From Cytobacillus sp. NCCP-133 (GTDB lineage Bacteria; Bacillota; Bacilli; Bacillales; Cytobacillaceae), in NCBI RefSeq assembly GCF_026011715.1, contig NZ_BRVM01000001.1, positions 591,021 through 655,020 of the forward strand: a stretch of DNA of 64,000 nt, given 5' to 3'. Position 1 is the first letter of the stretch, and the number at the start of each line of letters is the position of its first letter. Positions 1 through 64,000 of this stretch are shown piece by piece. The position numbers and the translations under genes were made by a program. Under the pieces are notes generated by a model, which ran no database searches, had not been told where the DNA came from, and saw only the letters and a program-made list of their open reading frames with translations.

Positions 1-208
1 GACTTTCTGCAAGAGCCGGCGATAAAAAGGCCTCTATGAGATGGCCAATTGACAACGCGGCCATTAAAGTAATGGCTGAACAGCAGGCGATTATGCTAAT
101 CGATTTAAATGGTATAAACATTTTTCTTAAACCATATGTCAAACCGACACTAAAACTGTCAAGACTGACAGCAAAAGCAAGTATCAAAAGGGAGAACGCA
201 TGGGCCAT
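1..208 (-). CDS. ytaF: YtaF-like membrane protein, partial (C-terminus outside window)
   Basis: The 69 visible N-terminal residues begin MAHAFSLLILAFAVSLDSFS and read as a hydrophobic membrane protein matching YtaF, a manganese/MntP-like putative sporulation membrane protein. The LAxAVSLDSF signature in the first helix is typical of that family. The ATG at 208 is preceded by AGGAAGGAG and by an in-frame TAA three codons upstream, so the start is firm. The gene runs off the left edge. It lies downstream of mutM in the same direction, as in B. subtilis (polA-mutM-ytaF-coaE). The transport role is inferred from the family only. Confidence 0.8.
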   Translation of the reverse strand, partial: MAHAFSLLILAFAVSLDSFSVGLTYGLRKMFIPFKSISIIACCSAITLMAALSIGHLIEAFLSPALAES

Positions 209-272
209 AGATTAGAGCTCCTTCCTGTCAATCGCTACGATAGTATATGGAAGAAGCCCATCCAATGTTATT

Positions 273-425
273 AGAAAAGCGGAAGCGCCTGGTTAACGAA
301 GGGACGCAGATTAAGAGCGCCACACTCCCCAAAGGCTGCAGCTTTCGTTCGTGCAATGAAAAAGCTGACGAAGCTTTCCTTGCCCTCTGTATTCAAGCAC
401 AAAAAGACGAGTCACTCGTCACCTG
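273..425. repeat. Degenerate copy of dispersed intergenic repeat family R
   Basis: The segment starts AGAAAAGCGGAAGCGCCT and continues with GGGACGCAGATTAAGAGCGCCAC. Both blocks recur in the better copies near 52249 and 60382. It fills the ytaF-mutM gap. A 61-codon frame crosses it, but that frame has no ribosome binding site and consists of repeat sequence. Confidence 0.6.
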
Positions 426-428
426 TGG

Positions 429-1259
429 CTAATCTAACTTCTGGCATGACGGGCAATAGACAGTTCCCCGCCCACCGGTGACAATCCTTTCAAGTGTATT
501 GCCGCAGATTTTGCACCCTTCCCCTTTTCGCCCATAAACATAAAGCTCAAGCTGGAACATGCCAATTTGCCCTTGGGAATTTACATAGGAGCGAATTGTG
601 CTCCCTCCTTTTTCTACCGCTTCCTTAAGAGTATCGGAAATTTCCTTATGGAGCGTTTCCAATTCTCTCCTCGACAAGCTGTTTGCAGGTCTTTCCGGAT
701 GGATACGTGATCGGAACAGCGCCTCATCGACATAAATATTTCCTAGCCCAACGATCGTTTTCTGGTCCAGGAGTGCTGTCTTAATGTTTCGGGTAGTTCT
801 TCTAAGTTTGGCAGCAAGCTCGTCCACTGTAAATTCTTCAGTAAATGGCTCTGGCCCCAGATGGGAAAGCGGCAGGGTGTTAAATTCATCCCCTTTTGCA
901 TATAAATGCATGGTTCCAAATTTGCGGACGTCTTTATATCTTAGCTCGGTCCCATCCGAAAAATGAAATATAACATGCGTATGTTTATCAGCCGGTTCAG
1001 CATTTGAGAATAGTCCATACCTTCCTTCCATCCTCAGGTGCGATACAAGGGCGTAATCATCTGTATAAAGAATCAAAAACTTGCCCCTCCTGCCAATTTC
1101 CCGAAATGTCTGTCCGGCTAAAGCGTCCTGGAATTGTGCAGCTTCGTCCGGATGTTTAACCATTTTGGGCCAAAAGACAGAAACATGCGCTATTGTTTTG
1201 CTAACAACCAGTTCCTGCAAGGTTCTTCTGACTGTTTCAACCTCAGGAAGCTCTGGCAT
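429..1259 (-). CDS. mutM: Formamidopyrimidine-DNA glycosylase (Fpg/MutM)
   Basis: This is the base-excision repair glycosylase and AP lyase that removes 8-oxoguanine and formamidopyrimidines. The protein begins MPELPEVETVRR, so the catalytic Pro that becomes N-terminal after Met removal and the adjacent Glu are present. The RRGKFL motif supplies the conserved lysine. The C-terminus carries a zinc finger (CxxC, about 16 residues, CxxC) in the last 30 residues. Length is 276 aa, usual for the family. The ATG is preceded by AAAGGAGGG. The gene follows polA on the same strand after 260 bp with no clear terminator, so cotranscription with polA and ytaF is likely. Confidence 0.96.
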   Translation of the reverse strand: MPELPEVETVRRTLQELVVSKTIAHVSVFWPKMVKHPDEAAQFQDALAGQTFREIGRRGKFLILYTDDYALVSHLRMEGRYGLFSNAEPADKHTHVIFHFSDGTELRYKDVRKFGTMHLYAKGDEFNTLPLSHLGPEPFTEEFTVDELAAKLRRTTRNIKTALLDQKTIVGLGNIYVDEALFRSRIHPERPANSLSRRELETLHKEISDTLKEAVEKGGSTIRSYVNSQGQIGMFQLELYVYGRKGEGCKICGNTLERIVTGGRGTVYCPSCQKLD

Positions 1260-1425
1260 ATAAAGTCCCTCCTTTGTCAGTGCAGTGCAAAAATAGAAAA
1301 TCTGATAAATTGCCTTTTGATAGTTGCAGTAACATTCTTGAAGCCGTTTTTAAAGTGCCTCCTGGTTACTAAGGGCATCATTCGTGCTTCATAACGGACT
1401 TTTTCCACCATTCCTTATGATTTCA

Positions 1426-1492
1426 GGCTTCATAAACGCTCCATGGCGACCTTTTCTCCCCGATATACGGTGACTTAGAGCGCCATGAAGCC
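1426..1492. other. Imperfect stem-loop between polA and mutM
   Basis: GGCTTCAT (1426-1433) pairs with ATGAAGCC (1485-1492), and CGCTC (1437-1441) pairs with GAGCG (1478-1482), around a loop of about 36 nt. It lies about 30 bp downstream of the polA stop but lacks a T-run, so it is not a canonical terminator. It may be a small repeat or an RNA-processing element. The rest of the 1260-1520 gap shows nothing recognisable. Confidence 0.5.
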
Positions 1493-1520
1493 CTCTTTAA
1501 CCGTACAAGCCTACCACTAA

Positions 1521-4154
1521 TTACTTCGCATCAAACCATGTCGGTCCATAAGAATAATCCACTTTCAATGGGACCTTTAATTCAACTGTATTCTCCATTA
1601 CATCAGGCACGATTTTTTTCAGCGTCTCAACTTCTTCTTCAGGAGCTTCAAAGATCAGTTCATCGTGCACCTGCAGCAATAAGCGGGCTTTTACTCCCTC
1701 TTCTCGCAGCCGGTCAGCCATATCAATCATGGCTTTTTTAATAATATCCGCGGCACTTCCCTGAATAGGCGTGTTCATCGCTGTACGCTCTGCAAAACTC
1801 CGGAGGTTAAAATTTCGGCTTGTTATTTCAGGCAAATACCTCCTCCGATGAAGAAGGGTGGATACATAGCCCTTTTGCTTGGCTTCAAGAATGATCTCAT
1901 CCATATATTGCTTAACCCCTTGATAGCTTTCAAGATAGCGGTCAATAAATTTCCCTGCTTCCTTTCGCGTTATGCCAAGGCTTTGAGAAAGGCCGTAGTC
2001 ACTAATTCCGTAAACAATTCCAAAGTTAACAGCCTTTGCATGCCGGCGCATGTTGGAAGTGACTTCATCTGCCCTGACATGGAACACCTCCATAGCGGTT
2101 TTGGTATGAATGTCCATATCTTCATTAAATGCTTCGATAAGCTTTTCGTCGTCCGCAATATGAGCCAGCACACGCAGTTCAATTTGGGAATAATCTGCCG
2201 CAAACATGACCCAGCCTTTTTCTGAAGGGACAAATGCCTGCCTAATCTTTCTCCCTTCCTCTAAACGAATCGGTATATTTTGCAGGTTCGGGTCTGTCGA
2301 GCTTAATCTCCCCGTTTGTGTAAGTGCTTGATTAAACCTGGTATGAACTTTGCCAGTTTCATTATTAACAACCTTCAGCAGGCCCTCGATATAAGTGGAT
2401 TGCAGCTTTCCAAGCTGGCGGTAATGCAGGATATCACGGATTATTTCATGTTCGCTTTCGAGCTTCTCAAGGACATCTGCAGAAGTTGAGTAACCTGTTT
2501 TTGTCTTTTTTATTACTGGCAAGCCCAGTTTTTCGAAAAGAACCACGCCCAGCTGCTTAGGAGAATTAATGTTAAAGGCTTCCCCTGCCAGCTCATGGAT
2601 TCGTTTTTCAATTTCGTCCAATTTAGAGAGAAGTTCCTGGCCCATTGTTTTCAGCCGCTCCAGATTGACTTTGATCCCTGTGGATTCCATATCAGCCAAA
2701 ATTAGGGATAAAGGCATTTCCAGATCATAAAAAAGTTCTGATTGCTGGTTTTCTTTAAGCTCGCCATCCAGCTTATCCTTGAGCGTCAGCAGTGCAGCGG
2801 CTTTTCTAGCTAAATGCCCAGCAAGCTCCTTTTCTTCCGGTATTCTTCTCTTCGCGCCCTTCCCATAGAATGATTCATCTGATTGTACTGCATGATAACC
2901 ATGATTTTTTGCAACCGAAGCAATATCTTCTATGGTTTGAGAAGGATTAATTAAGTAGGAAGCAATATAAAGGTCAAAATCAGCGCCTTTTAAATGAATT
3001 CCATGATGCCGGAGCGAAACTTCAGATCGCTTTGCATCATAAACTGTTTTCTTTTTCGTTTCATCTTCAGCCCATTTTTTAAACACGTCCGACTCAAGGG
3101 CCTTATCTTTAGGAAGAAAATAATTCCCCTCTACACTGGCAATTGAAAAACCGATGATATCCGCATAATGGTAATTATCATCGAGCACTTCCACATAAAA
3201 TGCATTCTCATCTGAGAACATTTCACCTGTAATTTCTTCCGCAATTGTAAATTCGATCTCTTCCAGATTCTCTTCTGTTGCTTCTATATCTGCCCCCAGC
3301 TTTTCAAGCAGAGAATTGAAGCCAAGCTCTTTAAAAATGCCTACTACTTTTTCTTTCTCGTATCCTTCATACTTAATCTCTTCAACCTTTATTTCTACCG
3401 GGGCCTCTCTTGTGATGGTCGCAAGCTCCTTGCTCATCAACGCTTGATCCTTGAACTCTTCCAGCTTTTCTTTTAGCTTTTTCCCGCTGACCTGATCAAT
3501 GGACTCCATTAGCTTTTCAAGTGTGCCAAATTCCTTCAGTAATTTAAGCGCGGTTTTCTCCCCAACTCCAGGCACCCCAGGAATATTATCTGAACTATCC
3601 CCCATAAGGCCTTTCATATCAATAATACGATCGGCAGTTATCCCGTATTTCTCTTCAATATGGGCAGGTGTATATTCCTCAATATCCGTGATGCCCTTTC
3701 TAGTGATGCTGACAGTCACGGCATCCGAACTTAACTGTGTTAAATCCTTGTCCCCAGAGATTACTTTTACTTCATACCCGTCTTTTTCAGCTTGAAGCGA
3801 TAGCGTTCCGATAATATCGTCCGCTTCATAATTTTCCAGTTCATACCTTGAAATCCTGTAAGCATCAAGGAGCTCCCGGATATAAGGAAACTGCTCTGAA
3901 AGCTCAGGAGGCGTTTTCTGCCTTCCTCCTTTATATTCACTGAACGTTTTATGACGGAAAGTCGTTTTTCCGGCATCGAATGCGACAAGGAGATGTGTAG
4001 GTTTTTCATCTTCAAGGATTCTCTGCAGCATCATGGTAAACCCGTAAACTGCATTTGTATGTATTCCTTTATCATTGTTTAAAAGCGGCAAAGCAAAGAA
4101 TGCTCGATACGCGATGCTGTTGCCATCTATCAGAACCAGTTTTTTTTCACCCAA
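1521..4154 (-). CDS. polA: DNA polymerase I
   Basis: Family A polymerase of 877 aa, used for Okazaki-fragment processing and repair synthesis. Residues 1-300 are the 5' nuclease (VLIDGNSIAYRAFF, then GLMGDSSDNIPGVPGVGEKTA). A 3'-5' exonuclease-like domain follows without the usual catalytic acidic motifs, as in other Bacillus PolA. From about 470 to the end is the polymerase domain, with motif A (DYSQIELR), motif B (RRHAKAVNFGIVYG) and motif C (QVHDEL, residues 828-833). The start is TTG at 4154, with GAGGAGG 7-8 nt upstream; the next codons match B. subtilis PolA. It lies downstream of hflC, separated by a strong terminator. Confidence 0.97.
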   Translation of the reverse strand: MGEKKLVLIDGNSIAYRAFFALPLLNNDKGIHTNAVYGFTMMLQRILEDEKPTHLLVAFDAGKTTFRHKTFSEYKGGRQKTPPELSEQFPYIRELLDAYRISRYELENYEADDIIGTLSLQAEKDGYEVKVISGDKDLTQLSSDAVTVSITRKGITDIEEYTPAHIEEKYGITADRIIDMKGLMGDSSDNIPGVPGVGEKTALKLLKEFGTLEKLMESIDQVSGKKLKEKLEEFKDQALMSKELATITREAPVEIKVEEIKYEGYEKEKVVGIFKELGFNSLLEKLGADIEATEENLEEIEFTIAEEITGEMFSDENAFYVEVLDDNYHYADIIGFSIASVEGNYFLPKDKALESDVFKKWAEDETKKKTVYDAKRSEVSLRHHGIHLKGADFDLYIASYLINPSQTIEDIASVAKNHGYHAVQSDESFYGKGAKRRIPEEKELAGHLARKAAALLTLKDKLDGELKENQQSELFYDLEMPLSLILADMESTGIKVNLERLKTMGQELLSKLDEIEKRIHELAGEAFNINSPKQLGVVLFEKLGLPVIKKTKTGYSTSADVLEKLESEHEIIRDILHYRQLGKLQSTYIEGLLKVVNNETGKVHTRFNQALTQTGRLSSTDPNLQNIPIRLEEGRKIRQAFVPSEKGWVMFAADYSQIELRVLAHIADDEKLIEAFNEDMDIHTKTAMEVFHVRADEVTSNMRRHAKAVNFGIVYGISDYGLSQSLGITRKEAGKFIDRYLESYQGVKQYMDEIILEAKQKGYVSTLLHRRRYLPEITSRNFNLRSFAERTAMNTPIQGSAADIIKKAMIDMADRLREEGVKARLLLQVHDELIFEAPEEEVETLKKIVPDVMENTVELKVPLKVDYSYGPTWFDAK

Positions 4155-4248
4155 TAAATTCTCCTCCTCAGAAACCCAATCTATCAGTTAGATACCCTGA
4201 ATAAAAGGCGATCAAGCTAAAAAGCATCCAGCTTTATTCACCATTAAA

Positions 4249-4308
4249 AAAGCCGTTATTTTCCTATATTCTATCATGAGCAGATAGAGAAAGAAAAATA
4301 ACGGCTTT
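4249..4308 (-). terminator. Rho-independent terminator of hflKC
   Basis: AAAGCCGTTATTTT (4249-4262) pairs with AAAATAACGGCTTT (4295-4308). An inner hairpin CTATC/GATAG sits in the loop. On the minus strand the stem is followed by TTTTTTA. It directly follows the hflC stop. Confidence 0.85.
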
Positions 4309-4325
4309 GGAGTTTACAGCACTTT

Positions 4326-5258
4326 TTAATCAGTATAGCCCATCAGCAAACGAGCATACGGTGAATCAGATGGAAGAACAATGACAGTCTCCCCATTGAT
4401 TGTCTTTTTGTAAGATTCCAGAGTGCGATATAAAGAGTAAAATCCAGGGTCTTTGGAGAAAGATTCATTATATACTTTCGCAGCCCCTGCTTCTCCTTCA
4501 GCCCGGATGACTTCAGCATCTGCTTGGGCCTTAGCAAGGATTTCCCTGACATTCCTGTCAGTTTGTGCAATGATGATATTCTTTTGTGCATCTCCTTTTG
4601 AGAGATATTCCTGTGCTGTTGATTGGCGTTCAGAAATCATCCTTGTAAATACGGATTGCTCATTCTCAGACGGTAAATCCGTTCGTTTGATTCGAACATC
4701 CGTTACAGTAATGCCGTAATTGTCTTTAAAAAGCAGTTCGTTCACTTTGGCTGTAATCTGGTCATTCAAAGAACCGCGCGAAGATTTTTCATCGTTAATA
4801 ATCTCATCATAATTCAGCTGGCCCAATTCGGAGCGTGTAACAGAATAAATAAATTCTTCCATTCTCGCTTCAGCTCCCTCAAGTGTTCTTGCATTCGAGA
4901 TCATCTTCTTTGGGTCTTCTATTTTCCATACAGCGTAGTTATCAATAATCATAACCTTTTTGTCCCTTGTGTTAATTTCAGCTTCAGACACATCATAAGT
5001 CATTTGATATTTGGGAAGCGTCGACACACTTTGAATAAATGGGATTTTATAAGAAAGCCCTGGTTCGCTCTCAATTCTGACTACCTCACCAAATTGGCGG
5101 ATAACCTTAAACTCCCCTTCTTTCACGATAAAGAGGTTGCTAAATAGAATTACTAATGCGGCAATGATAATCACTAGGATCAATCCTAGTTTTGTATAGT
5201 TTTTCCACTGAAAATTTCCGCTGCGTTCATTCATATTCACAACATTTTGATCACTCAT
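4326..5258 (-). CDS. hflC: HflC-like SPFH/Band 7 membrane protein
   Basis: SPFH-domain protein with one N-terminal membrane helix (LGLILVIIIAALVILFSNLF), an SPFH core (VKEGEFKVIRQFGEVVR, LPKYQMTYDVSEAEINTRDKK) and an Ala/Glu-rich helical region (AKAQADAEVIRAEGEAGAAK). In other bacteria HflK and HflC form a large membrane cage around FtsH and modulate its proteolysis. I chose the ATG at 5258 (MSDQNVVNMNERSG) rather than the upstream in-frame codon, because it overlaps the end of hflK by 8 bp and fits translational coupling. The locus differs from B. subtilis, where phoR is followed directly by polA. A role with FtsH is inferred from the family. Confidence 0.9.
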   Translation of the reverse strand: MSDQNVVNMNERSGNFQWKNYTKLGLILVIIIAALVILFSNLFIVKEGEFKVIRQFGEVVRIESEPGLSYKIPFIQSVSTLPKYQMTYDVSEAEINTRDKKVMIIDNYAVWKIEDPKKMISNARTLEGAEARMEEFIYSVTRSELGQLNYDEIINDEKSSRGSLNDQITAKVNELLFKDNYGITVTDVRIKRTDLPSENEQSVFTRMISERQSTAQEYLSKGDAQKNIIIAQTDRNVREILAKAQADAEVIRAEGEAGAAKVYNESFSKDPGFYSLYRTLESYKKTINGETVIVLPSDSPYARLLMGYTD

Positions 5259-6216
5259 TGTCTTCACCAGCTTCCTCTTTCGGTTTAGCCTGCTCTTTCT
5301 CAAGTGGCCTAATCGGGAAGTATTTCATTGTATTGCCATCGTCATTCATGATATAAATCTCTGCAGTTGGAAGGACTTGTTCAAGCGTTTCAAGCACAAG
5401 ACGCTCTCTCGTAATATCAGGATTATTTTTATATTCACCATACAGTTTATTAAAAACTGCTACATCTCCACGTGCCCTTTCCAGACGTGCTGCCTTCTCC
5501 CCTTCCGCTTTGGAAATAAGGGCATCCTTTTCGCCTTCTGCTTCGTTCATTCTCTGATTTTTATACTTCTCTGCCTCATTAAGTTTTGTATTGGCTGTTT
5601 CCCTTGCATCTGTAACATCTGTGAATGCTTTTCTTACATCTTCATTTGGAAGCTCCACATCCTGAAGCTTTACAGCAAGAACAGAAATTCCAATATCATA
5701 TTTACTGATTAAAGCAGTTAATAGCTCTCTGACTTCTGCCTCTATTTCTGCTTTTCCTGAAGTTAAGGCATCATCAATTTTAGAGCTGCCTATGATGCTT
5801 CTCAAAGATGCTGAGGTAGAATCATATAGAATTTCTTCAGGATCCTCAGCGTTATAAAGGTATTTTTCCGGATCAGTAATTTTCCATTGTACAACCAAAT
5901 CGGCAAGGACAATATTTTCATCGCCAGTAATCATTTTCGTCTCTTCTGGAAAATCCTTTATCTCCCCATCCTTTTCTTCATAGCCAAACTGCAGGGAAAA
6001 TGTTTCTTTCGAAAGCTTTTCCACGCTTTGAATTGGCCACGGCAATTTAAAATGAAGCCCGGGTTCTGTAATGCCTTCTTCAACTTTACCAAAAGTTAGA
6101 ATAACTGCTTGATCGGATTCATCAACCGTGTACCATGTAGTAAAAGCGACGATGCTTAAAAGAACAATCGCAAGAACAAGCACGGCAATGGTGTAAACTC
6201 TCTTTAGGCTGACCAT
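5251..6216 (-). CDS. hflK: HflK-like SPFH/Band 7 membrane protein
   Basis: Partner of the downstream hflC. It has an N-terminal membrane helix (VYTIAVLVLAIVLLSIVAF), an SPFH domain (DESDQAVILTFGKVEEGITEPGLHFKLPWPIQSV) and a charged C-terminal helix ending in an acidic, Lys/Glu-rich tail. About 321 aa. I place the start at ATG 6216, which follows AAAGGGGAGAAA; the frame is open much further upstream, but that part is low-complexity and overlaps the phoR terminator. Family knowledge says HflK and HflC assemble together and regulate FtsH. A 230 bp gap with a terminator separates it from phoR, so the pair probably has its own promoter. Confidence 0.9.
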   Translation of the reverse strand: MVSLKRVYTIAVLVLAIVLLSIVAFTTWYTVDESDQAVILTFGKVEEGITEPGLHFKLPWPIQSVEKLSKETFSLQFGYEEKDGEIKDFPEETKMITGDENIVLADLVVQWKITDPEKYLYNAEDPEEILYDSTSASLRSIIGSSKIDDALTSGKAEIEAEVRELLTALISKYDIGISVLAVKLQDVELPNEDVRKAFTDVTDARETANTKLNEAEKYKNQRMNEAEGEKDALISKAEGEKAARLERARGDVAVFNKLYGEYKNNPDITRERLVLETLEQVLPTAEIYIMNDDGNTMKYFPIRPLEKEQAKPKEEAGEDNE

Positions 6217-6302
6217 TTTCTCTCCCCTTTCCCTTACTCTTATTTCTATATCTGTACATACGCTGTAATTACAGAAAGGTTTCAGAAATATGACAAAAAA
6301 TA

Positions 6303-6337
6303 AGAAAGGCGAAAGCGGGGTTAGCTTTCGCCTTTCT
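6303..6337 (-). terminator. Terminator of phoPR
   Basis: Perfect 13-14 bp stem GAAAGGCGAAAGC (6304-6316) / GCTTTCGCCTTTC (6324-6336) with a 7-nt loop. On the minus strand it is followed by TTATTTTTTG. It lies downstream of phoR and upstream of hflK. Confidence 0.88.
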
Positions 6338-6443
6338 CTATGGCTCCTTGGATGAAGGGGTTTAACAATTAAGATTTTAACAGCTGAATGTAAAGCGAAC
6401 ATAAACCAGTTGTTAAAATATTGTAAAGTTAACCCTTTCCGCT

Positions 6444-8231
6444 TCATCCATTTTCTTTATTAATATCAAGGAACTTTTTAGGAAGCCCAATTTTAAAAGA
6501 TGTTCCTTTGCCAACTTCACTTTTTACCGTTATGGTACCTTTATGGGCTTCCACTAGGTGCTTTACAATAGCAAGACCCAACCCTGTGCCTCCGGAATTT
6601 CGGCTCCTTGCTTTGTCTATCCGATAAAAGCGTTCAAAGATGCGGGGAATCTCACTTGCTTCAATTCCAATGCCTGTATCCCTTACCTCAGCCAAAACTG
6701 CCTTTTCAGTTTCTTCGAGTGATATATAAATGATCCCTTGATTAGGGGTATAAGAAATCGCATTAGAAATGATATTAATAAAGACTTGCTTAAGCCGATG
6801 AACATCTCCTTCAATATAAACTGGCGTTTCTTCTTTCCTGTACTCTATAACAATATCCTTCTCAAGAGCTTTGCCTTTCATGATAGCTAATACCTCTTCA
6901 ATGGCTACCGTCAAGTTCATTGGCTGGATGGATAGGCTGAATCCTTGCTGTTCAATTTTTGATAGATCAAGCAGATCTTGAATAAGTGACTGCAAACGAT
7001 CGCTTTCTTTTAATATGATAGATAGGAAATCATTCAAAGCCTGTTTGTCTTCCATAGCGCCGTCCAAAAGAGTTTCCGAAAACCCTTTGATCGAGGTAAT
7101 GGGTGTTTTCAGTTCATGGGATACATTCGCTACAAAATCCTTCCTCATCTGCTCAAGTTTTTTCAGCTCCGTTATATCATGGAAAACAAGCAATATTCCC
7201 TTCCATTCATCATTCATTCCGATTATAGGCACACCATATACTTCAAAATAGCGCCTTTCTATTTTTACTGGTATGATCAACTGTTTTTTCGCTTTTTGCT
7301 CAGTCATGAAAATTTCTTCAATCATATCAGTAATGCCTTTATGCTCAATCACTTCATAATAGAGCTTATATAAATACTCGGAAGGGTTTACATTAAATAC
7401 TTCTTTGTATGGACGGTTGATTAAATTGATATATCCCCGGCTGTCAATGAGAATCAGGCTGCTGCCCATATTCTCAATAAGTGCTCCCAGACGGTCCTGC
7501 TGCATTTCCTGGGCTTTCACCATTTCCTGCAGGTTCCTGGCCAATACATTGATAGATGTGCTGAGCATACCTGTTTCGTCTGCCTGATCTTCATAGGTCC
7601 TTGCCCGGTAATTGCCTTTAGCAAGTTCGATAGCAACCTTGGTGGCAGACTCAATCGGTTTCGTATAGCGTGCTGTAATCCTTGTTCCAAGCATAATGAT
7701 GACAAACAGAGAAAGCCCCAGGCTGATGGTCAATATCCACCAAATTTGCTGATAGGCTTGCTGAGTTTCTGTCATCTTAGTACTTAAAAATAGGTAGCCG
7801 TCCTTTTCTCCATGGGCAAATACTGGCTGCCAATAATAATACAGGTTATACCCGCCAGCAACCTCCCATCCTGTTTGATCGTCATTTGCTTCTTTACGTA
7901 AAATCTCTAAAATAATCTCCTGATGCCTGCTTTGTGTGGTTGCACCTTTATTGCTGCTATCTATTAAAATCCTGCCGCGGCTATCTGAGACCGTTACACG
8001 CACATCAAGAATATCACTGAATTCATTAACTTTATCTTGATTCAGGGAACGGATACCGCCATTATCTTCTATATAACTTGAAATCATTTCTGACTCTTTT
8101 TTTAGGCGTTCATCAAAGGCTTTTAGGTAATAGCTTTTAAAAAGCTGCCCCAAAAGAAGCCCCACTCCAATTAATACAGCAAAAATTAATGTAAGCAATG
8201 CAAAGAGTAGCCGAGTCCGAAATCTGGTCAT
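6444..8231 (-). CDS. phoR: PhoR sensor histidine kinase (phosphate starvation)
   Basis: Membrane histidine kinase of 595 aa for the Pho regulon. Helix 1 is residues 8-30 and helix 2 about 163-183, with an extracytoplasmic sensor region of about 130 residues between. A HAMP linker (190-240) and a PAS domain (about 250-355) follow. The HisKA box is FVANVSHELKTP with phospho-acceptor His372. The ATPase domain has N-box (VFINIISNAISYTP), G1 (DTGIGI) and G2 (GTGLGLAIVKH) motifs. Its ATG overlaps the phoP stop by 4 bp (ATGA), so the two are coupled. It ends just before a strong terminator region. Confidence 0.95.
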   Translation of the reverse strand: MTRFRTRLLFALLTLIFAVLIGVGLLLGQLFKSYYLKAFDERLKKESEMISSYIEDNGGIRSLNQDKVNEFSDILDVRVTVSDSRGRILIDSSNKGATTQSRHQEIILEILRKEANDDQTGWEVAGGYNLYYYWQPVFAHGEKDGYLFLSTKMTETQQAYQQIWWILTISLGLSLFVIIMLGTRITARYTKPIESATKVAIELAKGNYRARTYEDQADETGMLSTSINVLARNLQEMVKAQEMQQDRLGALIENMGSSLILIDSRGYINLINRPYKEVFNVNPSEYLYKLYYEVIEHKGITDMIEEIFMTEQKAKKQLIIPVKIERRYFEVYGVPIIGMNDEWKGILLVFHDITELKKLEQMRKDFVANVSHELKTPITSIKGFSETLLDGAMEDKQALNDFLSIILKESDRLQSLIQDLLDLSKIEQQGFSLSIQPMNLTVAIEEVLAIMKGKALEKDIVIEYRKEETPVYIEGDVHRLKQVFINIISNAISYTPNQGIIYISLEETEKAVLAEVRDTGIGIEASEIPRIFERFYRIDKARSRNSGGTGLGLAIVKHLVEAHKGTITVKSEVGKGTSFKIGLPKKFLDINKENG

Positions 8232-8947
8232 TCTCCTTTAGGCTCCTCCAATTTATAGCCTAACCCGCGGATTGTCTTAATATAAACCGGTTTCTTCGTG
8301 TTCTGCTCAATTTTCTCTCTTAGATGGCTTATATGTACGTCCACAATCCTTGTGTCTCCAGCAAAATCATAATTCCAGACGGCGCTTAGAAGCTGGTCTC
8401 TTGTGAGAACACGCCCTTTATTTTTAGCAAGATAGAGAAGCAATTCAAACTCTTTCGGAGTCAATTCAAGGATCTCATCGTCAAAATAAGCCTCATAATG
8501 CTCAGGGAAGATTCTCAAACCGCCGATGCGGAATGAATCGCTTCCTTCTTCCGCTTTATCCTCAGAAGGTTCAGGCATTAATTGAGTCCTTCGCAAAATG
8601 GCTTTCACTCTCGCAACAACTTCACGCGGGCTGAACGGTTTTGTCATATAATCATCTGCCCCCAGTTCAAGGCCAAGCACTTTATCAAATTCGTCATCTT
8701 TCGCTGTCAGCATCAAAATAGGTGTCGCAACCTTCTGCTGCCTGAGCTGCTTGCAAACTTCAATTCCATCAAGCTTCGGAAGCATAAGATCCAATACAAT
8801 AAGATCCGGCTTTTCCAAAACTGCCCGATCCTTGCCTTCCTGTCCATCCATTGCTGTGATAACCTCATATCCCGCCTGCTGCAGGTTATACTGCAGTAAA
8901 GTTACGATTGATTGTTCGTCATCTACAACTAGAATTTTTTTGTCCAT
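8228..8947 (-). CDS. phoP: PhoP response regulator (OmpR family)
   Basis: Two-domain response regulator of 239 aa. The receiver domain has the acidic pair in VVDDE (residues 9-10), phospho-acceptor Asp53 (VLDLMLPKLDG) and Lys in the KPFSPRE loop. A winged-helix OmpR output domain (ELTPKEFELLLYLAKNKGRVLTRDQLL, TRIVDVHISHLREKI) fills the C-terminal half. Phosphorylated PhoP controls phosphate-scavenging genes in Bacillus. It is first in the phoPR operon. Upstream (8948-9119) is AT-rich with a TATAAT hexamer on the minus strand at 9063-9068, but I cannot assign a convincing -35. Confidence 0.95.
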   Translation of the reverse strand: MDKKILVVDDEQSIVTLLQYNLQQAGYEVITAMDGQEGKDRAVLEKPDLIVLDLMLPKLDGIEVCKQLRQQKVATPILMLTAKDDEFDKVLGLELGADDYMTKPFSPREVVARVKAILRRTQLMPEPSEDKAEEGSDSFRIGGLRIFPEHYEAYFDDEILELTPKEFELLLYLAKNKGRVLTRDQLLSAVWNYDFAGDTRIVDVHISHLREKIEQNTKKPVYIKTIRGLGYKLEEPKGE

Positions 8948-9119
8948 AATATCCCCCGATTGAATGAATTACCCCTTAAAAAACACTATCTATGAACCCA
9001 GCTTTATTTATAGGAAAGTAGGCTATCCTCCTGCCTATTAAACCCCTATTTGCCATATCTCTATTATAATATACATAAAAGTATAATAAGCAACTGAAAG
9101 CTAATGAGCAATAAGACAT

Positions 9120-9156
9120 AAAAAAAGATGTACAGAATGACTGCACATCTTTTTTT
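9120..9156 (-). terminator. Terminator after the MaoC-like gene
   Basis: AAAAAAAGATGT (9120-9131) pairs with ACATCTTTTTTT (9145-9156), giving A- and T-tails on both strands. It starts right after the stop codon of the minus-strand gene at 9158. Confidence 0.85.
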
Positions 9157-9157
9157 A

Positions 9158-9634
9158 CTAAAAGTTTTCAAGGGCATTTCCGTCCATAGGCTGAAGTTTG
9201 TAAGGAGGACATACAATCAGCTGGCCATTGATGACAGTTTCATCCTCTTCATTTGTTCCCTGCACCTTGATTTGTATAGTATGGCTGCTTGTATTTACTT
9301 CCGTTACCTCAAATAAGAACTGAACCGTTCCATAATGATAGACTGGCTTAACATATTCAAGGTCCTGTTTTAAGACATGGCTTCCCGGACCTGGCAAGTA
9401 TTTTGAGACTGCTGAGTTTATGATTCCATTAAGCATAACACTTGGAACAATCGGCTTTTTATAAGGCGTCTGCGATGCATAATCATGTTGGATATAAAGA
9501 GGGTTGGCATCGTTGGTCAGACCCAAATACAGCAGCAAATCCTTATCTTCTATCTTTTCGGTAAGCGTCAATTTCTCGCCTACTGATATTTCCTCAATAT
9601 TTCTTCCTAATTTCCTTTTTTTTCCAAGCAACAT
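9158..9634 (-). CDS. MaoC-like hotdog-fold protein, probable hydratase homologue
   Basis: A 158-aa single-domain protein resembling (R)-specific enoyl-CoA hydratase/MaoC proteins. The hydratase-2 signature region reads LYLGLTNDANPLYIQHDYA, against a family pattern with GDxNPxH. The Asp and Asn-Pro are kept, but the Gly is Asn and the catalytic His is Tyr. The fold is therefore likely and hydratase activity doubtful. The second family block (PIVPSVMLNGIINSAV) is present. ATG follows GGAGGTGCAGAGAA. It stands alone between mdh and phoP, with terminators on both sides. It could bind an acyl-thioester rather than act as an enzyme. Confidence 0.7.
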   Translation of the reverse strand: MLLGKKRKLGRNIEEISVGEKLTLTEKIEDKDLLLYLGLTNDANPLYIQHDYASQTPYKKPIVPSVMLNGIINSAVSKYLPGPGSHVLKQDLEYVKPVYHYGTVQFLFEVTEVNTSSHTIQIKVQGTNEEDETVINGQLIVCPPYKLQPMDGNALENF

Positions 9635-9829
9635 TTCTCTGCACCTCCAAATAGTGTAACCGTTTACAATTTTGCTGGTATAGTGAACTTCAATAGCAGG
9701 TTTTCCTCATCCTCACTAATTGAAAGTATCCCAATCGCCGGACAGTTGATCCCTGCATAGGCCTTTTCTCTTAAAATGCCTTTCCCATTATGGGTATTTT
9801 ACTGCCCTTAAGCCTGTGATAATAAAAAT

Positions 9830-9860
9830 AGACTGAAAAATAATTTCTATTATTCAGTCT
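9830..9860. terminator. Second hairpin between mdh and the MaoC-like gene
   Basis: AGACTGAA (9830-9837) pairs with TTCAGTCT (9853-9860), with further A/T pairs inside. T-rich sequence follows on either strand (TTTTTATTAT on plus), so it may act in both directions. Confidence 0.55.
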
Positions 9861-9912
9861 TTTTATTATATCATATCATTTTATACTATTGCCCAAAAGA
9901 GCTTCATTTAAA

Positions 9913-9940
9913 AAAATTCGGGGAATGGACCCCGAATTTT
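9913..9940 (-). terminator. Terminator of mdh
   Basis: AAAATTCGGGG (9913-9923) pairs with CCCCGAATTTT (9930-9940) around a 6-nt loop, followed on the minus strand by TTTTAAATG. It lies 9 bp after the mdh stop. Confidence 0.88.
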
Positions 9941-9948
9941 CTTGATCC

Positions 9949-10887
9949 TTATGCCAAAACTTTCATTACATTGCGGACTGCTTCAGCTGATTTATCCAAT
10001 GCAGCTTTTTCTTCACTTGTTAATTCAAGCTCTATAACTTTTTCAATTCCATTTGCTCCAAGGATTGTTGGTACACCAAGGTAGATTCCCTCATAGCCAT
10101 ATTCCCCTTCCAGGTACGCGATGGAAGGAAGAACTCGGCGCTGATCTTTAAGGATGGCTTCACACATTTCAGCCAGGGAAGCAGCCGGTGCATAATAGGC
10201 ACTTCCATTACCAAGCAGGTTAACGATTTCGCCTCCACCCTTACGTGTACGTTCAACAATTGCATCAAGGCGATCTTTTGGAATTAAAGTTTCTAATGGA
10301 ATTCCGCCAGCATAGGAATAACGCACTAAAGGAACCATATCATCCCCATGCCCTCCAAGTACGAAACCGGTAATATCTTTAACAGACAAGTTAAGCTCCT
10401 GTGCCACGAAAGTACGGAAACGAGCTGTATCAAGTACTCCGGATTGGCCAATTACGCGGTTTTTAGGAAATCCTGATTCTTTAAACACTGTATATGTCAT
10501 GGCATCAACGGGGTTAGTCAATACGACGATATAACTGTTTGGAGAATATTTGGCTATCTCCTGGGCTACACTCTTCATGATTTTTTGGTTTGTTTGAACA
10601 AGATCATCACGGCTCATCCCAGGTTTTCGGGCAATCCCTGCAGTGATGACAACGATGTCAGAGTCCTTTGTATCCTCGTAATTTGAAGTCCCTGTAATGT
10701 TTGCATCGAAGCCTTGTACAGGGCTTGCTTCAAGCATATCGAGGGCTTTCCCTTTTGTTGGGTCTTCCATTTGCGGGATATCAACTAGCACAACATCTCC
10801 AAGTTCTTTCTGGGCAAGCAGGAATGCAGTTGTTGCACCAGTAAATCCTCCACCAATCACAGAAATCTTTTTGCGTTTCAATGACAT
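9949..10887 (-). CDS. mdh: Malate dehydrogenase
   Basis: NAD-dependent malate dehydrogenase of the LDH-like type, 312 aa, converting malate to oxaloacetate in the TCA cycle. The Rossmann motif is [14 protein letters not shown] near the N-terminus. The substrate loop is [16 protein letters not shown] and the catalytic His is in [10 protein letters not shown]. The VVLTNPVD motif is also present. ATG follows AGGGGGAACG. It is last of the order citZ-icd-mdh as in B. subtilis, but 165 bp and a terminator-type hairpin separate icd and mdh, so it may have its own promoter. Confidence 0.96.
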
Positions 10888-11015
10888 GAATCGTTCCCCC
10901 TTTAGGAATTAAAGTTTCAGGATTTTGCGTAATTTATTGCAAGAGGCCGTTCCAAGGAACAGCCTACTTTTACACATATAATTGATCCATATGATTTTAA
11001 ACTTGATAAAAATTT

Positions 11016-11047
11016 AGCTAAAGCGCCTCTAACAAGGCGCTTTAGCT
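11016..11047 (-). terminator. Terminator between icd and mdh
   Basis: A 13-bp stem AGCTAAAGCGCCT (11016-11028) / AGGCGCTTTAGCT (11035-11047) with a 6-nt loop, followed on the minus strand by AAATTTTTATC. It lies just after the icd stop. Confidence 0.8.
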
Positions 11048-11052
11048 TTAAA

Positions 11053-12321
11053 TTATTCCATGTTCTTGATTAGTTCTTCACCGAATTCAGAGCATTTAAC
11101 TTCAGTTGCTCCATCCATCAAGCGGGCAAAGTCATATGTTACAACTTTGGACGCAATGGATTTTTCCATGGACTTCACGATCATGCTGGCTGCTTCATTC
11201 CATCCTAAGTGTTCTAGCATAAGGACACCGGAAAGGATGAGAGAAGAAGGGTTAACCTTATCTTGTCCCGCATACTTCGGAGCTGTACCATGAGTTGCTT
11301 CGAAGATCGCATGACCAGTTTCATAGTTGATATTTGCTCCAGGAGCGATGCCAATTCCGCCAACCTGTGCTGCAAGCGCATCAGAAATATAGTCGCCATT
11401 CAGGTTCATTGTTGCAACAACATCGAACTCTTTAGGCCGAGTAAGAATTTGCTGAAGGAAGATATCAGCAATGGCATCTTTAACGATAATTTTTCCAGCT
11501 GCTTCAGCGTCTTCTTGAGCACTGTTAGCTGCTTCAACACCTTGCTCATCTTTAATGCGGTCATATTGATCCCAAGTAAACACTTTATCGCCGTATTCTC
11601 TTTCAGCAAGCTCATATCCCCAGTTTTTAAAGGCGCCTTCAGTGAACTTCATAATATTGCCTTTATGTACTAGTGTTAAAGATTTGCGTCCTTCTTTAAT
11701 TGCGTACTCAATAGCAGCACGCACAAGACGGATAGTACCTTCCTCAGAAACAGGCTTGATGCCGATGCCAGAAGTTTCAGGGAAACGGATTTTGTTAACA
11801 CCCATTTCATCTTGAAGGAAAGAAATTAATTTCTTCACTTCGTCAGAACCTTTTGCATACTCGATGCCAGCATAGATATCTTCAGTATTTTCGCGGAAAA
11901 TAACCATATCAGTATCCTGAGGGCGCTTAACTGGAGAAGGAACACCTTCAAACCAGCGAACAGGACGCAAGCATACAAATAGATCAAGTTCCTGACGCAG
12001 TGCAACGTTCAGAGAACGAATTCCGCCTCCGATAGGAGTTGTCAAAGGTCCTTTAATAGCGATGAGATATTCATTGATGACATCTAATGTTTCAGATGGA
12101 AGCCACTCACCGGTTTGGTTGAAGGCTTTTTCTCCTGCTAAAACTTCTTTCCAAACAAGCTTGCGCTCGCCTTTATATGCCTTTTCAACAGCGGCATCTA
12201 AAACTCTGGAAGCTGAAGCCCAAATGTCAGGACCTGTTCCGTCGCCCTCGATAAAAGGCACGATCGGGTTGTTTGGTACGTTTAATACGCCATTAGTAAC
12301 TGTGATTTTTTCACCTTGCAT
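11053..12321 (-). CDS. icd: Isocitrate dehydrogenase (NADP)
   Basis: Decarboxylates isocitrate to 2-oxoglutarate with NADP. The start is ATG 12321 ([11 protein letters not shown]), preceded by GGAGGG, giving 422 aa, the usual Bacillus length; the frame extends 11 codons further upstream. The substrate-binding segment [20 protein letters not shown] contains the family Ser and Arg residues. The metal-site region is [15 protein letters not shown]...[14 protein letters not shown], and the adenine site is [12 protein letters not shown]. It sits between citZ and mdh. Confidence 0.96.
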
Positions 12322-12407
12322 GTTTATACCCTCCATTTTGAAAAATGCGTGCATCAGCCTTTATGTATATAGTTTGCGGCACGATGCAGCAGCAGTCTAT
12401 CAGAATC

Positions 12408-12438
12408 AAAGGTTAGAAGGCAAATGCTTCTAACCTTT
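12408..12438. other. Perfect hairpin between citZ and icd
   Basis: AAAGGTTAGAAG (12408-12419) pairs with CTTCTAACCTTT (12427-12438) around a 7-nt loop. The minus-strand tail is CTTTGATTCTG, a poor T-run; the plus-strand side is TTTTCC. It may be a partial terminator or an RNA-processing stem that lowers icd expression relative to citZ. Confidence 0.6.
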
Positions 12439-12580
12439 TCCTGCTCTCTCTATTACAGCAATTTTTTAATAAAAAGTAAAATGCTGAGTATTAAATTTTT
12501 TGGTTACTCTCTAAACTTTAGTGTCAATTTTTCAACTAAGTAGCTTTAATTAGCTTTTTGTGAGTCCGTTTAAAAACCGG

Positions 12581-13702
12581 TTATTTGCCTCTTTGCTCAA
12601 CAGGCACATATTTTTGCATTCCTGGGCCAGTGTAATCTGCTCGAGGACGGATTAAACGATTGTTTTCATATTGCTCAAGAATGTGTGCAAGCCATCCTGA
12701 CACACGGCTTACTGCAAAGATCGGCGTGAACAGGTCATGGTCGATTCCCAGGCTGTGGTAAACAGACGCCGAGTAGAAGTCCACATTTGGAGGAAGGTTC
12801 TTCTCCCCTGTAACGATTGATTCAATTTGAGTGGACATCTGGTACCAATGAGGTTCTCCGGTAAGCTCAGTAAGCTTCTTGGACATTTCTCTAAGGTGCT
12901 TGGCGCGCGGGTCGCCCTGACGATATACACGATGGCCAAAGCCCATGATTTTTTCTTTATTGTTAAGCTTTTCACGAATAAAAGGTTCTACATTTTCCAG
13001 TGTGCCGATTTCAGTAAGCATTTTCATTACTGCTTCATTGGCACCGCCATGCAGAGGGCCCTTTAGAGCGCCGATTGCAGCTGTTACACCAGAATAGATG
13101 TCGGATAAAGTTGCTACACAAACACGTGCAGTAAATGTTGAAGCATTTAGTTCATGGTCCGCATGAAGCACTAAAGCTTTATTGAATGCTTCAACAGCAA
13201 TCGCCTCTGGCTCCTTGCCTGTCAGCATGTATAGGAAGTTGGCTGCAAATCCAAGATCTGTTCGAGGAGCAACAGGTTCCAGCCCTTTTCTTACCCTTGC
13301 AAATGCCGTTACAATAGCAGGCATTTTTGCTTGAAGGCGGATAGCTTTTTTATAGTTGGCTTCCTCACCCATTTGATCAGCTTCTTCATCGTACAATCCT
13401 AATAAAGACACGGCTGAACGAAGAGCAGCCATTGGATGCACTTTGTCAATTGGATAGGTTTTAAAATGGTTTAATACTTCCTCAGGAAGAGAATAGCTTT
13501 CAGCAAGCTGACTTTTTAATTCATCCAATTGCGGTTGAGTAGGAAGCTTTCTGTGCCATAAAAGGTAAATAACCTCTTCAAAGCTTGCATTTTCAGCCAA
13601 ATCATCAATATTATATCCTGCATAAGTTAATGTATCGTCTATGATGGAACTTATAGACGAAGTAGTAGCTACTACCCCTTCAAGACCACGTGTTACTGTC
13701 AT
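12581..13702 (-). CDS. citZ: Citrate synthase
   Basis: Condenses acetyl-CoA and oxaloacetate to citrate, first TCA step. About 373 aa from ATG 13702 (MTVTRGLEGVVATTSS), which follows AAAGGAGAG; the open frame extends 14 codons further. Catalytic-site motifs are visible: HADHELNASTFTARV, GPLHGGANEAVM, MGFGHRVYRQGDPRA and the C-terminal RPRADYTGP. It is first in the citZ-icd-mdh cluster. A candidate promoter lies about 420 bp upstream at 14127-14155, with cre-like sites, which fits known CcpA control of B. subtilis citZ. Confidence 0.96.
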   Translation of the reverse strand: MTVTRGLEGVVATTSSISSIIDDTLTYAGYNIDDLAENASFEEVIYLLWHRKLPTQPQLDELKSQLAESYSLPEEVLNHFKTYPIDKVHPMAALRSAVSLLGLYDEEADQMGEEANYKKAIRLQAKMPAIVTAFARVRKGLEPVAPRTDLGFAANFLYMLTGKEPEAIAVEAFNKALVLHADHELNASTFTARVCVATLSDIYSGVTAAIGALKGPLHGGANEAVMKMLTEIGTLENVEPFIREKLNNKEKIMGFGHRVYRQGDPRAKHLREMSKKLTELTGEPHWYQMSTQIESIVTGEKNLPPNVDFYSASVYHSLGIDHDLFTPIFAVSRVSGWLAHILEQYENNRLIRPRADYTGPGMQKYVPVEQRGK

Positions 13703-14106
13703 ACCGAATCTCTCCTTTACATAATAAAATTTCCCCATACCCATTTTTGACTGTACATGTCTTAAGTAAGCCGAACCTGTTTTTTAAACTTTTCAGAAAA
13801 GCTTCCTTTACATGTTCAAATCTTCCGGATGAACCGTTCCATTTGAACACACTTTTATACAGGCCTTTGCAAGTCGGCTCGGGTTAGCCGATCCACAGAC
13901 CAAAGTCATGAAAGGTGAAACTTTCAATTATTGAGAGGCCACTCCCTGCTATTCTAAAGGATCAAACTTTCTTTTGGCATTCTTTCAATCGAGCGGTTGC
14001 TCGGTTACGCTGCAAAAAAAAAGAAAATGATTACATTTTTTCTGTACTTAAGTATATTAATACTATTTCAATAAAGCTTAACTGAATATAATAGGTACCG
14101 CGAACT

Positions 14107-14121
14107 AGGTTACGCTTACCC
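14107..14121 (-). promoter_or_regulatory. cre-like site just downstream of the citZ promoter
   Basis: Minus-strand GGGTAAGCGTAACCT matches the CcpA cre consensus WTGNAANCGNWNNCW except at two outer positions. It lies within about 10 nt downstream of the -10 box, where bound CcpA would block transcription. Confidence 0.35.
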
Positions 14122-14126
14122 GTCCT

Positions 14127-14155
14127 ATTATAAACAATTATCTGACTTTTGTGAA
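14127..14155 (-). promoter_or_regulatory. Candidate sigma-A promoter of citZ
   Basis: On the minus strand TTCACA (14150-14155) and TATAAT (14127-14132) are 17 bp apart. A weaker cre-like palindrome around AAAGCGCT (14156-14170, three mismatches) abuts the -35 box. The promoter points to citZ and implies a leader of about 400 nt. Confidence 0.55.
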
Positions 14156-14170
14156 CGGAAAGCGCTCAAA

Positions 14171-14197
14171 TTGTTGAAAAATATTATTTTTCAACAA
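14171..14197 (-). terminator. AT-rich hairpin downstream of ytwI
   Basis: TTGTTGAAAAAT (14171-14182) pairs with ATTTTTCAACAA (14186-14197). It lies 87 bp after the ytwI stop and just upstream of the citZ promoter. The T-tail is weak, so termination is plausible but not certain. Confidence 0.45.
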
Positions 14198-14283
14198 AAG
14201 TTTATACTCATTAGTGTAAAAAAATGCGAAATAGCCGGGACAGTCATGCCTATTTTCCCCTATAATCTCTGGCTTTTAGAAAT

Positions 14284-14745
14284 CTACCTAAATAAATCAA
14301 AGACTTTCATAGCCATGTAAGCAATCCCTGCACCAATCAGCGGCCCTACAGCAACCCCTTTAAACAAAGATACCGCAAGAACCGTTCCCAAGACAAGCAC
14401 GGTTGTTATGTGGGGATCTTCAGCAAGCAGAACAATACCAGCTTTGGCGATAAGCGCAACAGCCATACCGGAAATCAGGGCAATCCAAGCAAATGGTGAT
14501 TTAAAGGCACCGGTCAAATCACGGAACCCAATTTCACCGCTTGCAATCGGTGCCAGGACAGCAATGGTAATCACGGTAACTCCCCAGTTAATTCCCTTTG
14601 ATTGCAGGAAGGAAAATGATTTAGAGTCCAGACCGGCAGCTTTTAGAACGAATAAAACGAAGACAGCAATCATTAATGATTGATTTTTAGCCAAAATGCC
14701 AATAGCCAATATTAGAAACAGAAATATGAGTGATTGAGAAAACAT
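14284..14745 (-). CDS. ytwI: YtwI, DUF441 family membrane protein
   Basis: Small hydrophobic protein of 153 aa with about four membrane helices (SLIFLFLILAIGILA, SLMIAVFVLFVLKAAGL, GVTVITIAVLAPIAS, IALISGMAVALIAKAGIVLL, and a helix near VLVLGTVLAVSLFKGVAVG). It matches the DUF441 family, whose function is unknown. I chose ATG 14745 (MFSQSL) over the GTG four codons upstream, because GGTGG lies 8 nt before the ATG and family members begin similarly. It is transcribed toward citZ and diverges from ytvI. Confidence 0.85.
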   Translation of the reverse strand: MFSQSLIFLFLILAIGILAKNQSLMIAVFVLFVLKAAGLDSKSFSFLQSKGINWGVTVITIAVLAPIASGEIGFRDLTGAFKSPFAWIALISGMAVALIAKAGIVLLAEDPHITTVLVLGTVLAVSLFKGVAVGPLIGAGIAYMAMKVFDLFR

Positions 14746-14998
14746 TCGCTTATCCACCTGCAGCTCTCTATGTTATCTTAACATAATTTCTTAAATTTTA
14801 ATAATTTCTAGTTTTTCTCTGATTTTATCAAATCAGCATCATGATTATTTTGAGGCAAATTGTCCCTTATCTCATTTAGAAGAATCTATCTATTTTCATT
14901 TTAAGCAATGATGAAAATAGTGTATGATATTATCAAATATCACTGCATAAAAATGGAATATATGAAAGCTTATCCTATTTGGACAAGGAGGCAATTGA

Positions 14999-16120
14999 TT
15001 GAACTCGGCATACATATATCGAACTGTACGTTTTTTTTTCGTTGTAGGATTTGTGATTTTAAGCTTCTATGCCCTTTTCTACTTATCAAAAGTTACCTAT
15101 CCTTTTTTATTCGGATTGGCCATCGCTTTCCTCATTAACCCCTTCGTAAATTATCTTGAGGCAAGATGGAAAATGCCGCGGGTCCTTGCCGTACTCATTG
15201 CATTAATCCTTATCTTTGCCATTTTTGCCGGCTTAATCACACTGCTTGTGGCTGAAATTGTGTCTGGAGCGGACTATTTGGCAAGGGTTGTTCCAACACA
15301 TCTGGAAACATTAATCGGGTTTATCGAACAGTTCTTTGCCGGGCAGATTATTCCGCTATACAACCAGCTTAATAGCCTATTTAATAACCTCGGAACCGGA
15401 CAGCAGGAGACCATATTATCAAATATAGAAAATGCCGGTAAACAAATTGGCTCTACACTGGGAGATTTTATTCAAGGATTTTTTGAAAAGATCCCAAATA
15501 TCCTTTCCTGGTTTCCGAATGCAGCATCGGTAATTATTTTCTCGCTTCTGGCCACCTTTTTTATCAGTAAAGACTGGCAAAGACTATCAAATTTATTCAG
15601 CCGGATGATTCCCAGCAGGGCAAAAACAAGCGGCAGAACGGTTTTTACAGATTTGCAAAAAGCACTCTTTGGCTTTATAAAAGCACAAGCTACCTTAGTG
15701 TCAATCACTACAGTCATTATATTGGCCGGCCTGCTTGTTATGCGTGTTGATTATGCCATTACCATTGCACTAGTCACTGGACTTGTGGACATTATCCCTT
15801 ATCTTGGCACAGGGCTGATTTTTGTTCCTTGGATTATCTACGAAGCGATTGGAGGTGAGATGAGCAAAGCTATCGGGCTTGGGATTCTATATGTAATCGT
15901 CTTGGTCCAGAGACAAATTATGGAGCCTAAAATCCTATCGTCGAGCATCGGGCTTGACCCTTTAGCTACTCTTATCGCATTATTTGTGGGCTTTAAATTG
16001 ATCGGCTTCCTTGGGTTAATTGTAGGTCCAGTTACACTTGTAATCATCACCACCCTGCATAAAGCAGGTGTTTTTAGAGATATATGGATGTTTATTAAAG
16101 GAAATGGTGAAGAAGAATGA
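14999..16120 (+). CDS. ytvI: YtvI, AI-2E/TqsA-family transporter-like membrane protein
   Basis: A 373-aa polytopic protein of the AI-2E transporter (UPF0118) family, with paired N-terminal helices (FFFVVGFVILSFYALFYL, FLFGLAIAFLINPFV), a soluble central segment (about 90-150) and five or more C-terminal helices including the conserved GLVDIIPYLGTGLIFVPW stretch. The substrate in Bacillus is not known. The start is TTG at 14999, with AAGGAGG 7 nt upstream. It diverges from ytwI and is followed by a good terminator. Confidence 0.88.
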   Translation: MNSAYIYRTVRFFFVVGFVILSFYALFYLSKVTYPFLFGLAIAFLINPFVNYLEARWKMPRVLAVLIALILIFAIFAGLITLLVAEIVSGADYLARVVPTHLETLIGFIEQFFAGQIIPLYNQLNSLFNNLGTGQQETILSNIENAGKQIGSTLGDFIQGFFEKIPNILSWFPNAASVIIFSLLATFFISKDWQRLSNLFSRMIPSRAKTSGRTVFTDLQKALFGFIKAQATLVSITTVIILAGLLVMRVDYAITIALVTGLVDIIPYLGTGLIFVPWIIYEAIGGEMSKAIGLGILYVIVLVQRQIMEPKILSSSIGLDPLATLIALFVGFKLIGFLGLIVGPVTLVIITTLHKAGVFRDIWMFIKGNGEEE

Positions 16121-16122
16121 GC

Positions 16123-16154
16123 AAAGCCGCTCCAGGCTGAAGGAGCGGCTTTTT
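16123..16154 (+). terminator. Terminator of ytvI
   Basis: AAAGCCGCTCC (16123-16133) pairs with GGAGCGGCTTT and runs into TTTTTAT. It begins right after the ytvI stop. Confidence 0.88.
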
Positions 16155-16169
16155 ATATGTTTATTTTAT

Positions 16170-16556
16170 TTATCTAATTATAGTGATTGTGCCCTTATCC
16201 ACCCATCTTCTAAGGACAGCAAGGAGAATTTTCTTATAAAAATTCCTAGTAGGCGGAGCCAGCAGAGTAAAGCCAATACCATCTGTGATAAACCCAGGTG
16301 TTAATAGCAAGGTACCGCCGACAAGAATACATGCTCCATCAAGAATCGCGTCTCCGGGCATTTGTCCATAACGGAGCTGGTCCTGCACTTTTCTGACCGT
16401 TTCCAGACCTTGTTTTTTGGTAAGATATGCACCTAGAATACCTGTGAATATGATGATTGCCAACGTCGGCCATAAACCAATTGTATTGCCTGAGAGCAGC
16501 AAAACACCTATTTCAGCAGCAGGCACGATTATCAGGAGCAGGAGAATGTAGCGCAT
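16170..16556 (-). CDS. fxsA: FxsA family membrane protein
   Basis: A 128-aa protein beginning MRYILLLLIIVPAAEIGVLL, with three or so membrane helices and a charged C-terminus. The PxxEI motif in helix 1 and the following GLWPTLAIIIFTGILGAYLTKKQG match FxsA, a cytoplasmic-membrane protein named for suppressing F-exclusion of phage T7 in E. coli; its role in Bacillus is unknown. I chose ATG 16556 because AGAGGTGG precedes it; the frame is open 47 codons upstream without support. It converges with ytvI and lies downstream of pyk. Confidence 0.85.
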   Translation of the reverse strand: MRYILLLLIIVPAAEIGVLLLSGNTIGLWPTLAIIIFTGILGAYLTKKQGLETVRKVQDQLRYGQMPGDAILDGACILVGGTLLLTPGFITDGIGFTLLAPPTRNFYKKILLAVLRRWVDKGTITIIR

Positions 16557-16671
16557 GTAGCCACCTCTTTTTATTTTAAGACTTTCTTTTATTATAACAA
16601 ACAAATGAATTGCACCTATAATTTGTCTATACACTTTTTCATTGTATTCAAGCCCGGAATGAAACATTCTT

Positions 16672-16705
16672 AGAAAAGCGCGGGGCGCCTTGGACACCCC
16701 TGAGG
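16672..16705. repeat. Fragment of repeat family R
   Basis: AGAAAAGCGCGGGGCGCCTT followed by GGACACCCC resembles the first 30 bp of the family copy at 52249. The rest is missing. It lies between fxsA and the pyk terminator. Confidence 0.5.
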
Positions 16706-16725
16706 AGGTTCTTACTTAACAAACA

Positions 16726-16751
16726 AAAGGAAGGGAGAATCCCCTTCCTTT
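16726..16751 (-). terminator. Terminator of pfkA-pyk
   Basis: AAAGGAAGGG (16726-16735) pairs with CCCTTCCTTT (16742-16751), followed on the minus strand by TGTTTGTT. It is 9 bp past the pyk stop. Confidence 0.82.
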
Positions 16752-16760
16752 CACAGTATT

Positions 16761-18521
16761 TTATAATACACTCGCATGCCCGTTGTAGATGACACCACGC
16801 TGAGAGTCGACAGTTACTTCCTGTCCATCTTTAAACAGCGTTGTTGCTCTTTCTACTCCAACAATTACTGGGATCCCAATGTTAAGTCCCACTACTGCAG
16901 CATGGCTAGTAAGGCCGCCTTCTTCCGTAATGAGAGCGCTGCATTTTTCAATCGCCGGCACCATTTCACGGTCTGAACCAATCGTGACGAGAATGGAACC
17001 TACTGTTACCTTCGCAAGTGCTTCTTCGGCATTTCTCGCAACAACCACTTTACCGAATGCAGATTTGCGTCCAATGCCTTGTGCCTTTGCCAGGATATCA
17101 CCAACAACATGAATTTTCATTAAGTTTGTCGTGCCTGCTTCTCCAACAGGAACACCAGCTGTAATGACTACTAAATCTCCTGATGCAACAATCCCGCTGT
17201 TCAAGCTTTCCTCAACTGCAATATCCAGCATATCGTCAGTAGTAGTCGCTCTTTGGCCAATTTGCGGATATACGCCCCATGTTAGTGACAGACGGCGTGA
17301 TACATAGTCATTTGATGTTACAGCCACAATTGGAGCTTTTGGGCGATACTTGGAGATCATTCTTGCTGTATGTCCGCTCTCAGTTGGGGTAATAATCGCA
17401 TTTACATCCAGGTTCAAGGCTGTATGCGCAACCGATTGTCCAATGGCATCTGTAATATTGTGCTCATTATCTTTGCTTCGGTTTGAAAGAATTTCTTTGT
17501 GATCTAAAGCAGTTTCAGCCCTTGCTGCAATGTTGTGCATAGTTTGAACAGCCTCAAATGGATAAGAACCAGCAGCTGTTTCACCTGAAAGCATGATGGC
17601 ATCCGTACCATCAAAAATGGCATTGGCTACGTCACTCGCTTCTGCACGGGTAGGACGGGGATTCCGCTGCATGGAGTCAAGCATTTGTGTGGCAGTGATG
17701 ACAGGTTTGCCTTGGGCATTGCACTTTTTAATCAATTTCTTTTGGACTAAAGGAACTTCTTCAGCAGGAATTTCAACCCCTAGATCGCCGCGCGCAACCA
17801 TTAAGCCATCAGAAATTTCAAGAATTTCGTCAATATTATCAACGCCTTCCTGATTTTCGATCTTAGGAATGATGTTGATGTATGATGCATTATGCTCCTC
17901 AAGAAGCTGCCTGATCTCTAATACATCAGAAGCTCTGCGGACAAATGATGCAGCTATAAAGTCAACTCCCTGCTCGATTCCAAACAGGATGTCCTGAGCA
18001 TCCTTCTCGGTAATTCCGGGAAGATTGACCGCTACACCTGGAACATTCACACCTTTTTTATTTTTCAGCGTTCCGCTGTTTAATATTTTGGTGTAAATTT
18101 CACTGTTTGCTTTATCGATTTTCGTAACTTCGAGACCAATCAAGCCGTCATCAAGCAAGATCTTGCTTCCAGTGTGTACATCATCAATAAGGCCAGGATA
18201 TGTAACGGAAAATTTCTCAGGTGTTCCTTCAACTTCGTTCATTGAAAGAATGATGTCCTCTCCCGCTTTTAATTCGATTGCACCTTCACGCATATTGTTT
18301 GTACGAATTTCCGGTCCTTTAGTATCCAATAGAATTGCAACAGTTTTTCCAGTCTTTTCTGCGGCTTCACGGATGTTCTGAATTCGCTGTCCATGTTCCT
18401 GAAAATCCCCATGGGAAAAATTCAAACGTGCAACATTCATGCCTGCTTCAATTAGCTGTGTTAGCTGTTCCACACTTTCACTGGCAGGGCCAATTGTACA
18501 AACGATTTTCGTTTTACGCAT
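16761..18521 (-). CDS. pyk: Pyruvate kinase with C-terminal PEP-utiliser-like extension
   Basis: Last glycolytic step, PEP plus ADP to pyruvate plus ATP. The protein is 586 aa. Residues 1-470 form the catalytic core ([29 protein letters not shown] with the catalytic Lys, and [10 protein letters not shown]). The last 110 residues carry the extension typical of Bacillus enzymes, with the [11 protein letters not shown] motif that resembles the phosphohistidine domain of PEP-utilising enzymes. ATG follows GGAGGTAAAATAAT. It lies 94 bp downstream of pfkA, with no terminator between, so pfkA-pyk is an operon. Confidence 0.97.
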
Positions 18522-18615
18522 ATTATTTTACCTCCTGAAATAAATGAAGCTTGATTAGCAGCTCAAAGTCAGCATTTAAAAGCATAACTGGCTGATTTTC
18601 ACCTATTAAGCTCGC

Positions 18616-19914
<1,299 letters not shown>

Positions 19915-20892
19915 TTATTTTACCCCAATAAATTCCTTTAGAAACGAATATTCACCAATCGATTTGAATTTGTTGTACCTGTGATTGACGAGCTGTTCTT
20001 CAGAAAGATTCACTAATTCTTTCAGCGATTTATAAAGGACTGCATCAATTTGGGCAGCCTGGGCCTTTACATCTTTATGGGCGCCTCCTTTTACCTCTTC
20101 AATAATCACATCCACAACACCCAGTTCTTTTAAGTCCGGTGCTGTAATCCTCATGGATTCTGCTGCTTTTTTAGCCTGGGAGGCATCTTTCCAAAGAATT
20201 GCAGCAGCACCTTCCGGCGAGATGACTGAATAAGTAGAGTTTTCAAGCATATGAATATGATTGCCAACTCCCAGAGCAAGAGCTCCACCACTTCCGCCTT
20301 CACCGATGACAATGCAAACGACTGGCACCTTTAAACTGGCCATTTCAAATAAATTCTTTGCGATCGCTTCACTCTGTCCGCGTTCCTCGGCCGCCTTGCC
20401 AGGATATGCGCCTTTTGTATCAATAAAACAAATGATTGGCCTTCGGAATTTATCCGCCTGCTTCATAAGCCTTAAGGCCTTACGGTATCCTTCCGGATGA
20501 GGCATTCCAAAGTTTCTGCGAATATTCTCTTTCGTATCTTTCCCTCGCTGGTGTCCAATGACTGTTACCGGCAAGCCTTTAAACTTCGCAATGCCGCCGA
20601 CAATCGCTTCATCATCTCCAAAAGCTCGGTCCCCATGGCATTCGAAAAAGTCTTCAAACAAGTATGAAATATAATCAAGCGTAGTTGGCCTAGCTGGATG
20701 CCGGGCAATTTGGACTCGATCCCAGGGTTTCATATTTTCATAAATATCCGTTTCTAATTTTTCCAAGCGTGCTTCCAGTTTTTCAATTTCTGATGACAGA
20801 TCTACATCAGCCGTCTTGGTAAACTCCTTCAGTTCTGCAATCTTTTTTTTCAGTTCCGTTACCGGGCGTTCAAATTCTAGTTCTCCTGCCAT
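19915..20892 (-). CDS. accA: Acetyl-CoA carboxylase carboxyltransferase subunit alpha
   Basis: With AccD it transfers the carboxyl group from carboxybiotin to acetyl-CoA, giving malonyl-CoA. 325 aa. The N-terminal coiled segment ([19 protein letters not shown]) is followed by the crotonase-like core with [31 protein letters not shown] and the oxyanion glycines in [17 protein letters not shown] follows AGGAGGTGACTACCA. The start lies inside the end of accD (16 bp overlap), so synthesis of the two subunits is coupled. Confidence 0.97.
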
Positions 20893-21755
20893 TGGTAGTC
20901 ACCTCCTGGTTCATGTATGGAAAGAATCACTGATATTTTATCTTTTAATTCTGTTCTTGGTATTACGGCATCTAATTGGCCATGTTTCAATAGAAATTCT
21001 GCTGTCTGGAAATCCTCGGGCAATTCTTCGCGGATTGTCTGCTCAATGATGCGGCGTCCGGCAAAGCCAATCAAAGCCCCTGGTTCAGCCAAGTTATAAT
21101 CCCCCAGTGAAGCAAAGCTAGCTGAAACTCCTCCAGTTGTTGGATGAGTCATAATGGAAATAATCAGTCCGCCATTATCACTGAACCTTTTCAGGGCTAC
21201 ACTTGTTTTGGCCATTTGCATCAAGCTGAGAACCCCTTCCTGCATCCTCGCACCGCCTGAAGCTGTAAATATAACAAATGGCACTCCCAATTCATCCGCT
21301 TTTTCAATGGCACGGGTTATTTTTTCTCCGACTACAGACCCCATACTTCCCATCCTGAAGGTAGAATCCATTACTGCCACTGTAATGGTTTGGCCATTTA
21401 CAGTGCCTGTCCCAGTAACAACCGCTTCATTTATTTCGGTCTTTTCACGATCCTTTTCCAGCTTTTCAATATAGTCCGGAAAATTCAAAGGGTTCTCAGA
21501 AATCATATTGGCATTAATTTCTTCAAAGCTATTGGAATCTAAAAAGCTTGCCAAACGCTCTTTTGAATTCATGGAGTGATGATAATGGCAATTTAAGCAA
21601 ACCTTTAGATTCTTAACAAGCTCCTTTGTATACATGATCTTTTTGCAATTTGGACACTTGGTCATGATTCCTTCCGGCACATCCTGCTTCGCCGTTTCCG
21701 ATGGAATCGTTGCATATTTCTTTTTCTTTGTCTTTGTAAAAATATCTTTAAGCAA
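20877..21755 (-). CDS. accD: Acetyl-CoA carboxylase carboxyltransferase subunit beta
   Basis: 292 aa. The N-terminal zinc ribbon has Cys34, Cys37, Cys53 and Cys56, and the crotonase-like core has [22 protein letters not shown] and the [12 protein letters not shown] oxyanion segment. The start is TTG 21755, with GGGAGG 7-8 nt upstream. It precedes and overlaps accA. A perfect 19-bp palindrome of the FadR/GntR operator type lies about 47 bp upstream (21802-21820), in the gap after the GntR-family gene, so local control is likely. Confidence 0.96.
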
Positions 21756-21801
21756 GATGAAACCTCCCTGATTATCGCTGAATCATTTTCCATAAATTCT
21801 C

Positions 21802-21820
21802 TCAGTGGTCAGACCACTGA
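21802..21820. promoter_or_regulatory. Perfect palindromic operator upstream of accD
   Basis: TCAGTGGTCAGACCACTGA is a perfect palindrome around a central A. Its core TGGTC-N-GACCA is the operator form bound by FadR-subfamily GntR regulators. It lies between the GntR-family gene (ends 21918) and accD (starts 21755). A second copy of the 11-bp core precedes ytsJ. Confidence 0.75.
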
Positions 21821-21917
21821 TTTAAAAATGAATGCCTAAATCTTAGACTTCCTCTACTGCTTGTCTGATTCTTTAAATATAGGGGAAAGCAACTATAAAA
21901 TCTGCAAAAAATTGTCG

Positions 21918-22553
21918 TTAACTCTTCGACAACTTTCTTAGATTTCTATATACACGAATAACTTCAGATTCATTCTTGGAAATTAGCGCATCAATCAGCT
22001 CGGCATACTCTGATTTAGACACCTTGATTATCTTCAAATCCAAGGAATTAAAATAATCTTTTAAAATCATCCATATCCGCAAAAAAAGATGATTATCGGC
22101 AAGTGTAACAACTTCCAGGAAATAATCATCATCTGTATAGTCCGCTTCCAACGCCCATTTTTTGAACGTCAGAAGCTGATCTTTTTCAGCCTTCTGGACG
22201 ATGAGCCATAAACAATCCAATTCAATTAGAAATTTCGTCTCTTTTACATCCCGAATGGATTTTTTGTCCTGAAGAATAAATGTGCTGAGCAGCTGAACAA
22301 GCTGATTTCCTCTAAAATCCCTGATAAATGTCCCCTCGCCTCTTCTTGTTTCTATCAAACCAAGAAGTTCAATGGCCCTTAAAGCTTCCCGAACCGAAGA
22401 GCGCCCGACACCCAGGCGCTCTGAAAGCTCCCGTTCGGAAGGCAATCGATCTCCGGGATTAAGTCCATTATGTTCGATCATGAACCTGAGCTGCTTTACG
22501 ATTTCGACATATACCTTCGTATTATTTTGAGGTGAATTCACGTGTGGAATCAC
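21918..22553 (-). CDS. GntR-family (FadR subfamily) transcriptional regulator
   Basis: 211 aa. Residues about 10-75 are a winged helix (YVEIVKQLRFMIEHNGLNPGDRLPSERELSERLGVGRSSVREALRAIE plus the wing LIETRRGEGTFI). The rest is an all-helical FCD-like ligand domain in which the usual metal-binding His residues are largely absent. The GTG start at 22553 overlaps the ytsJ stop (GTGA), so it is translated with malic enzyme. TGGTC-N-GACCA palindromes before ytsJ and before accD are the obvious candidate targets. The effector might be an acyl-CoA, a dicarboxylate or malonyl-CoA; nothing in the sequence decides this. No B. subtilis counterpart at this position comes to mind. Confidence 0.88.
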   Translation of the reverse strand: MIPHVNSPQNNTKVYVEIVKQLRFMIEHNGLNPGDRLPSERELSERLGVGRSSVREALRAIELLGLIETRRGEGTFIRDFRGNQLVQLLSTFILQDKKSIRDVKETKFLIELDCLWLIVQKAEKDQLLTFKKWALEADYTDDDYFLEVVTLADNHLFLRIWMILKDYFNSLDLKIIKVSKSEYAELIDALISKNESEVIRVYRNLRKLSKS

Positions 22554-23788
22554 TCACCTTTTCCAATCACGGCAAGACTCTTCGTCTTTTCCTTTACTTC
22601 ATCAGGATTCACCTTAATTCTGGCAACTCCTGTTTCCATTGCCGCTTTGGCTACTGCTGCTGCAACTTCGGGTGCGACACGGGGATCGAATGGACCAGGA
22701 ATGACGTAATCAGCATTAAGCTCGTCCTCTTTAATTAAGCCTGCAATGGCTTCTACTGCAGCTACCTTCATTTTCTCGTTAATATGAGTAGCACGCACAT
22801 CCAGCGCTCCTCGGAAAATTCCAGGGAATGCAAGTACATTGTTCACCTGGTTCGGAAAATCAGATCTTCCCGTGCCGACAACCATTGCACCAGCTGCTTT
22901 GGCTTCTTCAGGCATGATCTCAGGCGTTGGGTTTGCCATTGCAAAAATTATCGGATCCTGATTCATCATGCTGATCATTTCTGCCGTTAATGCACCGGCT
23001 ACTGATACACCGATGAACACATCTGCCCCTTTGATCACATCAGCAAGGCTTCCCTTTTCATTATCACGATTCGTATATTTTGATACTTCATGTTTAATAT
23101 CATTCATGCCCTGAGGGCGGCCTTCATAAATTGCGCCTTTTGTATCGCACATAATGATGTCCCGTACGCCATAGCTGTACAAAAGCTTAATGATTGCAAT
23201 TCCAGCAGCTCCTGCACCGTTGGCAACAACCTTAATTTCATTCATTTTTTTGCCGGAAAGCTTTAATGCATTGACAAGGCCAGCAACCGTTACAATGGCA
23301 GTCCCATGCTGGTCATCATGGAATACAGGGATATTCGTTTCTTTCTTCAAACGTTCTTCTACATAAAAACAATGAGGAGCGGCGATATCCTCTAAATTCA
23401 CGCCACCAAAAGTAGGCTCCATCAGTTTGACCGTCTCTACAATTTTGTCCACGTCAGTTGTATTCAGACAGATTGGAAAGGCATCCACTCCCGCAAAGCT
23501 CTTAAATAAAACAGCCTTTCCTTCCATTACCGGCAACGCAGCTTCAGGACCAATATTCCCCAAACCAAGTACTGCTGTTCCATCAGAAACAACCGCGACC
23601 ATATTGCCTTTCATTGTATATTCATAAACTGTTTCAGGCTTATCATAAATTTCCTTGCAAGGTTCAGCGACACCAGGAGAGTAGGCAAGGCTCAAGTCTC
23701 TTGCATTGCGCACCTGGACTTTTGATTTGGATTCCAATTTTCCTTGATTAACTCTGTGCATATGCAGTGCTTCTTCACGCAGGGTCAA
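22550..23788 (-). CDS. ytsJ: NAD(P)-dependent malic enzyme
   Basis: Oxidative decarboxylation of malate to pyruvate with NADPH formation in B. subtilis YtsJ. 412 aa from TTG 23788 (MTLREEALHMHRVNQGKLESKSKV); GAGGAG lies 8 nt upstream and this start aligns with YtsJ, although a GTG three codons earlier is in frame. The catalytic Tyr/Lys region (YSPGVAEPCKEI...YTMKGNMVAVVSDGTAVLGLGNIGP), metal site (NIPVFHDDQHGTAIV) and Rossmann motif (VVANGAGAAGIAI) are present. First gene of the ytsJ-GntR unit, with an operator-like palindrome upstream. Confidence 0.95.
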   Translation of the reverse strand: MTLREEALHMHRVNQGKLESKSKVQVRNARDLSLAYSPGVAEPCKEIYDKPETVYEYTMKGNMVAVVSDGTAVLGLGNIGPEAALPVMEGKAVLFKSFAGVDAFPICLNTTDVDKIVETVKLMEPTFGGVNLEDIAAPHCFYVEERLKKETNIPVFHDDQHGTAIVTVAGLVNALKLSGKKMNEIKVVANGAGAAGIAIIKLLYSYGVRDIIMCDTKGAIYEGRPQGMNDIKHEVSKYTNRDNEKGSLADVIKGADVFIGVSVAGALTAEMISMMNQDPIIFAMANPTPEIMPEEAKAAGAMVVGTGRSDFPNQVNNVLAFPGIFRGALDVRATHINEKMKVAAVEAIAGLIKEDELNADYVIPGPFDPRVAPEVAAAVAKAAMETGVARIKVNPDEVKEKTKSLAVIGKGE

Positions 23789-23912
23789 CTTATTCACTCC
23801 TCATTTATCCGCAGCAGGACAGGAATTTGTATATTTTAACATAACTTTACGAACAATATTTAATGGCTGTGCAGCAGAGTCCAGGCCTTTTTTGGCAAAT
23901 ATCAGCCCACAG

Positions 23913-23923
23913 TGGTCAGACCA
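23913..23923. promoter_or_regulatory. Operator-like palindrome upstream of ytsJ
   Basis: TGGTCAGACCA is identical to the 11-bp core of the perfect palindrome before accD. It lies about 125 bp upstream of the ytsJ start. Together the two sites suggest autoregulation of ytsJ-GntR and control of accDA. Confidence 0.65.
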
Positions 23924-23974
23924 GTTTAATTTCTTCTTACAAATATACCACATTTGCTTTTGTTGTAAAGGGAA

Positions 23975-26900
23975 TTACTTTAAAATGACATTATTCTTCC
24001 CAAGTAAACTAATTAGCTGATTCGTGAGATCCTCTGATGGCTGAATCAAGTCCTCTTCCCCAAGGCGTATGCTTTTTTGTGTGCTTTCATAATATAGAAC
24101 AACTTGTATATTCCCTTCATTCTTCTTAAATGTTTCCTTTAGCAGCCTAAGGTTTTCTGCTGTTTCCTTATCCCTGGTAATCCTTAGGTATAAAACCGGG
24201 TCTTTATTTTGCATCTTTTCAATAGCTTCCTTCGCATCATCCAGGTGCTGCACGATCAGCTGCCTTTTTCCTTCCCGTTCTTCTACCTTTCCTTCCATAT
24301 ACACAATATTTCCTTGAGTACAAAAGATCAAAAAACGATTAAAAACCTTTGGAAACACAACGGCCTCCATATCTCCGGACTGATCACTCAGTGTAAGAAA
24401 AGCCATTAGCTCTCCTTTTTTAGTACGGATCTTCTTTACTTCAGAAATATATGCAACTGCTCTTGCCATTTTCGCTGAATGCTCAAGCTCCAATAGCAAA
24501 ACCGCACCGAGCAAGGCAAGATGAGGTTCGTGAACCGATACGGGATGGTCCGATAGATACAGGCCAAGGACCTCCTTTTCAAACCTTAGCTTATCCTCAG
24601 GCTGCAGGGGATCCACTTGGGTATATTTTGGCTTTGGAAAGAACTCGTCGTCTTCGAAAAAATCGGCCTGATCATCTTCCGGCTTAACCAGCTGTGCATG
24701 TTCCACAGCAACATCAATGCTGGCAAGCAATACGGCTCTGTCTTCCCCAAACTCGTCGAAACTTCCTGAATGGATCAGTCCTTCCAAAACTTTACGATTA
24801 ACAGCCTTGGCTGATACTCTTAGGCAAAAATCGAACAAATCATCAAATCGCTTGCTTTTCCTTGATTGAAAAATATCTTTTAACGCAGCTGCCCCAACCC
24901 CTTTAATAGCAGCTAAACTGTATCTGACCGAGTCTTTTTCCACTAGGAATGAATAGCCGCTATGATTGATGGAAGGCGGTAGAATAGATAATCCCATTTG
25001 TTTGATTTCCCTGATATACTGAGCAATTTTCCCTTCATTTCCAATGGATGATGTGAGCAGGGAAGCCATGAAGTGAAGCGGATAGTGAGCTTTCAAATAG
25101 GCAAGCTGATAAGCTATAAAGCTGTAGGCAACTGCATGGCTCCTGTTAAATCCATAGTTCGCAAAGCGGACAATCAAATCATAAATATCATGGGCGGTTT
25201 GTTCGTTATACCCCTTATTCAATGCCCCGCCAACGAAATGGCTGCGCTCACGGTCAAGCACTTCTTTTTGTTTTTTGCTGACTGCTCTCCTGAGCAAGTC
25301 AGCCTCACCAAGCGAGAAGCCTGCCATTTTTGCAGCGATTTGCATAATCTGTTCCTGATAAACAATGACTCCATAAGTATTTTCGAGGATTGGCTTCAGG
25401 TCAGGATGCGGATAGGATACAGCCTCTCTCCCGTGCTTTCTGTCTATAAAAAGAGGGATATTCTCCATTGGGCCTGGACGGTAAAGGGCATTGACAGCTA
25501 CAATATCCTCAAACCTGGTTGGTTCGAGCCTTGTCAGGACATTTCTCATTCCTTCGGATTCAAGCTGGAAAATGCCAGTCGTTTCACCCTTTCCAAGAAT
25601 TCTGAACACCGCATCATCATCTAAAGGAATCTTTTTAATATCGATCCTCTTCCCTGTTCTTCGCTGGATGGAGCTTAAGATATTTTCTATCAAAGATAAG
25701 TTCCTGAGTCCAAGAAAATCCATTTTTAATAAACCGACATCCTCCAGATGCTCCATTGAGTACTGGGTCAAATAAACATTTTCATGTCCTTTTTGGATAG
25801 GAATTGCCTCAACAAGGGGGTGCTCGCTGATGACGACACCTGCAGCATGTGTAGAGGTATGCCTTGGCAGTCCCTCCAGCTTTAGAGCAGTTTCAAAGAG
25901 CCTTCTGTTTAAATCCGATTCCTGGGCAAACCTTCTAAGCGGTTCGGATTCTTTGTATGCTTCTTTCAAGTTGATGCCCAATTTAGAAGGGACTTTCCTT
26001 GAGAGAATGTCTAACTCTTTGGGATTTAATCCAAACGCCCGGCCGACATCCCGCAGTGCCGCTTTGGCCGCCAGCGTTCCAAATGTAAGGATCTGGGCTA
26101 CATGAAGTTCTCCATATTTTTGCGATACATATTGGATTACCTCATCCCTTCTGTGATCAGGAAAATCGATATCAATATCGGGCATGGATACACGTTCCGG
26201 ATTAAGGAAACGTTCAAACAGCAGATTGTGTTCAATCGGATCAACATCAGTTATATACAAAACATATGCAACCATAGAACCAGCAGCGGATCCACGCCCT
26301 GGGCCTGTTAATATCCCATCATTTCTTGCGAATTTCATAAAATCCCAGACAATCAGGAAATAATCGCTAAATCTCATTTGGTTTATGACTTTTAATTCGT
26401 ACTTTAAACGCTCCCTATGCTCTTCTCCTGCATTAGGATACCTTTTGGCAAAGCCCTGCCAGCAAACTTCATCCAAGAGGGCATCTGCACTTTCGCCTGC
26501 AGGATATTTCGGAAGATTCTGTTTGTTCAGCTCAAGCATGACATTGCATTGATCAGCAATCAAAATCGTATTCTCTAATGCTTCAGGGTACCCCGACAGC
26601 AAGTCTGCCATTTCTTTAGATGTTTTTAAGTAATATTCATCACTGCCAAGGCGTTCCCTATCTTGATCCTGGAGCTTCTCACCATTTTTTATGGCCAGAA
26701 GGCATTCATGTGAAAAAGCGTCTTCCTTTTTGAGATAGCAGACGCTATTGGCCGCCGCCAGTCCAACTCCCATTTCTTTTGAAAGCCTGACAAGCTCTTC
26801 CTGCAGCTTTTTCTCTTTTGGCAAACCATGGTCTTGAAGGGAAAGAAAAAACGAGTTTTGTTCAAATATCCCACTGAATAATTCTGATGCACTTTTGGCC

Positions 26901-27328
26901 TTATCATATTCATCCGCAGCCAAATATCCCTCTATCTCGCCAGCCATGCCAGGAGTCAAGGCAACAAGCCCACCTGCATAATGCTTCAGCCACTTTACTG
27001 GCATTCCTTCCGGTGATTTTGTCTGCACAGTGCTTGAGATTTTTAATAGATTCTGAAATCCTTGCTGGTTCTTTGCTAAAAGGACAAGCGGAAAGGCTCC
27101 CCCTTCATCCAGCTCACTTAGTACATCCACAGTTAAACCGATAATCGGTTTGATGGATTGCTTTAAGCACTCTTTATAGAAAGCGACAGTACCGTACATC
27201 ACATTTTTATCTGTCAACGCCAGAGCAGGAAAACCTTTTTCTCTGGCCGCTGAAACAAGCTGCTCTATTCTTGCTGTACTGGACAGCAGGCTATAGGCGC
27301 TATATACATGCAGGTGAATAAATGACAC
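23975..27328 (-). CDS. dnaE: DNA polymerase III alpha subunit, DnaE type
   Basis: Replicative polymerase that extends RNA primers before handing over to PolC in Firmicutes. About 1117 aa from GTG 27328 (MSFIHLHVYSAYSLLSS), preceded by AAGGGTG; the frame is open 33 codons further upstream. Residues 1-200 form the PHP domain. The palm has the catalytic Asp pair Asp386 and Asp388 in MPDIDIDFPDHRRDE, after TGPGRGSAAGSMVAY. A helix-hairpin-helix region and an OB fold (AVAYISEVKKIRTKKGELMAFLTLSD) lie in the C-terminal third. There is no inserted proofreading exonuclease. Confidence 0.96.
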   Translation of the reverse strand: MSFIHLHVYSAYSLLSSTARIEQLVSAAREKGFPALALTDKNVMYGTVAFYKECLKQSIKPIIGLTVDVLSELDEGGAFPLVLLAKNQQGFQNLLKISSTVQTKSPEGMPVKWLKHYAGGLVALTPGMAGEIEGYLAADEYDKAKSASELFSGIFEQNSFFLSLQDHGLPKEKKLQEELVRLSKEMGVGLAAANSVCYLKKEDAFSHECLLAIKNGEKLQDQDRERLGSDEYYLKTSKEMADLLSGYPEALENTILIADQCNVMLELNKQNLPKYPAGESADALLDEVCWQGFAKRYPNAGEEHRERLKYELKVINQMRFSDYFLIVWDFMKFARNDGILTGPGRGSAAGSMVAYVLYITDVDPIEHNLLFERFLNPERVSMPDIDIDFPDHRRDEVIQYVSQKYGELHVAQILTFGTLAAKAALRDVGRAFGLNPKELDILSRKVPSKLGINLKEAYKESEPLRRFAQESDLNRRLFETALKLEGLPRHTSTHAAGVVISEHPLVEAIPIQKGHENVYLTQYSMEHLEDVGLLKMDFLGLRNLSLIENILSSIQRRTGKRIDIKKIPLDDDAVFRILGKGETTGIFQLESEGMRNVLTRLEPTRFEDIVAVNALYRPGPMENIPLFIDRKHGREAVSYPHPDLKPILENTYGVIVYQEQIMQIAAKMAGFSLGEADLLRRAVSKKQKEVLDRERSHFVGGALNKGYNEQTAHDIYDLIVRFANYGFNRSHAVAYSFIAYQLAYLKAHYPLHFMASLLTSSIGNEGKIAQYIREIKQMGLSILPPSINHSGYSFLVEKDSVRYSLAAIKGVGAAALKDIFQSRKSKRFDDLFDFCLRVSAKAVNRKVLEGLIHSGSFDEFGEDRAVLLASIDVAVEHAQLVKPEDDQADFFEDDEFFPKPKYTQVDPLQPEDKLRFEKEVLGLYLSDHPVSVHEPHLALLGAVLLLELEHSAKMARAVAYISEVKKIRTKKGELMAFLTLSDQSGDMEAVVFPKVFNRFLIFCTQGNIVYMEGKVEEREGKRQLIVQHLDDAKEAIEKMQNKDPVLYLRITRDKETAENLRLLKETFKKNEGNIQVVLYYESTQKSIRLGEEDLIQPSEDLTNQLISLLGKNNVILK

Positions 27329-27463
27329 GATTCTCACACCCTTAAATTCTCTGCTACTTATTATTATAGAACGCTCATTTCCAAAAAGAAAATATGTTCT
27401 CTTTTTATATCGCGGCAGCCAAAACATATTTTTAAAAGTTTGTCCATATGATGAAGTATCAAG

Positions 27464-27517
27464 ATAAAGTGAAACTTCAATCAGAGGGGGACATTATCCC
27501 CATTAATTGTTAGTTGA
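27464..27517 (+). repeat. Repeat unit A, left copy of an inverted pair
   Basis: This 54 bp unit begins ATAAAGTGAAACTTCAATCA and ends TTGTTAGTTGA. It matches the reverse complement of 29714-29767 at 50 of 54 positions. Both copies lie on the outer side of a unit B. Confidence 0.85.
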
Positions 27518-27655
27518 GGCCCACAGGACAAGAAAGGCTTCGTCAGCAAATCTTTTGGCAAGAAGAAAAAAGCGGTAGCTTTTTTTGAGGATAGTCATCG
27601 CACGATCAAAAGCGGCAGCTTTTGGGAGGACGTGAAGTTTTAGTCTTTGTTATTC
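27518..27655 (-). repeat. Repeat family R copy inserted between units A and B
   Basis: CTTCGTCAGC, CATCGCACGATCAAAAGCGGCAGC, CTTTTGGGAGGA and TTTTAGTCT appear in the order found in the reverse complement of the family copy at 52249-52490. The right-hand A-B pair lacks this block, so it was probably inserted here later. Confidence 0.6.
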
Positions 27656-27664
27656 TTTCCGGTC

Positions 27665-27743
27665 TTTACGGGCAGTTTGCCCCCCACTTATCCTCCTTTG
27701 ATTACACTGAGTCTTGAATTGGGGGTCTAACTGCCCGTTAGAC
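27665..27743 (+). repeat. Repeat unit B with terminal inverted repeats, left copy
   Basis: This 79 bp unit begins TTTACGGGCAGTT and ends AACTGCCCGTTAGAC, so its ends are inverted repeats of about 10 bp. It is homologous to 29622-29701 in the opposite direction. It ends 45 bp before the ytrH start and so occupies the ytrH promoter region. Confidence 0.8.
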
Positions 27744-27788
27744 TGCGATAAAATCAGCAGGACTTCTCCTGCAGTTAGGATGGATGAT

Positions 27789-28124
27789 ATGAATACCCAG
27801 CCTTTTTTTTCTACATTGATTGAGAGTTACTTCATTGCTCTTGGTGTTTTAGTAGGAGGTTCGATCATCGGCGGATTGGCTGCTTTTCTAACGGGCAAGC
27901 CCCCTTTGAATGAAATATTCCAAATTTCGAACATGATTCGCATTTGGGCAATCATTGCTGCAATCGGCGGCACATTCGATACTGTTTACAGTTTTGAAAA
28001 GGGCGTATTGGATGGGCAGACAAAAGATATTTTTAAGCAATTCATGCTGATTCTAGCTGCTCTTGGCGGGGCCCAAACTGGTGCTATGCTTATTAACTGG
28101 CTGACTCAGGAGCATATTTCATGA
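27789..28124 (+). CDS. ytrH: Sporulation membrane protein YtrH
   Basis: 111-aa membrane protein resembling YtrH, which in B. subtilis is mother-cell expressed and needed for efficient sporulation. Helices are at about ESYFIALGVLVGGSIIGGLAAFL, MIRIWAIIAAIGGTF and FMLILAALGGAQTGAMLINWL. The start is ATG 27789 (MNTQPFFSTLIESYF), with AGGATGG upstream; an in-frame ATG three codons before is also possible. The stop overlaps the ytrI ATG (ATGA). A repeat unit lies immediately upstream. Confidence 0.88.
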   Translation: MNTQPFFSTLIESYFIALGVLVGGSIIGGLAAFLTGKPPLNEIFQISNMIRIWAIIAAIGGTFDTVYSFEKGVLDGQTKDIFKQFMLILAALGGAQTGAMLINWLTQEHIS

Positions 28125-28621
28125 GAATCCCGCCATACTACCGCCTTCCTTCCTGGCAGCGCTTTTTTGCGGGCATGGCCATAGGAGGCATTATCAGCTG
28201 GTTTCTATTTTTGTATATTTTTGGTGAGTGGCAGGAAAAGTACAGCAAGGAAATCAAGCTGCAAAAGGACACCATCGATGAATTGGTTAAGGATAAAGAA
28301 ATTTGGCAGGAGGAATTCAAGAAGCTGAATAAGGAAAACCAGAAAAAGCTGACTGTACAGGATATAACCATCAAAATCGTAAACAGCGACAAATATAAGC
28401 TGGATTCCTTTAGCGTATTTCAGCTGGAAGATGAAATTAAAGAGGATATCAACATGATGCGTGCCAAGGATATTGATACAGTTTATAAAAGCAGAGAACT
28501 AATAAAAAAGATAATAGAGAATAAAACCTACCGAGTGAATGAAAAAAGATATCGGGTTGAAGTAAAAGAGTTGGTTATTTATACAACGGTTTCAATTGAA
28601 CTGACTATTATGCTGGATTGA
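28121..28621 (+). CDS. ytrI: Sporulation membrane protein YtrI
   Basis: 166 aa with one N-terminal membrane helix (FFAGMAIGGIISWFLFLYIFG), then a Lys/Glu-rich coiled coil (about 40-80) and a mixed C-terminal domain. It is the usual partner of YtrH, and the 4-bp overlap (ATGA) indicates coupling. The N-terminus RIPPYYRLPSWQRFFAG is characteristic of YtrI. The gene converges with nrnA. Between the stops is only the short GC-rich stem TGCCCGGGC-CTAA-GCCCGGCA, which has no T-run. Confidence 0.87.
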   Translation: MRIPPYYRLPSWQRFFAGMAIGGIISWFLFLYIFGEWQEKYSKEIKLQKDTIDELVKDKEIWQEEFKKLNKENQKKLTVQDITIKIVNSDKYKLDSFSVFQLEDEIKEDINMMRAKDIDTVYKSRELIKKIIENKTYRVNEKRYRVEVKELVIYTTVSIELTIMLD

Positions 28622-28647
28622 TGCCCGGGCCTAAGCCCGGCATACAA

Positions 28648-29586
28648 TCAATGCTCTTTGCAGGCTTCCTCCAAGTCTCTTATGACCGAATCCACGTCAT
28701 CCCAGGAATAGATGGATGCCCCGGCTGCAAGAGGATGTCCCCCGCCTTTGTATTTTCTCGCAATTTCATTGATAATTGGTCCTTTGGAACGGAAACGGAC
28801 TCGGATTTGATCACTTTCTTCAATGAAGAAAACCCACGCTTTAATTCCCTGCACATCTCCAAGCGTGCTGACAAGAAGGGAAGCTTCGGATGGTACTGCC
28901 TGAAACTCTTCAAGAAGCTCTTTTTTTAGAATCATTATTGCGGCCCCATGCCTTTTCATTTCAAAATTTTGCAGGAGATACCCCTTTAGCTTTACAATAT
29001 TGGCTTTTAATTCGTACATCTTATTAAAAAGTTCGGGCCTTGAGAAATCATAATGAATCAACTCGCCAGCATATGCAAACGTCTTTTCCGTAGTGCTTGG
29101 ATAAAGAAACCGGCCTGTATCCCCTACAATCCCTGCAAACAATAATCTTGCAGCCTCATCATTCAACTTTAAGCCCTGCTTCTTTCCGAACAAATAAAAC
29201 TCATAGATCATTTCGCTGGTTGAGCTTGCATCTGTATCGACCCACCTCATATCCCCATATGGATCTGTATTTGGATGATGGTCAATTTTTATTAGCTTAT
29301 TCCCCCTGCTGTACCTGCTGTCACATATCCGCTCAGCATTTGCCGTATCACAGACTATCACCAATGCCCCAGTGTATGTATCATCAGATATTTCATCAAG
29401 CCGTCTCATATAATGCAGCGTTTCTTCTTCTTTTCCAACCGTATAGATATTCTTCTCAGGAAAGGAAGCTTTCAGGATTTCAGCCAGCCCTCCCTGGGAC
29501 CCGTATGCATCCGGATCGGGACGTACATGCCTATGGATAATAATTGTTTCATATTCTTTGATTTCATCAAGTATCTTTTGTTTCAT
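28648..29586 (-). CDS. nrnA: NrnA: oligoribonuclease / pAp phosphatase (DHH family)
   Basis: Degrades 2-5 nt RNAs and dephosphorylates 3'-phosphoadenosine 5'-phosphate. 312 aa. DHH motifs are visible in order: HRHVRPDPDAYGSQGGL, VCDTAN, KIDHHPN and GIVGDTGRFLY. The C-terminal DHHA1 domain ends in YKGGGHPLAAGA. ATG follows AAAAAGGAGCGCGCC. It faces ytrH-ytrI, and a repeat unit B begins 35 bp upstream of its start. Confidence 0.95.
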   Translation of the reverse strand: MKQKILDEIKEYETIIIHRHVRPDPDAYGSQGGLAEILKASFPEKNIYTVGKEEETLHYMRRLDEISDDTYTGALVIVCDTANAERICDSRYSRGNKLIKIDHHPNTDPYGDMRWVDTDASSTSEMIYEFYLFGKKQGLKLNDEAARLLFAGIVGDTGRFLYPSTTEKTFAYAGELIHYDFSRPELFNKMYELKANIVKLKGYLLQNFEMKRHGAAIMILKKELLEEFQAVPSEASLLVSTLGDVQGIKAWVFFIEESDQIRVRFRSKGPIINEIARKYKGGGHPLAAGASIYSWDDVDSVIRDLEEACKEH

Positions 29587-29621
29587 GGCGCGCTCCTTTT
29601 TATTCGGAATACTTTATCGCT

Positions 29622-29701
29622 GTCTAACGGGCAGTAAGACTCCCACTTCGAGACTCAGAAAAATCATTGGGAGTATTATCAGGAGCCCAACTGCCCGTAA
29701 A
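29622..29701 (-). repeat. Repeat unit B, right copy
   Basis: Starts GTCTAACGGGCAGT and ends ACTGCCCGTAAA (80 bp). It is an inverted copy of 27665-27743 with the same terminal inverted repeats. It occupies the nrnA upstream region. Confidence 0.8.
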
Positions 29702-29713
29702 GGCCCGATTGGT

Positions 29714-29767
29714 TCAACTAACAATCAGCGGGGATAATGCCCCCCTCTGATTGAAGTTTCACTTTAT
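29714..29767 (-). repeat. Repeat unit A, right copy of the inverted pair
   Basis: Inverted copy of 27464-27517 (50 of 54 positions identical). Here A follows B after only about 12 bp, against 147 bp on the left side, where family R sequence intervenes. Confidence 0.85.
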
Positions 29768-29878
29768 TTTTACCACATTAGGGAGGAAAAAGAAAAAGAA
29801 AACACAGTCCGCTTATAGCATTTTTTCAATATTGCAGGTAGAATAATAAGAGATTGTCGAAATTTGGAGGTAAATGAA

Positions 29879-30184
29879 ATGCCTATCCTTGTTATCCTGA
29901 TTGTTCTCTCTTTTTCCTTTTACATTTTCTATAAAGTAAAGTTCTTCAGAAGCAAGCAGCCTGCTGAAAGACAATGGATATCAGCCAAGTCCAGAACAGC
30001 TCTCGGTGCGTTCGTTGCATTTTTCGGATTAAATCAGCTCTTCTTATATGATACAACCGCTTCACTTATTATCGGCATCCTTTTCATCCTGGTTGGGGGA
30101 TTAAGTATTTGGGGCGGAATAAAAGCTTACAAATTTCACATACCTCATGCAGTTAAAGAAGCCGAAGAAGCAAGGAAAAACTAG
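29879..30184 (+). CDS. ytpI: YtpI family membrane protein
   Basis: 101-aa membrane protein with three helices (ILVILIVLSFSFYIFYKV, ALGAFVAFFGLNQLFL, SLIIGILFILVGGLSIWGGI). It matches B. subtilis YtpI (GLNQLFLYDT and the C-terminal GGIKAYKFHIPHAVKEAE). Function unknown. I chose ATG 29879 (MPILVIL), which has GGAGG 8 nt upstream, rather than the in-frame TTG five codons before. It converges with ytoI. Confidence 0.85.
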   Translation: MPILVILIVLSFSFYIFYKVKFFRSKQPAERQWISAKSRTALGAFVAFFGLNQLFLYDTTASLIIGILFILVGGLSIWGGIKAYKFHIPHAVKEAEEARKN

Positions 30185-30210
30185 ATGCTCCTGCCTAACA
30201 AAACTATATA

Positions 30211-30240
30211 AAAAAAGCCGTTTCCATTAGGGACCGGCTT
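30211..30240 (-). terminator. Terminator of ytoI
   Basis: AAGCCG pairs with CGGCTT, and an inner TTCC pairs with the GGGA region. On the minus strand it is followed by TTTTTTTAT. It lies between the convergent ytpI and ytoI, so it may also serve ytpI weakly. Confidence 0.7.
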
Positions 30241-30260
30241 AACACTCTTATATTCATTAA

Positions 30261-31580
30261 TTAGTGCCTGTCGATCAGCTGGCACATCATCATGGCTTTT
30301 CCTACAAGAACCCCTTCATTAAAGACTTCCACATCCACTTTCCCGAACTTCCGCCCAACTTCCAGCACCTTTGGATAGATTTCCAGCATACTGTCTATTT
30401 GCACAGGCTTTATAAAGTAGATTGTCATATTTTCCACTACAAGGTCACCTTTTTTATAGCTCCTTAACACTCTGTTAGCAGCTTCTGAGACTATCGTCGT
30501 AAATACACCGTAAGACATTGTTCCAAGGTGGTTGGTCATCTGCGGAGTCACTTCACAGCGGTAGACATCCTCGCCTTTGGTCTTGCCTCTTGTCAGCACG
30601 AGCTGGTTTGTAACAATATCATCAATGGTTTCACCCACTTGCGGCTGACGCTGAATCATCTGCAGGGCTTTCAGCACATCCTGCCTGCTTACGATTCCTT
30701 GAAGCTTATTCGAATCATCGACGACAGGGAGCAGTTCAATGCCTTCCCAGACCATCATATGGGAAGAAGAGGCTACACTTGTTTTGCCGCCAACTTTCAT
30801 AGGATTTTTAGTCATGACCTTATCAATAGGCGTTTTTGGATCATGGCCCATAATATCCTTGGATGTAACTACTCCCTGCACCTTCAGGTTATGATCGACA
30901 ACCGGAAAACGGCTATGGTTGGTTTTACGGTTGTAATTGAGCCAATCAGCAATCGTGTCGGTTGTTTTCAAGAAGATCGAGTCCTCCAGGGATGTCAAAA
31001 TATCCTCTACAAGCACAATCTCTTTTTTGATTAATTGATCATAAATAGCACGGTTAATCATTGTTGCAACCGTGAATGTATCATAGCTGCTCGAGATGAC
31101 TGGCAGCTGCAGATCATCAGCCAGCTTTTTAACCTGCTCCTCCGTATCAAAGCCGCCTGTTATTAACACCGCCGCTCCTGCCTTCAATGCCAGCTCATGT
31201 GCCTGCGTTCTGTTTCCGACAATCAGCAGATTTCCTGCATCGGTGTATCGCATCATTGCCTCTAGCTTCATCGCCCCAATCACAAACTTGTTCAGAGTTT
31301 TATGGAGGCCGGCTCTTCCGCCGAGCACTTGGCCATCAACGATATTAACAACCTCCGCAAAAGTCAGCTTCTCAATATTTTCTTTCTTTTTCCGTTCAAT
31401 CCTGATTGTGCCAACACGTTCAATCGTGCTGACATAGCCTTTATTTTCAGCATCCTTAATCGCCCTGTAAGCAGTTCCCTCACTGACTGCAAGCGCCTTG
31501 GCAATCTGTCTGACTGATATCTTTTCCCCTACCGGCAATTCATCAATGTATTGTAAAATCTGCTCATGCTTAGTAGCCAA
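30261..31580 (-). CDS. ytoI: YtoI: HTH, DRTGG, CBS-pair and hotdog domain protein
   Basis: 439 aa. Residues 1-60 form a winged helix (KISVRQIAKALAVSEGTAYRAIKDAENKG). A DRTGG domain follows (about 70-185; FVIGAMKLEAMMRYTDAGNLLIVGNR), then a CBS pair (about 195-310; SRFPVVDHNLKVQGVVTSKDIMG, GIELLPVVDDSNKLQGIVSRQDVL) and a hotdog domain like PaaI/MaoC (about 335-439). The start is TTG 31580 (MATKHEQILQYID), with GAGGGTG upstream; the frame starts three codons earlier with a GTG. CBS pairs usually bind adenosyl nucleotides, so a ligand-controlled regulator is a reasonable inference. Targets are unknown. Confidence 0.88.
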   Translation of the reverse strand: MATKHEQILQYIDELPVGEKISVRQIAKALAVSEGTAYRAIKDAENKGYVSTIERVGTIRIERKKKENIEKLTFAEVVNIVDGQVLGGRAGLHKTLNKFVIGAMKLEAMMRYTDAGNLLIVGNRTQAHELALKAGAAVLITGGFDTEEQVKKLADDLQLPVISSSYDTFTVATMINRAIYDQLIKKEIVLVEDILTSLEDSIFLKTTDTIADWLNYNRKTNHSRFPVVDHNLKVQGVVTSKDIMGHDPKTPIDKVMTKNPMKVGGKTSVASSSHMMVWEGIELLPVVDDSNKLQGIVSRQDVLKALQMIQRQPQVGETIDDIVTNQLVLTRGKTKGEDVYRCEVTPQMTNHLGTMSYGVFTTIVSEAANRVLRSYKKGDLVVENMTIYFIKPVQIDSMLEIYPKVLEVGRKFGKVDVEVFNEGVLVGKAMMMCQLIDRH

Positions 31581-31699
31581 GACTTTCACCCTCTACAAAT
31601 TATTCCTATATTTTCATTATAAGGGTAAAAAGGCCTTGATACAATTGGCTTTGGCAAACTTGCCGCGTTATCAGTATCCACTGGGGGAGCCGGCTCCGC

Positions 31700-31948
31700 T
31701 TATCTGCCGAACGAGCGAACTCTCTTTTTAGCAATCATTTGGCGAGTGCGCTTTTGTTCAGCCGCTGCCCTTTTCGGTGTATAAAGCAATGCAGTCAAAT
31801 TCCCCGCAATGACAAACAGAGCACAGGCCAGCCAGCTGATTGCAAAAATCCCTTCCGTACCCCCATTAAAAACTCCAAGCCTTGGTGCTGCATAATAAAG
31901 CATGAACCCGCATAGCAGTAGACAAAGCAAATATCGATTTTTGTTCAT
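31700..31948 (-). CDS. Small hypothetical membrane protein, 82 aa
   Basis: Not recognised. Two membrane helices are visible (YLLCLLLCGFMLYYAAP and IFAISWLACALFVIAGNLTALLY), followed by a strongly basic tail rich in Lys and Arg (KRAAAEQKRTRQMIAKKRVRSFGR) that would lie in the cytoplasm. ATG has AAGGAGGAAG upstream, which supports a real gene. It lies alone between ytkL and ytoI on the same strand. The 31949-32210 gap beyond it holds only the ytkL terminator and AT-rich sequence. Confidence 0.7.
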   Translation of the reverse strand: MNKNRYLLCLLLCGFMLYYAAPRLGVFNGGTEGIFAISWLACALFVIAGNLTALLYTPKRAAAEQKRTRQMIAKKRVRSFGR

Positions 31949-32176
31949 TTTACAGCTTCCTCCTTTATTGCATCCTCTCTAAAATGTATGCGGACAGGCC
32001 AGGAAAATGAGTTGTTTTTATAGAACTGCAGGTTATGGGCTGCCATTTTGCCGGAATCTTTCAATCGTTGATTCTTGTGGACTTTATGTTGATATATAAA
32101 ATTTTTCGTTGATATAATCGGAAGTTTAATTTATATCTTCTTTTTTTATTGATAAATGAATATCCAATCAACTAAA

Positions 32177-32205
32177 AACGCAGCTCCCTATTCCGAAGCT
32201 GCGTT
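32177..32205 (-). terminator. Terminator of ytkL
   Basis: AACGCAGCT (32177-32185) pairs with AGCTGCGTT (32197-32205), followed on the minus strand by TTTAG. Confidence 0.8.
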
Positions 32206-32210
32206 CAAAA

Positions 32211-32891
32211 TCATAATTCGATGGATTCTCCGACTTCCAGCACTTGGCCAACACCATTATCCAGCATACTTGTGAATTTATGCGGGTCCTGCTTGATAGG
32301 AGGGAAAGTATTGAAGTGAACCGGCACTACTTTCTTCGCTCCAAGCAGCCGTGCCGCATAGACCGCATCCTCCGGACCCATTGTAAAGTTATCTCCGATA
32401 GGCAAAAATGCCAAATCAATGGGATGGCGGTCACCGATCAGCTTCATATCGGAGAAAAGTCCAGTATCTCCTGCATGGAAAAGTGTTTTCCCCTCTAAAG
32501 TAATAAGCACGCCTGCTGGCATTCCCAAGTAGATTATCTCTTTATTTTCAGTTTCCAGACCTGTTCCATGGAAGGCTGGCGTCAGTTTAACTCGCCCAAA
32601 ATCAAAATCATATCCTCCGCCAATGGACATACCATGGGCATTCACTCCCTGCCAGCCCAAATAAGTGGCAAGTTCAAAATTAGCAATGACAAGTGAGTCA
32701 TTTCGCTTTGCCAATTCAATCGTGTCTCCCAGGTGGTCTCCATGTCCATGTGTCACAATAATAACATCAGGGGTCTGTTCGTCTGCATTTAAGTCCGTCA
32801 AGCCATTACCGGTAATAAATGGATCAATTAAGATGGTTTTCTCCTGTGACTCAATTTTTACAACCGAATGGCCGTGATAAGATACTTTCAA
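32211..32891 (-). CDS. ytkL: YtkL, UPF0173 metal-dependent hydrolase
   Basis: 226-aa metallo-beta-lactamase fold protein. Metal ligands are in THGHGDH and later in FHAGDTG and the C-terminal VPVHFNTFP. The substrate is unknown. The start is TTG 32891 ([13 protein letters not shown]), with AAGGAG 8 nt upstream, giving the exact length of B. subtilis YtkL; the frame opens six codons earlier at another TTG that would overlap this ribosome binding site. It is divergent from the peptidase gene at 33057. Confidence 0.9.
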
Positions 32892-33056
32892 TTTTTTAGC
32901 TCCTTTCAATAAACATGCTATGTAATTTACTTCAACGAAAAACAGTTTTTTCCTGCCTTCCTTTTTACTATTTACCCAGATTTTTAATCTTTAAAAAGTT
33001 TACTTTTCCTAATTTAATTGCTACGCTCATGGTAACAGCATATAAGGAGGATAATT

Positions 33057-34154
33057 ATGAATAATAGATTGCAAAAACTGTCACAGTGGATGAAGGACCA
33101 TGATATACAAGTCAGCTTTGTGACATCGACTGAAAATGTATTTTATCTAAGCGGTTTCTTTAGCGATCCTCATGAGCGCTTGCTTGGACTTGCCGTATTT
33201 CAGGACGAAGAGCCGTTCCTTGTATGCCCGGCAATGGAAAAGGAAGATGCAAAAAATGCCGGCTGGGTCCATGAAATCATCGGATACAGCGATATCCAAA
33301 ATCCATGGGAATTCATTGAAAAGTCCATACATAACAGAATAGGGAAAATTGGAAAAGCTGCGATTGAAAAAGAACATATGAATGTGGAACGGTATGAAGC
33401 CATCATGAAACTTTTCAACGGAGCTGAATTTGTTTCCGCAGAAGAAAAGCTGAGGAAGCTTCGGATGGTCAAAGATGAAAAAGAATTGGAGATCCTTCGC
33501 GAAGCGTGTGAACTGGCGGATTTTGCCATTCAAACAGGCTGTGCAGAAATCCAGGAAGGTAAAACAGAGCTGGATGTTTTGGCAGCTGTTGAGTATGCCT
33601 TAAAGAAAAAGGGCGTTAACGAAATGTCGTTTTCCACGATGGTGCTTACAGGATCAAACGGGGCTTCCCCGCACGGAACGCCTGGAATGACAAAAATTCA
33701 AAAAGGGGACTTGGTTCTTTTTGACCTGGGTGTGGTCTGGAACGGCTACTGCTCAGATATTACCAGAACCGTTGCCTACGGTGATATTAACGATAAACAA
33801 AAGGAAATCTATGACACAGTACTAAAAGCCCAGCTGGCTGCTGTAGAAAAAAGCAAACCGGGAGTACCTTGCTCTGAAATAGATCTGACAGCTAGAAATC
33901 TGATTGCAGATGCCGGTTATGGCGGATATTTTCCGCACCGATTGGGACACGGACTTGGCGTCAGCGTCCATGAATACCCTTCATTGACCGAAACCAATTC
34001 ACTGCTGCTTGAAGAAGGGATGGTTTTCACCATTGAACCGGGCATCTATGTTCCCGGCGCAGCCGGAGTAAGGATTGAGGACGATCTTGCCGTTACAGCA
34101 GATGGAGTTGAAATCCTAACCAAGTTCCCTAAAGAACTTCAAATCATTAAGTAA
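33057..34154 (+). CDS. pepQ: M24 family Xaa-Pro dipeptidase (PepQ-like)
   Basis: 365 aa. The N-terminal creatinase-like domain (1-130) is followed by the pita-bread catalytic domain. The five metal ligands are recognisable: Asp in FDLGVVWNGYCSDITRT (two Asp), His in HRLGHGLGVSVHE, Glu in FTIEPGIY and Glu in RIEDD. It cleaves dipeptides with C-terminal proline in the family. ATG follows AAGGAGGATAATT. Its stop overlaps the start of the next gene (TAATG). The sequence is closest in memory to the B. subtilis YkvY type. Confidence 0.92.
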   Translation: MNNRLQKLSQWMKDHDIQVSFVTSTENVFYLSGFFSDPHERLLGLAVFQDEEPFLVCPAMEKEDAKNAGWVHEIIGYSDIQNPWEFIEKSIHNRIGKIGKAAIEKEHMNVERYEAIMKLFNGAEFVSAEEKLRKLRMVKDEKELEILREACELADFAIQTGCAEIQEGKTELDVLAAVEYALKKKGVNEMSFSTMVLTGSNGASPHGTPGMTKIQKGDLVLFDLGVVWNGYCSDITRTVAYGDINDKQKEIYDTVLKAQLAAVEKSKPGVPCSEIDLTARNLIADAGYGGYFPHRLGHGLGVSVHEYPSLTETNSLLLEEGMVFTIEPGIYVPGAAGVRIEDDLAVTADGVEILTKFPKELQIIK

Positions 34155-34381
34155 TGAAAAAAATCAAATTCAAATTTGAAAAAGGGATTCTTTTTGTAGA
34201 AGGCAAACCATACGATGGGGATATTACAGGACCATCGGGATGCCCCGCATGCAAAGGGCCGCTCGTGTATTCGGATCACTATGACGCCGTTTTTTGCCCT
34301 GCATGCAATGAATGGAAAGAAAGTGCATGCAGCGATCGGGATTGTGATTACTGCTCAGGCCGTCCAGAGAAACCTATATAA
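34154..34381 (+). CDS. Small cysteine-rich zinc-ribbon-like protein
   Basis: Not recognised. This 75-aa protein has CPAC pairs at Cys30/33 and Cys48/51 and further Cys at 59, 64 and 67, so one or two zinc sites are likely. The N-terminus is a short beta-rich stretch (KIKFKFEKGILFVEGKPYDGD). The start is fused to the pepQ stop as TAATG, so its expression depends on pepQ translation. A strong terminator begins at its stop codon. A structural or regulatory partner of the peptidase is possible, but nothing beyond the coupling shows this. Confidence 0.75.
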   Translation: MKKIKFKFEKGILFVEGKPYDGDITGPSGCPACKGPLVYSDHYDAVFCPACNEWKESACSDRDCDYCSGRPEKPI

Positions 34382-34412
34382 AAATCCGGAGTTTTAGGAC
34401 TCCGGATTTTTT
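34381..34412 (+). terminator. Terminator of the pepQ operon
   Basis: AAAATCCGGAGT (34381-34392) pairs with ACTCCGGATTTT and continues TTTTATTT. The loop is TTTAGG. Confidence 0.92.
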
Positions 34413-34490
34413 ATTTGGATTTTATAAGGTGTAAAGGTCTATTGACTATATTTAGGGTAGGGTTTTGGACTTTTTGCGCTTTCTGGCTAT

Positions 34491-34640
34491 AATTATCGGT
34501 CGATGCTCATTCATTTTATCGGCCAATTTTCATTTTATCGAATACTTCGCTGCATTTATCGGTCAGATTTTCATTTTATCGGTCACTTTCTCATTATATC
34601 GGTCACTTTCTCCTCTATCAGCATTTCAGCGTTATCATGA
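34491..34640. repeat. Degenerate tandem array, about 20-bp unit
   Basis: Seven units of 19-22 bp can be read, with consensus ATTTTATCGGTCANTTTCTC; the most regular are at 34550-34612. The array lies between the pepQ operon and the 3' end of ald. A related array with ATCTATCYGCGA units is near 44800. Confidence 0.7.
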
Positions 34641-34675
34641 TGAATATATCTATCCCCTCTGGTTTTCAGCATGTT

Positions 34676-35797
34676 TTATTGCTGTTCAAGCAATGTCCTG
34701 GTATCTGAATAATCAAGATGATGCGCTTCGGCTACAGCTTGATATGTCACATAGCCATTCAATGTATTGATGCCCTTCATCAGAGCTTCATTTTCAAAGC
34801 ATGCTTTTTTATAGCCTTTATTGGCAATTTGGATCGCATACGGGACTGTTACATTGGTTAATGCGAGAGTAGACGTCCGCGGAACAGCCCCAGGCATATT
34901 GGCAACTGCATAATGTACGACACCATGTTTTTCATAAGTCGGATTAGCATGTGTCGTAATTCTGTCAGTTGTCTCAAAGATTCCTCCTTGATCAATGGCA
35001 ATATCGACAACAACAGAGCCTGAGCTCATCGTTTTGATCATTTCCTCTGTTACAAGCTTCGGTGCTTTTGCCCCCGGAATGAGGACGGCACCAATCACCA
35101 GGTCAGACTCCTTTACAGCTTCTGCAATATTGTAAGGATTGGACATTAATGTTGCCGCTTCTTTTCCGAATATATCATCAAGCTGGCGAAGGCGTTCAGG
35201 GTTCAAGTCAATGATTGTAACTTTAGCGCCAAGGCCTATGGCCATTTTAGCGGCATTGGTTCCCGCTACCCCGCCACCAATAATCGTCACTTTCCCGCGA
35301 TGGACACCCGGCACCCCGGATAGAAGAATACCCTTTCCTCCATATACCTTTTCTAAAAATTGGGCTCCCACTTGGGCAGCCATCCTGCCTGCCACTTCAC
35401 TCATTGGTGTCAGCAATGGCAGGCTGCGGTTTGGAAGCTGTACAGTTTCATACGCAATGCCTGCCACTTTTTTCTCGATCAAAGCCCTGGTCAGTTCAGG
35501 TTCTGCTGCCAAATGTAAATATGTAAACAGAATTAAACCTTCTCGGAAATACACATATTCACTTGGGAGCGGCTCTTTTACCTTCATGACCATTTCCATT
35601 GACCATGCTTCCTCTGCAGTTTGAACAATTTTTCCACCAGCATTTACATAATCTTCATCAAGAAATCCTGATCCTGCGCCTGCTCCGGCTTCAATGTATA
35701 CTTCATGACCAAATTGAATTAGATTTGCTAGACCAGCCGGCGTCATGGCTACTCTATTTTCATTGTTTTTTACTTCTTTAGGTACACCGATGCGCAT
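34676..35797 (-). CDS. ald: Alanine dehydrogenase
   Basis: NAD-dependent deamination of L-alanine to pyruvate, used in growth on alanine and in sporulation. 373 aa. The start [20 protein letters not shown] has Arg15; Lys74 lies in MKVKEP and His95 in LHLAAEP, matching the pyruvate-site residues of the family. The NAD motif is [20 protein letters not shown] follows AAAGGAGATATGCTGA, and a good promoter lies 30 bp upstream. There is no obvious terminator after it; the tandem array starts there. Confidence 0.96.
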
Positions 35798-35827
35798 TCA
35801 GCATATCTCCTTTAATAAATAAAATTT

Positions 35828-35856
35828 GTTATATAATTATTCGGTTATTTTTTCAA
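35828..35856 (-). promoter_or_regulatory. Sigma-A promoter of ald
   Basis: On the minus strand TTGAAA (35851-35856) and TATAAC (35828-35833) are separated by exactly 17 bp, about 30 bp from the ald start codon. Confidence 0.65.
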
Positions 35857-36065
35857 TCTTATACCCGTTCAGCATCAAACCCATTCCCGTTAATGACCCT
35901 CGGAGCGATATGATTTAATCTACAGTATCCTATGCCATCTATCACCATTGGGAAGGTTGTCCATTTAGTTCTTTATATAATGGTTTACCTATTTGTATAA
36001 ATTCAAAACCAAAGCAATTGACTCCCGCTTTAAGACTGGAAGACATTTAACAGGTTATTAAGAAC

Positions 36066-36190
36066 AGCACACAGCGCCTTGACCACAAAGGAACGCAGAC
36101 TAAGGCCGCCGCGTCCTGTGGCAACAACTGCATGACCCCCATCCTCCCAAAAGCTTCCGCTTTTAGTCGTTGGATGTTTATGCTATCTTA
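36066..36190 (+). repeat. Repeat family R copy
   Basis: CAGCGCCTTG, AGGAACGCAGACTAAGGCCGC, CGTCCTGTGGCAAC, TGCATGACCCCCATCCTCCC and AAAAGCTTCCGCTTTTAG occur in the same order as in the copy at 52249-52490. Confidence 0.75.
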
Positions 36191-36236
36191 ATCTGAAAAG
36201 AGCTGGCATCGCATTGACAGCTTTTTTGAATACTTT

Positions 36237-36401
36237 TTATTGCATTCTTTCAGTACGCTCCTGGGCTTCCATGTCAAACTGTGCATTTGACTGGTCTATG
36301 ACACCGCTGTTATAAGCATTCATAATTTGGGCACTTACTTCATTTGCACCCTGTTCATCAAAGAAATATGCGGCTTGTGCTTTCGGTTCTCTCTTTTCCA
36401 T
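36237..36401 (-). CDS. Small hypothetical protein, 54 aa
   Basis: Not recognised. Residues read MEKREPKAQAAYFFDEQGAN and then VSAQIMNAYNSGVIDQSNAQF, ending DMEAQERTERMQ. It is soluble, helical and charged. AAAAAGGAG lies upstream of three consecutive ATG codons; 36401 has 9 nt spacing and 36404 has 6, so either is possible. The upstream open part of the frame overlaps the stress-protein gene and is not supported. It diverges from the universal stress protein gene with about 110 bp between, which suggests a shared control region. Confidence 0.6.
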   Translation of the reverse strand: MEKREPKAQAAYFFDEQGANEVSAQIMNAYNSGVIDQSNAQFDMEAQERTERMQ

Positions 36402-36510
36402 CATCATCTGCTCCTTTTTAAAATTTTTATCAGCTTTATTATTGTTCGATTTTTTGTTACAGATATTCAAATTTTGAAGCTGTATAATATAGGTAAAGGA
36501 GGAGATGAAA

Positions 36511-36963
36511 ATGGGCATGAAGTATAAGAACATCTTAGTCGCTGTAGATGGTTCAACTGAAGCGGAATGGGCGTTTAAAAAAGCAATTGAAATAGCTAAA
36601 AGGAATCATTCAAATATGGTATTGGCACATATTATCGATACCAGGACTTTTGCCACTGTAGAAGCTTATGACCGCACAATTGCAGAAAGAGCCGACCGCT
36701 TTGCAACCGAATTATTGGGAAAATACAAAAGAACCGCAATGGATGCAGGCATTGCGAATGTTAAGTATGAAGTCGATTACGGTTCTCCAAAAGTGAAGAT
36801 TCCAAAAGATATTGCTTGGAAACATAATGTGGACTTAATCATTTGCGGTGCTACAGGCATGAATGCAGTTGAACGATTCTTAATTGGCAGTGTATCTGAA
36901 CACATAACCCGCTATGCCCGTTGTGATGTCCTCGTTGTAAGAACAGATAAAGCAGATGAGTAG
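36511..36963 (+). CDS. Universal stress protein (UspA family), ATP-binding type
   Basis: 150 aa. The N-terminus KNILVAVDGSTEAEWAFKKA and the C-terminal GATGMNAVERFLIGSVSEHI fit the G-2x-G-9x-G-S/T nucleotide loop, so ATP binding is expected. ATG 36511 is chosen because AAAGGAGG lies 8 nt before it; the ATG at 36505 is too close. Its function is stress-related by family only. It is followed by a strong terminator, so it is monocistronic. Confidence 0.9.
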   Translation: MGMKYKNILVAVDGSTEAEWAFKKAIEIAKRNHSNMVLAHIIDTRTFATVEAYDRTIAERADRFATELLGKYKRTAMDAGIANVKYEVDYGSPKVKIPKDIAWKHNVDLIICGATGMNAVERFLIGSVSEHITRYARCDVLVVRTDKADE

Positions 36964-36974
36964 CAATATAAATA

Positions 36975-37004
36975 AAGGGCGCTGTTTTGTTTACAGCGCC
37001 CTTT
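36975..37004 (+). terminator. Terminator of the universal stress protein gene
   Basis: AAGGGCGCTGT (from 36975) pairs with ACAGCGCCCTT, ending in TTTTTG, with a loop of seven nt. Confidence 0.9.
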
Positions 37005-37115
37005 TTGAACATGCTCTTAATTAGCTCATTTCTAATGTTGTTTGCTTATAAGTGCTGCCATTTGATTAGATTTATTAGCAATTAATAAGCAGCTATCCTT
37101 CACTAATAACCTGTT

Positions 37116-38510
37116 TTAATTCATAACCTGCTCTTTTGCCTCAAGAGATTTTTTGGCTTTTTCAATCGCAATATTTACTTGTTTAAAACCTGTTCCCCCT
37201 GCACTGTTTCTTCTTTTTACAGCCGTATAAGGATCCAGGACTTCATAGATATCTTCTTCAAATGACGAATGGGCCTTCTTATATTCATCAAGCGGCAATT
37301 CTGCAAGAAAGCATCCTTTTTGAACACATTCTAGCACAAGTTTTCCCACAATCTCGTGGGCTTCCCTGAATGGAATTCCTTTGTCAGATAGGTAATCTGC
37401 CAGTTCAGTGGCATTGGAAAAATCATTCTTAGTTGCTTCTTTCATTTGCTGTGTTTTCACCTTCATCGTACGGATCATACCCGCAAAAATTTTCAGTGAA
37501 CCTGTAACGGTTTTTACCGTGTCAAACATTCCTTCCTTGTCTTCCTGCATATCCTTATTATAGGCAAGCGGAAGCCCCTTTAAGACAGTAAGCAAGCCCA
37601 TTAAATTCCCGTAAACACGGCCTGTTTTGCCGCGGATGAGCTCTGCCATATCAGGGTTCTTCTTCTGTGGCATAATGCTGCTGCCAGTTGCAAAGCTGTC
37701 ATCCAGCTCAATGAACTGGAATTCCTGGCTTGACCAAAGAATGAACTCTTCGCTTAAGCGGGAAAGATGCATCATCAGGATAGAGCTTGAAGATAAGAAC
37801 TCAAGAATAAAATCCCGGTCACTGACAGCATCAAGGCTGTTTTCATAAATACCTTCAAATCCGAGCAGGCCAGCTGAATACTGTCGGTCAATTGGGAACG
37901 TGGTCCCTGCCAGAGCTCCTGCCCCCAGGGGAGAAAGGTTGATTCTCTTCAAGCTTTCAATGAAACGCTCTTTATCTCGCTCAAGCATCCAGAAGTAAGC
38001 CATCAAATGATGTGCAAAAGAAATCGGCTGTGCTCTTTGCAAATGTGTATAACCTGGCATAACGGTTTCCACATTTTTTTCAGCCTGTCCTACCAATTCT
38101 TCTTGCATCTCATGAATTAAATCAATCATCAGCTTAACCTGTTTGCGCAAGTATAAATGCATATCTGTTGCCACCTGATCATTGCGGCTTCTTGCAGTAT
38201 GAAGTTTTCCTCCCACAGGGCCGGCCAATTCAGTCAGATAGCTTTCAAGATTTAAATGGATATCTTCCAGCTTCACAGAGTAAGAAAGTTTATCTTTGGA
38301 AGCTTTCTCCTTCAGCTGCTGAAGACCGGTTTTAATCTTTGCTGCTTCTTCCTCTGTTATAATGCCAGTTTTGGAAAGCATAGCAACATGGGCCATGCTT
38401 CCCTCCAGATCTTCCATAACTAACTCCTGGTCGAATGAAATCGACGCTCCAAATTCATCTACCCATTCCTCAGCAGATTTTGTAAATCTGCCTCCCCATA
38501 ATTTTTTCAC
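37116..38510 (-). CDS. argH: Argininosuccinate lyase
   Basis: Splits argininosuccinate to arginine and fumarate. 464 aa. Fumarase-superfamily signature [14 protein letters not shown] contains the flexible catalytic loop Ser. The conserved His segment is [16 protein letters not shown], and [13 protein letters not shown] is present. The start is GTG 38510, overlapping the argG stop (GTGA), so the pair is translationally coupled. The C-terminal 'GTGFKQVN' region is normal. Confidence 0.96.
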
Positions 38511-39715
38511 ACTGTCACCTTCTTGTTGTTTTGAACGATGCTTTGAACTTTAGTCGGCAAGCCCCATAACTTGATAAAACCAACTGCTGCGTTATGGTCA
38601 AATTCATCCTCTGACGTATAAGTAGCCAGTTTTTCATCATATAATGAATACGGAGATTTTCTGCCTTCTACGATTGCATGCCCTTTAAACAGCTTGACTC
38701 TTACGGTACCTGTAACAAAGCTCTGTGTTTCCTTAAGGAATGCGGCCAATGCATTATTAAGCTGAGAAAACCATAATCCTTCATAGATCAGTTCAGCAAT
38801 CTTTTTCTCAATAACCGGTTTAAAATGTGCCACTTCTTTTACAAGTGTTAAGTCTTCAAGCTCTTTATGGGCTTTTAATAATGTCATTGCACCCGGACAT
38901 TCATAGACCTCACGTGATTTAATGCCGACAAGGCGGTTTTCCACATGGTCAATACGTCCAACACCATGTTTGCCTCCAAGCTCATTCAATTCGGCAATAA
39001 GCTCTGAAAGCTTCATTGCTTTCCCATTCAAGCTGACAGGAACGCCTTTTTCAAAGCCGATTTCCACCGTATCAGATGTATTAGGAGCTTTTTCAAGTGA
39101 AACGGTTAGATCGTAAGCATCTTCCGGAGGAGCTGCCCATGGATCTTCAAGCACTCCGCATTCATTGCTTCTTCCCCATAAATTTTGGTCAATGCTGTAT
39201 GGAGAATCAAGGTTGATTGGAATTGGAATATCATTTTGTTTAGCATATTCGATTTCTTCTTCACGTGACCAGCTCCACTCACGAACAGGAGCTAAGACCT
39301 GGAGCTCAGGATTTAATGACTGAATGGCTACTTCGAAACGAACTTGGTCGTTTCCTTTTCCCGTACAGCCATGTGCTACTGCCGTTGCCCCTTCTTTTTC
39401 TGCTACTTCAACAAGCTTTTTGGCGATCAGCGGACGTGAAAGAGCAGAGATTAAAGGATATTTATTTTCATAAAGCGCATGAGCCTGAAGGGCAATTAAT
39501 GCATATTCATTAGCAAATTCTTCTTTCGCATCGATTACATAAGACTGTACCGCTCCGACAGATAAAGCTTTTTTCTGGATAAAGTTCAGGTCTTTACCTT
39601 CCCCCACATCCAGGCAGCAGGCAACGACTGCATAGCCTTGATCCTGAAGCCATTTAACAGCAACTGATGTATCCAAACCGCCTGAATAAGCAAGAACAAC
39701 TTTATTTTGTAACAT
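38507..39715 (-). CDS. argG: Argininosuccinate synthase
   Basis: Joins citrulline and aspartate with ATP. 402 aa. The PP-loop ATP site is [18 protein letters not shown], and [17 protein letters not shown] and the [15 protein letters not shown] citrulline/aspartate segments are present. ATG follows GAGGAGGAAATATAA. Tandem ARG boxes and a sigma-A promoter lie directly upstream, so the argGH operon is expected to be repressed by AhrC/ArgR with arginine. Confidence 0.96.
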
Positions 39716-39737
39716 TTATATTTCCTCCTCATATTTA

Positions 39738-39776
39738 TTTGTATAAATATACAATCAAATTATATTTTTATTCATT
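39738..39776 (-). promoter_or_regulatory. Tandem ARG boxes (AhrC/ArgR operator)
   Basis: On the minus strand ATTGTATATTTATACAAA (39738-39755) matches TNTGNATWWWWATNCANA at 17 of 18 positions. AATGAATAAAAATATAAT (39759-39776) is a second, weaker box. The 3 bp gap is the usual spacing for hexamer binding. The boxes lie between the promoter and the argG ribosome binding site. A third partial match is at 39832-39849. Confidence 0.8.
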
Positions 39777-39788
39777 TATTATTCTCTT

Positions 39789-39817
39789 ACTTTACCAACC
39801 TTTTTTTAAAAAATCAA
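39789..39817 (-). promoter_or_regulatory. Candidate sigma-A promoter of argGH
   Basis: On the minus strand TTGATT (39812-39817) and TAAAGT (39789-39794) are 17 bp apart. ARG boxes begin about 13 bp downstream of the -10 box. Confidence 0.5.
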
Positions 39818-39969
39818 TAGTTATTCTTAAAATTGTATAAAAATCAGTAAAAAAATGAACCATTTCCTAAGATATAGGCGTTTGATATGCGGGCATTTAT
39901 ACTAATTCATAGAAGCATCGCTATCTTTATAGTAAAATAAAGGCAAGATTATTCTTTGGGGGCTTAAAA

Positions 39970-40284
39970 ATGGAGGAGCATTTTTTACAAGATAACCGGC
40001 TTGGCATCCCTATTCCAGATTTCGACCGCGAATGGGATGAATTTTCACAGAAAACGCAGCAGATGATTTTGTTTCAATGGGAAAATATTCGGGGCAGAAT
40101 TCCAGATCGGATTTCTGAGCTTGAGGCAGATATCAACAGGAAACAGGCTGAGCTATCTGATGAAGGAAATTTCGAAAGATCGTGCAAATTGAATAATGAA
40201 ATATCTGATTTAGCATCCATTATTAATGATTTATGGCTTTGGTATAGAACAAATCAGGATATTACAGGAAAAATGCATTCTTAG
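39970..40284 (+). CDS. Hypothetical coiled-coil protein, 104 aa
   Basis: Not recognised. It is soluble, acidic and mainly helical, with a Trp-rich N-terminus (DFDREWDEFSQKTQQMILFQWENIRGRIP) and a heptad-like middle (RISELEADINRKQAELSDEGNFERSCKLNNEISDLASIINDLW). GGGGGCTTAAAA precedes the ATG. It diverges from argG and is followed by repeat family R sequence. No catalytic motif is visible; a structural or adaptor role is only a guess. Confidence 0.65.
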   Translation: MEEHFLQDNRLGIPIPDFDREWDEFSQKTQQMILFQWENIRGRIPDRISELEADINRKQAELSDEGNFERSCKLNNEISDLASIINDLWLWYRTNQDITGKMHS

Positions 40285-40299
40285 GAATGCGGATTGTCA

Positions 40300-40500
40300 G
40301 ACAGCCCATCCTCCTCGAGCAGGAACTGCCAGTCAGAAAAATTATGAAAGTAAACAGCATGAAAGGAAAAGGGACGTGGCTTTTAGGGTTGAAGGACTAG
40401 CCAATCCCTTTCAGAAGGAAAAAACGCCCACCCTTTTTCGGAGGACGGTTAGCTAGACAGGGCTTGTGATCTCGAGGGGGCAGGGCTGCTGCGCTAGACG
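40300..40500. repeat. Mosaic copy of repeat family R
   Basis: GGGACGTGGCTTTTAGG and GGCTTGTGATCTCGAGGGGG with TAGACAG and GCGCTAGAC blocks match parts of the copies at 52249 and 60382, but in mixed order and orientation. It fills the 310 bp between the coiled-coil gene and moaB. Confidence 0.55.
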
Positions 40501-40566
40501 CAGATAAACTATTTAACAAGTTATCAACACTTTGCCCATTTTGTATTTCCTAAACAGTAAAAAATT

Positions 40567-40584
40567 CCTTTCCAGCCGGAAAGG
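40567..40584 (-). terminator. Terminator of moaB
   Basis: CCTTTCC (40567-40573) pairs with GGAAAGG (40578-40584), with flanking A/T pairs, followed on the minus strand by AATTTTTT. Confidence 0.75.
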
Positions 40585-40594
40585 ATTTTCTTTA

Positions 40595-41107
40595 TTATAA
40601 GTCTTTCTTCAACTCTCTGACGACATGTCCAAGTTCAGGAAGAATCAGTTTATTCATGGCGAGCCGGACTGCACCGGAGGACCCAGGTGTGGAGAAAATG
40701 GCTGTATGATTGGCAGCACCAGCAGCTGCTCTTGACAGGATGGCGGCAGAACCGATATCCTCCCTGTAGCTGAGCATCCGGAATAATTCACCGAAACCGT
40801 CCATTTCTTTATCAAATAATTCTCTCACCGTTTCGATCGTAACATCCCGCAAAGCAATTCCAGTACCTCCATTGGTAAGGACAGCATCGATAGTAGGATC
40901 TTCACAGCCTTTTTTAACTGCTTCGCGGATCGGGCCAGCTTCATCTTTCACAATTACGTAATCGGCAATCCTGTGTCCTGCTTCTTCCAATAGCTGAATC
41001 ATCTGCTTGCCGCTCTTATCCGTTTCTTTATCTCTGGTGTCGCTGACTGTCACCACTTTGCATCTTATTTCTTTTGGCGCTTCTTTTTTATGCTCCAATG
41101 TACTCAC
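40595..41107 (-). CDS. moaB: MoaB-type molybdenum cofactor protein
   Basis: 170 aa of the MoaB/MogA family, which adenylylates molybdopterin. The signature VLTNGGTGIALRDVTIE and the C-terminal FSTPGSSGAVRLAMNKLILPELGHVV are intact. The start is GTG 41107, with AAAGGTG upstream. No other molybdopterin genes are near, which is also the case in B. subtilis, so its partners must lie elsewhere. Confidence 0.9.
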   Translation of the reverse strand: MSTLEHKKEAPKEIRCKVVTVSDTRDKETDKSGKQMIQLLEEAGHRIADYVIVKDEAGPIREAVKKGCEDPTIDAVLTNGGTGIALRDVTIETVRELFDKEMDGFGELFRMLSYREDIGSAAILSRAAAGAANHTAIFSTPGSSGAVRLAMNKLILPELGHVVRELKKDL

Positions 41108-41164
41108 TTAGCATCACCTTTGATTGTCATTCTTGTATTTAAACTAAAAATAATTCTTGGCATT

Positions 41165-41995
41165 CTATTCCTTTTTGTGCAGATACCTCATTTGATAATA
41201 CTTATGGGCAAAATCTGTGACATTTCGCGTCAGCTGGTAATTGGCTCCTGCTCCGATTGCCATGCTGATAAATGGAATCCCCTGGATTGATTTTTTTCGA
41301 AAGAAGAAAATGGCCATTGCCTTGAATAATTGCTTCATTGGCTGCTCAATCCAAGTAACATCGGTCAATTCTTCTTTTCCTTCATAAAAATAAAACTCTT
41401 TCTGATCCCGGAGTTCAAGCATCAGCTCTTCCCAGGCACTGCCTCGCATGCGCGGCGGAAGGGTGGCTGCATGGAAGACTTTTAGGGAGCTCATCATTTC
41501 ATATGGAGTATTCACTTCAAATCCATAAGTCATGGCAATCAGCTGTACCGCACGGAGGTTAATAACAGCCATCGCAGGAATATCCGCACCAAGCATTAAT
41601 GAACTTCCTGTACCGGCAATGCCTCCCTGTGCAAATGAATAAAGCCGATGGCGGGCAATCTGCTGCTGCGCTATGTATTGAAGCTGATCAATGTTTAATG
41701 TTTTAAGATCTTCGATTGACTCAATGTCGGAATGAAAGATTCTGCCTGCGGTCAAAATACGTTCTTTTGCATCCATTTGCAGCTGTGATCCCTGGATCAG
41801 TGCATGGAGGTGAAACAGCCAGCTGTCAAGCGATGAAAAAACCTGCAGCTGCACCTCTTCAGGCAGCATTGAAAACGACCTTTCCAATGCCTTGTCATAT
41901 ACCTTTTCCAAATCATTGGGCTCATAGCTGTACAATATACTTTCCCAATCACGAATCCCGGCCAAAACACTATTTTCCCGTTCGCTTAATGGCAT
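41165..41995 (-). CDS. EcsC family protein
   Basis: About 276 aa. It resembles the EcsC family, whose function is unknown, through QIARHRLYSFAQGGIAGTGSSLMLGADIPAMAVINLRAVQLIAMTYG and the C-terminal GIPFISMAIGAGANYQLTRNVTDFAHKYY. The central Gly/Ala-rich segments may associate with membrane. The start is ATG 41995 (MPLSERENSVLAG), with GGGAGGAACTGCG upstream; the open frame extends 26 codons further. It lies between ackA and moaB, with no visible promoter of its own. Confidence 0.8.
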   Translation of the reverse strand: MPLSERENSVLAGIRDWESILYSYEPNDLEKVYDKALERSFSMLPEEVQLQVFSSLDSWLFHLHALIQGSQLQMDAKERILTAGRIFHSDIESIEDLKTLNIDQLQYIAQQQIARHRLYSFAQGGIAGTGSSLMLGADIPAMAVINLRAVQLIAMTYGFEVNTPYEMMSSLKVFHAATLPPRMRGSAWEELMLELRDQKEFYFYEGKEELTDVTWIEQPMKQLFKAMAIFFFRKKSIQGIPFISMAIGAGANYQLTRNVTDFAHKYYQMRYLHKKE

Positions 41996-42065
41996 CGCAG
42001 TTCCTCCCAAACGTATTATTGATCTCAGTATAGCATAAGTATGATGGTAAATTCTCCTTGCGCCT

Positions 42066-42099
42066 GATTGCATTTTTTTATAGATTGCATTTTTTTATA
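42066..42099. repeat. Perfect tandem duplication of 17 bp
   Basis: GATTGCATTTTTTTATA occurs twice without a gap (42066-42082 and 42083-42099), directly next to the ackA terminator. Confidence 0.85.
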
Positions 42100-42107
42100 C
42101 AAAAAAA

Positions 42108-42128
42108 GCAAGAGCATTCAGCCCCTGC
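42108..42128 (-). terminator. Terminator of ackA
   Basis: On the minus strand GCAGGGGC pairs with GCTCTTGC (two G-U pairs) around a 5-nt loop, followed by TTTTTTTG. It lies 10 bp after the ackA stop. Confidence 0.75.
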
Positions 42129-42137
42129 CTTGGTTGA

Positions 42138-43325
42138 TTATTTAGATAATCTAATAACATCTCGTGCAATCATGACTTCCTCATTTGTTGGGATGATCAT
42201 GACTTTTACTGGCGAATGAGGATAGTTGATGAACGCTTCTTCACCGCGTACCTTGTTCAACGCCGGATCCCAGTAGACGCCCATGAACTCAAGACCTTGA
42301 AGGACACGCTCACGGATAACATCACTGTTTTCGCCGATTCCTGCCGTGAAGATTATGGCATCAACACCATACATGCGTGATGCATAAGAACCGATATATT
42401 TGTGGATTCTGTTTGCGAATACTTCAAGAGCCAATTCTGCTCTTTCATTTCCTTCAACCGCCTTGATTTCAATATCGCGAAGATCACTAGAAAATCCAGA
42501 AACGCCAAGCATACCACTCTTTTTATTAAGTACGTCAAGAACTTCATCTGCGTTTTTTCCTGTCTTTTCCATTATGAATGGAATAAGGGCAGGGTCAATA
42601 TTACCGGAACGCGTTCCCATTGTTACACCTGCAAGAGGAGTGAATCCCATTGAAGTATCAATTGACTTTCCGCCTTCAATAGCTGTAATACTTGCTCCAT
42701 TTCCCAAGTGGCAGGAGATGAGGCGAAGCTGCTCAAGCGGGCGGCCAAGCATTTCGGCAGCACGTTCTGATACATATTTATGTGATGTTCCATGGAATCC
42801 ATATTTACGAATACCGTATTTCTCATAATACTCATATGGCAAGCTATATAAGAATGAGCTTTCAGGCATGGTTTGATGGAATGCCGTATCAAACACTGCA
42901 ACAGCCGGAACATTTGGAAGTACTTGCTGGAAAGCTTTTATTCCTGTTATGTTGGCCGGATTATGAAGAGGAGCAAGCTCCGAAAGTTCATCGATTTTTG
43001 CTAGGACTTCATCCGTTATGACAACAGAGTCATTAAAAGCTTCTCCTCCGTGTACGACACGGTGGCCAATGCCTTCAATTTCATCCAACGACTGAATGAT
43101 TCCTAGATTTGTTAATTTACCAAGTAAAATCTTTACAGCTACTCCATGATCAGGAATATCTATGACTTCCTTGATTTTTTCGCCATTTACGGAAATGTTA
43201 AAAACTGCATGATCCAATCCAATACGCTCAATTAAACCTTTGGTGATAACCTCTTCGCTCGGCATTTCAAAAAGCTGAAATTTTAACGAAGAACTGCCGG
43301 CATTAATTGCTATAATTTTTGCCAT
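42138..43325 (-). CDS. ackA: Acetate kinase
   Basis: Converts acetyl phosphate and ADP to acetate and ATP in overflow metabolism. 395 aa. N-terminal [16 protein letters not shown] carries the catalytic Asn. The family motifs [27 protein letters not shown] (catalytic Asp), [13 protein letters not shown] and FTAGIGENS are intact. ATG has AAGGAG about 10 nt upstream. A full cre match lies about 190 bp upstream, consistent with activation by CcpA known for B. subtilis ackA. Confidence 0.97.
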
Positions 43326-43516
43326 AAAGTAACCGCTCCTTCAAAATGTCCATAGTGTCCGGTTTTCCCAACTTTGAACATACTTTTATCTAACATCTTC
43401 TATATCGATGAAATGTCAAAATCGTACAATCTTATTTTGTTCATCGGACATCATTAATATCTCTCAATTCCCCATTTAAACATTGTAAGCCGCACATTTC
43501 AAGAAATACCTTGCAA

Positions 43517-43531
43517 TGGTATCGTTTTCAT
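43517..43531 (-). promoter_or_regulatory. cre site upstream of ackA
   Basis: Minus-strand ATGAAAACGATACCA agrees with every defined position of WTGNAANCGNWNNCW. It is upstream of ackA, where CcpA activates in B. subtilis. Confidence 0.7.
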
Positions 43532-43678
43532 GTTAAATTAAATATTTTCTGACTTTCTGATACTTCTCTAAATTTAAACATAATAACAAGATAAGCTTGT
43601 GACCGAGGGGCAGACTGCTTGTGTTAAAAAGTTCTCTAAGTTCAAAGGGATATATTCTGGATAAATGCTGATATCATA

Positions 43679-43710
43679 AAAGAAGCCGTTTGAGAAAACG
43701 GCTTCTTTTC
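43679..43710 (-). terminator. Terminator of ytxK
   Basis: AAAAGAAGCCGTTT (43679-43692) pairs with AAACGGCTTCTTTT (43697-43710), a 14-bp stem with a GAGA loop and T-tracts on both strands. Confidence 0.9.
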
Positions 43711-43717
43711 ACTTAGA

Positions 43718-44701
43718 TTATTTGCTTTCTTTATACCACACATCAATTTTTTTAAGGATTTTTTCTACTTCTGGTGTTTTTGACAGGCTGGGTAAATTAA
43801 CCAGGAGAGCCTGTTTGGGAGGAGTAATCCCCTCCCCTTTCTTTTGAAGAATGAATATGCTTTTTGCTGCTTTTTCATTTTTGAACATGGTCAGCGGTAG
43901 CTGCATTAACCCTTGGATATAAGCATGTTCCTTTATAAATTCATGAAGCTTTGGCGCCTGGTCGCTTTCAAACATGCCATTGGGAATAATGAGGAATAAA
44001 TAGCCGCCAGCCTTAATATGGTTCATGCTTTGCTCAATAAACAGGTGATGGGAATAGGAATGTCCTTCATCTGCTTTAAGCTTATATTCGGCGGCCCTTA
44101 CATCATTAGGATAATAGCCAATAGGCAAATCGCTTACGACTGCATCCGCAGCTTCGATAAACAGCGGCTCTAGGCTGTCCTGATTAAAAAACTGGATTGG
44201 GTGCTCCTGCAAATTGGCATTGATATAAGCCAGCTTAATTAAAAGATCATCCACCTCAATACCTGTTGCCTCAACGCTCTTATCTTTCTGGTGGTTTATT
44301 ACGGTTGTCAGTAAATTTCCTGTTCCCACCGCAGGATCGAGAAGGCGGAAATTTTTATCCAGAATAAACTTATCAACCAGGTATCCTACCAGCATGCCCA
44401 CAGCATCAGGAGTCATTTGATGATTAGGCTGTACATTTTCTTTCATCCCTTTTAAAATGGCAAGCTGAAAAGACTTTCTGACTTCCTCTTTAGTAAAGCT
44501 GCTTAAGTTAATGGATTCATAGCTCTTTCTAAGCCTTTTTACAGTTAATTCGCTGAGCTCCTCCTGGAGAATGCTCACATGGAAAAGATTTTCCCCTGTT
44601 TCAGCAAGTGCTTCCAGGTATGTACACTGCAGTTCTTCCTGCATGATGGTTGCCGTTTCATTAAAAATTGTAAATAAATCCTCAACCGGAGTTATTTTCA
44701 A
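43718..44701 (-). CDS. ytxK: YtxK, class I SAM-dependent methyltransferase (N6-adenine type)
   Basis: 327 aa. An N-terminal helical domain (1-100) precedes a Rossmann methyltransferase with FRLLDPAVGTGNLLTTVI (motif I), ATGIEVDDLLIKLA (motif II) and the catalytic region VVSDLPIGYYPND. The last replaces the usual NPPY with SDLPIG, as in YtxK homologues. DNA or another target is not known. The start is TTG 44701, with GGGAGG 7 nt upstream. Adjacent to ackA and tpx as in B. subtilis. Confidence 0.88.
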   Translation of the reverse strand: MKITPVEDLFTIFNETATIMQEELQCTYLEALAETGENLFHVSILQEELSELTVKRLRKSYESINLSSFTKEEVRKSFQLAILKGMKENVQPNHQMTPDAVGMLVGYLVDKFILDKNFRLLDPAVGTGNLLTTVINHQKDKSVEATGIEVDDLLIKLAYINANLQEHPIQFFNQDSLEPLFIEAADAVVSDLPIGYYPNDVRAAEYKLKADEGHSYSHHLFIEQSMNHIKAGGYLFLIIPNGMFESDQAPKLHEFIKEHAYIQGLMQLPLTMFKNEKAAKSIFILQKKGEGITPPKQALLVNLPSLSKTPEVEKILKKIDVWYKESK

Positions 44702-44794
44702 AGAGATTCCTCCCGTCCTTATTCTATTTTCCTATTTTAACGGGCTTTTGTGCCATTCACAAGTTTGTTGCTGAGATCAGCCTCTAGTTATCCC

Positions 44795-44895
44795 TGAAAA
44801 AATCATTTTATCCGTGATAAATCTTATCTATACCCGCGAAAATTCAGATCTATCTGCGAGCGATAAAATATTACCGCTATACGGTCATTTTCATT
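44795..44895. repeat. AT-rich degenerate tandem array
   Basis: Units of about 21 bp built on ATTTTATCCGTGATAAATCTT, ATCTATACCCGCGAAAATTC and ATCTATCTGCGAGCGATAAA. It resembles the array at 34491-34640 in unit size and in the TATC-G core. Confidence 0.5.
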
Positions 44896-44935
44896 CGGGA
44901 ATCCCCCACTTTTCCTGATGGAACCCAAAAATAAA

Positions 44936-44962
44936 AACCCCGGAATCTTAAATCCCGGGGCT
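44936..44962 (-). terminator. Terminator of tpx
   Basis: CCCCGG (44938-44943) pairs with CCGGGG (44955-44960), with extra A/T pairs inside and a minus-strand TTTTTATTTTTGG tail. Confidence 0.85.
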
Positions 44963-44973
44963 TTGTCACTTTG

Positions 44974-45474
44974 TTATTTCGCTTGTTTTGCAGCTTCTAC
45001 TGCTGCTTCATAGTTCGGATGATCTGTTGCTTCGCTCACATATTCTACATAAGTAACCGCATCATTTGAGTCAACCACAAAAACAGCACGGGCCAGCAGG
45101 CGAAGTTCCTGGATTGCAACTCCGTATGCTTCTCCGAATGAAAGGTCTCGGTGATCGGATACAGTCTGTACGTTTTCGATGCCAGCAGCTGCACACCAGC
45201 GCTTTTGAGCAAACGGAAGGTCTACACTTACTGTAAGAATCTTAACGTTGTCTAGCTTAGCAGCTTCTTCGTTAAAACGGCGTGTTTGTGCATCACAAAC
45301 CCCTGTGTCGATGGAAGGAACCACACTGATTAAACGCACCTGGCCTTTGGAATCAGCAAGTGTTACTTCTGATAGATCGTTCGCCAACACCTTGAAATCA
45401 GGGGCTTTGTCTCCCACTTTTATTTCGTTTCCAAGCAAAGTTACCGGATTACCTTTAAATGTAATAGATGCCAT
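44974..45474 (-). CDS. tpx: Thiol peroxidase (2-Cys peroxiredoxin)
   Basis: 166 aa. Peroxidatic Cys60 is in [12 protein letters not shown] and resolving Cys94 in [10 protein letters not shown], the Tpx arrangement. It reduces hydroperoxides with thioredoxin. The start is ATG 45474 ([11 protein letters not shown]), 9 nt from AAGGAGG; the ATG three codons earlier touches the ribosome binding site. Monocistronic, with its own terminator. Confidence 0.96.
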
Positions 45475-45565
45475 ATGAATCATCCTCCTTAATCACTTAT
45501 GTACAGTGTAAATCATATCTTTTCAGAGTCTTTTTTGCAATTATTATGGGTGAAATCTAAGAAAA

Positions 45566-45596
45566 AAGTTAACTCCCGCTAGGAAAGTTAACTTCC
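45566..45596 (-). terminator. Terminator of ytfI-ytfJ
   Basis: AGTTAACT (45568-45575) and AGTTAACT (45587-45594) pair across an 11-nt loop, followed on the minus strand by TTTTTTC. Confidence 0.8.
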
Positions 45597-45601
45597 TTCT
45601 G

Positions 45602-46069
45602 TTAAAGATCAAGATCTTTTTTAGGGCCATTATAGTCCTGGCCATTTTGATTTTGATTTTGGCTTTGCTGGTTTCCACTGCTGTTATCGCTATTCTTATT
45701 GAACATTTGCTGGATTTTATCAACAGCCTGGGGAGCCAGATCAAGAATTTTCTCATATAAATGAGTGCTTTCGTCAAGATGAACCATCTTAACGCCATGG
45801 GAGTTGACAATTAAAAATGCGATTGGGGTAATGGAAACACCGCCACCGCTTCCTCCCCCGAATGGATGCCCCTGCTGCTCGCCAGATGGTCCATCAAGCA
45901 TGAACTCGCTTCCTCCAGCTGCAAATCCAAAGCCTACCTTTGAAACCGTCAATATCACACTGCCATCAGGAGTTTCAACAGGATCTCCAATAATAGTGTT
46001 TACGTCAATCATTTCTTTCAGATTTTCCATGGCAGTAGTCATTAGCCCTTGAATTGGATGGTCAGGCAT
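45602..46069 (-). CDS. ytfJ: Spore germination protein GerW-like, YtfJ
   Basis: 155 aa. The GerW/YtfJ core includes MIDVNTIIGDPVETPDGSVILTVSKVGFGFAAGG and a Gly-rich loop (HPFGGGSGGGVSITPIAFL). The last 35 residues are Asn/Gln-rich low complexity. In B. subtilis the family is made in the forespore and is needed for L-alanine germination. ATG has AGGAGGAGCAGTTT upstream. It follows ytfI by 17 bp. Confidence 0.92.
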   Translation of the reverse strand: MPDHPIQGLMTTAMENLKEMIDVNTIIGDPVETPDGSVILTVSKVGFGFAAGGSEFMLDGPSGEQQGHPFGGGSGGGVSITPIAFLIVNSHGVKMVHLDESTHLYEKILDLAPQAVDKIQQMFNKNSDNSSGNQQSQNQNQNGQDYNGPKKDLDL

Positions 46070-46086
46070 AAACTGCTCCTCCTTTT

Positions 46087-46782
46087 TTAAACAGATTGTG
46101 TGCCATCATCAGATAAGGCAGAAAGCGGCTTAGATTTAAAATCAGGCCGCCCGCCTTTCCAGAATTTAATCAGTTTAATTCCTGCTAACATAGCATGCCC
46201 GACACGAAAATGAATCATACATGAAATAGCTGTTTGTGATACAGCAAATTGAAAATGTGGGGTGATTGTGATACTTGGTGGAGCTTTTAGCTTCATATAA
46301 TGGCTGACTAGTCCAATAATGCTGCCCTTTACTGCCCAAAGAGCACCGGTCAGCATCCCTGTATGTGCTGCATCTCCGATTCCAGCGAAGGTATGCCATT
46401 CAAGTTTCCTGATAGTCACATGGCTTAGGAAGTTACGAATAATCTTATGAAGAGAAACAATATGATTGAATACTTCTTTTGTATCATGCATGCTATTGAT
46501 CAGATCTTTCGCGGAGAATTGTTTAGTATCCTTATTGGCAGTGTCCTCCTGCGGCCCTGCTGCAGTCTTTTCTTTAACAACAAGTGTTGGTGAGTTATCA
46601 TCCACTTTTATAAGCGGAACTTCGATTTTGTACCGGATCAGACCAAACCAGGCTTTGAATTGAATTTTTAAATGGTCATTATCATTTCCGTGATAGAAAG
46701 AGAATAAAACCTTCAGTTTCGTAGCCATAATGAGAATAAAAAAAAGAATGAGGGCAATTACGGCGATAAGCAGCCACTTCAC
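46087..46782 (-). CDS. ytfI: YtfI, DUF2953 domain protein
   Basis: 231 aa with an N-terminal membrane helix (WLLIAVIALILFFILIMA), a region like DUF2953 (FKAWFGLIRYKIEVPLIKV) and a conserved tail region (TIRKLEWHTFAGIGDAAHTGMLTGALWAVKGSIIG). The function is unknown; genetic linkage to ytfJ suggests a spore role. I chose GTG 46782 (MKWLLIAV), which has AAAGGGTG 8 nt upstream, over the GTG three codons before. Confidence 0.85.
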   Translation of the reverse strand: MKWLLIAVIALILFFILIMATKLKVLFSFYHGNDNDHLKIQFKAWFGLIRYKIEVPLIKVDDNSPTLVVKEKTAAGPQEDTANKDTKQFSAKDLINSMHDTKEVFNHIVSLHKIIRNFLSHVTIRKLEWHTFAGIGDAAHTGMLTGALWAVKGSIIGLVSHYMKLKAPPSITITPHFQFAVSQTAISCMIHFRVGHAMLAGIKLIKFWKGGRPDFKSKPLSALSDDGTQSV

Positions 46783-46830
46783 TTTTATCACACCCTTTCA
46801 GCCATGTATTATGCCCAAATGGCAAAAAAT

Positions 46831-46858
46831 AAACCCGCCACCAAAGGGTGACAGGTTT
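46831..46858 (-). terminator. Terminator of sppA-yteJ
   Basis: AAACC..CCACC pairs with GGGTG..GGTTT with two mismatches, followed on the minus strand by ATTTTTTG. It lies 28 bp after yteJ. Confidence 0.7.
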
Positions 46859-46885
46859 CATGGGAAATGATAGGTTATCTGTTTT

Positions 46886-47461
46886 TTATTTATTTTCATG
46901 TACTACGGAAGTATCTGCGAAAAGATCATGAAGGCCTTGTTTTTTGGGGAGGAAGGCCACGATCACATAGCCGATAAAAACAGTCACTGAAATGAAACGG
47001 CCAATCCATTCACGAAATAGAATGGTCCCCCATGTAAGCTTTTTACCTTCAAGACCGACCACCTTTAATCCAAACACCATTTTGCCAAGCGTCTGGCCAA
47101 AGAATTTTGTCATTAGCACAAAATAAGTATAAAAGGTTAGGGCTGTTGCAATCGTAACCGGTGCAAATATGCTGCTTTCATGCAAAGGAATATCCATAGC
47201 ACGGAAAAGCGGATTAATCAATATCCTATCTACGCTGCCGATCACAACTAAATCGAATAGATAAGCCCAAAACCTCATCCAGAATCCGGCATATTTGATG
47301 GATTCCGCTACTTTCAGCTCAGGGGCAGGGCTTACCTCGGCACCATCAAGGGAACCTGCCGGGGTTTCTTCATATTGACCCGCAGATCTATCTGCTTCTT
47401 CACCCTTCTGCAGCAGTTCTGGCTGTATAAGCTCATTATCATTCCGGTCATTCGAAGTCAT
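46886..47461 (-). CDS. yteJ: YteJ, RDD family membrane protein
   Basis: 191 aa. A hydrophilic N-terminal 55 residues is followed by an RDD domain (YAGFWMRFWAYLFDLVVIGSVDRIL; FFGQTLGKMVFGLKVVG; REWIGRFISVTVFIGYVIVAF) with three membrane helices. In B. subtilis SppA and YteJ have been linked to resistance to lantibiotics and lysozyme. It starts 13 bp after sppA; ATG has GGGGTG upstream. Confidence 0.9.
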   Translation of the reverse strand: MTSNDRNDNELIQPELLQKGEEADRSAGQYEETPAGSLDGAEVSPAPELKVAESIKYAGFWMRFWAYLFDLVVIGSVDRILINPLFRAMDIPLHESSIFAPVTIATALTFYTYFVLMTKFFGQTLGKMVFGLKVVGLEGKKLTWGTILFREWIGRFISVTVFIGYVIVAFLPKKQGLHDLFADTSVVHENK

Positions 47462-47474
47462 TTATTCGCACCCC

Positions 47475-48482
47475 CTATTCAGCATAAAGATACATTAATC
47501 GCGGTGAATTTGGCTGGGACAGCATTTTCATTAAACCTGCCATTTCAAGATCCTCGCCCATGATCTTGCGGGCACCCATGCTGAACATGGAACCAAATCC
47601 AAGGTTTTCTGTATATTTAACAACCTGCGCACCCTTTAACTTATGATCCTTCTTTACTTGTTCAATCACATCATCATCATAGCCGAAGCCATCAATCAAA
47701 TTTAGGTCTTTTGCCTGGCGTCCATCATAGATTCGCCCATCAGCAATTTCTTTCACTTCTTGTTCAGATAAGCCCCTCCCTTCAGAGATCACTTTGACAA
47801 ATCCCTCATATGAATTGTCGATCATGGATTGAAGGATTTTTCTTTCTTCATCCGTCATATCCCTTGTCGGGCTCATGATATCTTTGTAAGGCCCGCTCTT
47901 TATGGTAACAAATTCTACACCATATTTTTCAGCAAGCCCTGTATAATTATAGCCTTGCATAATAACGCCCAGTGAACCTGTCAATGTTTCCGGACTGGCA
48001 AATATTTTATCGGCGGGTGCGGAAATATAATAGCCTCCTGAAGCAGCCATGGAACCCATTGATATGTAGATTGGTTTTTTCGTTTCTTTTTGTATTTCGA
48101 CAATCTTATCATGAATTTCAGCGCTTTCTACTACCCCTCCGCCGGGTGAGTTAACCCGGATGACAATTGCCTTTACTGCATCGTCATCTTTCACATAATC
48201 GAGATTTTCCATGAAACCTTTATGGTTATATCCCGGACTCGCAAACAAGGATACTGCATCTCCTGTGTCTTGGATTACCCCATTAACATCCAGTACAGCT
48301 ATTTTCTCCATTGCATTTCCTTCTTCAATTACCTCTTCCACAAAGGTCTCATCAACGGCAAATAAATCGGTTACCGAACTTTCGATATCCGTAAAAGCAA
48401 ATGCCGTAACAAAATTCAGCACGACTGAAAAGACAAATAATCCGGCTGCTATGCCGAGTGCAGCCCACCGTTTTCCATTCAT
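47475..48482 (-). CDS. sppA: Signal peptide peptidase SppA
   Basis: 335 aa, the length of B. subtilis SppA. An N-terminal membrane anchor (WAALGIAAGLFVFSVVLNFV) precedes a crotonase-like protease domain. The catalytic dyad is Ser148 (SMGSMAASGGYY) and Lys200 (IKSGPYKDIMSP). The NSPGGGV segment is also conserved. The start is ATG 48482 (MNGKRWAALG), with AGGAGG upstream; the open frame extends 26 codons. It degrades leftover signal peptides in the membrane and forms an operon with yteJ. Confidence 0.95.
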   Translation of the reverse strand: MNGKRWAALGIAAGLFVFSVVLNFVTAFAFTDIESSVTDLFAVDETFVEEVIEEGNAMEKIAVLDVNGVIQDTGDAVSLFASPGYNHKGFMENLDYVKDDDAVKAIVIRVNSPGGGVVESAEIHDKIVEIQKETKKPIYISMGSMAASGGYYISAPADKIFASPETLTGSLGVIMQGYNYTGLAEKYGVEFVTIKSGPYKDIMSPTRDMTDEERKILQSMIDNSYEGFVKVISEGRGLSEQEVKEIADGRIYDGRQAKDLNLIDGFGYDDDVIEQVKKDHKLKGAQVVKYTENLGFGSMFSMGARKIMGEDLEMAGLMKMLSQPNSPRLMYLYAE

Positions 48483-48698
48483 TGCAAATCCTCCTTTTCG
48501 TGATAGCCCCCGACAGAAACACTTTTGATCTCTGGGATGGATTTTGAGCCATACAGTCACATATTCTTCATACGTATAAACTTTAAAAATGTTTCAAAAA
48601 AAGGTAAACTGAATTCAACAACCATAATCATAGCAAAATATGAATTATTTAGGAAAGATAATCCATTTTTATCATACCTATTGTTTGGAGGAATGAAT

Positions 48699-49499
48699 AT
48701 GCCTACACGCCGCAACATTTATTTTTACCATAAAAGAGACGAAGAAATGATGGAAAAGGTCAGTCCTCTGTACAATCTCGCTAAAGAGCATGACTTTAAT
48801 ATCGTTACTGACTATAGGAAAGCAAATATCATTGTAAGTGTTGGAGGAGATGGAACCTTTTTGCAGGCAGTCCGCAAAACAGGCTTTAGGGATGATTGCC
48901 TATATGCCGGAATCTCAACGACAGGCAGCCTTAGCCTTTACTGTGATTTCCATTTGGATGACACGGCAAAAATGGTGGAAGCAATGACGTATGAGCAAGT
49001 CGAAGTCAGACGATATCCAACTATTGAGGTAACCATTGATGACCAGACATCCTTTCAGTGCTTGAATGAGTTCAGCATCCGCTCTGCCATTATCAAAACC
49101 TTTGTGATCGATGTCTTAATAGATGACCTTCAATTCGAAACCTTCAGGGGGGACGGAATGATTGTGGCCACTCCTACCGGAAGCACTGCCTATAACAAGT
49201 CTGTTAACGGATCCGTTGTTGACCCCATGCTTCCATGCATGCAGGTGAGCGAGCTGGCGTCCCTCAATAATAACCGCTACCGCACGCTGGGCTCTTCCTT
49301 TATCCTAAGCGGCAGCCGGAAGCTGACCTTAAAAGTCGTGCAGGATGGAAATGACCATCCTACTATGGGGATGGACAATGAAGCCTTAAGCATCCAGCAT
49401 GTAGAAAAGATTGATGTAAGGCTTAGCGAGAAAATAATCAAAACGGTTAAGCTGAAGGACAACTCTTTCTGGGAAAAAGTTAGAAGAACATTTCTCTAA
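48699..49499 (+). CDS. nadF2: NAD kinase (second paralogue, NadF2/YtdI type)
   Basis: 266 aa. It phosphorylates NAD to NADP. The GGDGT motif is in IIVSVGGDGTFLQAVR, and the NE and GST segments are in CLNEFSIR and VATPTGSTAYNKSVNG. The start is ATG 48699 (MPTRRNIYFYHKRDEE), 7 nt from GGAGG; an ATG two codons before and a long upstream open frame are less likely. In Bacillus two NAD kinases occur; position and sequence favour the YtdI type. It ends at a bidirectional terminator shared with rarD. Confidence 0.93.
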   Translation: MPTRRNIYFYHKRDEEMMEKVSPLYNLAKEHDFNIVTDYRKANIIVSVGGDGTFLQAVRKTGFRDDCLYAGISTTGSLSLYCDFHLDDTAKMVEAMTYEQVEVRRYPTIEVTIDDQTSFQCLNEFSIRSAIIKTFVIDVLIDDLQFETFRGDGMIVATPTGSTAYNKSVNGSVVDPMLPCMQVSELASLNNNRYRTLGSSFILSGSRKLTLKVVQDGNDHPTMGMDNEALSIQHVEKIDVRLSEKIIKTVKLKDNSFWEKVRRTFL

Positions 49500-49505
49500 A
49501 TCATG

Positions 49506-49542
49506 AAAAGGAGTTTCGCACTCACTCGAAACTCCTTTTTTT
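49506..49542 (+). terminator. Bidirectional terminator of nadF2 and rarD
   Basis: AAAAGGAGTTTCG (49506-49518) pairs with CGAAACTCCTTTT (49527-49539) and continues TTTAT; the plus-strand T-run is strong. Confidence 0.88.
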
Positions 49543-50473
49543 ATATCCCGATGCCCCTTGAGCGCTTCCACTTTGCTTCCCAATGGACGAAAAGCTTTGT
49601 CCTTGAAATGGAGTAGATAGTCAAAGCCAGCCAAATGAACATAAATGAAAGCAAGTGAAGCTTTGTAAAATGCTCACTGTATACAAACACACCCAGAATT
49701 AACGTTAAAGTCGGGGCAATATACTGCAAAAATCCGAGCATGGACATCGGTATCTTTTGGGCTCCTTTCGCAAAGTACAAGAGCGGTATGGCGGTAGCCG
49801 CACCAGCTCCTATAAGAAGGAAATCGATGCTTGCTGAAACATGCAGGAAGGCCTGCTTTTCTCTAACAAAGAGAATAACCATGTAAATAAATGCGATCGG
49901 TGTTACCATAAGAGTTTCCAGCGTAAGGCCAATGGCAGAATCCACTTTAATGAGCTTTTTGGCTAACCCATAAAGGCCAAAGGACAGAGCCAGGACAATA
50001 GCAATCCACGGAAAGCGGCCGTAGCTAATCGTTAAGATCATCACCCCGACAAACGCCAATCCAAAGGATGCGTATTGTGCCGGTGAAAGCTTTTCATTAA
50101 AGACCATCATGCCCAACAGGACGCTTACAAGCGGGTTAATATAATAGCCAAGGCTTGCCTCAATCATTTGATCCGTATTAACCGCCCAAATGTATAAAAA
50201 CCAGTTCGTGCTAATGAGCAGAGATGCTATAATAAGGGCATATAGCTGCTTCCTATTTGTTCTGAACCCTTTTAGAATCGTCACAAAAGAGTTCCACTTC
50301 CTTGTGGCCATCAAAATGAACAGCATAAAGAAAAAAGACCAGAAAACCCGGTTCGCCAAAATTTCATCTGCACTGACAGGACTCAAATACTTCCAGTAAA
50401 TCGGCAGAATTCCCCACAAAAAATAAGCAACCCCTGCATATAGAGCTCCCATTTGCACTTCATTCTTTTTCAT
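49541..50473 (-). CDS. rarD: RarD, EamA-family transporter
   Basis: 310 aa with ten membrane helices in the DMT/EamA pattern. The start matches RarD proteins (GALYAGVAYFLWGILPIYWKYL...ADEILANRVFWSFFFM; LISTNWFLYIWAVNTDQMIEASLGYYINPLVSVLLG). The substrate is unknown. I place the start at ATG 50473 (MKKNEVQMG), with GAGG 8 nt upstream; the ATG two codons before is too near. It is monocistronic. Confidence 0.9.
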   Translation of the reverse strand: MKKNEVQMGALYAGVAYFLWGILPIYWKYLSPVSADEILANRVFWSFFFMLFILMATRKWNSFVTILKGFRTNRKQLYALIIASLLISTNWFLYIWAVNTDQMIEASLGYYINPLVSVLLGMMVFNEKLSPAQYASFGLAFVGVMILTISYGRFPWIAIVLALSFGLYGLAKKLIKVDSAIGLTLETLMVTPIAFIYMVILFVREKQAFLHVSASIDFLLIGAGAATAIPLLYFAKGAQKIPMSMLGFLQYIAPTLTLILGVFVYSEHFTKLHLLSFMFIWLALTIYSISRTKLFVHWEAKWKRSRGIGI

Positions 50474-50563
50474 TGTCATTGCCTCAATTCTTTCTAGTAT
50501 CGAAATATTTATATTATAAGATGAACAGAAAAATGTTGGCAATTAATTTTTTCCAAAAGAGGT

Positions 50564-50608
50564 GCCAGGCACCTGTGCCAATTGGATCAAAAGGCATAGG
50601 TACCTGGC
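50564..50608 (-). terminator. Long imperfect hairpin after ytcJ
   Basis: GCCAGGCACCTGTGCC (50564-50579) pairs with GGCATAGGTACCTGGC (50593-50608) with G-U pairs. The left arm contains its own palindrome, GGTGCC-A-GGCACC. The minus-strand tail is TCTTTT. It lies directly after the ytcJ stop. Confidence 0.65.
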
Positions 50609-50614
50609 CCTTAA

Positions 50615-52216
50615 TTAATTTGCTGCTTCGTATACGAGTTTGCCGCTGATGACGGTTTTGTCTACTGTTATGCCCGCAATCTGCTGCTTTGGCATGGAGA
50701 AGATATCGTCTTTTAGTATGGTGAAGTCTGCGTAATATCCTTCTTTAATAACGCCCCTATCATTTTCATGGGATGCCGCATAGGCGCTTCCTTTTGTAAA
50801 TAAACTGACAGCTTCATATACCGATAGCGCTTCACTTGGATAATAAACGGTCTTGTTCGGATCATCAATATTGGTTCTTGTCACTGCTGCATGAATGCCA
50901 AGAAAAGGATTGGCCGGTTCAATCGGGGCATCTGAACCGCCTGCACATGGCACTCCTTCCTCTAAAAGAGTTTTCCATGCGTAGCAATACTCCATGTTCT
51001 CTTCACCAATGCGATCAATCACCCAAGGAAAATCAGAAGCTGTGAACCTTGGCTGGATATCCAGGATCAAAGGCAATTGCTTCGCTCTGCCGATAAGATC
51101 CTTTCTTAAGATTTGGGCATGGATCAGCCTGTCTCTTCCCACACCTTTCAAAGGATGCTTTTCGATTGCATTCAATGCCATTTCAAAAGCCTGATCTCCT
51201 ATGGTATGAACGGCTACTGGCATATCATGCTGACGAGCTTTTTCCACAAGGCCATCAAGCTGTTCCTGTGAGTAAATAGCAACTCCCGATGTGGTTGGAT
51301 CGTCTGCGTAAGGGTGGCTTAATAATGCGGTTCTTCCCCCAAGAGCTCCATCGGCAAAAATCTTCATGGCCCCAAACTCTATATATTCACCTCCGCCCAA
51401 AAAGCTTCCACCTGCCTCAGCCATATCCTCAATGACCTCATGATGAACAAGAAGGTGTGCACGAAACAGCATATCTTCTTCCTCAATTACTTGTTTGAAA
51501 GCCTGATAAGTATGTCCGAAACCTCCATAATAATTGAGATCCTCGGTATGACCTCCTGTCAGCCCGAGCTTATAGGCGTCTTTTATCGCTGCACGAAGAG
51601 CCTTCTTAAGGTAATTGTCCGAAACAGCGGGAAGCACATTGAACAGAAGCTCCTGTGCCTGGTCCTTTAATAGGCCATTAAGTTTCCCCTGTTTATCCTT
51701 ATCGATCACTCCCCCAGGAGGACACTCAGTATTTTCGGAAATATTGGCCTTTATTAACCCAAGAGAGTTGACTGCCAATGCGTGCCTGCACACACGTTTG
51801 AGCATCACAGGGTGATTAGGAACATATTGATCAAGCTCATGGGCATATATCGGTTCAGGCAGATCCCATAAGTTCTCATTCCATCCTTCTCCAATTACCC
51901 AGTCCCCTTCTTCAACTGTTTCTGCAAAACGCTTTACAGCTAAGAGAACCTCCTGCTTTGATGTGTATTTTGATAAGTCGAGCCGTATCAGCCTTTCTCC
52001 GTGGCCGATCAAATGCATATGGCTATCAACAAAACCAGGAAGCATTGTTCTGCCCTCCAAATCTATTTTTTGCTGGATTTCATTTTTATACTTCTTTTTT
52101 AAATATTGGCTGCAGCCAATTTCAATTATTTTGTTTCCCTTTGTTAAGACAGCTTCTGCCTGATGATTTTCATGCTGAAGGGTATAAATCCTTCCCCCGT
52201 ACCATAGCGTTCCCAT
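50615..52216 (-). CDS. ytcJ: YtcJ-like amidohydrolase
   Basis: 533 aa of the NfdA/YtcJ amidohydrolase family. Metal ligands are in PGFVDSHMHLIGHG, AVHTIGDQAF, LIHAQIL and GGSDAPIEPANP. N- and C-terminal beta-sandwich segments (IIEIG...; ADFTILKDDIFSM) flank the barrel. It probably hydrolyses an amide or formamide; the substrate is unknown. The start is ATG 52216 (MGTLWYGGRIYTL), with AAAGGAG upstream; the frame opens seven codons earlier, inside that site. Confidence 0.9.
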   Translation of the reverse strand: MGTLWYGGRIYTLQHENHQAEAVLTKGNKIIEIGCSQYLKKKYKNEIQQKIDLEGRTMLPGFVDSHMHLIGHGERLIRLDLSKYTSKQEVLLAVKRFAETVEEGDWVIGEGWNENLWDLPEPIYAHELDQYVPNHPVMLKRVCRHALAVNSLGLIKANISENTECPPGGVIDKDKQGKLNGLLKDQAQELLFNVLPAVSDNYLKKALRAAIKDAYKLGLTGGHTEDLNYYGGFGHTYQAFKQVIEEEDMLFRAHLLVHHEVIEDMAEAGGSFLGGGEYIEFGAMKIFADGALGGRTALLSHPYADDPTTSGVAIYSQEQLDGLVEKARQHDMPVAVHTIGDQAFEMALNAIEKHPLKGVGRDRLIHAQILRKDLIGRAKQLPLILDIQPRFTASDFPWVIDRIGEENMEYCYAWKTLLEEGVPCAGGSDAPIEPANPFLGIHAAVTRTNIDDPNKTVYYPSEALSVYEAVSLFTKGSAYAASHENDRGVIKEGYYADFTILKDDIFSMPKQQIAGITVDKTVISGKLVYEAAN

Positions 52217-52248
52217 AAATCTTTTCTCCTTTACCATCCTAAAATATT

Positions 52249-52490
52249 AGAAAAGCGCAGTGCGCCTTGTCCACCCCCGACAAGCACAAGACGAGCCTCT
52301 CGGAAAGGCGTCCTTTGCCTTTTTGGGCGGCTTGCCCGAAATGTGGAGGCGACTGCCCATTCAAGGAACGCAGACTAAAAGCGCCACGTCCTGTGGCAAC
52401 GTCTGCATGACCCGCATCCTCCCAAAAGCTAACGCTTTTAGACGTGCGATGCTTATGCTGACGAAGTTTTCCTCATGGAGCTAGACAGTT
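52249..52490 (+). repeat. Repeat family R, best copy in the window
   Basis: Starts AGAAAAGCGCAGTGCGCCTT and ends GGAGCTAGACAG. Inside are GACAAGCACAAGACGAGCC, AGGAACGCAGACTAAAAGCG, CACGTCCTGTGGCAACGTC, TGCATGACCCGCATCCTCCC and the palindrome AAAAGCTAACGCTTTT. It accounts for nearly all of the 353 bp ytcI-ytcJ gap. Confidence 0.8.
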
Positions 52491-52532
52491 ATCAAAGTTA
52501 AAATATTTTACTTTCCTATATAGTAACAAAAA

Positions 52533-52555
52533 TACAGGCGGAATTCCCGCCTGCA
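52533..52555 (-). terminator. Terminator of ytcI
   Basis: CAGGCGG (52535-52541) pairs with CCGCCTG (52547-52553), followed on the minus strand by TATTTTTG. It is 15 bp after the ytcI stop. Confidence 0.82.
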
Positions 52556-52569
52556 TTCTTTATGGCAAT

Positions 52570-54156
52570 TTAGTTTTGAGCTGAAGCTGTTGCTTCTTTC
52601 TTTCTTAATTCCACACGCATGATTTTACCTGATGTCGTTTTTGGAAGCTCAGATAGAAATTCAATTTTGCGCGGATATTTATAGGGTGCTGTAAGTTTTT
52701 TCACATGCTCCTGCAGGTCAAAAACGAGGTTTGGATCGCTCTGGTCAACACCTTCCCTTAATATAACAAAAGCTTTGACAATACTTCCGCGAACCTCATC
52801 CGGGCTTCCGACAACAGCACATTCAGCTACATAAGGGTGCTTTACAAGGGCGTCTTCAACTTCAAATGGCCCAATCGTATAGCCGGAACTGATGATGATA
52901 TCATCGCTGCGTCCTTCAAACCAAAAATAGCCATCTTCATCTTTTTTGGCTTTATCGCCCGTAATATAGAAATCACCGCGGAATTGCATTGCCGTTCTTT
53001 CAGGGTCCTTATAGTAGTTCTTAAATAACGCAGGAGTTTCAACATGAACGGCAATATCGCCAACTTCGCCCACCTCGCAAATTTCTCCGTCTTCATTGAT
53101 AATTTCAACCCTGTTGCCTGGAGTCGGTTTACCCATAGAGCCTGCTTTGAGCTCCATATCTTTCGTGATGCCGACCAACAGGGTGTTTTCCGTTTGGCCA
53201 TAGCCATCACGCACATTCACATTAAAGTGCTTTTTAAATGTATCTATTACTTCGCGATTTAGCGGTTCACCAGCTGACACAGCACTATCAAGCTCCCGCA
53301 GCTTATATTCATGAATATTCTCCACCTTCGCCATGAGCCTGTATTCTGTAGGAGTGCAGCAAAGGACATTAACCTTGTAATCTTCTAAAAGCTGCAAGTA
53401 TTTCTTCGGCTCAAACTTTCCATTATAAACAAGACCCGTAGCTCCTGAACCAAGAACGGAAAGGAATGGGCTCCAAATCCACTTTTGCCATCCCGGGCCT
53501 GCAGTTGCCCAAACTGTATCTCCTTCATTAATGCACAGCCAGTTTGGGGCAGCTGTTTTCAGGTGAGCGAATGCCCAGCCATGTGTATGTACAACCCCCT
53601 TAGGGTTTCCAGTTGTTCCAGATGTATAAGATAGAAACGCCATATCATCCTTTGCCGTATCAGCCAATGGCAATTCATCAGAAGCTTTTTTCATTGCTTC
53701 GTCCAGCTGAATCCAGCCTTCCGCCTGCCCGCCAACCACAAACTTTGGCACGCCTGCTGCTTCCTGAATATCTTTAAATTGTTCAACATATGGATAATAA
53801 CTTACAATACCTTTTACATCCCCATGTTTAATTCGGTATTGAAGGTCTTTCGTGCGCAGCATCTCTGAACTTGGAATGACGACAATTCCGGCCTTTAATG
53901 CAGCAATGTAGACTTGATAGGATTCAATCAGCCTAGGAACGATAATAAGAATAACATCTCCCTTTTGCAAACCGTTTTCTAAGAAAACGTTTCCAATTTT
54001 ATTCGCATTACGGATCAGTTCACTGTATGTTACCTCTTTTTTCTGTCCCTCCTCATTTTCCCATTTGATGGCAAGTTTGTCCTTTTCTCTCGCATACCGC
54101 TCCATTTCTGATACGAGATTGTATTTCTCCGGTGCAATTAAATCTTCCCGTTTCAT
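52570..54156 (-). CDS. ytcI: Acyl-CoA synthetase (YtcI / MbcS-like, AMP-forming)
   Basis: 528 aa, ANL superfamily. The P-loop is FLSYTSGTTGNPKGVVHTHG, the adenine region is VRDGYGQTENTLLVG, the hinge is FYITGDKAKKDEDGYFWFEGRSDD and the catalytic Lys is in LPKTTSGKIMR. It resembles the medium- and branched-chain acyl-CoA ligase MbcS group rather than long acetyl-CoA synthetases. The start is ATG 54156 (MKREDLIAPEKYNL), 7 nt from AGGAGG; the frame extends 20 codons before it. It is monocistronic with its own terminator. Confidence 0.92.
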   Translation of the reverse strand: MKREDLIAPEKYNLVSEMERYAREKDKLAIKWENEEGQKKEVTYSELIRNANKIGNVFLENGLQKGDVILIIVPRLIESYQVYIAALKAGIVVIPSSEMLRTKDLQYRIKHGDVKGIVSYYPYVEQFKDIQEAAGVPKFVVGGQAEGWIQLDEAMKKASDELPLADTAKDDMAFLSYTSGTTGNPKGVVHTHGWAFAHLKTAAPNWLCINEGDTVWATAGPGWQKWIWSPFLSVLGSGATGLVYNGKFEPKKYLQLLEDYKVNVLCCTPTEYRLMAKVENIHEYKLRELDSAVSAGEPLNREVIDTFKKHFNVNVRDGYGQTENTLLVGITKDMELKAGSMGKPTPGNRVEIINEDGEICEVGEVGDIAVHVETPALFKNYYKDPERTAMQFRGDFYITGDKAKKDEDGYFWFEGRSDDIIISSGYTIGPFEVEDALVKHPYVAECAVVGSPDEVRGSIVKAFVILREGVDQSDPNLVFDLQEHVKKLTAPYKYPRKIEFLSELPKTTSGKIMRVELRKKEATASAQN

Positions 54157-54286
54157 TGGATTTCCTCCTAAAAATGTCATTATACTGATGCCTGAATCAA
54201 GATGATGTTCTATCAAAATTATTATACTAAATTATTACAAAATTTTAAATTATTTATTTTTTGAAAAATAATTTTTGCACACAAAT

Positions 54287-54313
54287 AAGGAGCAGGAAGA
54301 ATTCCTGCTCCTT
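54287..54313 (-). terminator. Terminator of sspA
   Basis: AAGGAGCAGGAA (54287-54298) pairs with TTCCTGCTCCTT (54302-54313) around a 3-nt loop, followed on the minus strand by ATTTGTG. Confidence 0.85.
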
Positions 54314-54330
54314 GTAGCCATATTATTAAA

Positions 54331-54534
54331 TTATTTTTGGAAACCGCCTAATTGCTGTTCAGCCATCTGAACTAAACGCTTAGTGATTTCTCCTCCTACT
54401 GAACCGTTAGCGCGAGAAGTAGTTTCTGCACCAAGGTTTACACCGAATTCAGTAGCGATTTCATACTTCATTTGGTCTAGAGCTTGCTGTACTCCAGGAA
54501 CTAGAAGTTGGTTTGAGCTGTTGTTGTTTGCCAT
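54331..54534 (-). CDS. sspA: Alpha/beta-type small acid-soluble spore protein
   Basis: 67 aa. Both SASP motifs are present, with the GPR protease site in [13 protein letters not shown] and the second in [19 protein letters not shown]. It coats spore DNA and protects it from UV. ATG has AAGGAGG about 9 nt upstream. A sigma-G type promoter lies directly upstream, so expression in the forespore is expected. It lies between ytcI and thiI as in B. subtilis. Confidence 0.97.
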
Positions 54535-54557
54535 GTGATTTCACCTCCTTGTGAGTA

Positions 54558-54588
54558 TAGAATGTGTAGAATCACATGGCCATATTCA
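54558..54588 (-). promoter_or_regulatory. Sigma-G-type promoter of sspA
   Basis: On the minus strand TGAATA (54583-54588) and CATTCTA (54558-54564) are 18 bp apart, close to the sigma-G consensus TGAATA-N17/18-CATACTA. Confidence 0.75.
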
Positions 54589-54719
54589 AGTTTTTACTGG
54601 TAATTGTTTCATTTTTGCAAGTTTTGTAACGTTGCACTAATTTCTGCTTCAATAGCTCTGTCGCCGCGGTCTATTGGGAATCTTCCTTAATGATTTCTTA
54701 TATGCTTGTTTCAGTATAA

Positions 54720-55928
54720 TTAAAATAAATCCTCGAAAGACTCTTCCTTGCCGGATTGCGGCTTGGTGACCATTTTCTCAGTACCCTCAACTGCTTTTGC
54801 AATAAGTGGTTCGAAATCAACAAAGCTTTCAAAATGACGGACTTTATCCCGTTTAGGCTTTGTCTTTGGAGATGCTGGCACAAATACAGTACAGCAGTCT
54901 TCAAAAGGCCTTATGGAAATGTCATGTGTATCGATACGTTGGGCGATTTCAATGATTTCCGATTTATCCATAGTGATTAACGGCCTTAAGATTGGCGTAT
55001 TGGTTACGTCATTAATTGCGTACATACTTTCCAGCGTCTGGCTGGCTACCTGGCCAAGGCTTTCCCCAGTAATGATGGCAAGCCCGTCGTTTTTTCTGCG
55101 TATCTCATCCGTAATCCGCAGCATGAGACGCCTTGTAGCTGTCATGGTATAATTTTGGGGAACCTGTTGCTGAATCAGCTGCTGGATTTCTGTAAACGGG
55201 ACAATATGAAGTGTAACTGCCCCTGTAATCCCCGCTAGTTTTTCAGTAAGATCTATGACTTTCTGCTTTGCCCGTTCACTTGTAAAAGGCGGGCTAAAGA
55301 AATGGACAGCTTCCACATCCAGCCCCCTTTTCATCGATAGATACCCAGCGACAGGACTATCAATCCCTCCTGAGAGCATCAGCATCGCCTTTCCGCCAGA
55401 TCCAGCCGGAAGGCCGCCCGCTCCTTGAATCGTTTCACACGATAAATAGGCAGCTTCCCCCCGAATTTCGATTTGCACATTAATATCCGGCTTTTTTACA
55501 TTCACCTTTAACCCTGGTACATTTTTAAGCAAATGCCCTCCAAATTCATGATTAAGTTCCTCCGTATTTAAAGGAAAGGTCTTATCCGCTCTCTTTGTTG
55601 TAATCTTAAATGTTTTTCCTTCTTCATAATCCTTTAGAAATAAGGCAAGCGCAGCAGCCTTCATCTCTTCCATTTTTTTATTGGTTTTGACAGCGGGGCT
55701 GAAAGATTGGATTCCAAACACACTCTTAAGACGTTCAGAAACTTCTTTCCCATCCGAGCCATTCAAAATGATATACATGCGGTCCCTGGATGCTTCAATT
55801 TTGATGTCAGGAAAATCATGAAGCACACTTAATATACTTTTCCTTAATTTATCTATAAACTTGTTGCGGTTTCTTCCTTTCGTTGAGATTTCTCCATATC
55901 TTATAAGTATTCGATCATAATTTATCAT
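54720..55928 (-). CDS. thiI: ThiI, tRNA 4-thiouridine synthase
   Basis: 402 aa. A ferredoxin-like plus THUMP region fills about 1-165. The PP-loop ATPase has LMLSGGIDSPVAGYLSMKRG. There is no C-terminal rhodanese domain, normal for Bacillus ThiI, which receives sulfur directly from NifZ. A conserved Cys lies in FEDCCTVF. The ATG shares its A with the nifZ stop (TAATG), so the two are coupled. Confidence 0.95.
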   Translation of the reverse strand: MINYDRILIRYGEISTKGRNRNKFIDKLRKSILSVLHDFPDIKIEASRDRMYIILNGSDGKEVSERLKSVFGIQSFSPAVKTNKKMEEMKAAALALFLKDYEEGKTFKITTKRADKTFPLNTEELNHEFGGHLLKNVPGLKVNVKKPDINVQIEIRGEAAYLSCETIQGAGGLPAGSGGKAMLMLSGGIDSPVAGYLSMKRGLDVEAVHFFSPPFTSERAKQKVIDLTEKLAGITGAVTLHIVPFTEIQQLIQQQVPQNYTMTATRRLMLRITDEIRRKNDGLAIITGESLGQVASQTLESMYAINDVTNTPILRPLITMDKSEIIEIAQRIDTHDISIRPFEDCCTVFVPASPKTKPKRDKVRHFESFVDFEPLIAKAVEGTEKMVTKPQSGKEESFEDLF

Positions 55929-57070
55929 TATTTCATAACCTCTCTTAGCCGATTAACAGTCTCTTTTACTGCTGCTATAAAAACGGCGGCTTCTTCTCGT
56001 GTGTTTTCATATGTTAAGCTAATCCTTACAGCACTTTTTGCATCTTTTTCAGGCACTCCCATCGCAACCAGAGTGCTGCTGGCAGCCGCCTTCTTGGACG
56101 AGCAGGCACTTGTTGTTGACACATAAATATCCTTCTCTTCAAGAGCGTGGACAAATACCTCTGCTTTAAACCCTTTTACGGAGAAATTAATAATATGAGG
56201 AGCCGCATGAATGTCAGGCGTATGGACAGCAATGCCCTCCATCTTTTCGAGTTCCTCCATCAAATAGTTTTTAACAGACAAGAGCTCATCCAAATATCTT
56301 TCCTTATTATTCAGCGTAATTCTTAACGCTTTTGCCATTGCCACAATCCCGGCGACGTTTTCCGTTCCGCTTCTCTGCTTCCATTCCTGATTGCCTCCGG
56401 AAAACAGCGGTGACAGGCGAACGCCTTCCCGAATGAAAAGTACCCCATTCCCCTTTAAGCCGTGAAATTTATGGGCGGAAAGGGTGCAAAGGTCTATATT
56501 GGCTTCATAAAAATCCATAGGAACCTTGCCAATACCCTGTACATTATCAACATGGTAAATAATTTTTGAATGCTTTTTCACGAGCTGCCCAATTTCTTTA
56601 ATTGGCTGAATTGAACCAATCTCATTATTTACATGCATAACGGAAACTAAAAAAGTTTCCGATGTTATCGCCTTCTCAATTTCCTCAACGCTAACAATGC
56701 CTCTTCTGTCCGGCTGGACAAATGTAACGCGGAAGCCAAGTTCCCGCAGCTGCTCCATGGTTTCACGGACTGAAGCGTGTTCAATTGCGGTTGTAATAAT
56801 ATGGCGGCCTCTGTTCCGGTGCATTAAAGCCGTGCCCTTTATAGCCAGATTATTGCTTTCGGTTCCTCCTGAGGTAAAATAAATCTCACTATGCCGAACA
56901 TCTAGCAATTGGGCTATTTGCTCCCTCGCATGCATTAATAGCCTCTCTGCCTGACCGCCAATGCCATGCAATGAGGAGGGATTGCCGAAGAAATCCGAAG
57001 ATACTTTTATATAAGAATCGAGTACTTCCTTATATGGTTTTGTTGTTGCACTGTTATCAAAATAAATCAT
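55928..57070 (-). CDS. nifZ: NifZ, cysteine desulfurase partner of ThiI
   Basis: 380 aa, NifS-type PLP enzyme that gives persulfide sulfur to ThiI for 4-thiouridine in tRNA. The PLP lysine is in CTLSAHKFHGLKG, the cofactor loop is IEHASVRETM and the active Cys is in VSTTSACSSKK. The start is ATG 57070 (MIYFDNSATTKPY), with GGAGAAGACC upstream; the frame opens 12 codons earlier. It forms an operon with thiI and diverges from brnQ. Confidence 0.94.
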   Translation of the reverse strand: MIYFDNSATTKPYKEVLDSYIKVSSDFFGNPSSLHGIGGQAERLLMHAREQIAQLLDVRHSEIYFTSGGTESNNLAIKGTALMHRNRGRHIITTAIEHASVRETMEQLRELGFRVTFVQPDRRGIVSVEEIEKAITSETFLVSVMHVNNEIGSIQPIKEIGQLVKKHSKIIYHVDNVQGIGKVPMDFYEANIDLCTLSAHKFHGLKGNGVLFIREGVRLSPLFSGGNQEWKQRSGTENVAGIVAMAKALRITLNNKERYLDELLSVKNYLMEELEKMEGIAVHTPDIHAAPHIINFSVKGFKAEVFVHALEEKDIYVSTTSACSSKKAAASSTLVAMGVPEKDAKSAVRISLTYENTREEAAVFIAAVKETVNRLREVMK

Positions 57071-57405
57071 GGTCTTCTCCTTCCGTTCCGAAAACCTTTT
57101 TGCCAACTGTAAATCATATCATAACCCAATCGGAATGAAAACTTTAATATAAAATTCACAATGAAATTTATACAAGAAATGCACTTTATAAAATTATTCA
57201 AATTCAGACTTTTTTATTAAATGAATGGACTTTTTTTCAATGTGGAAGGCTGATAAGTATCAGCCTTCCTTAAACGGAGATGTTATCATAAAATACAAAA
57301 TATTAAGACTTCATTTATATTCGACAATTTTCTCACTACCTATGCTAATATGAAAAATGTTCTAAACATTAAGATATAGAAACATCTTCAGGAGGATATA
57401 TATAT
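57071..57405. other. nifZ-brnQ divergent intergenic region
   Basis: 335 bp, AT-rich. It holds one long palindrome (57244-57269) and the brnQ ribosome binding site. AATTTTCTCACTACC near 57325 agrees with a CodY box (AATTTTCWGAAAATT) at only about 10 of 15 positions, so CodY control is suggested by gene function more than by this site. Confidence 0.4.
57244..57269. other. Long near-loopless palindrome upstream of brnQ and nifZ
   Basis: GGAAGGCTGATA (57244-57255) is the exact reverse complement of TATCAGCCTTCC (57258-57269), with two bases between. No T-run follows on either strand. A terminator, an operator or an attenuator are all possible. Confidence 0.6.
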
Positions 57406-58749
57406 ATGGATACTAAAACGCTAACATCGAAGCAGATTCTGGCGGTAGGGCTTATGTTATTCTCTCTATTCTTTGGGGCCGGGAATATGATTTTTCCTCC
57501 ATTCCTGGGACAGGAAGCCGGAACAAACGTATGGACGGCTATTATTGGATTTTTAATTACTGGTGTTGGTTTGCCGCTCTTAGGAATTATTGCAATTGCT
57601 AAGAACGGGGATTTGCAGACAATTGCAAGCCGTGTTCACCCCGTCTATGGAATCATTTTTACAGTCATCATGTATTTGGCCATAGGACCGTTTTTTGGAA
57701 TCCCGCGTACGGGGACTGTAGCATTTGAAATAGGGGTTATTCCGTTCTTGTCTGAAACCGCTTCCAGCAGTGGGGTTTTTCTGCTGCTATACACCGTTAT
57801 CTTTTTTGGCATTACAGCTTGGCTTTCTTTAAATCCAACGAAATTAGTGGATAGAATTGGCAAAATTTTCACACCCATACTGCTGCTTATTCTTGCTGTC
57901 CTTGTGGCGAAAAGCCTGATTACACCGCTTGGCAATCTTAACACTCCGCAGGGAGCATATGCGGACGGCCCATTTTTCAAAGGGTTCATTGATGGATATT
58001 TGACCATGGATACGATCGCAGCCCTCGTATTTGGGATTGTCGTTATTGGTTCAATAAAGGGAATGGGCATTACAAACAAACAATCACTTATGAAAATATG
58101 CATTACAGCCGGATTGATTGCTGCTTCAGGACTGGCAGTCGTTTATCTTTCCCTTGCTTATATAGGCGCATCCAGTCTTGAAACTTTAGGGAAAATGGAG
58201 AATGGAGGCGCTATTCTTTCCGGATCTGCAAAATACTTATTCGGTTCTGCCGGAGCAGCGATACTGGCACTGGCCATTACAGTTGCATGCCTGACAACTT
58301 CAATCGGTCTTGTATCTGCTTGTGCACAGTATTTCTCGAAGCTTCTGCCGAAAGTTTCTTATAAAGCGATTGTCATTTTCCTCTCTCTGTTCAGCATGAT
58401 AGTTGCAAATATTGGATTAACACAATTAATTCAGATTTCCTTGCCAATATTAATCATGATCTATCCTCTGGCAATCGTACTGATTCTGTTATCCTTTATG
58501 CATAATGCATTTAATGGATATTCATTTGTGTATATTGGCGCTTTAATTCCAACAGGTCTGATCAGCTTTTTAGACGGATTAAATACAGCCGGAATAAATG
58601 TTTCTGCCATCGTGGATTTTCTACAGTTCCTTCCTTTTTTCGCTCAGGGGATAGGCTGGCTAACACCGGCAATCACTGGGGCCATAATTGGCTACTTCAT
58701 TGCACTGGCAGTGGGAGAATCTAAGAAAACGATACCTGTACAAGAATAA
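57406..58749 (+). CDS. brnQ: Branched-chain amino acid transporter (LIVCS family)
   Basis: 447 aa with about 12 membrane helices. The N-terminus SKQILAVGLMLFSLFFGAGNMIFPPFLGQEAG is the BrnQ/BraB signature, followed by AIGPFFGIPRTGTVAFE. It imports Leu, Ile and Val with a cation in the family. ATG has AGGAGG upstream with an AT-rich spacer. Its position near ezrA and nifZ matches B. subtilis braB. A hairpin (58771-58790) follows the stop at 22 bp. Confidence 0.93.
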   Translation: MDTKTLTSKQILAVGLMLFSLFFGAGNMIFPPFLGQEAGTNVWTAIIGFLITGVGLPLLGIIAIAKNGDLQTIASRVHPVYGIIFTVIMYLAIGPFFGIPRTGTVAFEIGVIPFLSETASSSGVFLLLYTVIFFGITAWLSLNPTKLVDRIGKIFTPILLLILAVLVAKSLITPLGNLNTPQGAYADGPFFKGFIDGYLTMDTIAALVFGIVVIGSIKGMGITNKQSLMKICITAGLIAASGLAVVYLSLAYIGASSLETLGKMENGGAILSGSAKYLFGSAGAAILALAITVACLTTSIGLVSACAQYFSKLLPKVSYKAIVIFLSLFSMIVANIGLTQLIQISLPILIMIYPLAIVLILLSFMHNAFNGYSFVYIGALIPTGLISFLDGLNTAGINVSAIVDFLQFLPFFAQGIGWLTPAITGAIIGYFIALAVGESKKTIPVQE

Positions 58750-58770
58750 AAATTTACATAAGAAACCCCA

Positions 58771-58790
58771 ATGGCGGCTTTAAAGCCGCC
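58771..58790 (+). terminator. Hairpin after brnQ, without T-run
   Basis: TGGCGGC pairs with GCCGCCA around TTTAAA. Sequence after it is CCATCTACAATG rather than a T-run, so it may be a terminator whose tail was replaced by insertion of the IS110 element. Confidence 0.5.
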
Positions 58791-58872
58791 ACCATCTACA
58801 ATGAAAAAAATTCATCTCCTTCCCCAAAAGAAGTCTAACCCACAAAACCACTGTCCATAATGATCGTACAAT

Positions 58873-59009
58873 ACAACCAGGCTGAATGCTTTTTTGGTAG
58901 GTCTTCCGCGAAGATACCCTGTATAAGAAACTGGTTGTGACAGTATTGAAGAACCATTTACTGTACGAATAGTACGTATACAAAATTTTTGCATCATTTC
59001 TACTGTCAC
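58873..59009 (+). ncRNA. Candidate bridge-RNA region of the IS110 element
   Basis: Two large stem-loops lie in tandem. ACAACCAG (58873-58880) pairs with CTGGTTGT (58931-58938), enclosing GGTA..TCTTC (58896-58906) paired with GAAGATACC (58910-58918). GTGACAGTA (58937-58945) pairs with TACTGTCAC (59001-59009), enclosing GTAC/GTAC (58963-58975). Two successive structured loops upstream of the recombinase fit the published architecture of IS110 bridge RNAs, which carry a target-binding and a donor-binding loop. No guide-to-DNA pairing was established, so this is a structural candidate only. Confidence 0.35.
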
Positions 59010-59045
59010 CTGTATTGTTAATTTATTTTTTGAGGTGATTCTCCT

Positions 59046-60273
59046 ATGGAAGCGATGATTGAACGGTGTGCAGGCCTAGATGTACACCAAGAAACGATGG
59101 TAGCTTGTGTATTATTTGGACGATTAGACAGAAAGCCAGAAAAAACAATTGAAACGTTTGAAACTACGACAACGGATTTATTGGCATTAAGTGATTGGTT
59201 ATCTGAACGTGAGGTAACCGATATGGTTATGGAAAGTACCGGGGTCTACTGGAAACCCGTATGGAATATCCTCGAAGACACTTTCCGATTAGTTCTTGCA
59301 AATGCACGACACGTAAAAAATGTTCCAGGACGCAAAACCGATGTGAAAGATGCCGAATGGTTGGCGCAACTTTTACGATGCGGACTTATTGAGAGCACAT
59401 TTGTCCCACCAGAGGATATTCGCGATTTACGCGATCTGACTCGCTATCGAAAAAAATTAATTCATCATCGTACCTCGGAGCGAAATCACATTCACAAAAT
59501 TCTTCAGGATGCCAACATCAAACTAACCTCGGTTCTATCAAATATTTTAGGTGTTTCAGGACGTAAGATTCTTGAGGCAATTATCAACGGTGAAAAAATT
59601 GAAACCAAACAGCTACACGAACTGGTGGATAAGTGAACAAAAGCAAGTATTGCAGAGATTGCAAGTGTCATCAATGGACGGATGCGCCGTCACCATCGTG
59701 ATATGTTGAGTTACCACTGGGATCATATGAATTATCTAGAAAAAACAATTGAAGAGTTGGAAGAACAAATTGACAATCTTCTGTCTCCATATCGTAAACA
59801 GGTAGAATTGCTAGACACCATCCCAGGTGTAAACAAGAACGCAGCCGCCACATTTATCGCCGAGATGGGGGTTGATATGTCTGTAGTTAAATCCTCCAAA
59901 TATCTTGCTTCATGGGCTGGTGTTTGTCCCGGAAACAACGAAAGCGCCGGTAAAAAAAAACAAACAAAACCACACAAGGAAATAAAGCCTTGAAAACGAT
60001 GGCTGTCGAATGCGTCCTGGCTACTTCAAGACAAAATAAGCGAATTTCGTCCCATAGGAAAAGGATTAGTAAACGTCAAGGAAAAATGAAAGGGCGCGTT
60101 GCTTCCGCCCATTTAATTTTAACAATCGCTTACAACATTTTAAAAACAGGTGAACCCTATCAAGAACTAGGACCAGATTACCTCAAAGAGAAAGAAAAAC
60201 TAAAGAATTAAAAATGATCGAATACTTAAAAAGGAAAGGTTATACAATCGCAAATTCACAGGAAATCGCTTAA
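59046..60273 (+). pseudogene. IS110-family recombinase, broken
   Basis: The reading frame begins MEAMIERCAGLDVHQETMVA after GAGGTGATTCTCCT. The DEDD (RuvC-like) residues are in GLDVHQE, VMESTGVYWKPV and KTDVKDAEWLAQ; the C-terminal serine domain has TIPGVNKNAAATFIAEMG and LASWAGVCPGNNESAG. An in-frame TGA interrupts it at 59634-59636. The frame shifts in or near the A-rich run at 59952-59970 and again near 60205-60214, where the tail MIEYLKRKGYTIANSQEIA continues to TAA at 60273. Repaired length is about 409 aa. No functional protein is expected. Confidence 0.9.
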
Positions 60274-60381
60274 ATACTTTTATTGGTGATCAATTATAAA
60301 ACGACATATCTCCCCTTCAAAAAAAATCAGAAAGTGAAGGGTTTCTTTAGTATGCCTTCCATCCGAAATAGTTTTTCATAC

Positions 60382-60536
60382 AAAAAGCGCAATGCGCCTT
60401 GTCCACGAAGGAACGCAGACTAAATGCGCCACGTCCTGGGGGCCTCAAGCACAAGACGAGCCTCACGGAAAGGTGTTCTTTACCTTTCTGAACGAAATGC
60501 TTGTGACCTCGAGATAGTAGGCGCTGGAGCTAGAGA
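60382..60536 (+). repeat. Repeat family R copy
   Basis: AAAAGCGCAATGCGCCTTGTCCAC, AGGAACGCAGACTAAATGCGCC, CAAGCACAAGACGAGCCTC, GCTTGTGACCTCGAG and GGCGCTGGAGCTAGAG are shared with the copy at 52249, but the block order differs. Confidence 0.75.
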
Positions 60537-60575
60537 AATATCTAAGTTCAAAGTTATACCTTCTTTTCTGCAAAT

Positions 60576-60605
60576 AAAAACCAGATCCGATTGGATCTGG
60601 TTTTT
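60576..60605 (-). terminator. Terminator of ezrA
   Basis: AAAAACCAGATCC pairs with GGATCTGGTTTTT around a GATT loop, immediately after the ezrA stop. Confidence 0.9.
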
Positions 60606-60609
60606 AATA

Positions 60610-62295
60610 TTATTCCTTTATAAACTCTTCGATTTTCATTAGGGCTCCCGGCTCTACTTCCTCTATGGAGGCAGCCGCCTGCTCAAGGGCTGTTTTATAA
60701 TCATAGCTTCTAAACGAAGATTCTGCATCTTTGAGACCTTTATCAATAGATGGATATCTGCTTCTATACCGGTTTCCATACTGGATTACTTTTTCAGCCA
60801 GCAGAATCGTTTCAATCATGTCATGCGTCGAATCAGCAGCCTTTTCAACAGTCAGAACTGCTACTTCTAGATACTGCCGGACAGCCGGGATATTCAATGG
60901 CCTCTCATCAAGCTTTGTTAGCACATTCCCTATGCTTTCTTTCGCATCCTGAATCAGGTATTTATACTCCTGGGTAACGCCAGGCACATTGTTTTTAGAA
61001 ACAAGCCTCATTGTCTCAGCAACTTTTTTGCTTAATTCTTTAACTTTTTCTCTTGCCGACAGTTCATCTTTTCTTAATGCCTGGAGCTTTTCTGCAAAAG
61101 CTGCCTGTTCATCCGAAATTTCTTCAAGCTGTTCTTTAACTTCAGCCAGTTCTTCCCTCAAAACAGTATGGGGAGCACCTTGGTTATTGATCTTATGCTC
61201 CAGCACCTCGAATTTTTTAAAGAGCTGGGTGATATTCTTCTCTAATTGCACCTGAACCTCAAGGTCCTTATCTTCAACATGATAGCTTTGGCGGACATCT
61301 TGCATTTCTGCCTTCAGCTTATTATTAATATCTTTATTATTGTAAAGCATGCTTCTGGCTGCTTCATCCTGCTGGCTTAAATAGTGTCTTGCATGGACTT
61401 CCTTTTCCAGAAGGTCATACAGGAGTTCAATCTTGTCTTTGATTTCATCTACGCCTCTTTGAACTTCTGCGGTCTCTGCTTTGTCAACGGAACCGGCATA
61501 TGAAGCCACTTCTTGTTCAAGCCGCTCAATTTCTTTGTCTACTTGCAGGTGGTCCAGGATATAGCCCTGTTCAAGCATTTCTTTATAGCCATCTTTTAAT
61601 TCCTCAAGTTGGGAGGGAATCTTAGATTGACATTCTACCATTAAGTTCGGGATGGCTTCCATTTTGTTTTGGGCATCTTCAAGCAGCAACTTAATGGCAA
61701 GAAGTGTTTCACGGGCTTCAAGATAATTTCCTTGTTCTGTTTTCCCATCAAATTCTTCAAACTTTGCCATGGCCTCATCAAGCTGCTGTTCTAAGAGTGT
61801 TTCAGCTTTACCGAATGTATGGCGATGGGCAAGCAATGATTTCTTGCATTCGCGGTACATTTCTTTTAGTTCTTCAATTTCTGCCCTGTTTTTTTCTTCA
61901 CTTCTAACCAGCTCATTCAATTCACTGAGAAGCTTTTTAATGTTCTCTTCCACTTCGTTTAAGCGCTTTTCAATTTTCTGCTGAACTTCCTGGGCTTTCT
62001 TGAAGCGGTATTTGTCAATATGCTCTTCTGCATCAAACAAATACTCTTCAACATCAGGAAGCTGGACAGTGACAATTTCATCCCACTCATTTCTCCAGCG
62101 TTCGAAAAGCTCCTCGGTTTGTCCTGTCATATTCAGCTTTTTAACCCTGGACATTTCATCCAGAACAGGTCGATCGGTAATATCCATTTTCCATGTTTCA
62201 AGCCTGTCAATCTCTTTGTAATGTTTTTTCTTCAAAAAATATCCCGTCAGATATAGGCATATGAGGATGACTATGCCTCCAATTATGTACTCCAT
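60610..62295 (-). CDS. ezrA: EzrA, septation ring formation regulator
   Basis: 561 aa. One N-terminal membrane helix (IIGGIVILICLYLTGYFL) is followed by long coiled coils and spectrin-like repeats to the C-terminus. The conserved patch near the C-terminus reads VIQYGNRYRSRYPSI and corresponds to the QNR motif needed for midcell localisation. EzrA binds FtsZ and prevents extra Z-rings near the poles. ATG follows AGGGGGCTTTAAC. It is divergent from hisJ and near refZ, another FtsZ regulator, as in B. subtilis. Confidence 0.96.
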   Translation of the reverse strand: MEYIIGGIVILICLYLTGYFLKKKHYKEIDRLETWKMDITDRPVLDEMSRVKKLNMTGQTEELFERWRNEWDEIVTVQLPDVEEYLFDAEEHIDKYRFKKAQEVQQKIEKRLNEVEENIKKLLSELNELVRSEEKNRAEIEELKEMYRECKKSLLAHRHTFGKAETLLEQQLDEAMAKFEEFDGKTEQGNYLEARETLLAIKLLLEDAQNKMEAIPNLMVECQSKIPSQLEELKDGYKEMLEQGYILDHLQVDKEIERLEQEVASYAGSVDKAETAEVQRGVDEIKDKIELLYDLLEKEVHARHYLSQQDEAARSMLYNNKDINNKLKAEMQDVRQSYHVEDKDLEVQVQLEKNITQLFKKFEVLEHKINNQGAPHTVLREELAEVKEQLEEISDEQAAFAEKLQALRKDELSAREKVKELSKKVAETMRLVSKNNVPGVTQEYKYLIQDAKESIGNVLTKLDERPLNIPAVRQYLEVAVLTVEKAADSTHDMIETILLAEKVIQYGNRYRSRYPSIDKGLKDAESSFRSYDYKTALEQAAASIEEVEPGALMKIEEFIKE

Positions 62296-62757
62296 GTTAA
62301 AGCCCCCTGTTCTGTTCCGAGCCGATATGTATATATTCAGGTTTCAATTAAAATTTCGACCGTAAAGTGATCCTTCTAAATGGGTCCAACTGCCCAAGGA
62401 TAGCTATGTCAGCATCCTCATCGCAAGACCTGGCGTCAGGTTTTGCGAGAATGCGGGTATGCAGACATTCGTGGCATTTTTAGTCTGCGTTTCATAGGTT
62501 TGGCGCTTTCACATAACAAGTGTTTTTTTCAATGTTTTTATGATACCATGTAAACGACATTTATTGACTATTTATTTCTTTTTTTTATGAATTTATTACA
62601 CTATTTCAATTTAAGAAAACTGCTTTCCTAAAGCAAATAAGAAATAATAAAAACTTACCGCTCATTTTATTGAACAATATGAGTTTCATAATTACAAACA
62701 ATTCGCTTATTATTGCCTATTTCCTTCCTAATTAGAAAAGAAAGGTGATTCTCCTTA
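62296..62757. other. ezrA-hisJ divergent intergenic region
   Basis: 462 bp. A family R copy occupies 62395-62515. 62520-62757 is AT-rich and should contain the hisJ promoter, but I could not fix the hexamers. Confidence 0.45.
62395..62515 (-). repeat. Repeat family R fragment, reverse orientation
   Basis: GCATCCTCATCGCA, GAATGCGGGTATGCAGAC, GTGGCATTTTTAGTCTGCGTTTC and GGTTTGGCGCTTT correspond to the reverse complement of the copy at 36066-36190. It is preceded by TCCAACTGCCCAAGG, similar to the end of unit B. Confidence 0.55.
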
Positions 62758-63555
62758 ATGCTAAAAGACGGCCATATCCACTCATCCTATTGTCCACACG
62801 GGACAAAAGACTCTTTGGAAGATTATGTCGAAAGGGCTTTGGAACTTGGTTTCCAGGAAATTTCATTTACTGAACACGCCCCCTTACCGGAAGGTTTTTC
62901 TGACCCGGCTCCCGCTTCAGACAGTGCCATGAGACAGGAAAACCTCGAACAATATTTTGATGAAATTTCTCGGGTCAAATCAGCTTATAAAGGAAAAATC
63001 AAAATCAATGCAGGGCTTGAGGTGGATTTTATTGAGGGGTTCGACAATGAGATTCGCAGGTTTTTGAATAAAATAGGAAAATTTTTAGATGATTCCATCT
63101 TATCCGTCCACTTTTTAAAGCATGATTATCAATACGATTGTCTGGATTATAGTCCGGATGTTTTTGGGAAAATGGTCAGGCAATACGGCTCAATCGAAAG
63201 AGTTTATGAAAATTACTTCCGAACACTGCTTTTATCCATCCGTTCTGATTTAGGACCCTTCAAGCCCAAACGAATCGGCCATATTACCCTGGTTAAAAAG
63301 TTCCAAAAAAAATATCCCGTTGAGAGGGAATTTAAGGATGAAATCATTCAAATATTGAGTGAGATTCAAATACAGGGATATGAGCTGGACTATAATGGTG
63401 CCGGGTTTACTAAGCCGCTTTGCAAAGAACCTTACCCTCCTGACTGGGCAGCTGAAGAAGCAAGCAATAAGGGAATTACACTCATTTATGGCTCAGACGC
63501 ACATCAGGCAAAGGAAATGGGGCAGGGCACAAGAGTTATGAAGTATCTTAAATAG
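62758..63555 (+). CDS. hisJ: Histidinol-phosphatase (PHP family, HisJ type)
   Basis: 265 aa. PHP metal motifs are at the N-terminus (DGHIHSSYCPHGTKD), in the middle (ISFTEHAPLP; NAGLEVDFI; ILSVHFLKH) and at the end (YGSDAHQAKEMG). It dephosphorylates L-histidinol phosphate in histidine synthesis; other histidine genes are not near, as in B. subtilis. ATG is preceded by AAAGGTGATTCTCCTT, with long spacing. It converges with refZ, 16 bp apart. Confidence 0.92.
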   Translation: MLKDGHIHSSYCPHGTKDSLEDYVERALELGFQEISFTEHAPLPEGFSDPAPASDSAMRQENLEQYFDEISRVKSAYKGKIKINAGLEVDFIEGFDNEIRRFLNKIGKFLDDSILSVHFLKHDYQYDCLDYSPDVFGKMVRQYGSIERVYENYFRTLLLSIRSDLGPFKPKRIGHITLVKKFQKKYPVEREFKDEIIQILSEIQIQGYELDYNGAGFTKPLCKEPYPPDWAAEEASNKGITLIYGSDAHQAKEMGQGTRVMKYLK

Positions 63556-63571
63556 ACTGCATGACACATTG

Positions 63572-64000
63572 TCATAGGATTGCGGCAAATGGTTTCCCGG
63601 CATGATGATTGCACAGTACACCATCAATCCAATTAAAAATTTCCTTTGTGTATTTTTCAGCGAAGTATTTTTCATGCGGGAACACATGCAGCACCTCTGC
63701 CATATAATGTGTATTCAAAAATGGCATGGACAAAAGCCCCTTTAGCTGGATAATCATATAATTGCTTGAATGAGGTCGAAATTCCTTCGTTTTCATGCCC
63801 CTTTCCAAAACCTTGCTGAAGTAAAATTTCTCTTTGGCCAGATAAGTGGACATAATTTCCCTGACCACTTGTGAATCAATGGAAACTTCGCGGAGAATAA
63901 GCCTTGTCAAATGGCTATTTTCGAACTGATAAGACATAATATTCTCCGCTATTTTTTTCAAGCTGATTGCTGCTCCCTGATCCAGCAATGTAAATCCCCT
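63572..64000 (-). CDS. refZ: RefZ-like TetR-family FtsZ regulator, partial (N-terminus outside window)
   Basis: The visible part is the C-terminal ligand-type domain of a TetR protein; the frame stays open to the window edge (RGFTLLDQGAAISLKKIAENI), so the DNA-binding helix-turn-helix lies beyond. Segments LILREVSIDSQVVREIMSTYLAKEKFYF and EKYTKEIFNWIDGVLC are typical of RefZ (YttP), which binds motifs near the origin and affects FtsZ rings at polar septation. Assignment rests on sequence resemblance and on its position next to hisJ and ezrA. Confidence 0.82.
   Translation of the reverse strand, partial: RGFTLLDQGAAISLKKIAENIMSYQFENSHLTRLILREVSIDSQVVREIMSTYLAKEKFYFSKVLERGMKTKEFRPHSSNYMIIQLKGLLSMPFLNTHYMAEVLHVFPHEKYFAEKYTKEIFNWIDGVLCNHHAGKPFAAIL

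Follow-up and report, generated by a model that had tools for sequence, protein, structure and literature searches.

We have identified a small, folding, non-coding mobile element in the genome of Cytobacillus sp. NCCP-133, where it occurs in more than 100 copies; blocks of repeated sequence scattered between genes are its parts. These blocks are probably pieces of a non-autonomous element that enters at the A-tracts of terminators, for the most part in a single orientation. The element's anatomy, copy number, covariation, empty sites, recent gains, orientation and terminator adjacency are all observed directly. With it, an unexplained Rfam small RNA, Bacillaceae-1 (RF01690), becomes part of a mobile element, and a covarying hairpin unit that has no Rfam match in the window studied is added. 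Insertion is oriented and directed to terminators without inverted repeats, and four element-rich genomes of the genus lack three obvious enzymes. If the mover were a housekeeping enzyme, a route would be opened for structured non-coding DNA to spread in bacteria. For annotation, RF01690 matches in these genera should not be counted as independent sRNA genes.

The window is a stretch of 64,000 nucleotides, and the copy at 52249-52490 was taken as the starting point. This copy lies between two minus-strand ORFs (50615-52237 and 52570-54216) and holds no ORF of 90 or more amino acids. A first-pass annotation had described a modular family of blocks, varying in order and orientation, in the gaps between genes. 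Self-comparison of the window recovered the named blocks, with 97 nt at 87% identity common to the 52249 and 36066 copies (36088-36184) and 45 nt at 89% identity common to the 52249 and 60382 copies (60446-60490). RF01690 was the sole Rfam family above threshold in the window, with two matches that exceed its gathering score of 35 (Table 1). Genome-wide, RF01690 has at least 60 matches with E ≤ 0.001 (150 of 468 candidates scored), and 58 of these exceed the gathering score. A BLAST search with the 52249 copy gave at least 46 matches, 40 of 156 candidates having been scored. The foot motif, allowing up to three mismatches, was found at 116 genome sites, against none for a reversed-pattern control. 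The repeat family is therefore real, as these counts and the blocks shared within the window attest, and its matches are not restricted to the window but lie genome-wide. Among the sites first listed, those at 52249 and 60382 hold complete copies and those at 273, 36066, 40300 and 62395 partial or decayed ones; the site at 16672 is a head only, and that at 27518 belongs to a second family, family B. The family proper is referred to here as family A.

Table 1. Coordinates of the 52249 copy, of the other copies in the window, and of sites of families B and C. Positions are those of the window unless a locus is named; those of family C follow the orientation in which the loci were compared.
Feature	Position	Strand	Remarks
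Head, AGAAAAGCG..GCGCC arm	52249..52274	+	right limit by eye
5' half of hairpin unit, CGACAAGCACAAGACGAG	52278..52295	+	module pattern match; unit covariation
Bacillaceae-1 RNA module (RF01690)	52359..52420	+	62.5 bits, E 4.5e-9; without 3' half of second hairpin
H3 insert, TCCTCCCAAAAGC..CTCA	52417..52475	+	begins in UCCU loop of Bacillaceae-1 hairpin 2; abuts foot
Foot, TGGAGCTAGACA	52476..52487	+	foot motif search
A/T-rich tail (GTTATCAAAGTTAAAATATTTTACTTTCC..)	52488..52528	+	right limit uncertain
Terminator-like hairpin of minus-strand gene 52570-54216, faced by tail	52535..52553	-	by eye; kept at empty sites
Family A, whole copy	52249..52528	+	head, half of unit 1, arm of nested second unit, Bacillaceae-1, H3, foot, tail
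Family A, complete copy	60380..60552	+	head, part of Bacillaceae-1, unit, foot, tail
Family A, partial copy	36063..36184	+	head, Bacillaceae-1 (36084-36145; RF01690, 48.5 bits), start of H3; no foot found; partly by eye
Family A, decayed copy	273..425	+	head, remains of Bacillaceae-1, H3; 273-382 in the block-by-block comparison
Family A, head fragment	16672..16690	+	head alone
Family A, decayed 3' half	40461..40500	+	unit strand and foot-like CTAGAC; partly by eye
Family A, decayed copy	62395..62515	-	head, Bacillaceae-1-like and H3-like stretches; by eye, missed by module patterns
Family B copy, TTAGTTGAGGCCCACAGG .. CGGGCCTTTACGGGCAGT ends	27510..27676	+	carries H3 on minus strand
Family B site	29690-29707	-	
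Family B site	L138 ~2630-2883		
Family B site	L143 9047-9406		
Family C site	L142 11208-11493		
Family C site	L143 11408-11692		
Family C site	L133 7479-7725		
Family C site	L146 4503-4567		

Aligned family A copies share fixed ends. The head reads (TA)AGAAAAGCG..GCGCCTTG.CCA, with the boundary falling between TA and AGAAAAGCG..GCGCC, and the foot reads GGCGCCTGGAGCTAGACA (short form GGAGCTAGACA) and is followed by an A/T-rich tail. Between head and foot lies a variable set of modules, which bears out the modularity first proposed. The simplest copies consist of head and foot with nothing inside (e.g. L069, L072), and the next simplest carry a single hairpin unit, itself about 120 nt long. In longer copies Bacillaceae-1 follows straight after the head arm, and further units stand head to tail or within the first unit. 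Islands that retain both ends number 39, and their lengths range over 62-769 nt. A varying number of inner modules between fixed outer ones is the mark of a BOX-like composite. The block order had been called shuffled, wrongly: in the copies read, the modules are nested in a fixed order on one strand. Orientation does vary, as had been claimed, in that whole copies differ in strand; within each copy read the modules share one strand. The 52249 copy, in which Bacillaceae-1 is followed by H3 and then directly by the foot, looks like a recombinant of these arrangements, and its right border would fall somewhere in ~52503-52528. An array of a 312-nt unit pair was seen in G017 (L129, G017:C4, 1815-6321), repeated 14.4 times head to tail with 99% likeness and sitting, by eye, straight after a gene's stop codon. 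This array is probably very young.

Bacillaceae-1 RNAs are built of two hairpins with (A/G)UCCU loops. In the window hairpin 1 is present, and hairpin 2 lacks its 3' half in both matches, where H3 begins; it is intact in other copies. Membership of RF01690 covers this 62-nt module alone, not the whole element. H3 is the block first noted as AAAAGC-N3-GCTTTT; it starts TCCTCC, ends CTTG and is usually 58 nt long, although some inserts measure about 100 nt. Its placement is exact: 50 of 53 H3 inserts lie at one of three points, namely either of the two UCCU hairpin loops of Bacillaceae-1 (hairpins 1 and 2) or the position directly before the TGGAGCT of the foot. We rely on this total, as the split between hairpins 1 and 2 is approximate owing to fuzzy loop classes; some of the 53 examples record a single insertion seen in two closely related genomes, and one example is contained within another.

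The hairpin unit is a conserved folded nucleic acid, because its covariation exceeds that of both shuffled alignments and slid partners. Thirty of 39 unit sequences were kept for alignment, nine having been removed by hand as units with other modules or as spurious, and 18 of the 30 were used, mostly by dropping near-copies. On these 18 diverged units a 30-pair structure pairs 84.1% of cells. Cells changed on both sides numbered 83, against a shuffled mean of 26.1 (0 of 500 shuffles as high), and the covariation score was 0.412, against 0.079-0.180 for slid partners; because the structure was modelled on a single member (L129), this comparison favours it over the slid versions. Further pair types did not rise above shuffles (40 vs 41.0), and a four-pair helix (columns 14-17/114-117), few of whose cells pair, was excluded from the test. 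At Rfam thresholds the unit has no match in the window. For units the plus strand gives the better fold, in 23 of 30 cases with RNA parameters and in 29 of 30 with DNA parameters; for Bacillaceae-1 the minus strand does so, in 26 of 27 cases (RNA parameters). As a guide to the strand of function, G-U against A-C pairs were also counted, at 27 to 10 in one alignment and, with the four-pair helix omitted, 28 to 18 by hand count in the other; the evidence on strand is in conflict between the modules.

Copies are oriented with respect to the genes on their right. The right-hand gene, as given by mechanical ORF calls, is on the minus strand in 39 of the 47 copies with a called gene there; left-hand genes are of mixed strands. 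A terminator, defined as an A-run plus hairpin, reads towards the foot in 42 of 59 right flanks, compared with 29 of 450 stretches drawn at random from the same loci and with 4 of 61 left flanks, the last being a stricter set of left ends that replaced a first, too permissive set of 227. The observation that copies lie outside genes and often beside terminators is upheld. Terminators read the other way also follow 24 of the 59 feet (random stretches, 45 of 450; left flanks, 4 of 61) because many are bidirectional. The A-run lies 22-24 nt from the tail anchor in 26 of the 42 terminator-facing copies. The 60380..60552 copy adjoins a terminator-like hairpin (~60577-60606) downstream of ezrA.

TA precedes the head in 39 of the 53 heads, out of 61, that could be placed. 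Terminal inverted repeats were not seen by eye, as the head AGAAAAGCG.. and the tail end share just a short AAGAAA/TTTCTT. There was little sign of a long target-site duplication: direct repeats of at least 7 nt occur in 11 of 55 copies against a shuffled-pairing mean of 6.4, a weak excess. The bcr1 repeat makes a 5-nt target duplication, and none such was seen at family A sites. Because the element starts with A or G after TA, it could enter a TAA or TAG stop codon without destroying the stop; an ORF ends at the head itself in 5 of the 49 copies tabulated with flanking ORFs.

Insertion does occur. At the 52249 site, 17 of 20 syntenic relatives hold 83-98 nt without the element, and the other three hold a family B element instead. 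Recent events were sought between G005 and G006, which are 97.9% identical in one 13-kb region. Their 400-kb comparisons gave 41 events, of which 32 were examined (those classed as 'both' and long ones being omitted) and 18 were flagged as family A, by a flag that overlooked at least two family A sites (150062, 221085). Five of the 18 are clean gains, four belonging to G006 and the other to G005, with the site uninterrupted in the sister genome and in the outgroups G012 and G035. All five gains entered at an A-tract, on its 5' edge; a clear terminator stem abuts in four, and one site is without it. By eye, TA stands at both junctions in three gains and at one junction in the other two, with A-runs blurring the borders. 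The spread of the element can thus be described in part: insertions are polymorphic, their sites being empty in relatives, and they prefer one orientation and target the A-tracts of terminators.

We propose the following scheme. The base unit is a conserved folded hairpin of about 120 nt, set between a head of TA followed by AGAAAAGCG and a foot, GGAGCTAGACA, with its tail; such units stand singly, head to tail, or one inside another. Bacillaceae-1 has its place just past the head arm, and either its UCCU loops or the point directly ahead of the foot receive the hairpin insert H3 (~58 nt). Entry of new copies is at the A-tract ahead of an intrinsic-terminator stem, on the 5' edge of that tract and mostly in one orientation; inverted repeats are not involved, and TA at most is duplicated. 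The want of inverted repeats, the orientation bias towards the hairpin and the presence of H3 in loops together suggest that a folded single strand is recombined in trans. A trans-supplied enzyme may recognize both this strand and the hairpin of the terminator together with its A/T tract, and units may later be gained and lost through slippage or recombination. Host benefit would not be required to account for the copies, although some may serve as 3'-UTR structure.

Candidate movers were screened with four Pfam domains (Y1, IS630 DDE_3, reverse transcriptase and IS110) across 36 genomes of the genus. Y1 transposase was present in 23 genomes, DDE_3 (PF13358) in two (G018, G031), reverse transcriptase (PF00078) in 26 and IS110 (PF01548) in 33. 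G001, G010, G011 and G020, with 32-39 RF01690 matches, were without Y1, IS630 and reverse transcriptase domains, and G005 and G006, the sites of the gains, were without Y1 and DDE_3. Y1 (REP/RAYT) was rejected as mover, as nine of the 13 genomes from which it is absent hold 24-45 RF01690 matches; the window's genome has three Y1 matches, two with internal stop codons and one short. IS630 was likewise set aside as missing from element-rich genomes, though the element-rich G018 has DDE_3, and so was reverse transcriptase, missing from some element-rich genomes. IS110 is uninformative because it is nearly universal; it is absent from G015, G026 and G023, which have 0, 4 and 17 RF01690 matches. 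By eye, the ends of the window's IS110 show no similarity to those of the element. Genomes with no RF01690 match still carry domains, reverse transcriptase in G015 and reverse transcriptase with IS110 in G016. An autonomous partner with the same ends was sought as a head-foot pair from 433 nt to 26.8 kb in 1.66 Mb (400 kb from each of four relatives plus the window), and none was found. None of the four domain families is a convincing mover across the genus; a mover since lost, or one of another family, may be responsible.

A bolder reading of these results is doubtful. Family A would then stand for a class of mobile elements that lack terminal inverted repeats and insert by an apparatus able to read folded nucleic acid. 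Copies would be set against the A-tracts of terminators in a single orientation, and a second-order insert would set itself into the UCCU hairpin loops of a first-order module. The mover would lie outside the transposase and reverse transcriptase families tested, perhaps as a housekeeping enzyme, or an RNA copy would be primed on terminator T-tracts.

The last of these routes, retroposition, was also weighed as a full alternative, and we consider it unlikely. The A-rich 3' end of a plus-strand transcript would anneal to the terminator T-tract and prime copying into DNA in a SINE-like manner, and the orientation and A-tract border are as target-primed copying would leave them. Among 69 islands, 19 bore the right end only and 7 the left end only, although the head pattern may be less sensitive than the foot pattern. 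The plus strand, on which units fold better, would be the transcribed one, but Bacillaceae-1 folds better on the other. Six reverse transcriptase matches occur in G006, where four of the five gains are found; G005, with a single gain, shows just a fragment below the cut-off. PF00078 is absent from 10 of the 36 genomes, including the four element-rich ones named above.

It is quite improbable that Bacillaceae-1 is a functional trans-acting sRNA gene whose copies form a dispersed gene family retained for its role. The motif is a curated Rfam sRNA of conserved structure and is listed as certainly RNA, and probably not cis-regulatory, in the tables of Weinberg et al. 2010 (PMC2864571). Against this, the copies vary among close relatives and occupy sites that are empty elsewhere, and the motif occurs within two element families with its loops often broken by H3. 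There was also no RF01690 match in G015 and G016 of the same genus. In a set made up of the window's genome and 60 relatives, 47 of 61 had an RF01690 match under a stricter filter, covering 14 of the 26 genera sampled; so, under such a filter, did only 4 of 299 genomes across the phylum, the window's own included. The exact unit motif was present in at least 120 stretches; among the 80 matches listed, the genera were Bacillus, Cytobacillus, Neobacillus, Peribacillus, Metabacillus, Siminovitchia, Sutcliffiella, Niallia, Lederbergia, Fredinandcohnia, Sporosarcina and Paenibacillus. Searches of phage collections gave no match and those of plasmid collections one weak match. The unit motif was seen once on a viral-classed contig, L388 (IMGVR_UViG_3300017655_000192), at 81-104.

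That the copies are old, have no present mobility and vary through recombination, slippage and deletion alone is very improbable. Some differences point that way: where G005 and G006 differ by family A, the outgroups too hold extra sequence at 12 of the 18 events, which may be deletions or module changes. By eye, the seven events listed between G012 and G035 (99.6% identical) include at least two unit-number changes inside arrays and one missing tail piece. Over short times, module gain and loss may be commoner than insertion. The five gains, each with an uninterrupted site in three other genomes, nevertheless stand against a family without mobility. At another of the G012/G035 events (283540), a family A element lies by eye next to a ribosomal RNA gene in one genome, at what we take from its sequence to be a 23S rRNA end. 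Bacillaceae-1 RNAs reportedly have UCCU loops and lie in proximity to rRNA operons, and the element beside the 23S end fits that link.

A classical MITE of an IS630/mariner-type transposon, targeting TA and moved by its transposase, is strongly disfavoured and the least probable of all: the TA ahead of most heads and at both ends of three gains, and the 69 RF01690 matches of G018, one of the two DDE_3 genomes, agree with it, but PF13358 is absent from the window's genome, G005 and G006, the ends are by eye not inverted repeats, and orientation relative to terminators is unusual for such transposons.

The insertion of a composite element at terminators, which we prefer, places family A beside several known systems, and the closest known kind is that of composite interspersed repeats such as pneumococcal BOX. 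As far as PMC3049150 was consulted, BOX (boxA-boxB(n)-boxC) is composite, intergenic and folding, with unit-number variation and repeats within repeats. The BOX of Streptococcus pneumoniae is the nearest in design, having in common fixed ends, variable inner modules and nested repeats. It differs in its terminal inverted repeats, likened in the part consulted to those of ISSpn2 (PMC3049150), whereas none were seen in family A, and family A insertion, unlike that of BOX, favours terminators; the likeness is drawn by description and not by sequence. The bcr1-bcr18 repeats of the Bacillus cereus group, nearest in host as belonging to a related genus, are intergenic, and some are MITE-like or structured and transcribed according to the parts of PMC3446304 consulted; this comparison is likewise by description and not by sequence. 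Bacillaceae-1 itself fits the module of the 52249 copy and at least 60 places in the genome, but here it makes up a single part of a larger mobile element that has ends of its own, and one of its loops often holds an insert. In the literature found under its name, judged by titles and the starts of abstracts together with the tables of PMC2864571, mobility is not described. New here are the terminator target and the recasting of Bacillaceae-1 as part of a mobile element.

As for MITEs, family A lacks the terminal inverted repeats by which they are recognized. REP/BIME sequences are palindromic and intergenic, often lie at gene 3' ends and are moved by REP-associated tyrosine transposases. Family A is like them in its palindromes and in its intergenic position at 3' gene ends, and differs in that Y1 is absent from 13 of the 36 genomes, including G005 and G006. 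Group IIC introns insert straight behind intrinsic terminators in one orientation. The target and orientation are similar, but family A encodes no protein, the reverse transcriptase is missing in four element-rich genomes, and there was no Rfam group II intron match in the window. The EFAR repeats of Enterococcus are modular; a literature search for EFAR returned no titles about such repeats.

Two further repeat families were encountered (Table 1). Family B is a composite with ends TGAAACTTCAATCAGC.. and ..CTGCCCGTTAGACTGCGATAA, and it also carries Bacillaceae-1 and H3 modules. In the L143 copy one tandem unit is without Bacillaceae-1 and the next unit has it. Family C comprises small elements with GGCTCTTTTCG-like ends and A/T-rich target duplications of about 8 nt, and is presumably ISL3-like. 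Some of its copies hold a hairpin module resembling H3 (CACCGCACGAAGAAAATGCG..GCATTTTCGAGGA).

Other features were noted in passing. The window holds an IS110-type element at ~58756-60190, its transposase broken across two open frames (PF01548, PF02371). Contig C23 carries a stretch 99% identical to it, and C7 a part that is 97% identical. Tandem repeats unrelated to these elements, each about 50 nt long, vary in copy number among relatives (G006 event 158571 and G035 event 272809; ..GATTAACTGCCATTTCTGTTACCCCTC.. and ..GATTAACTCCCATTTTCTCTTGACCACC..). An intergenic-looking stretch of the window at 54337-54535 is conserved, at 90-95% identity in three genomes; on the minus strand it reads by eye like a small acid-soluble spore protein gene, which we take to be an ordinary one.
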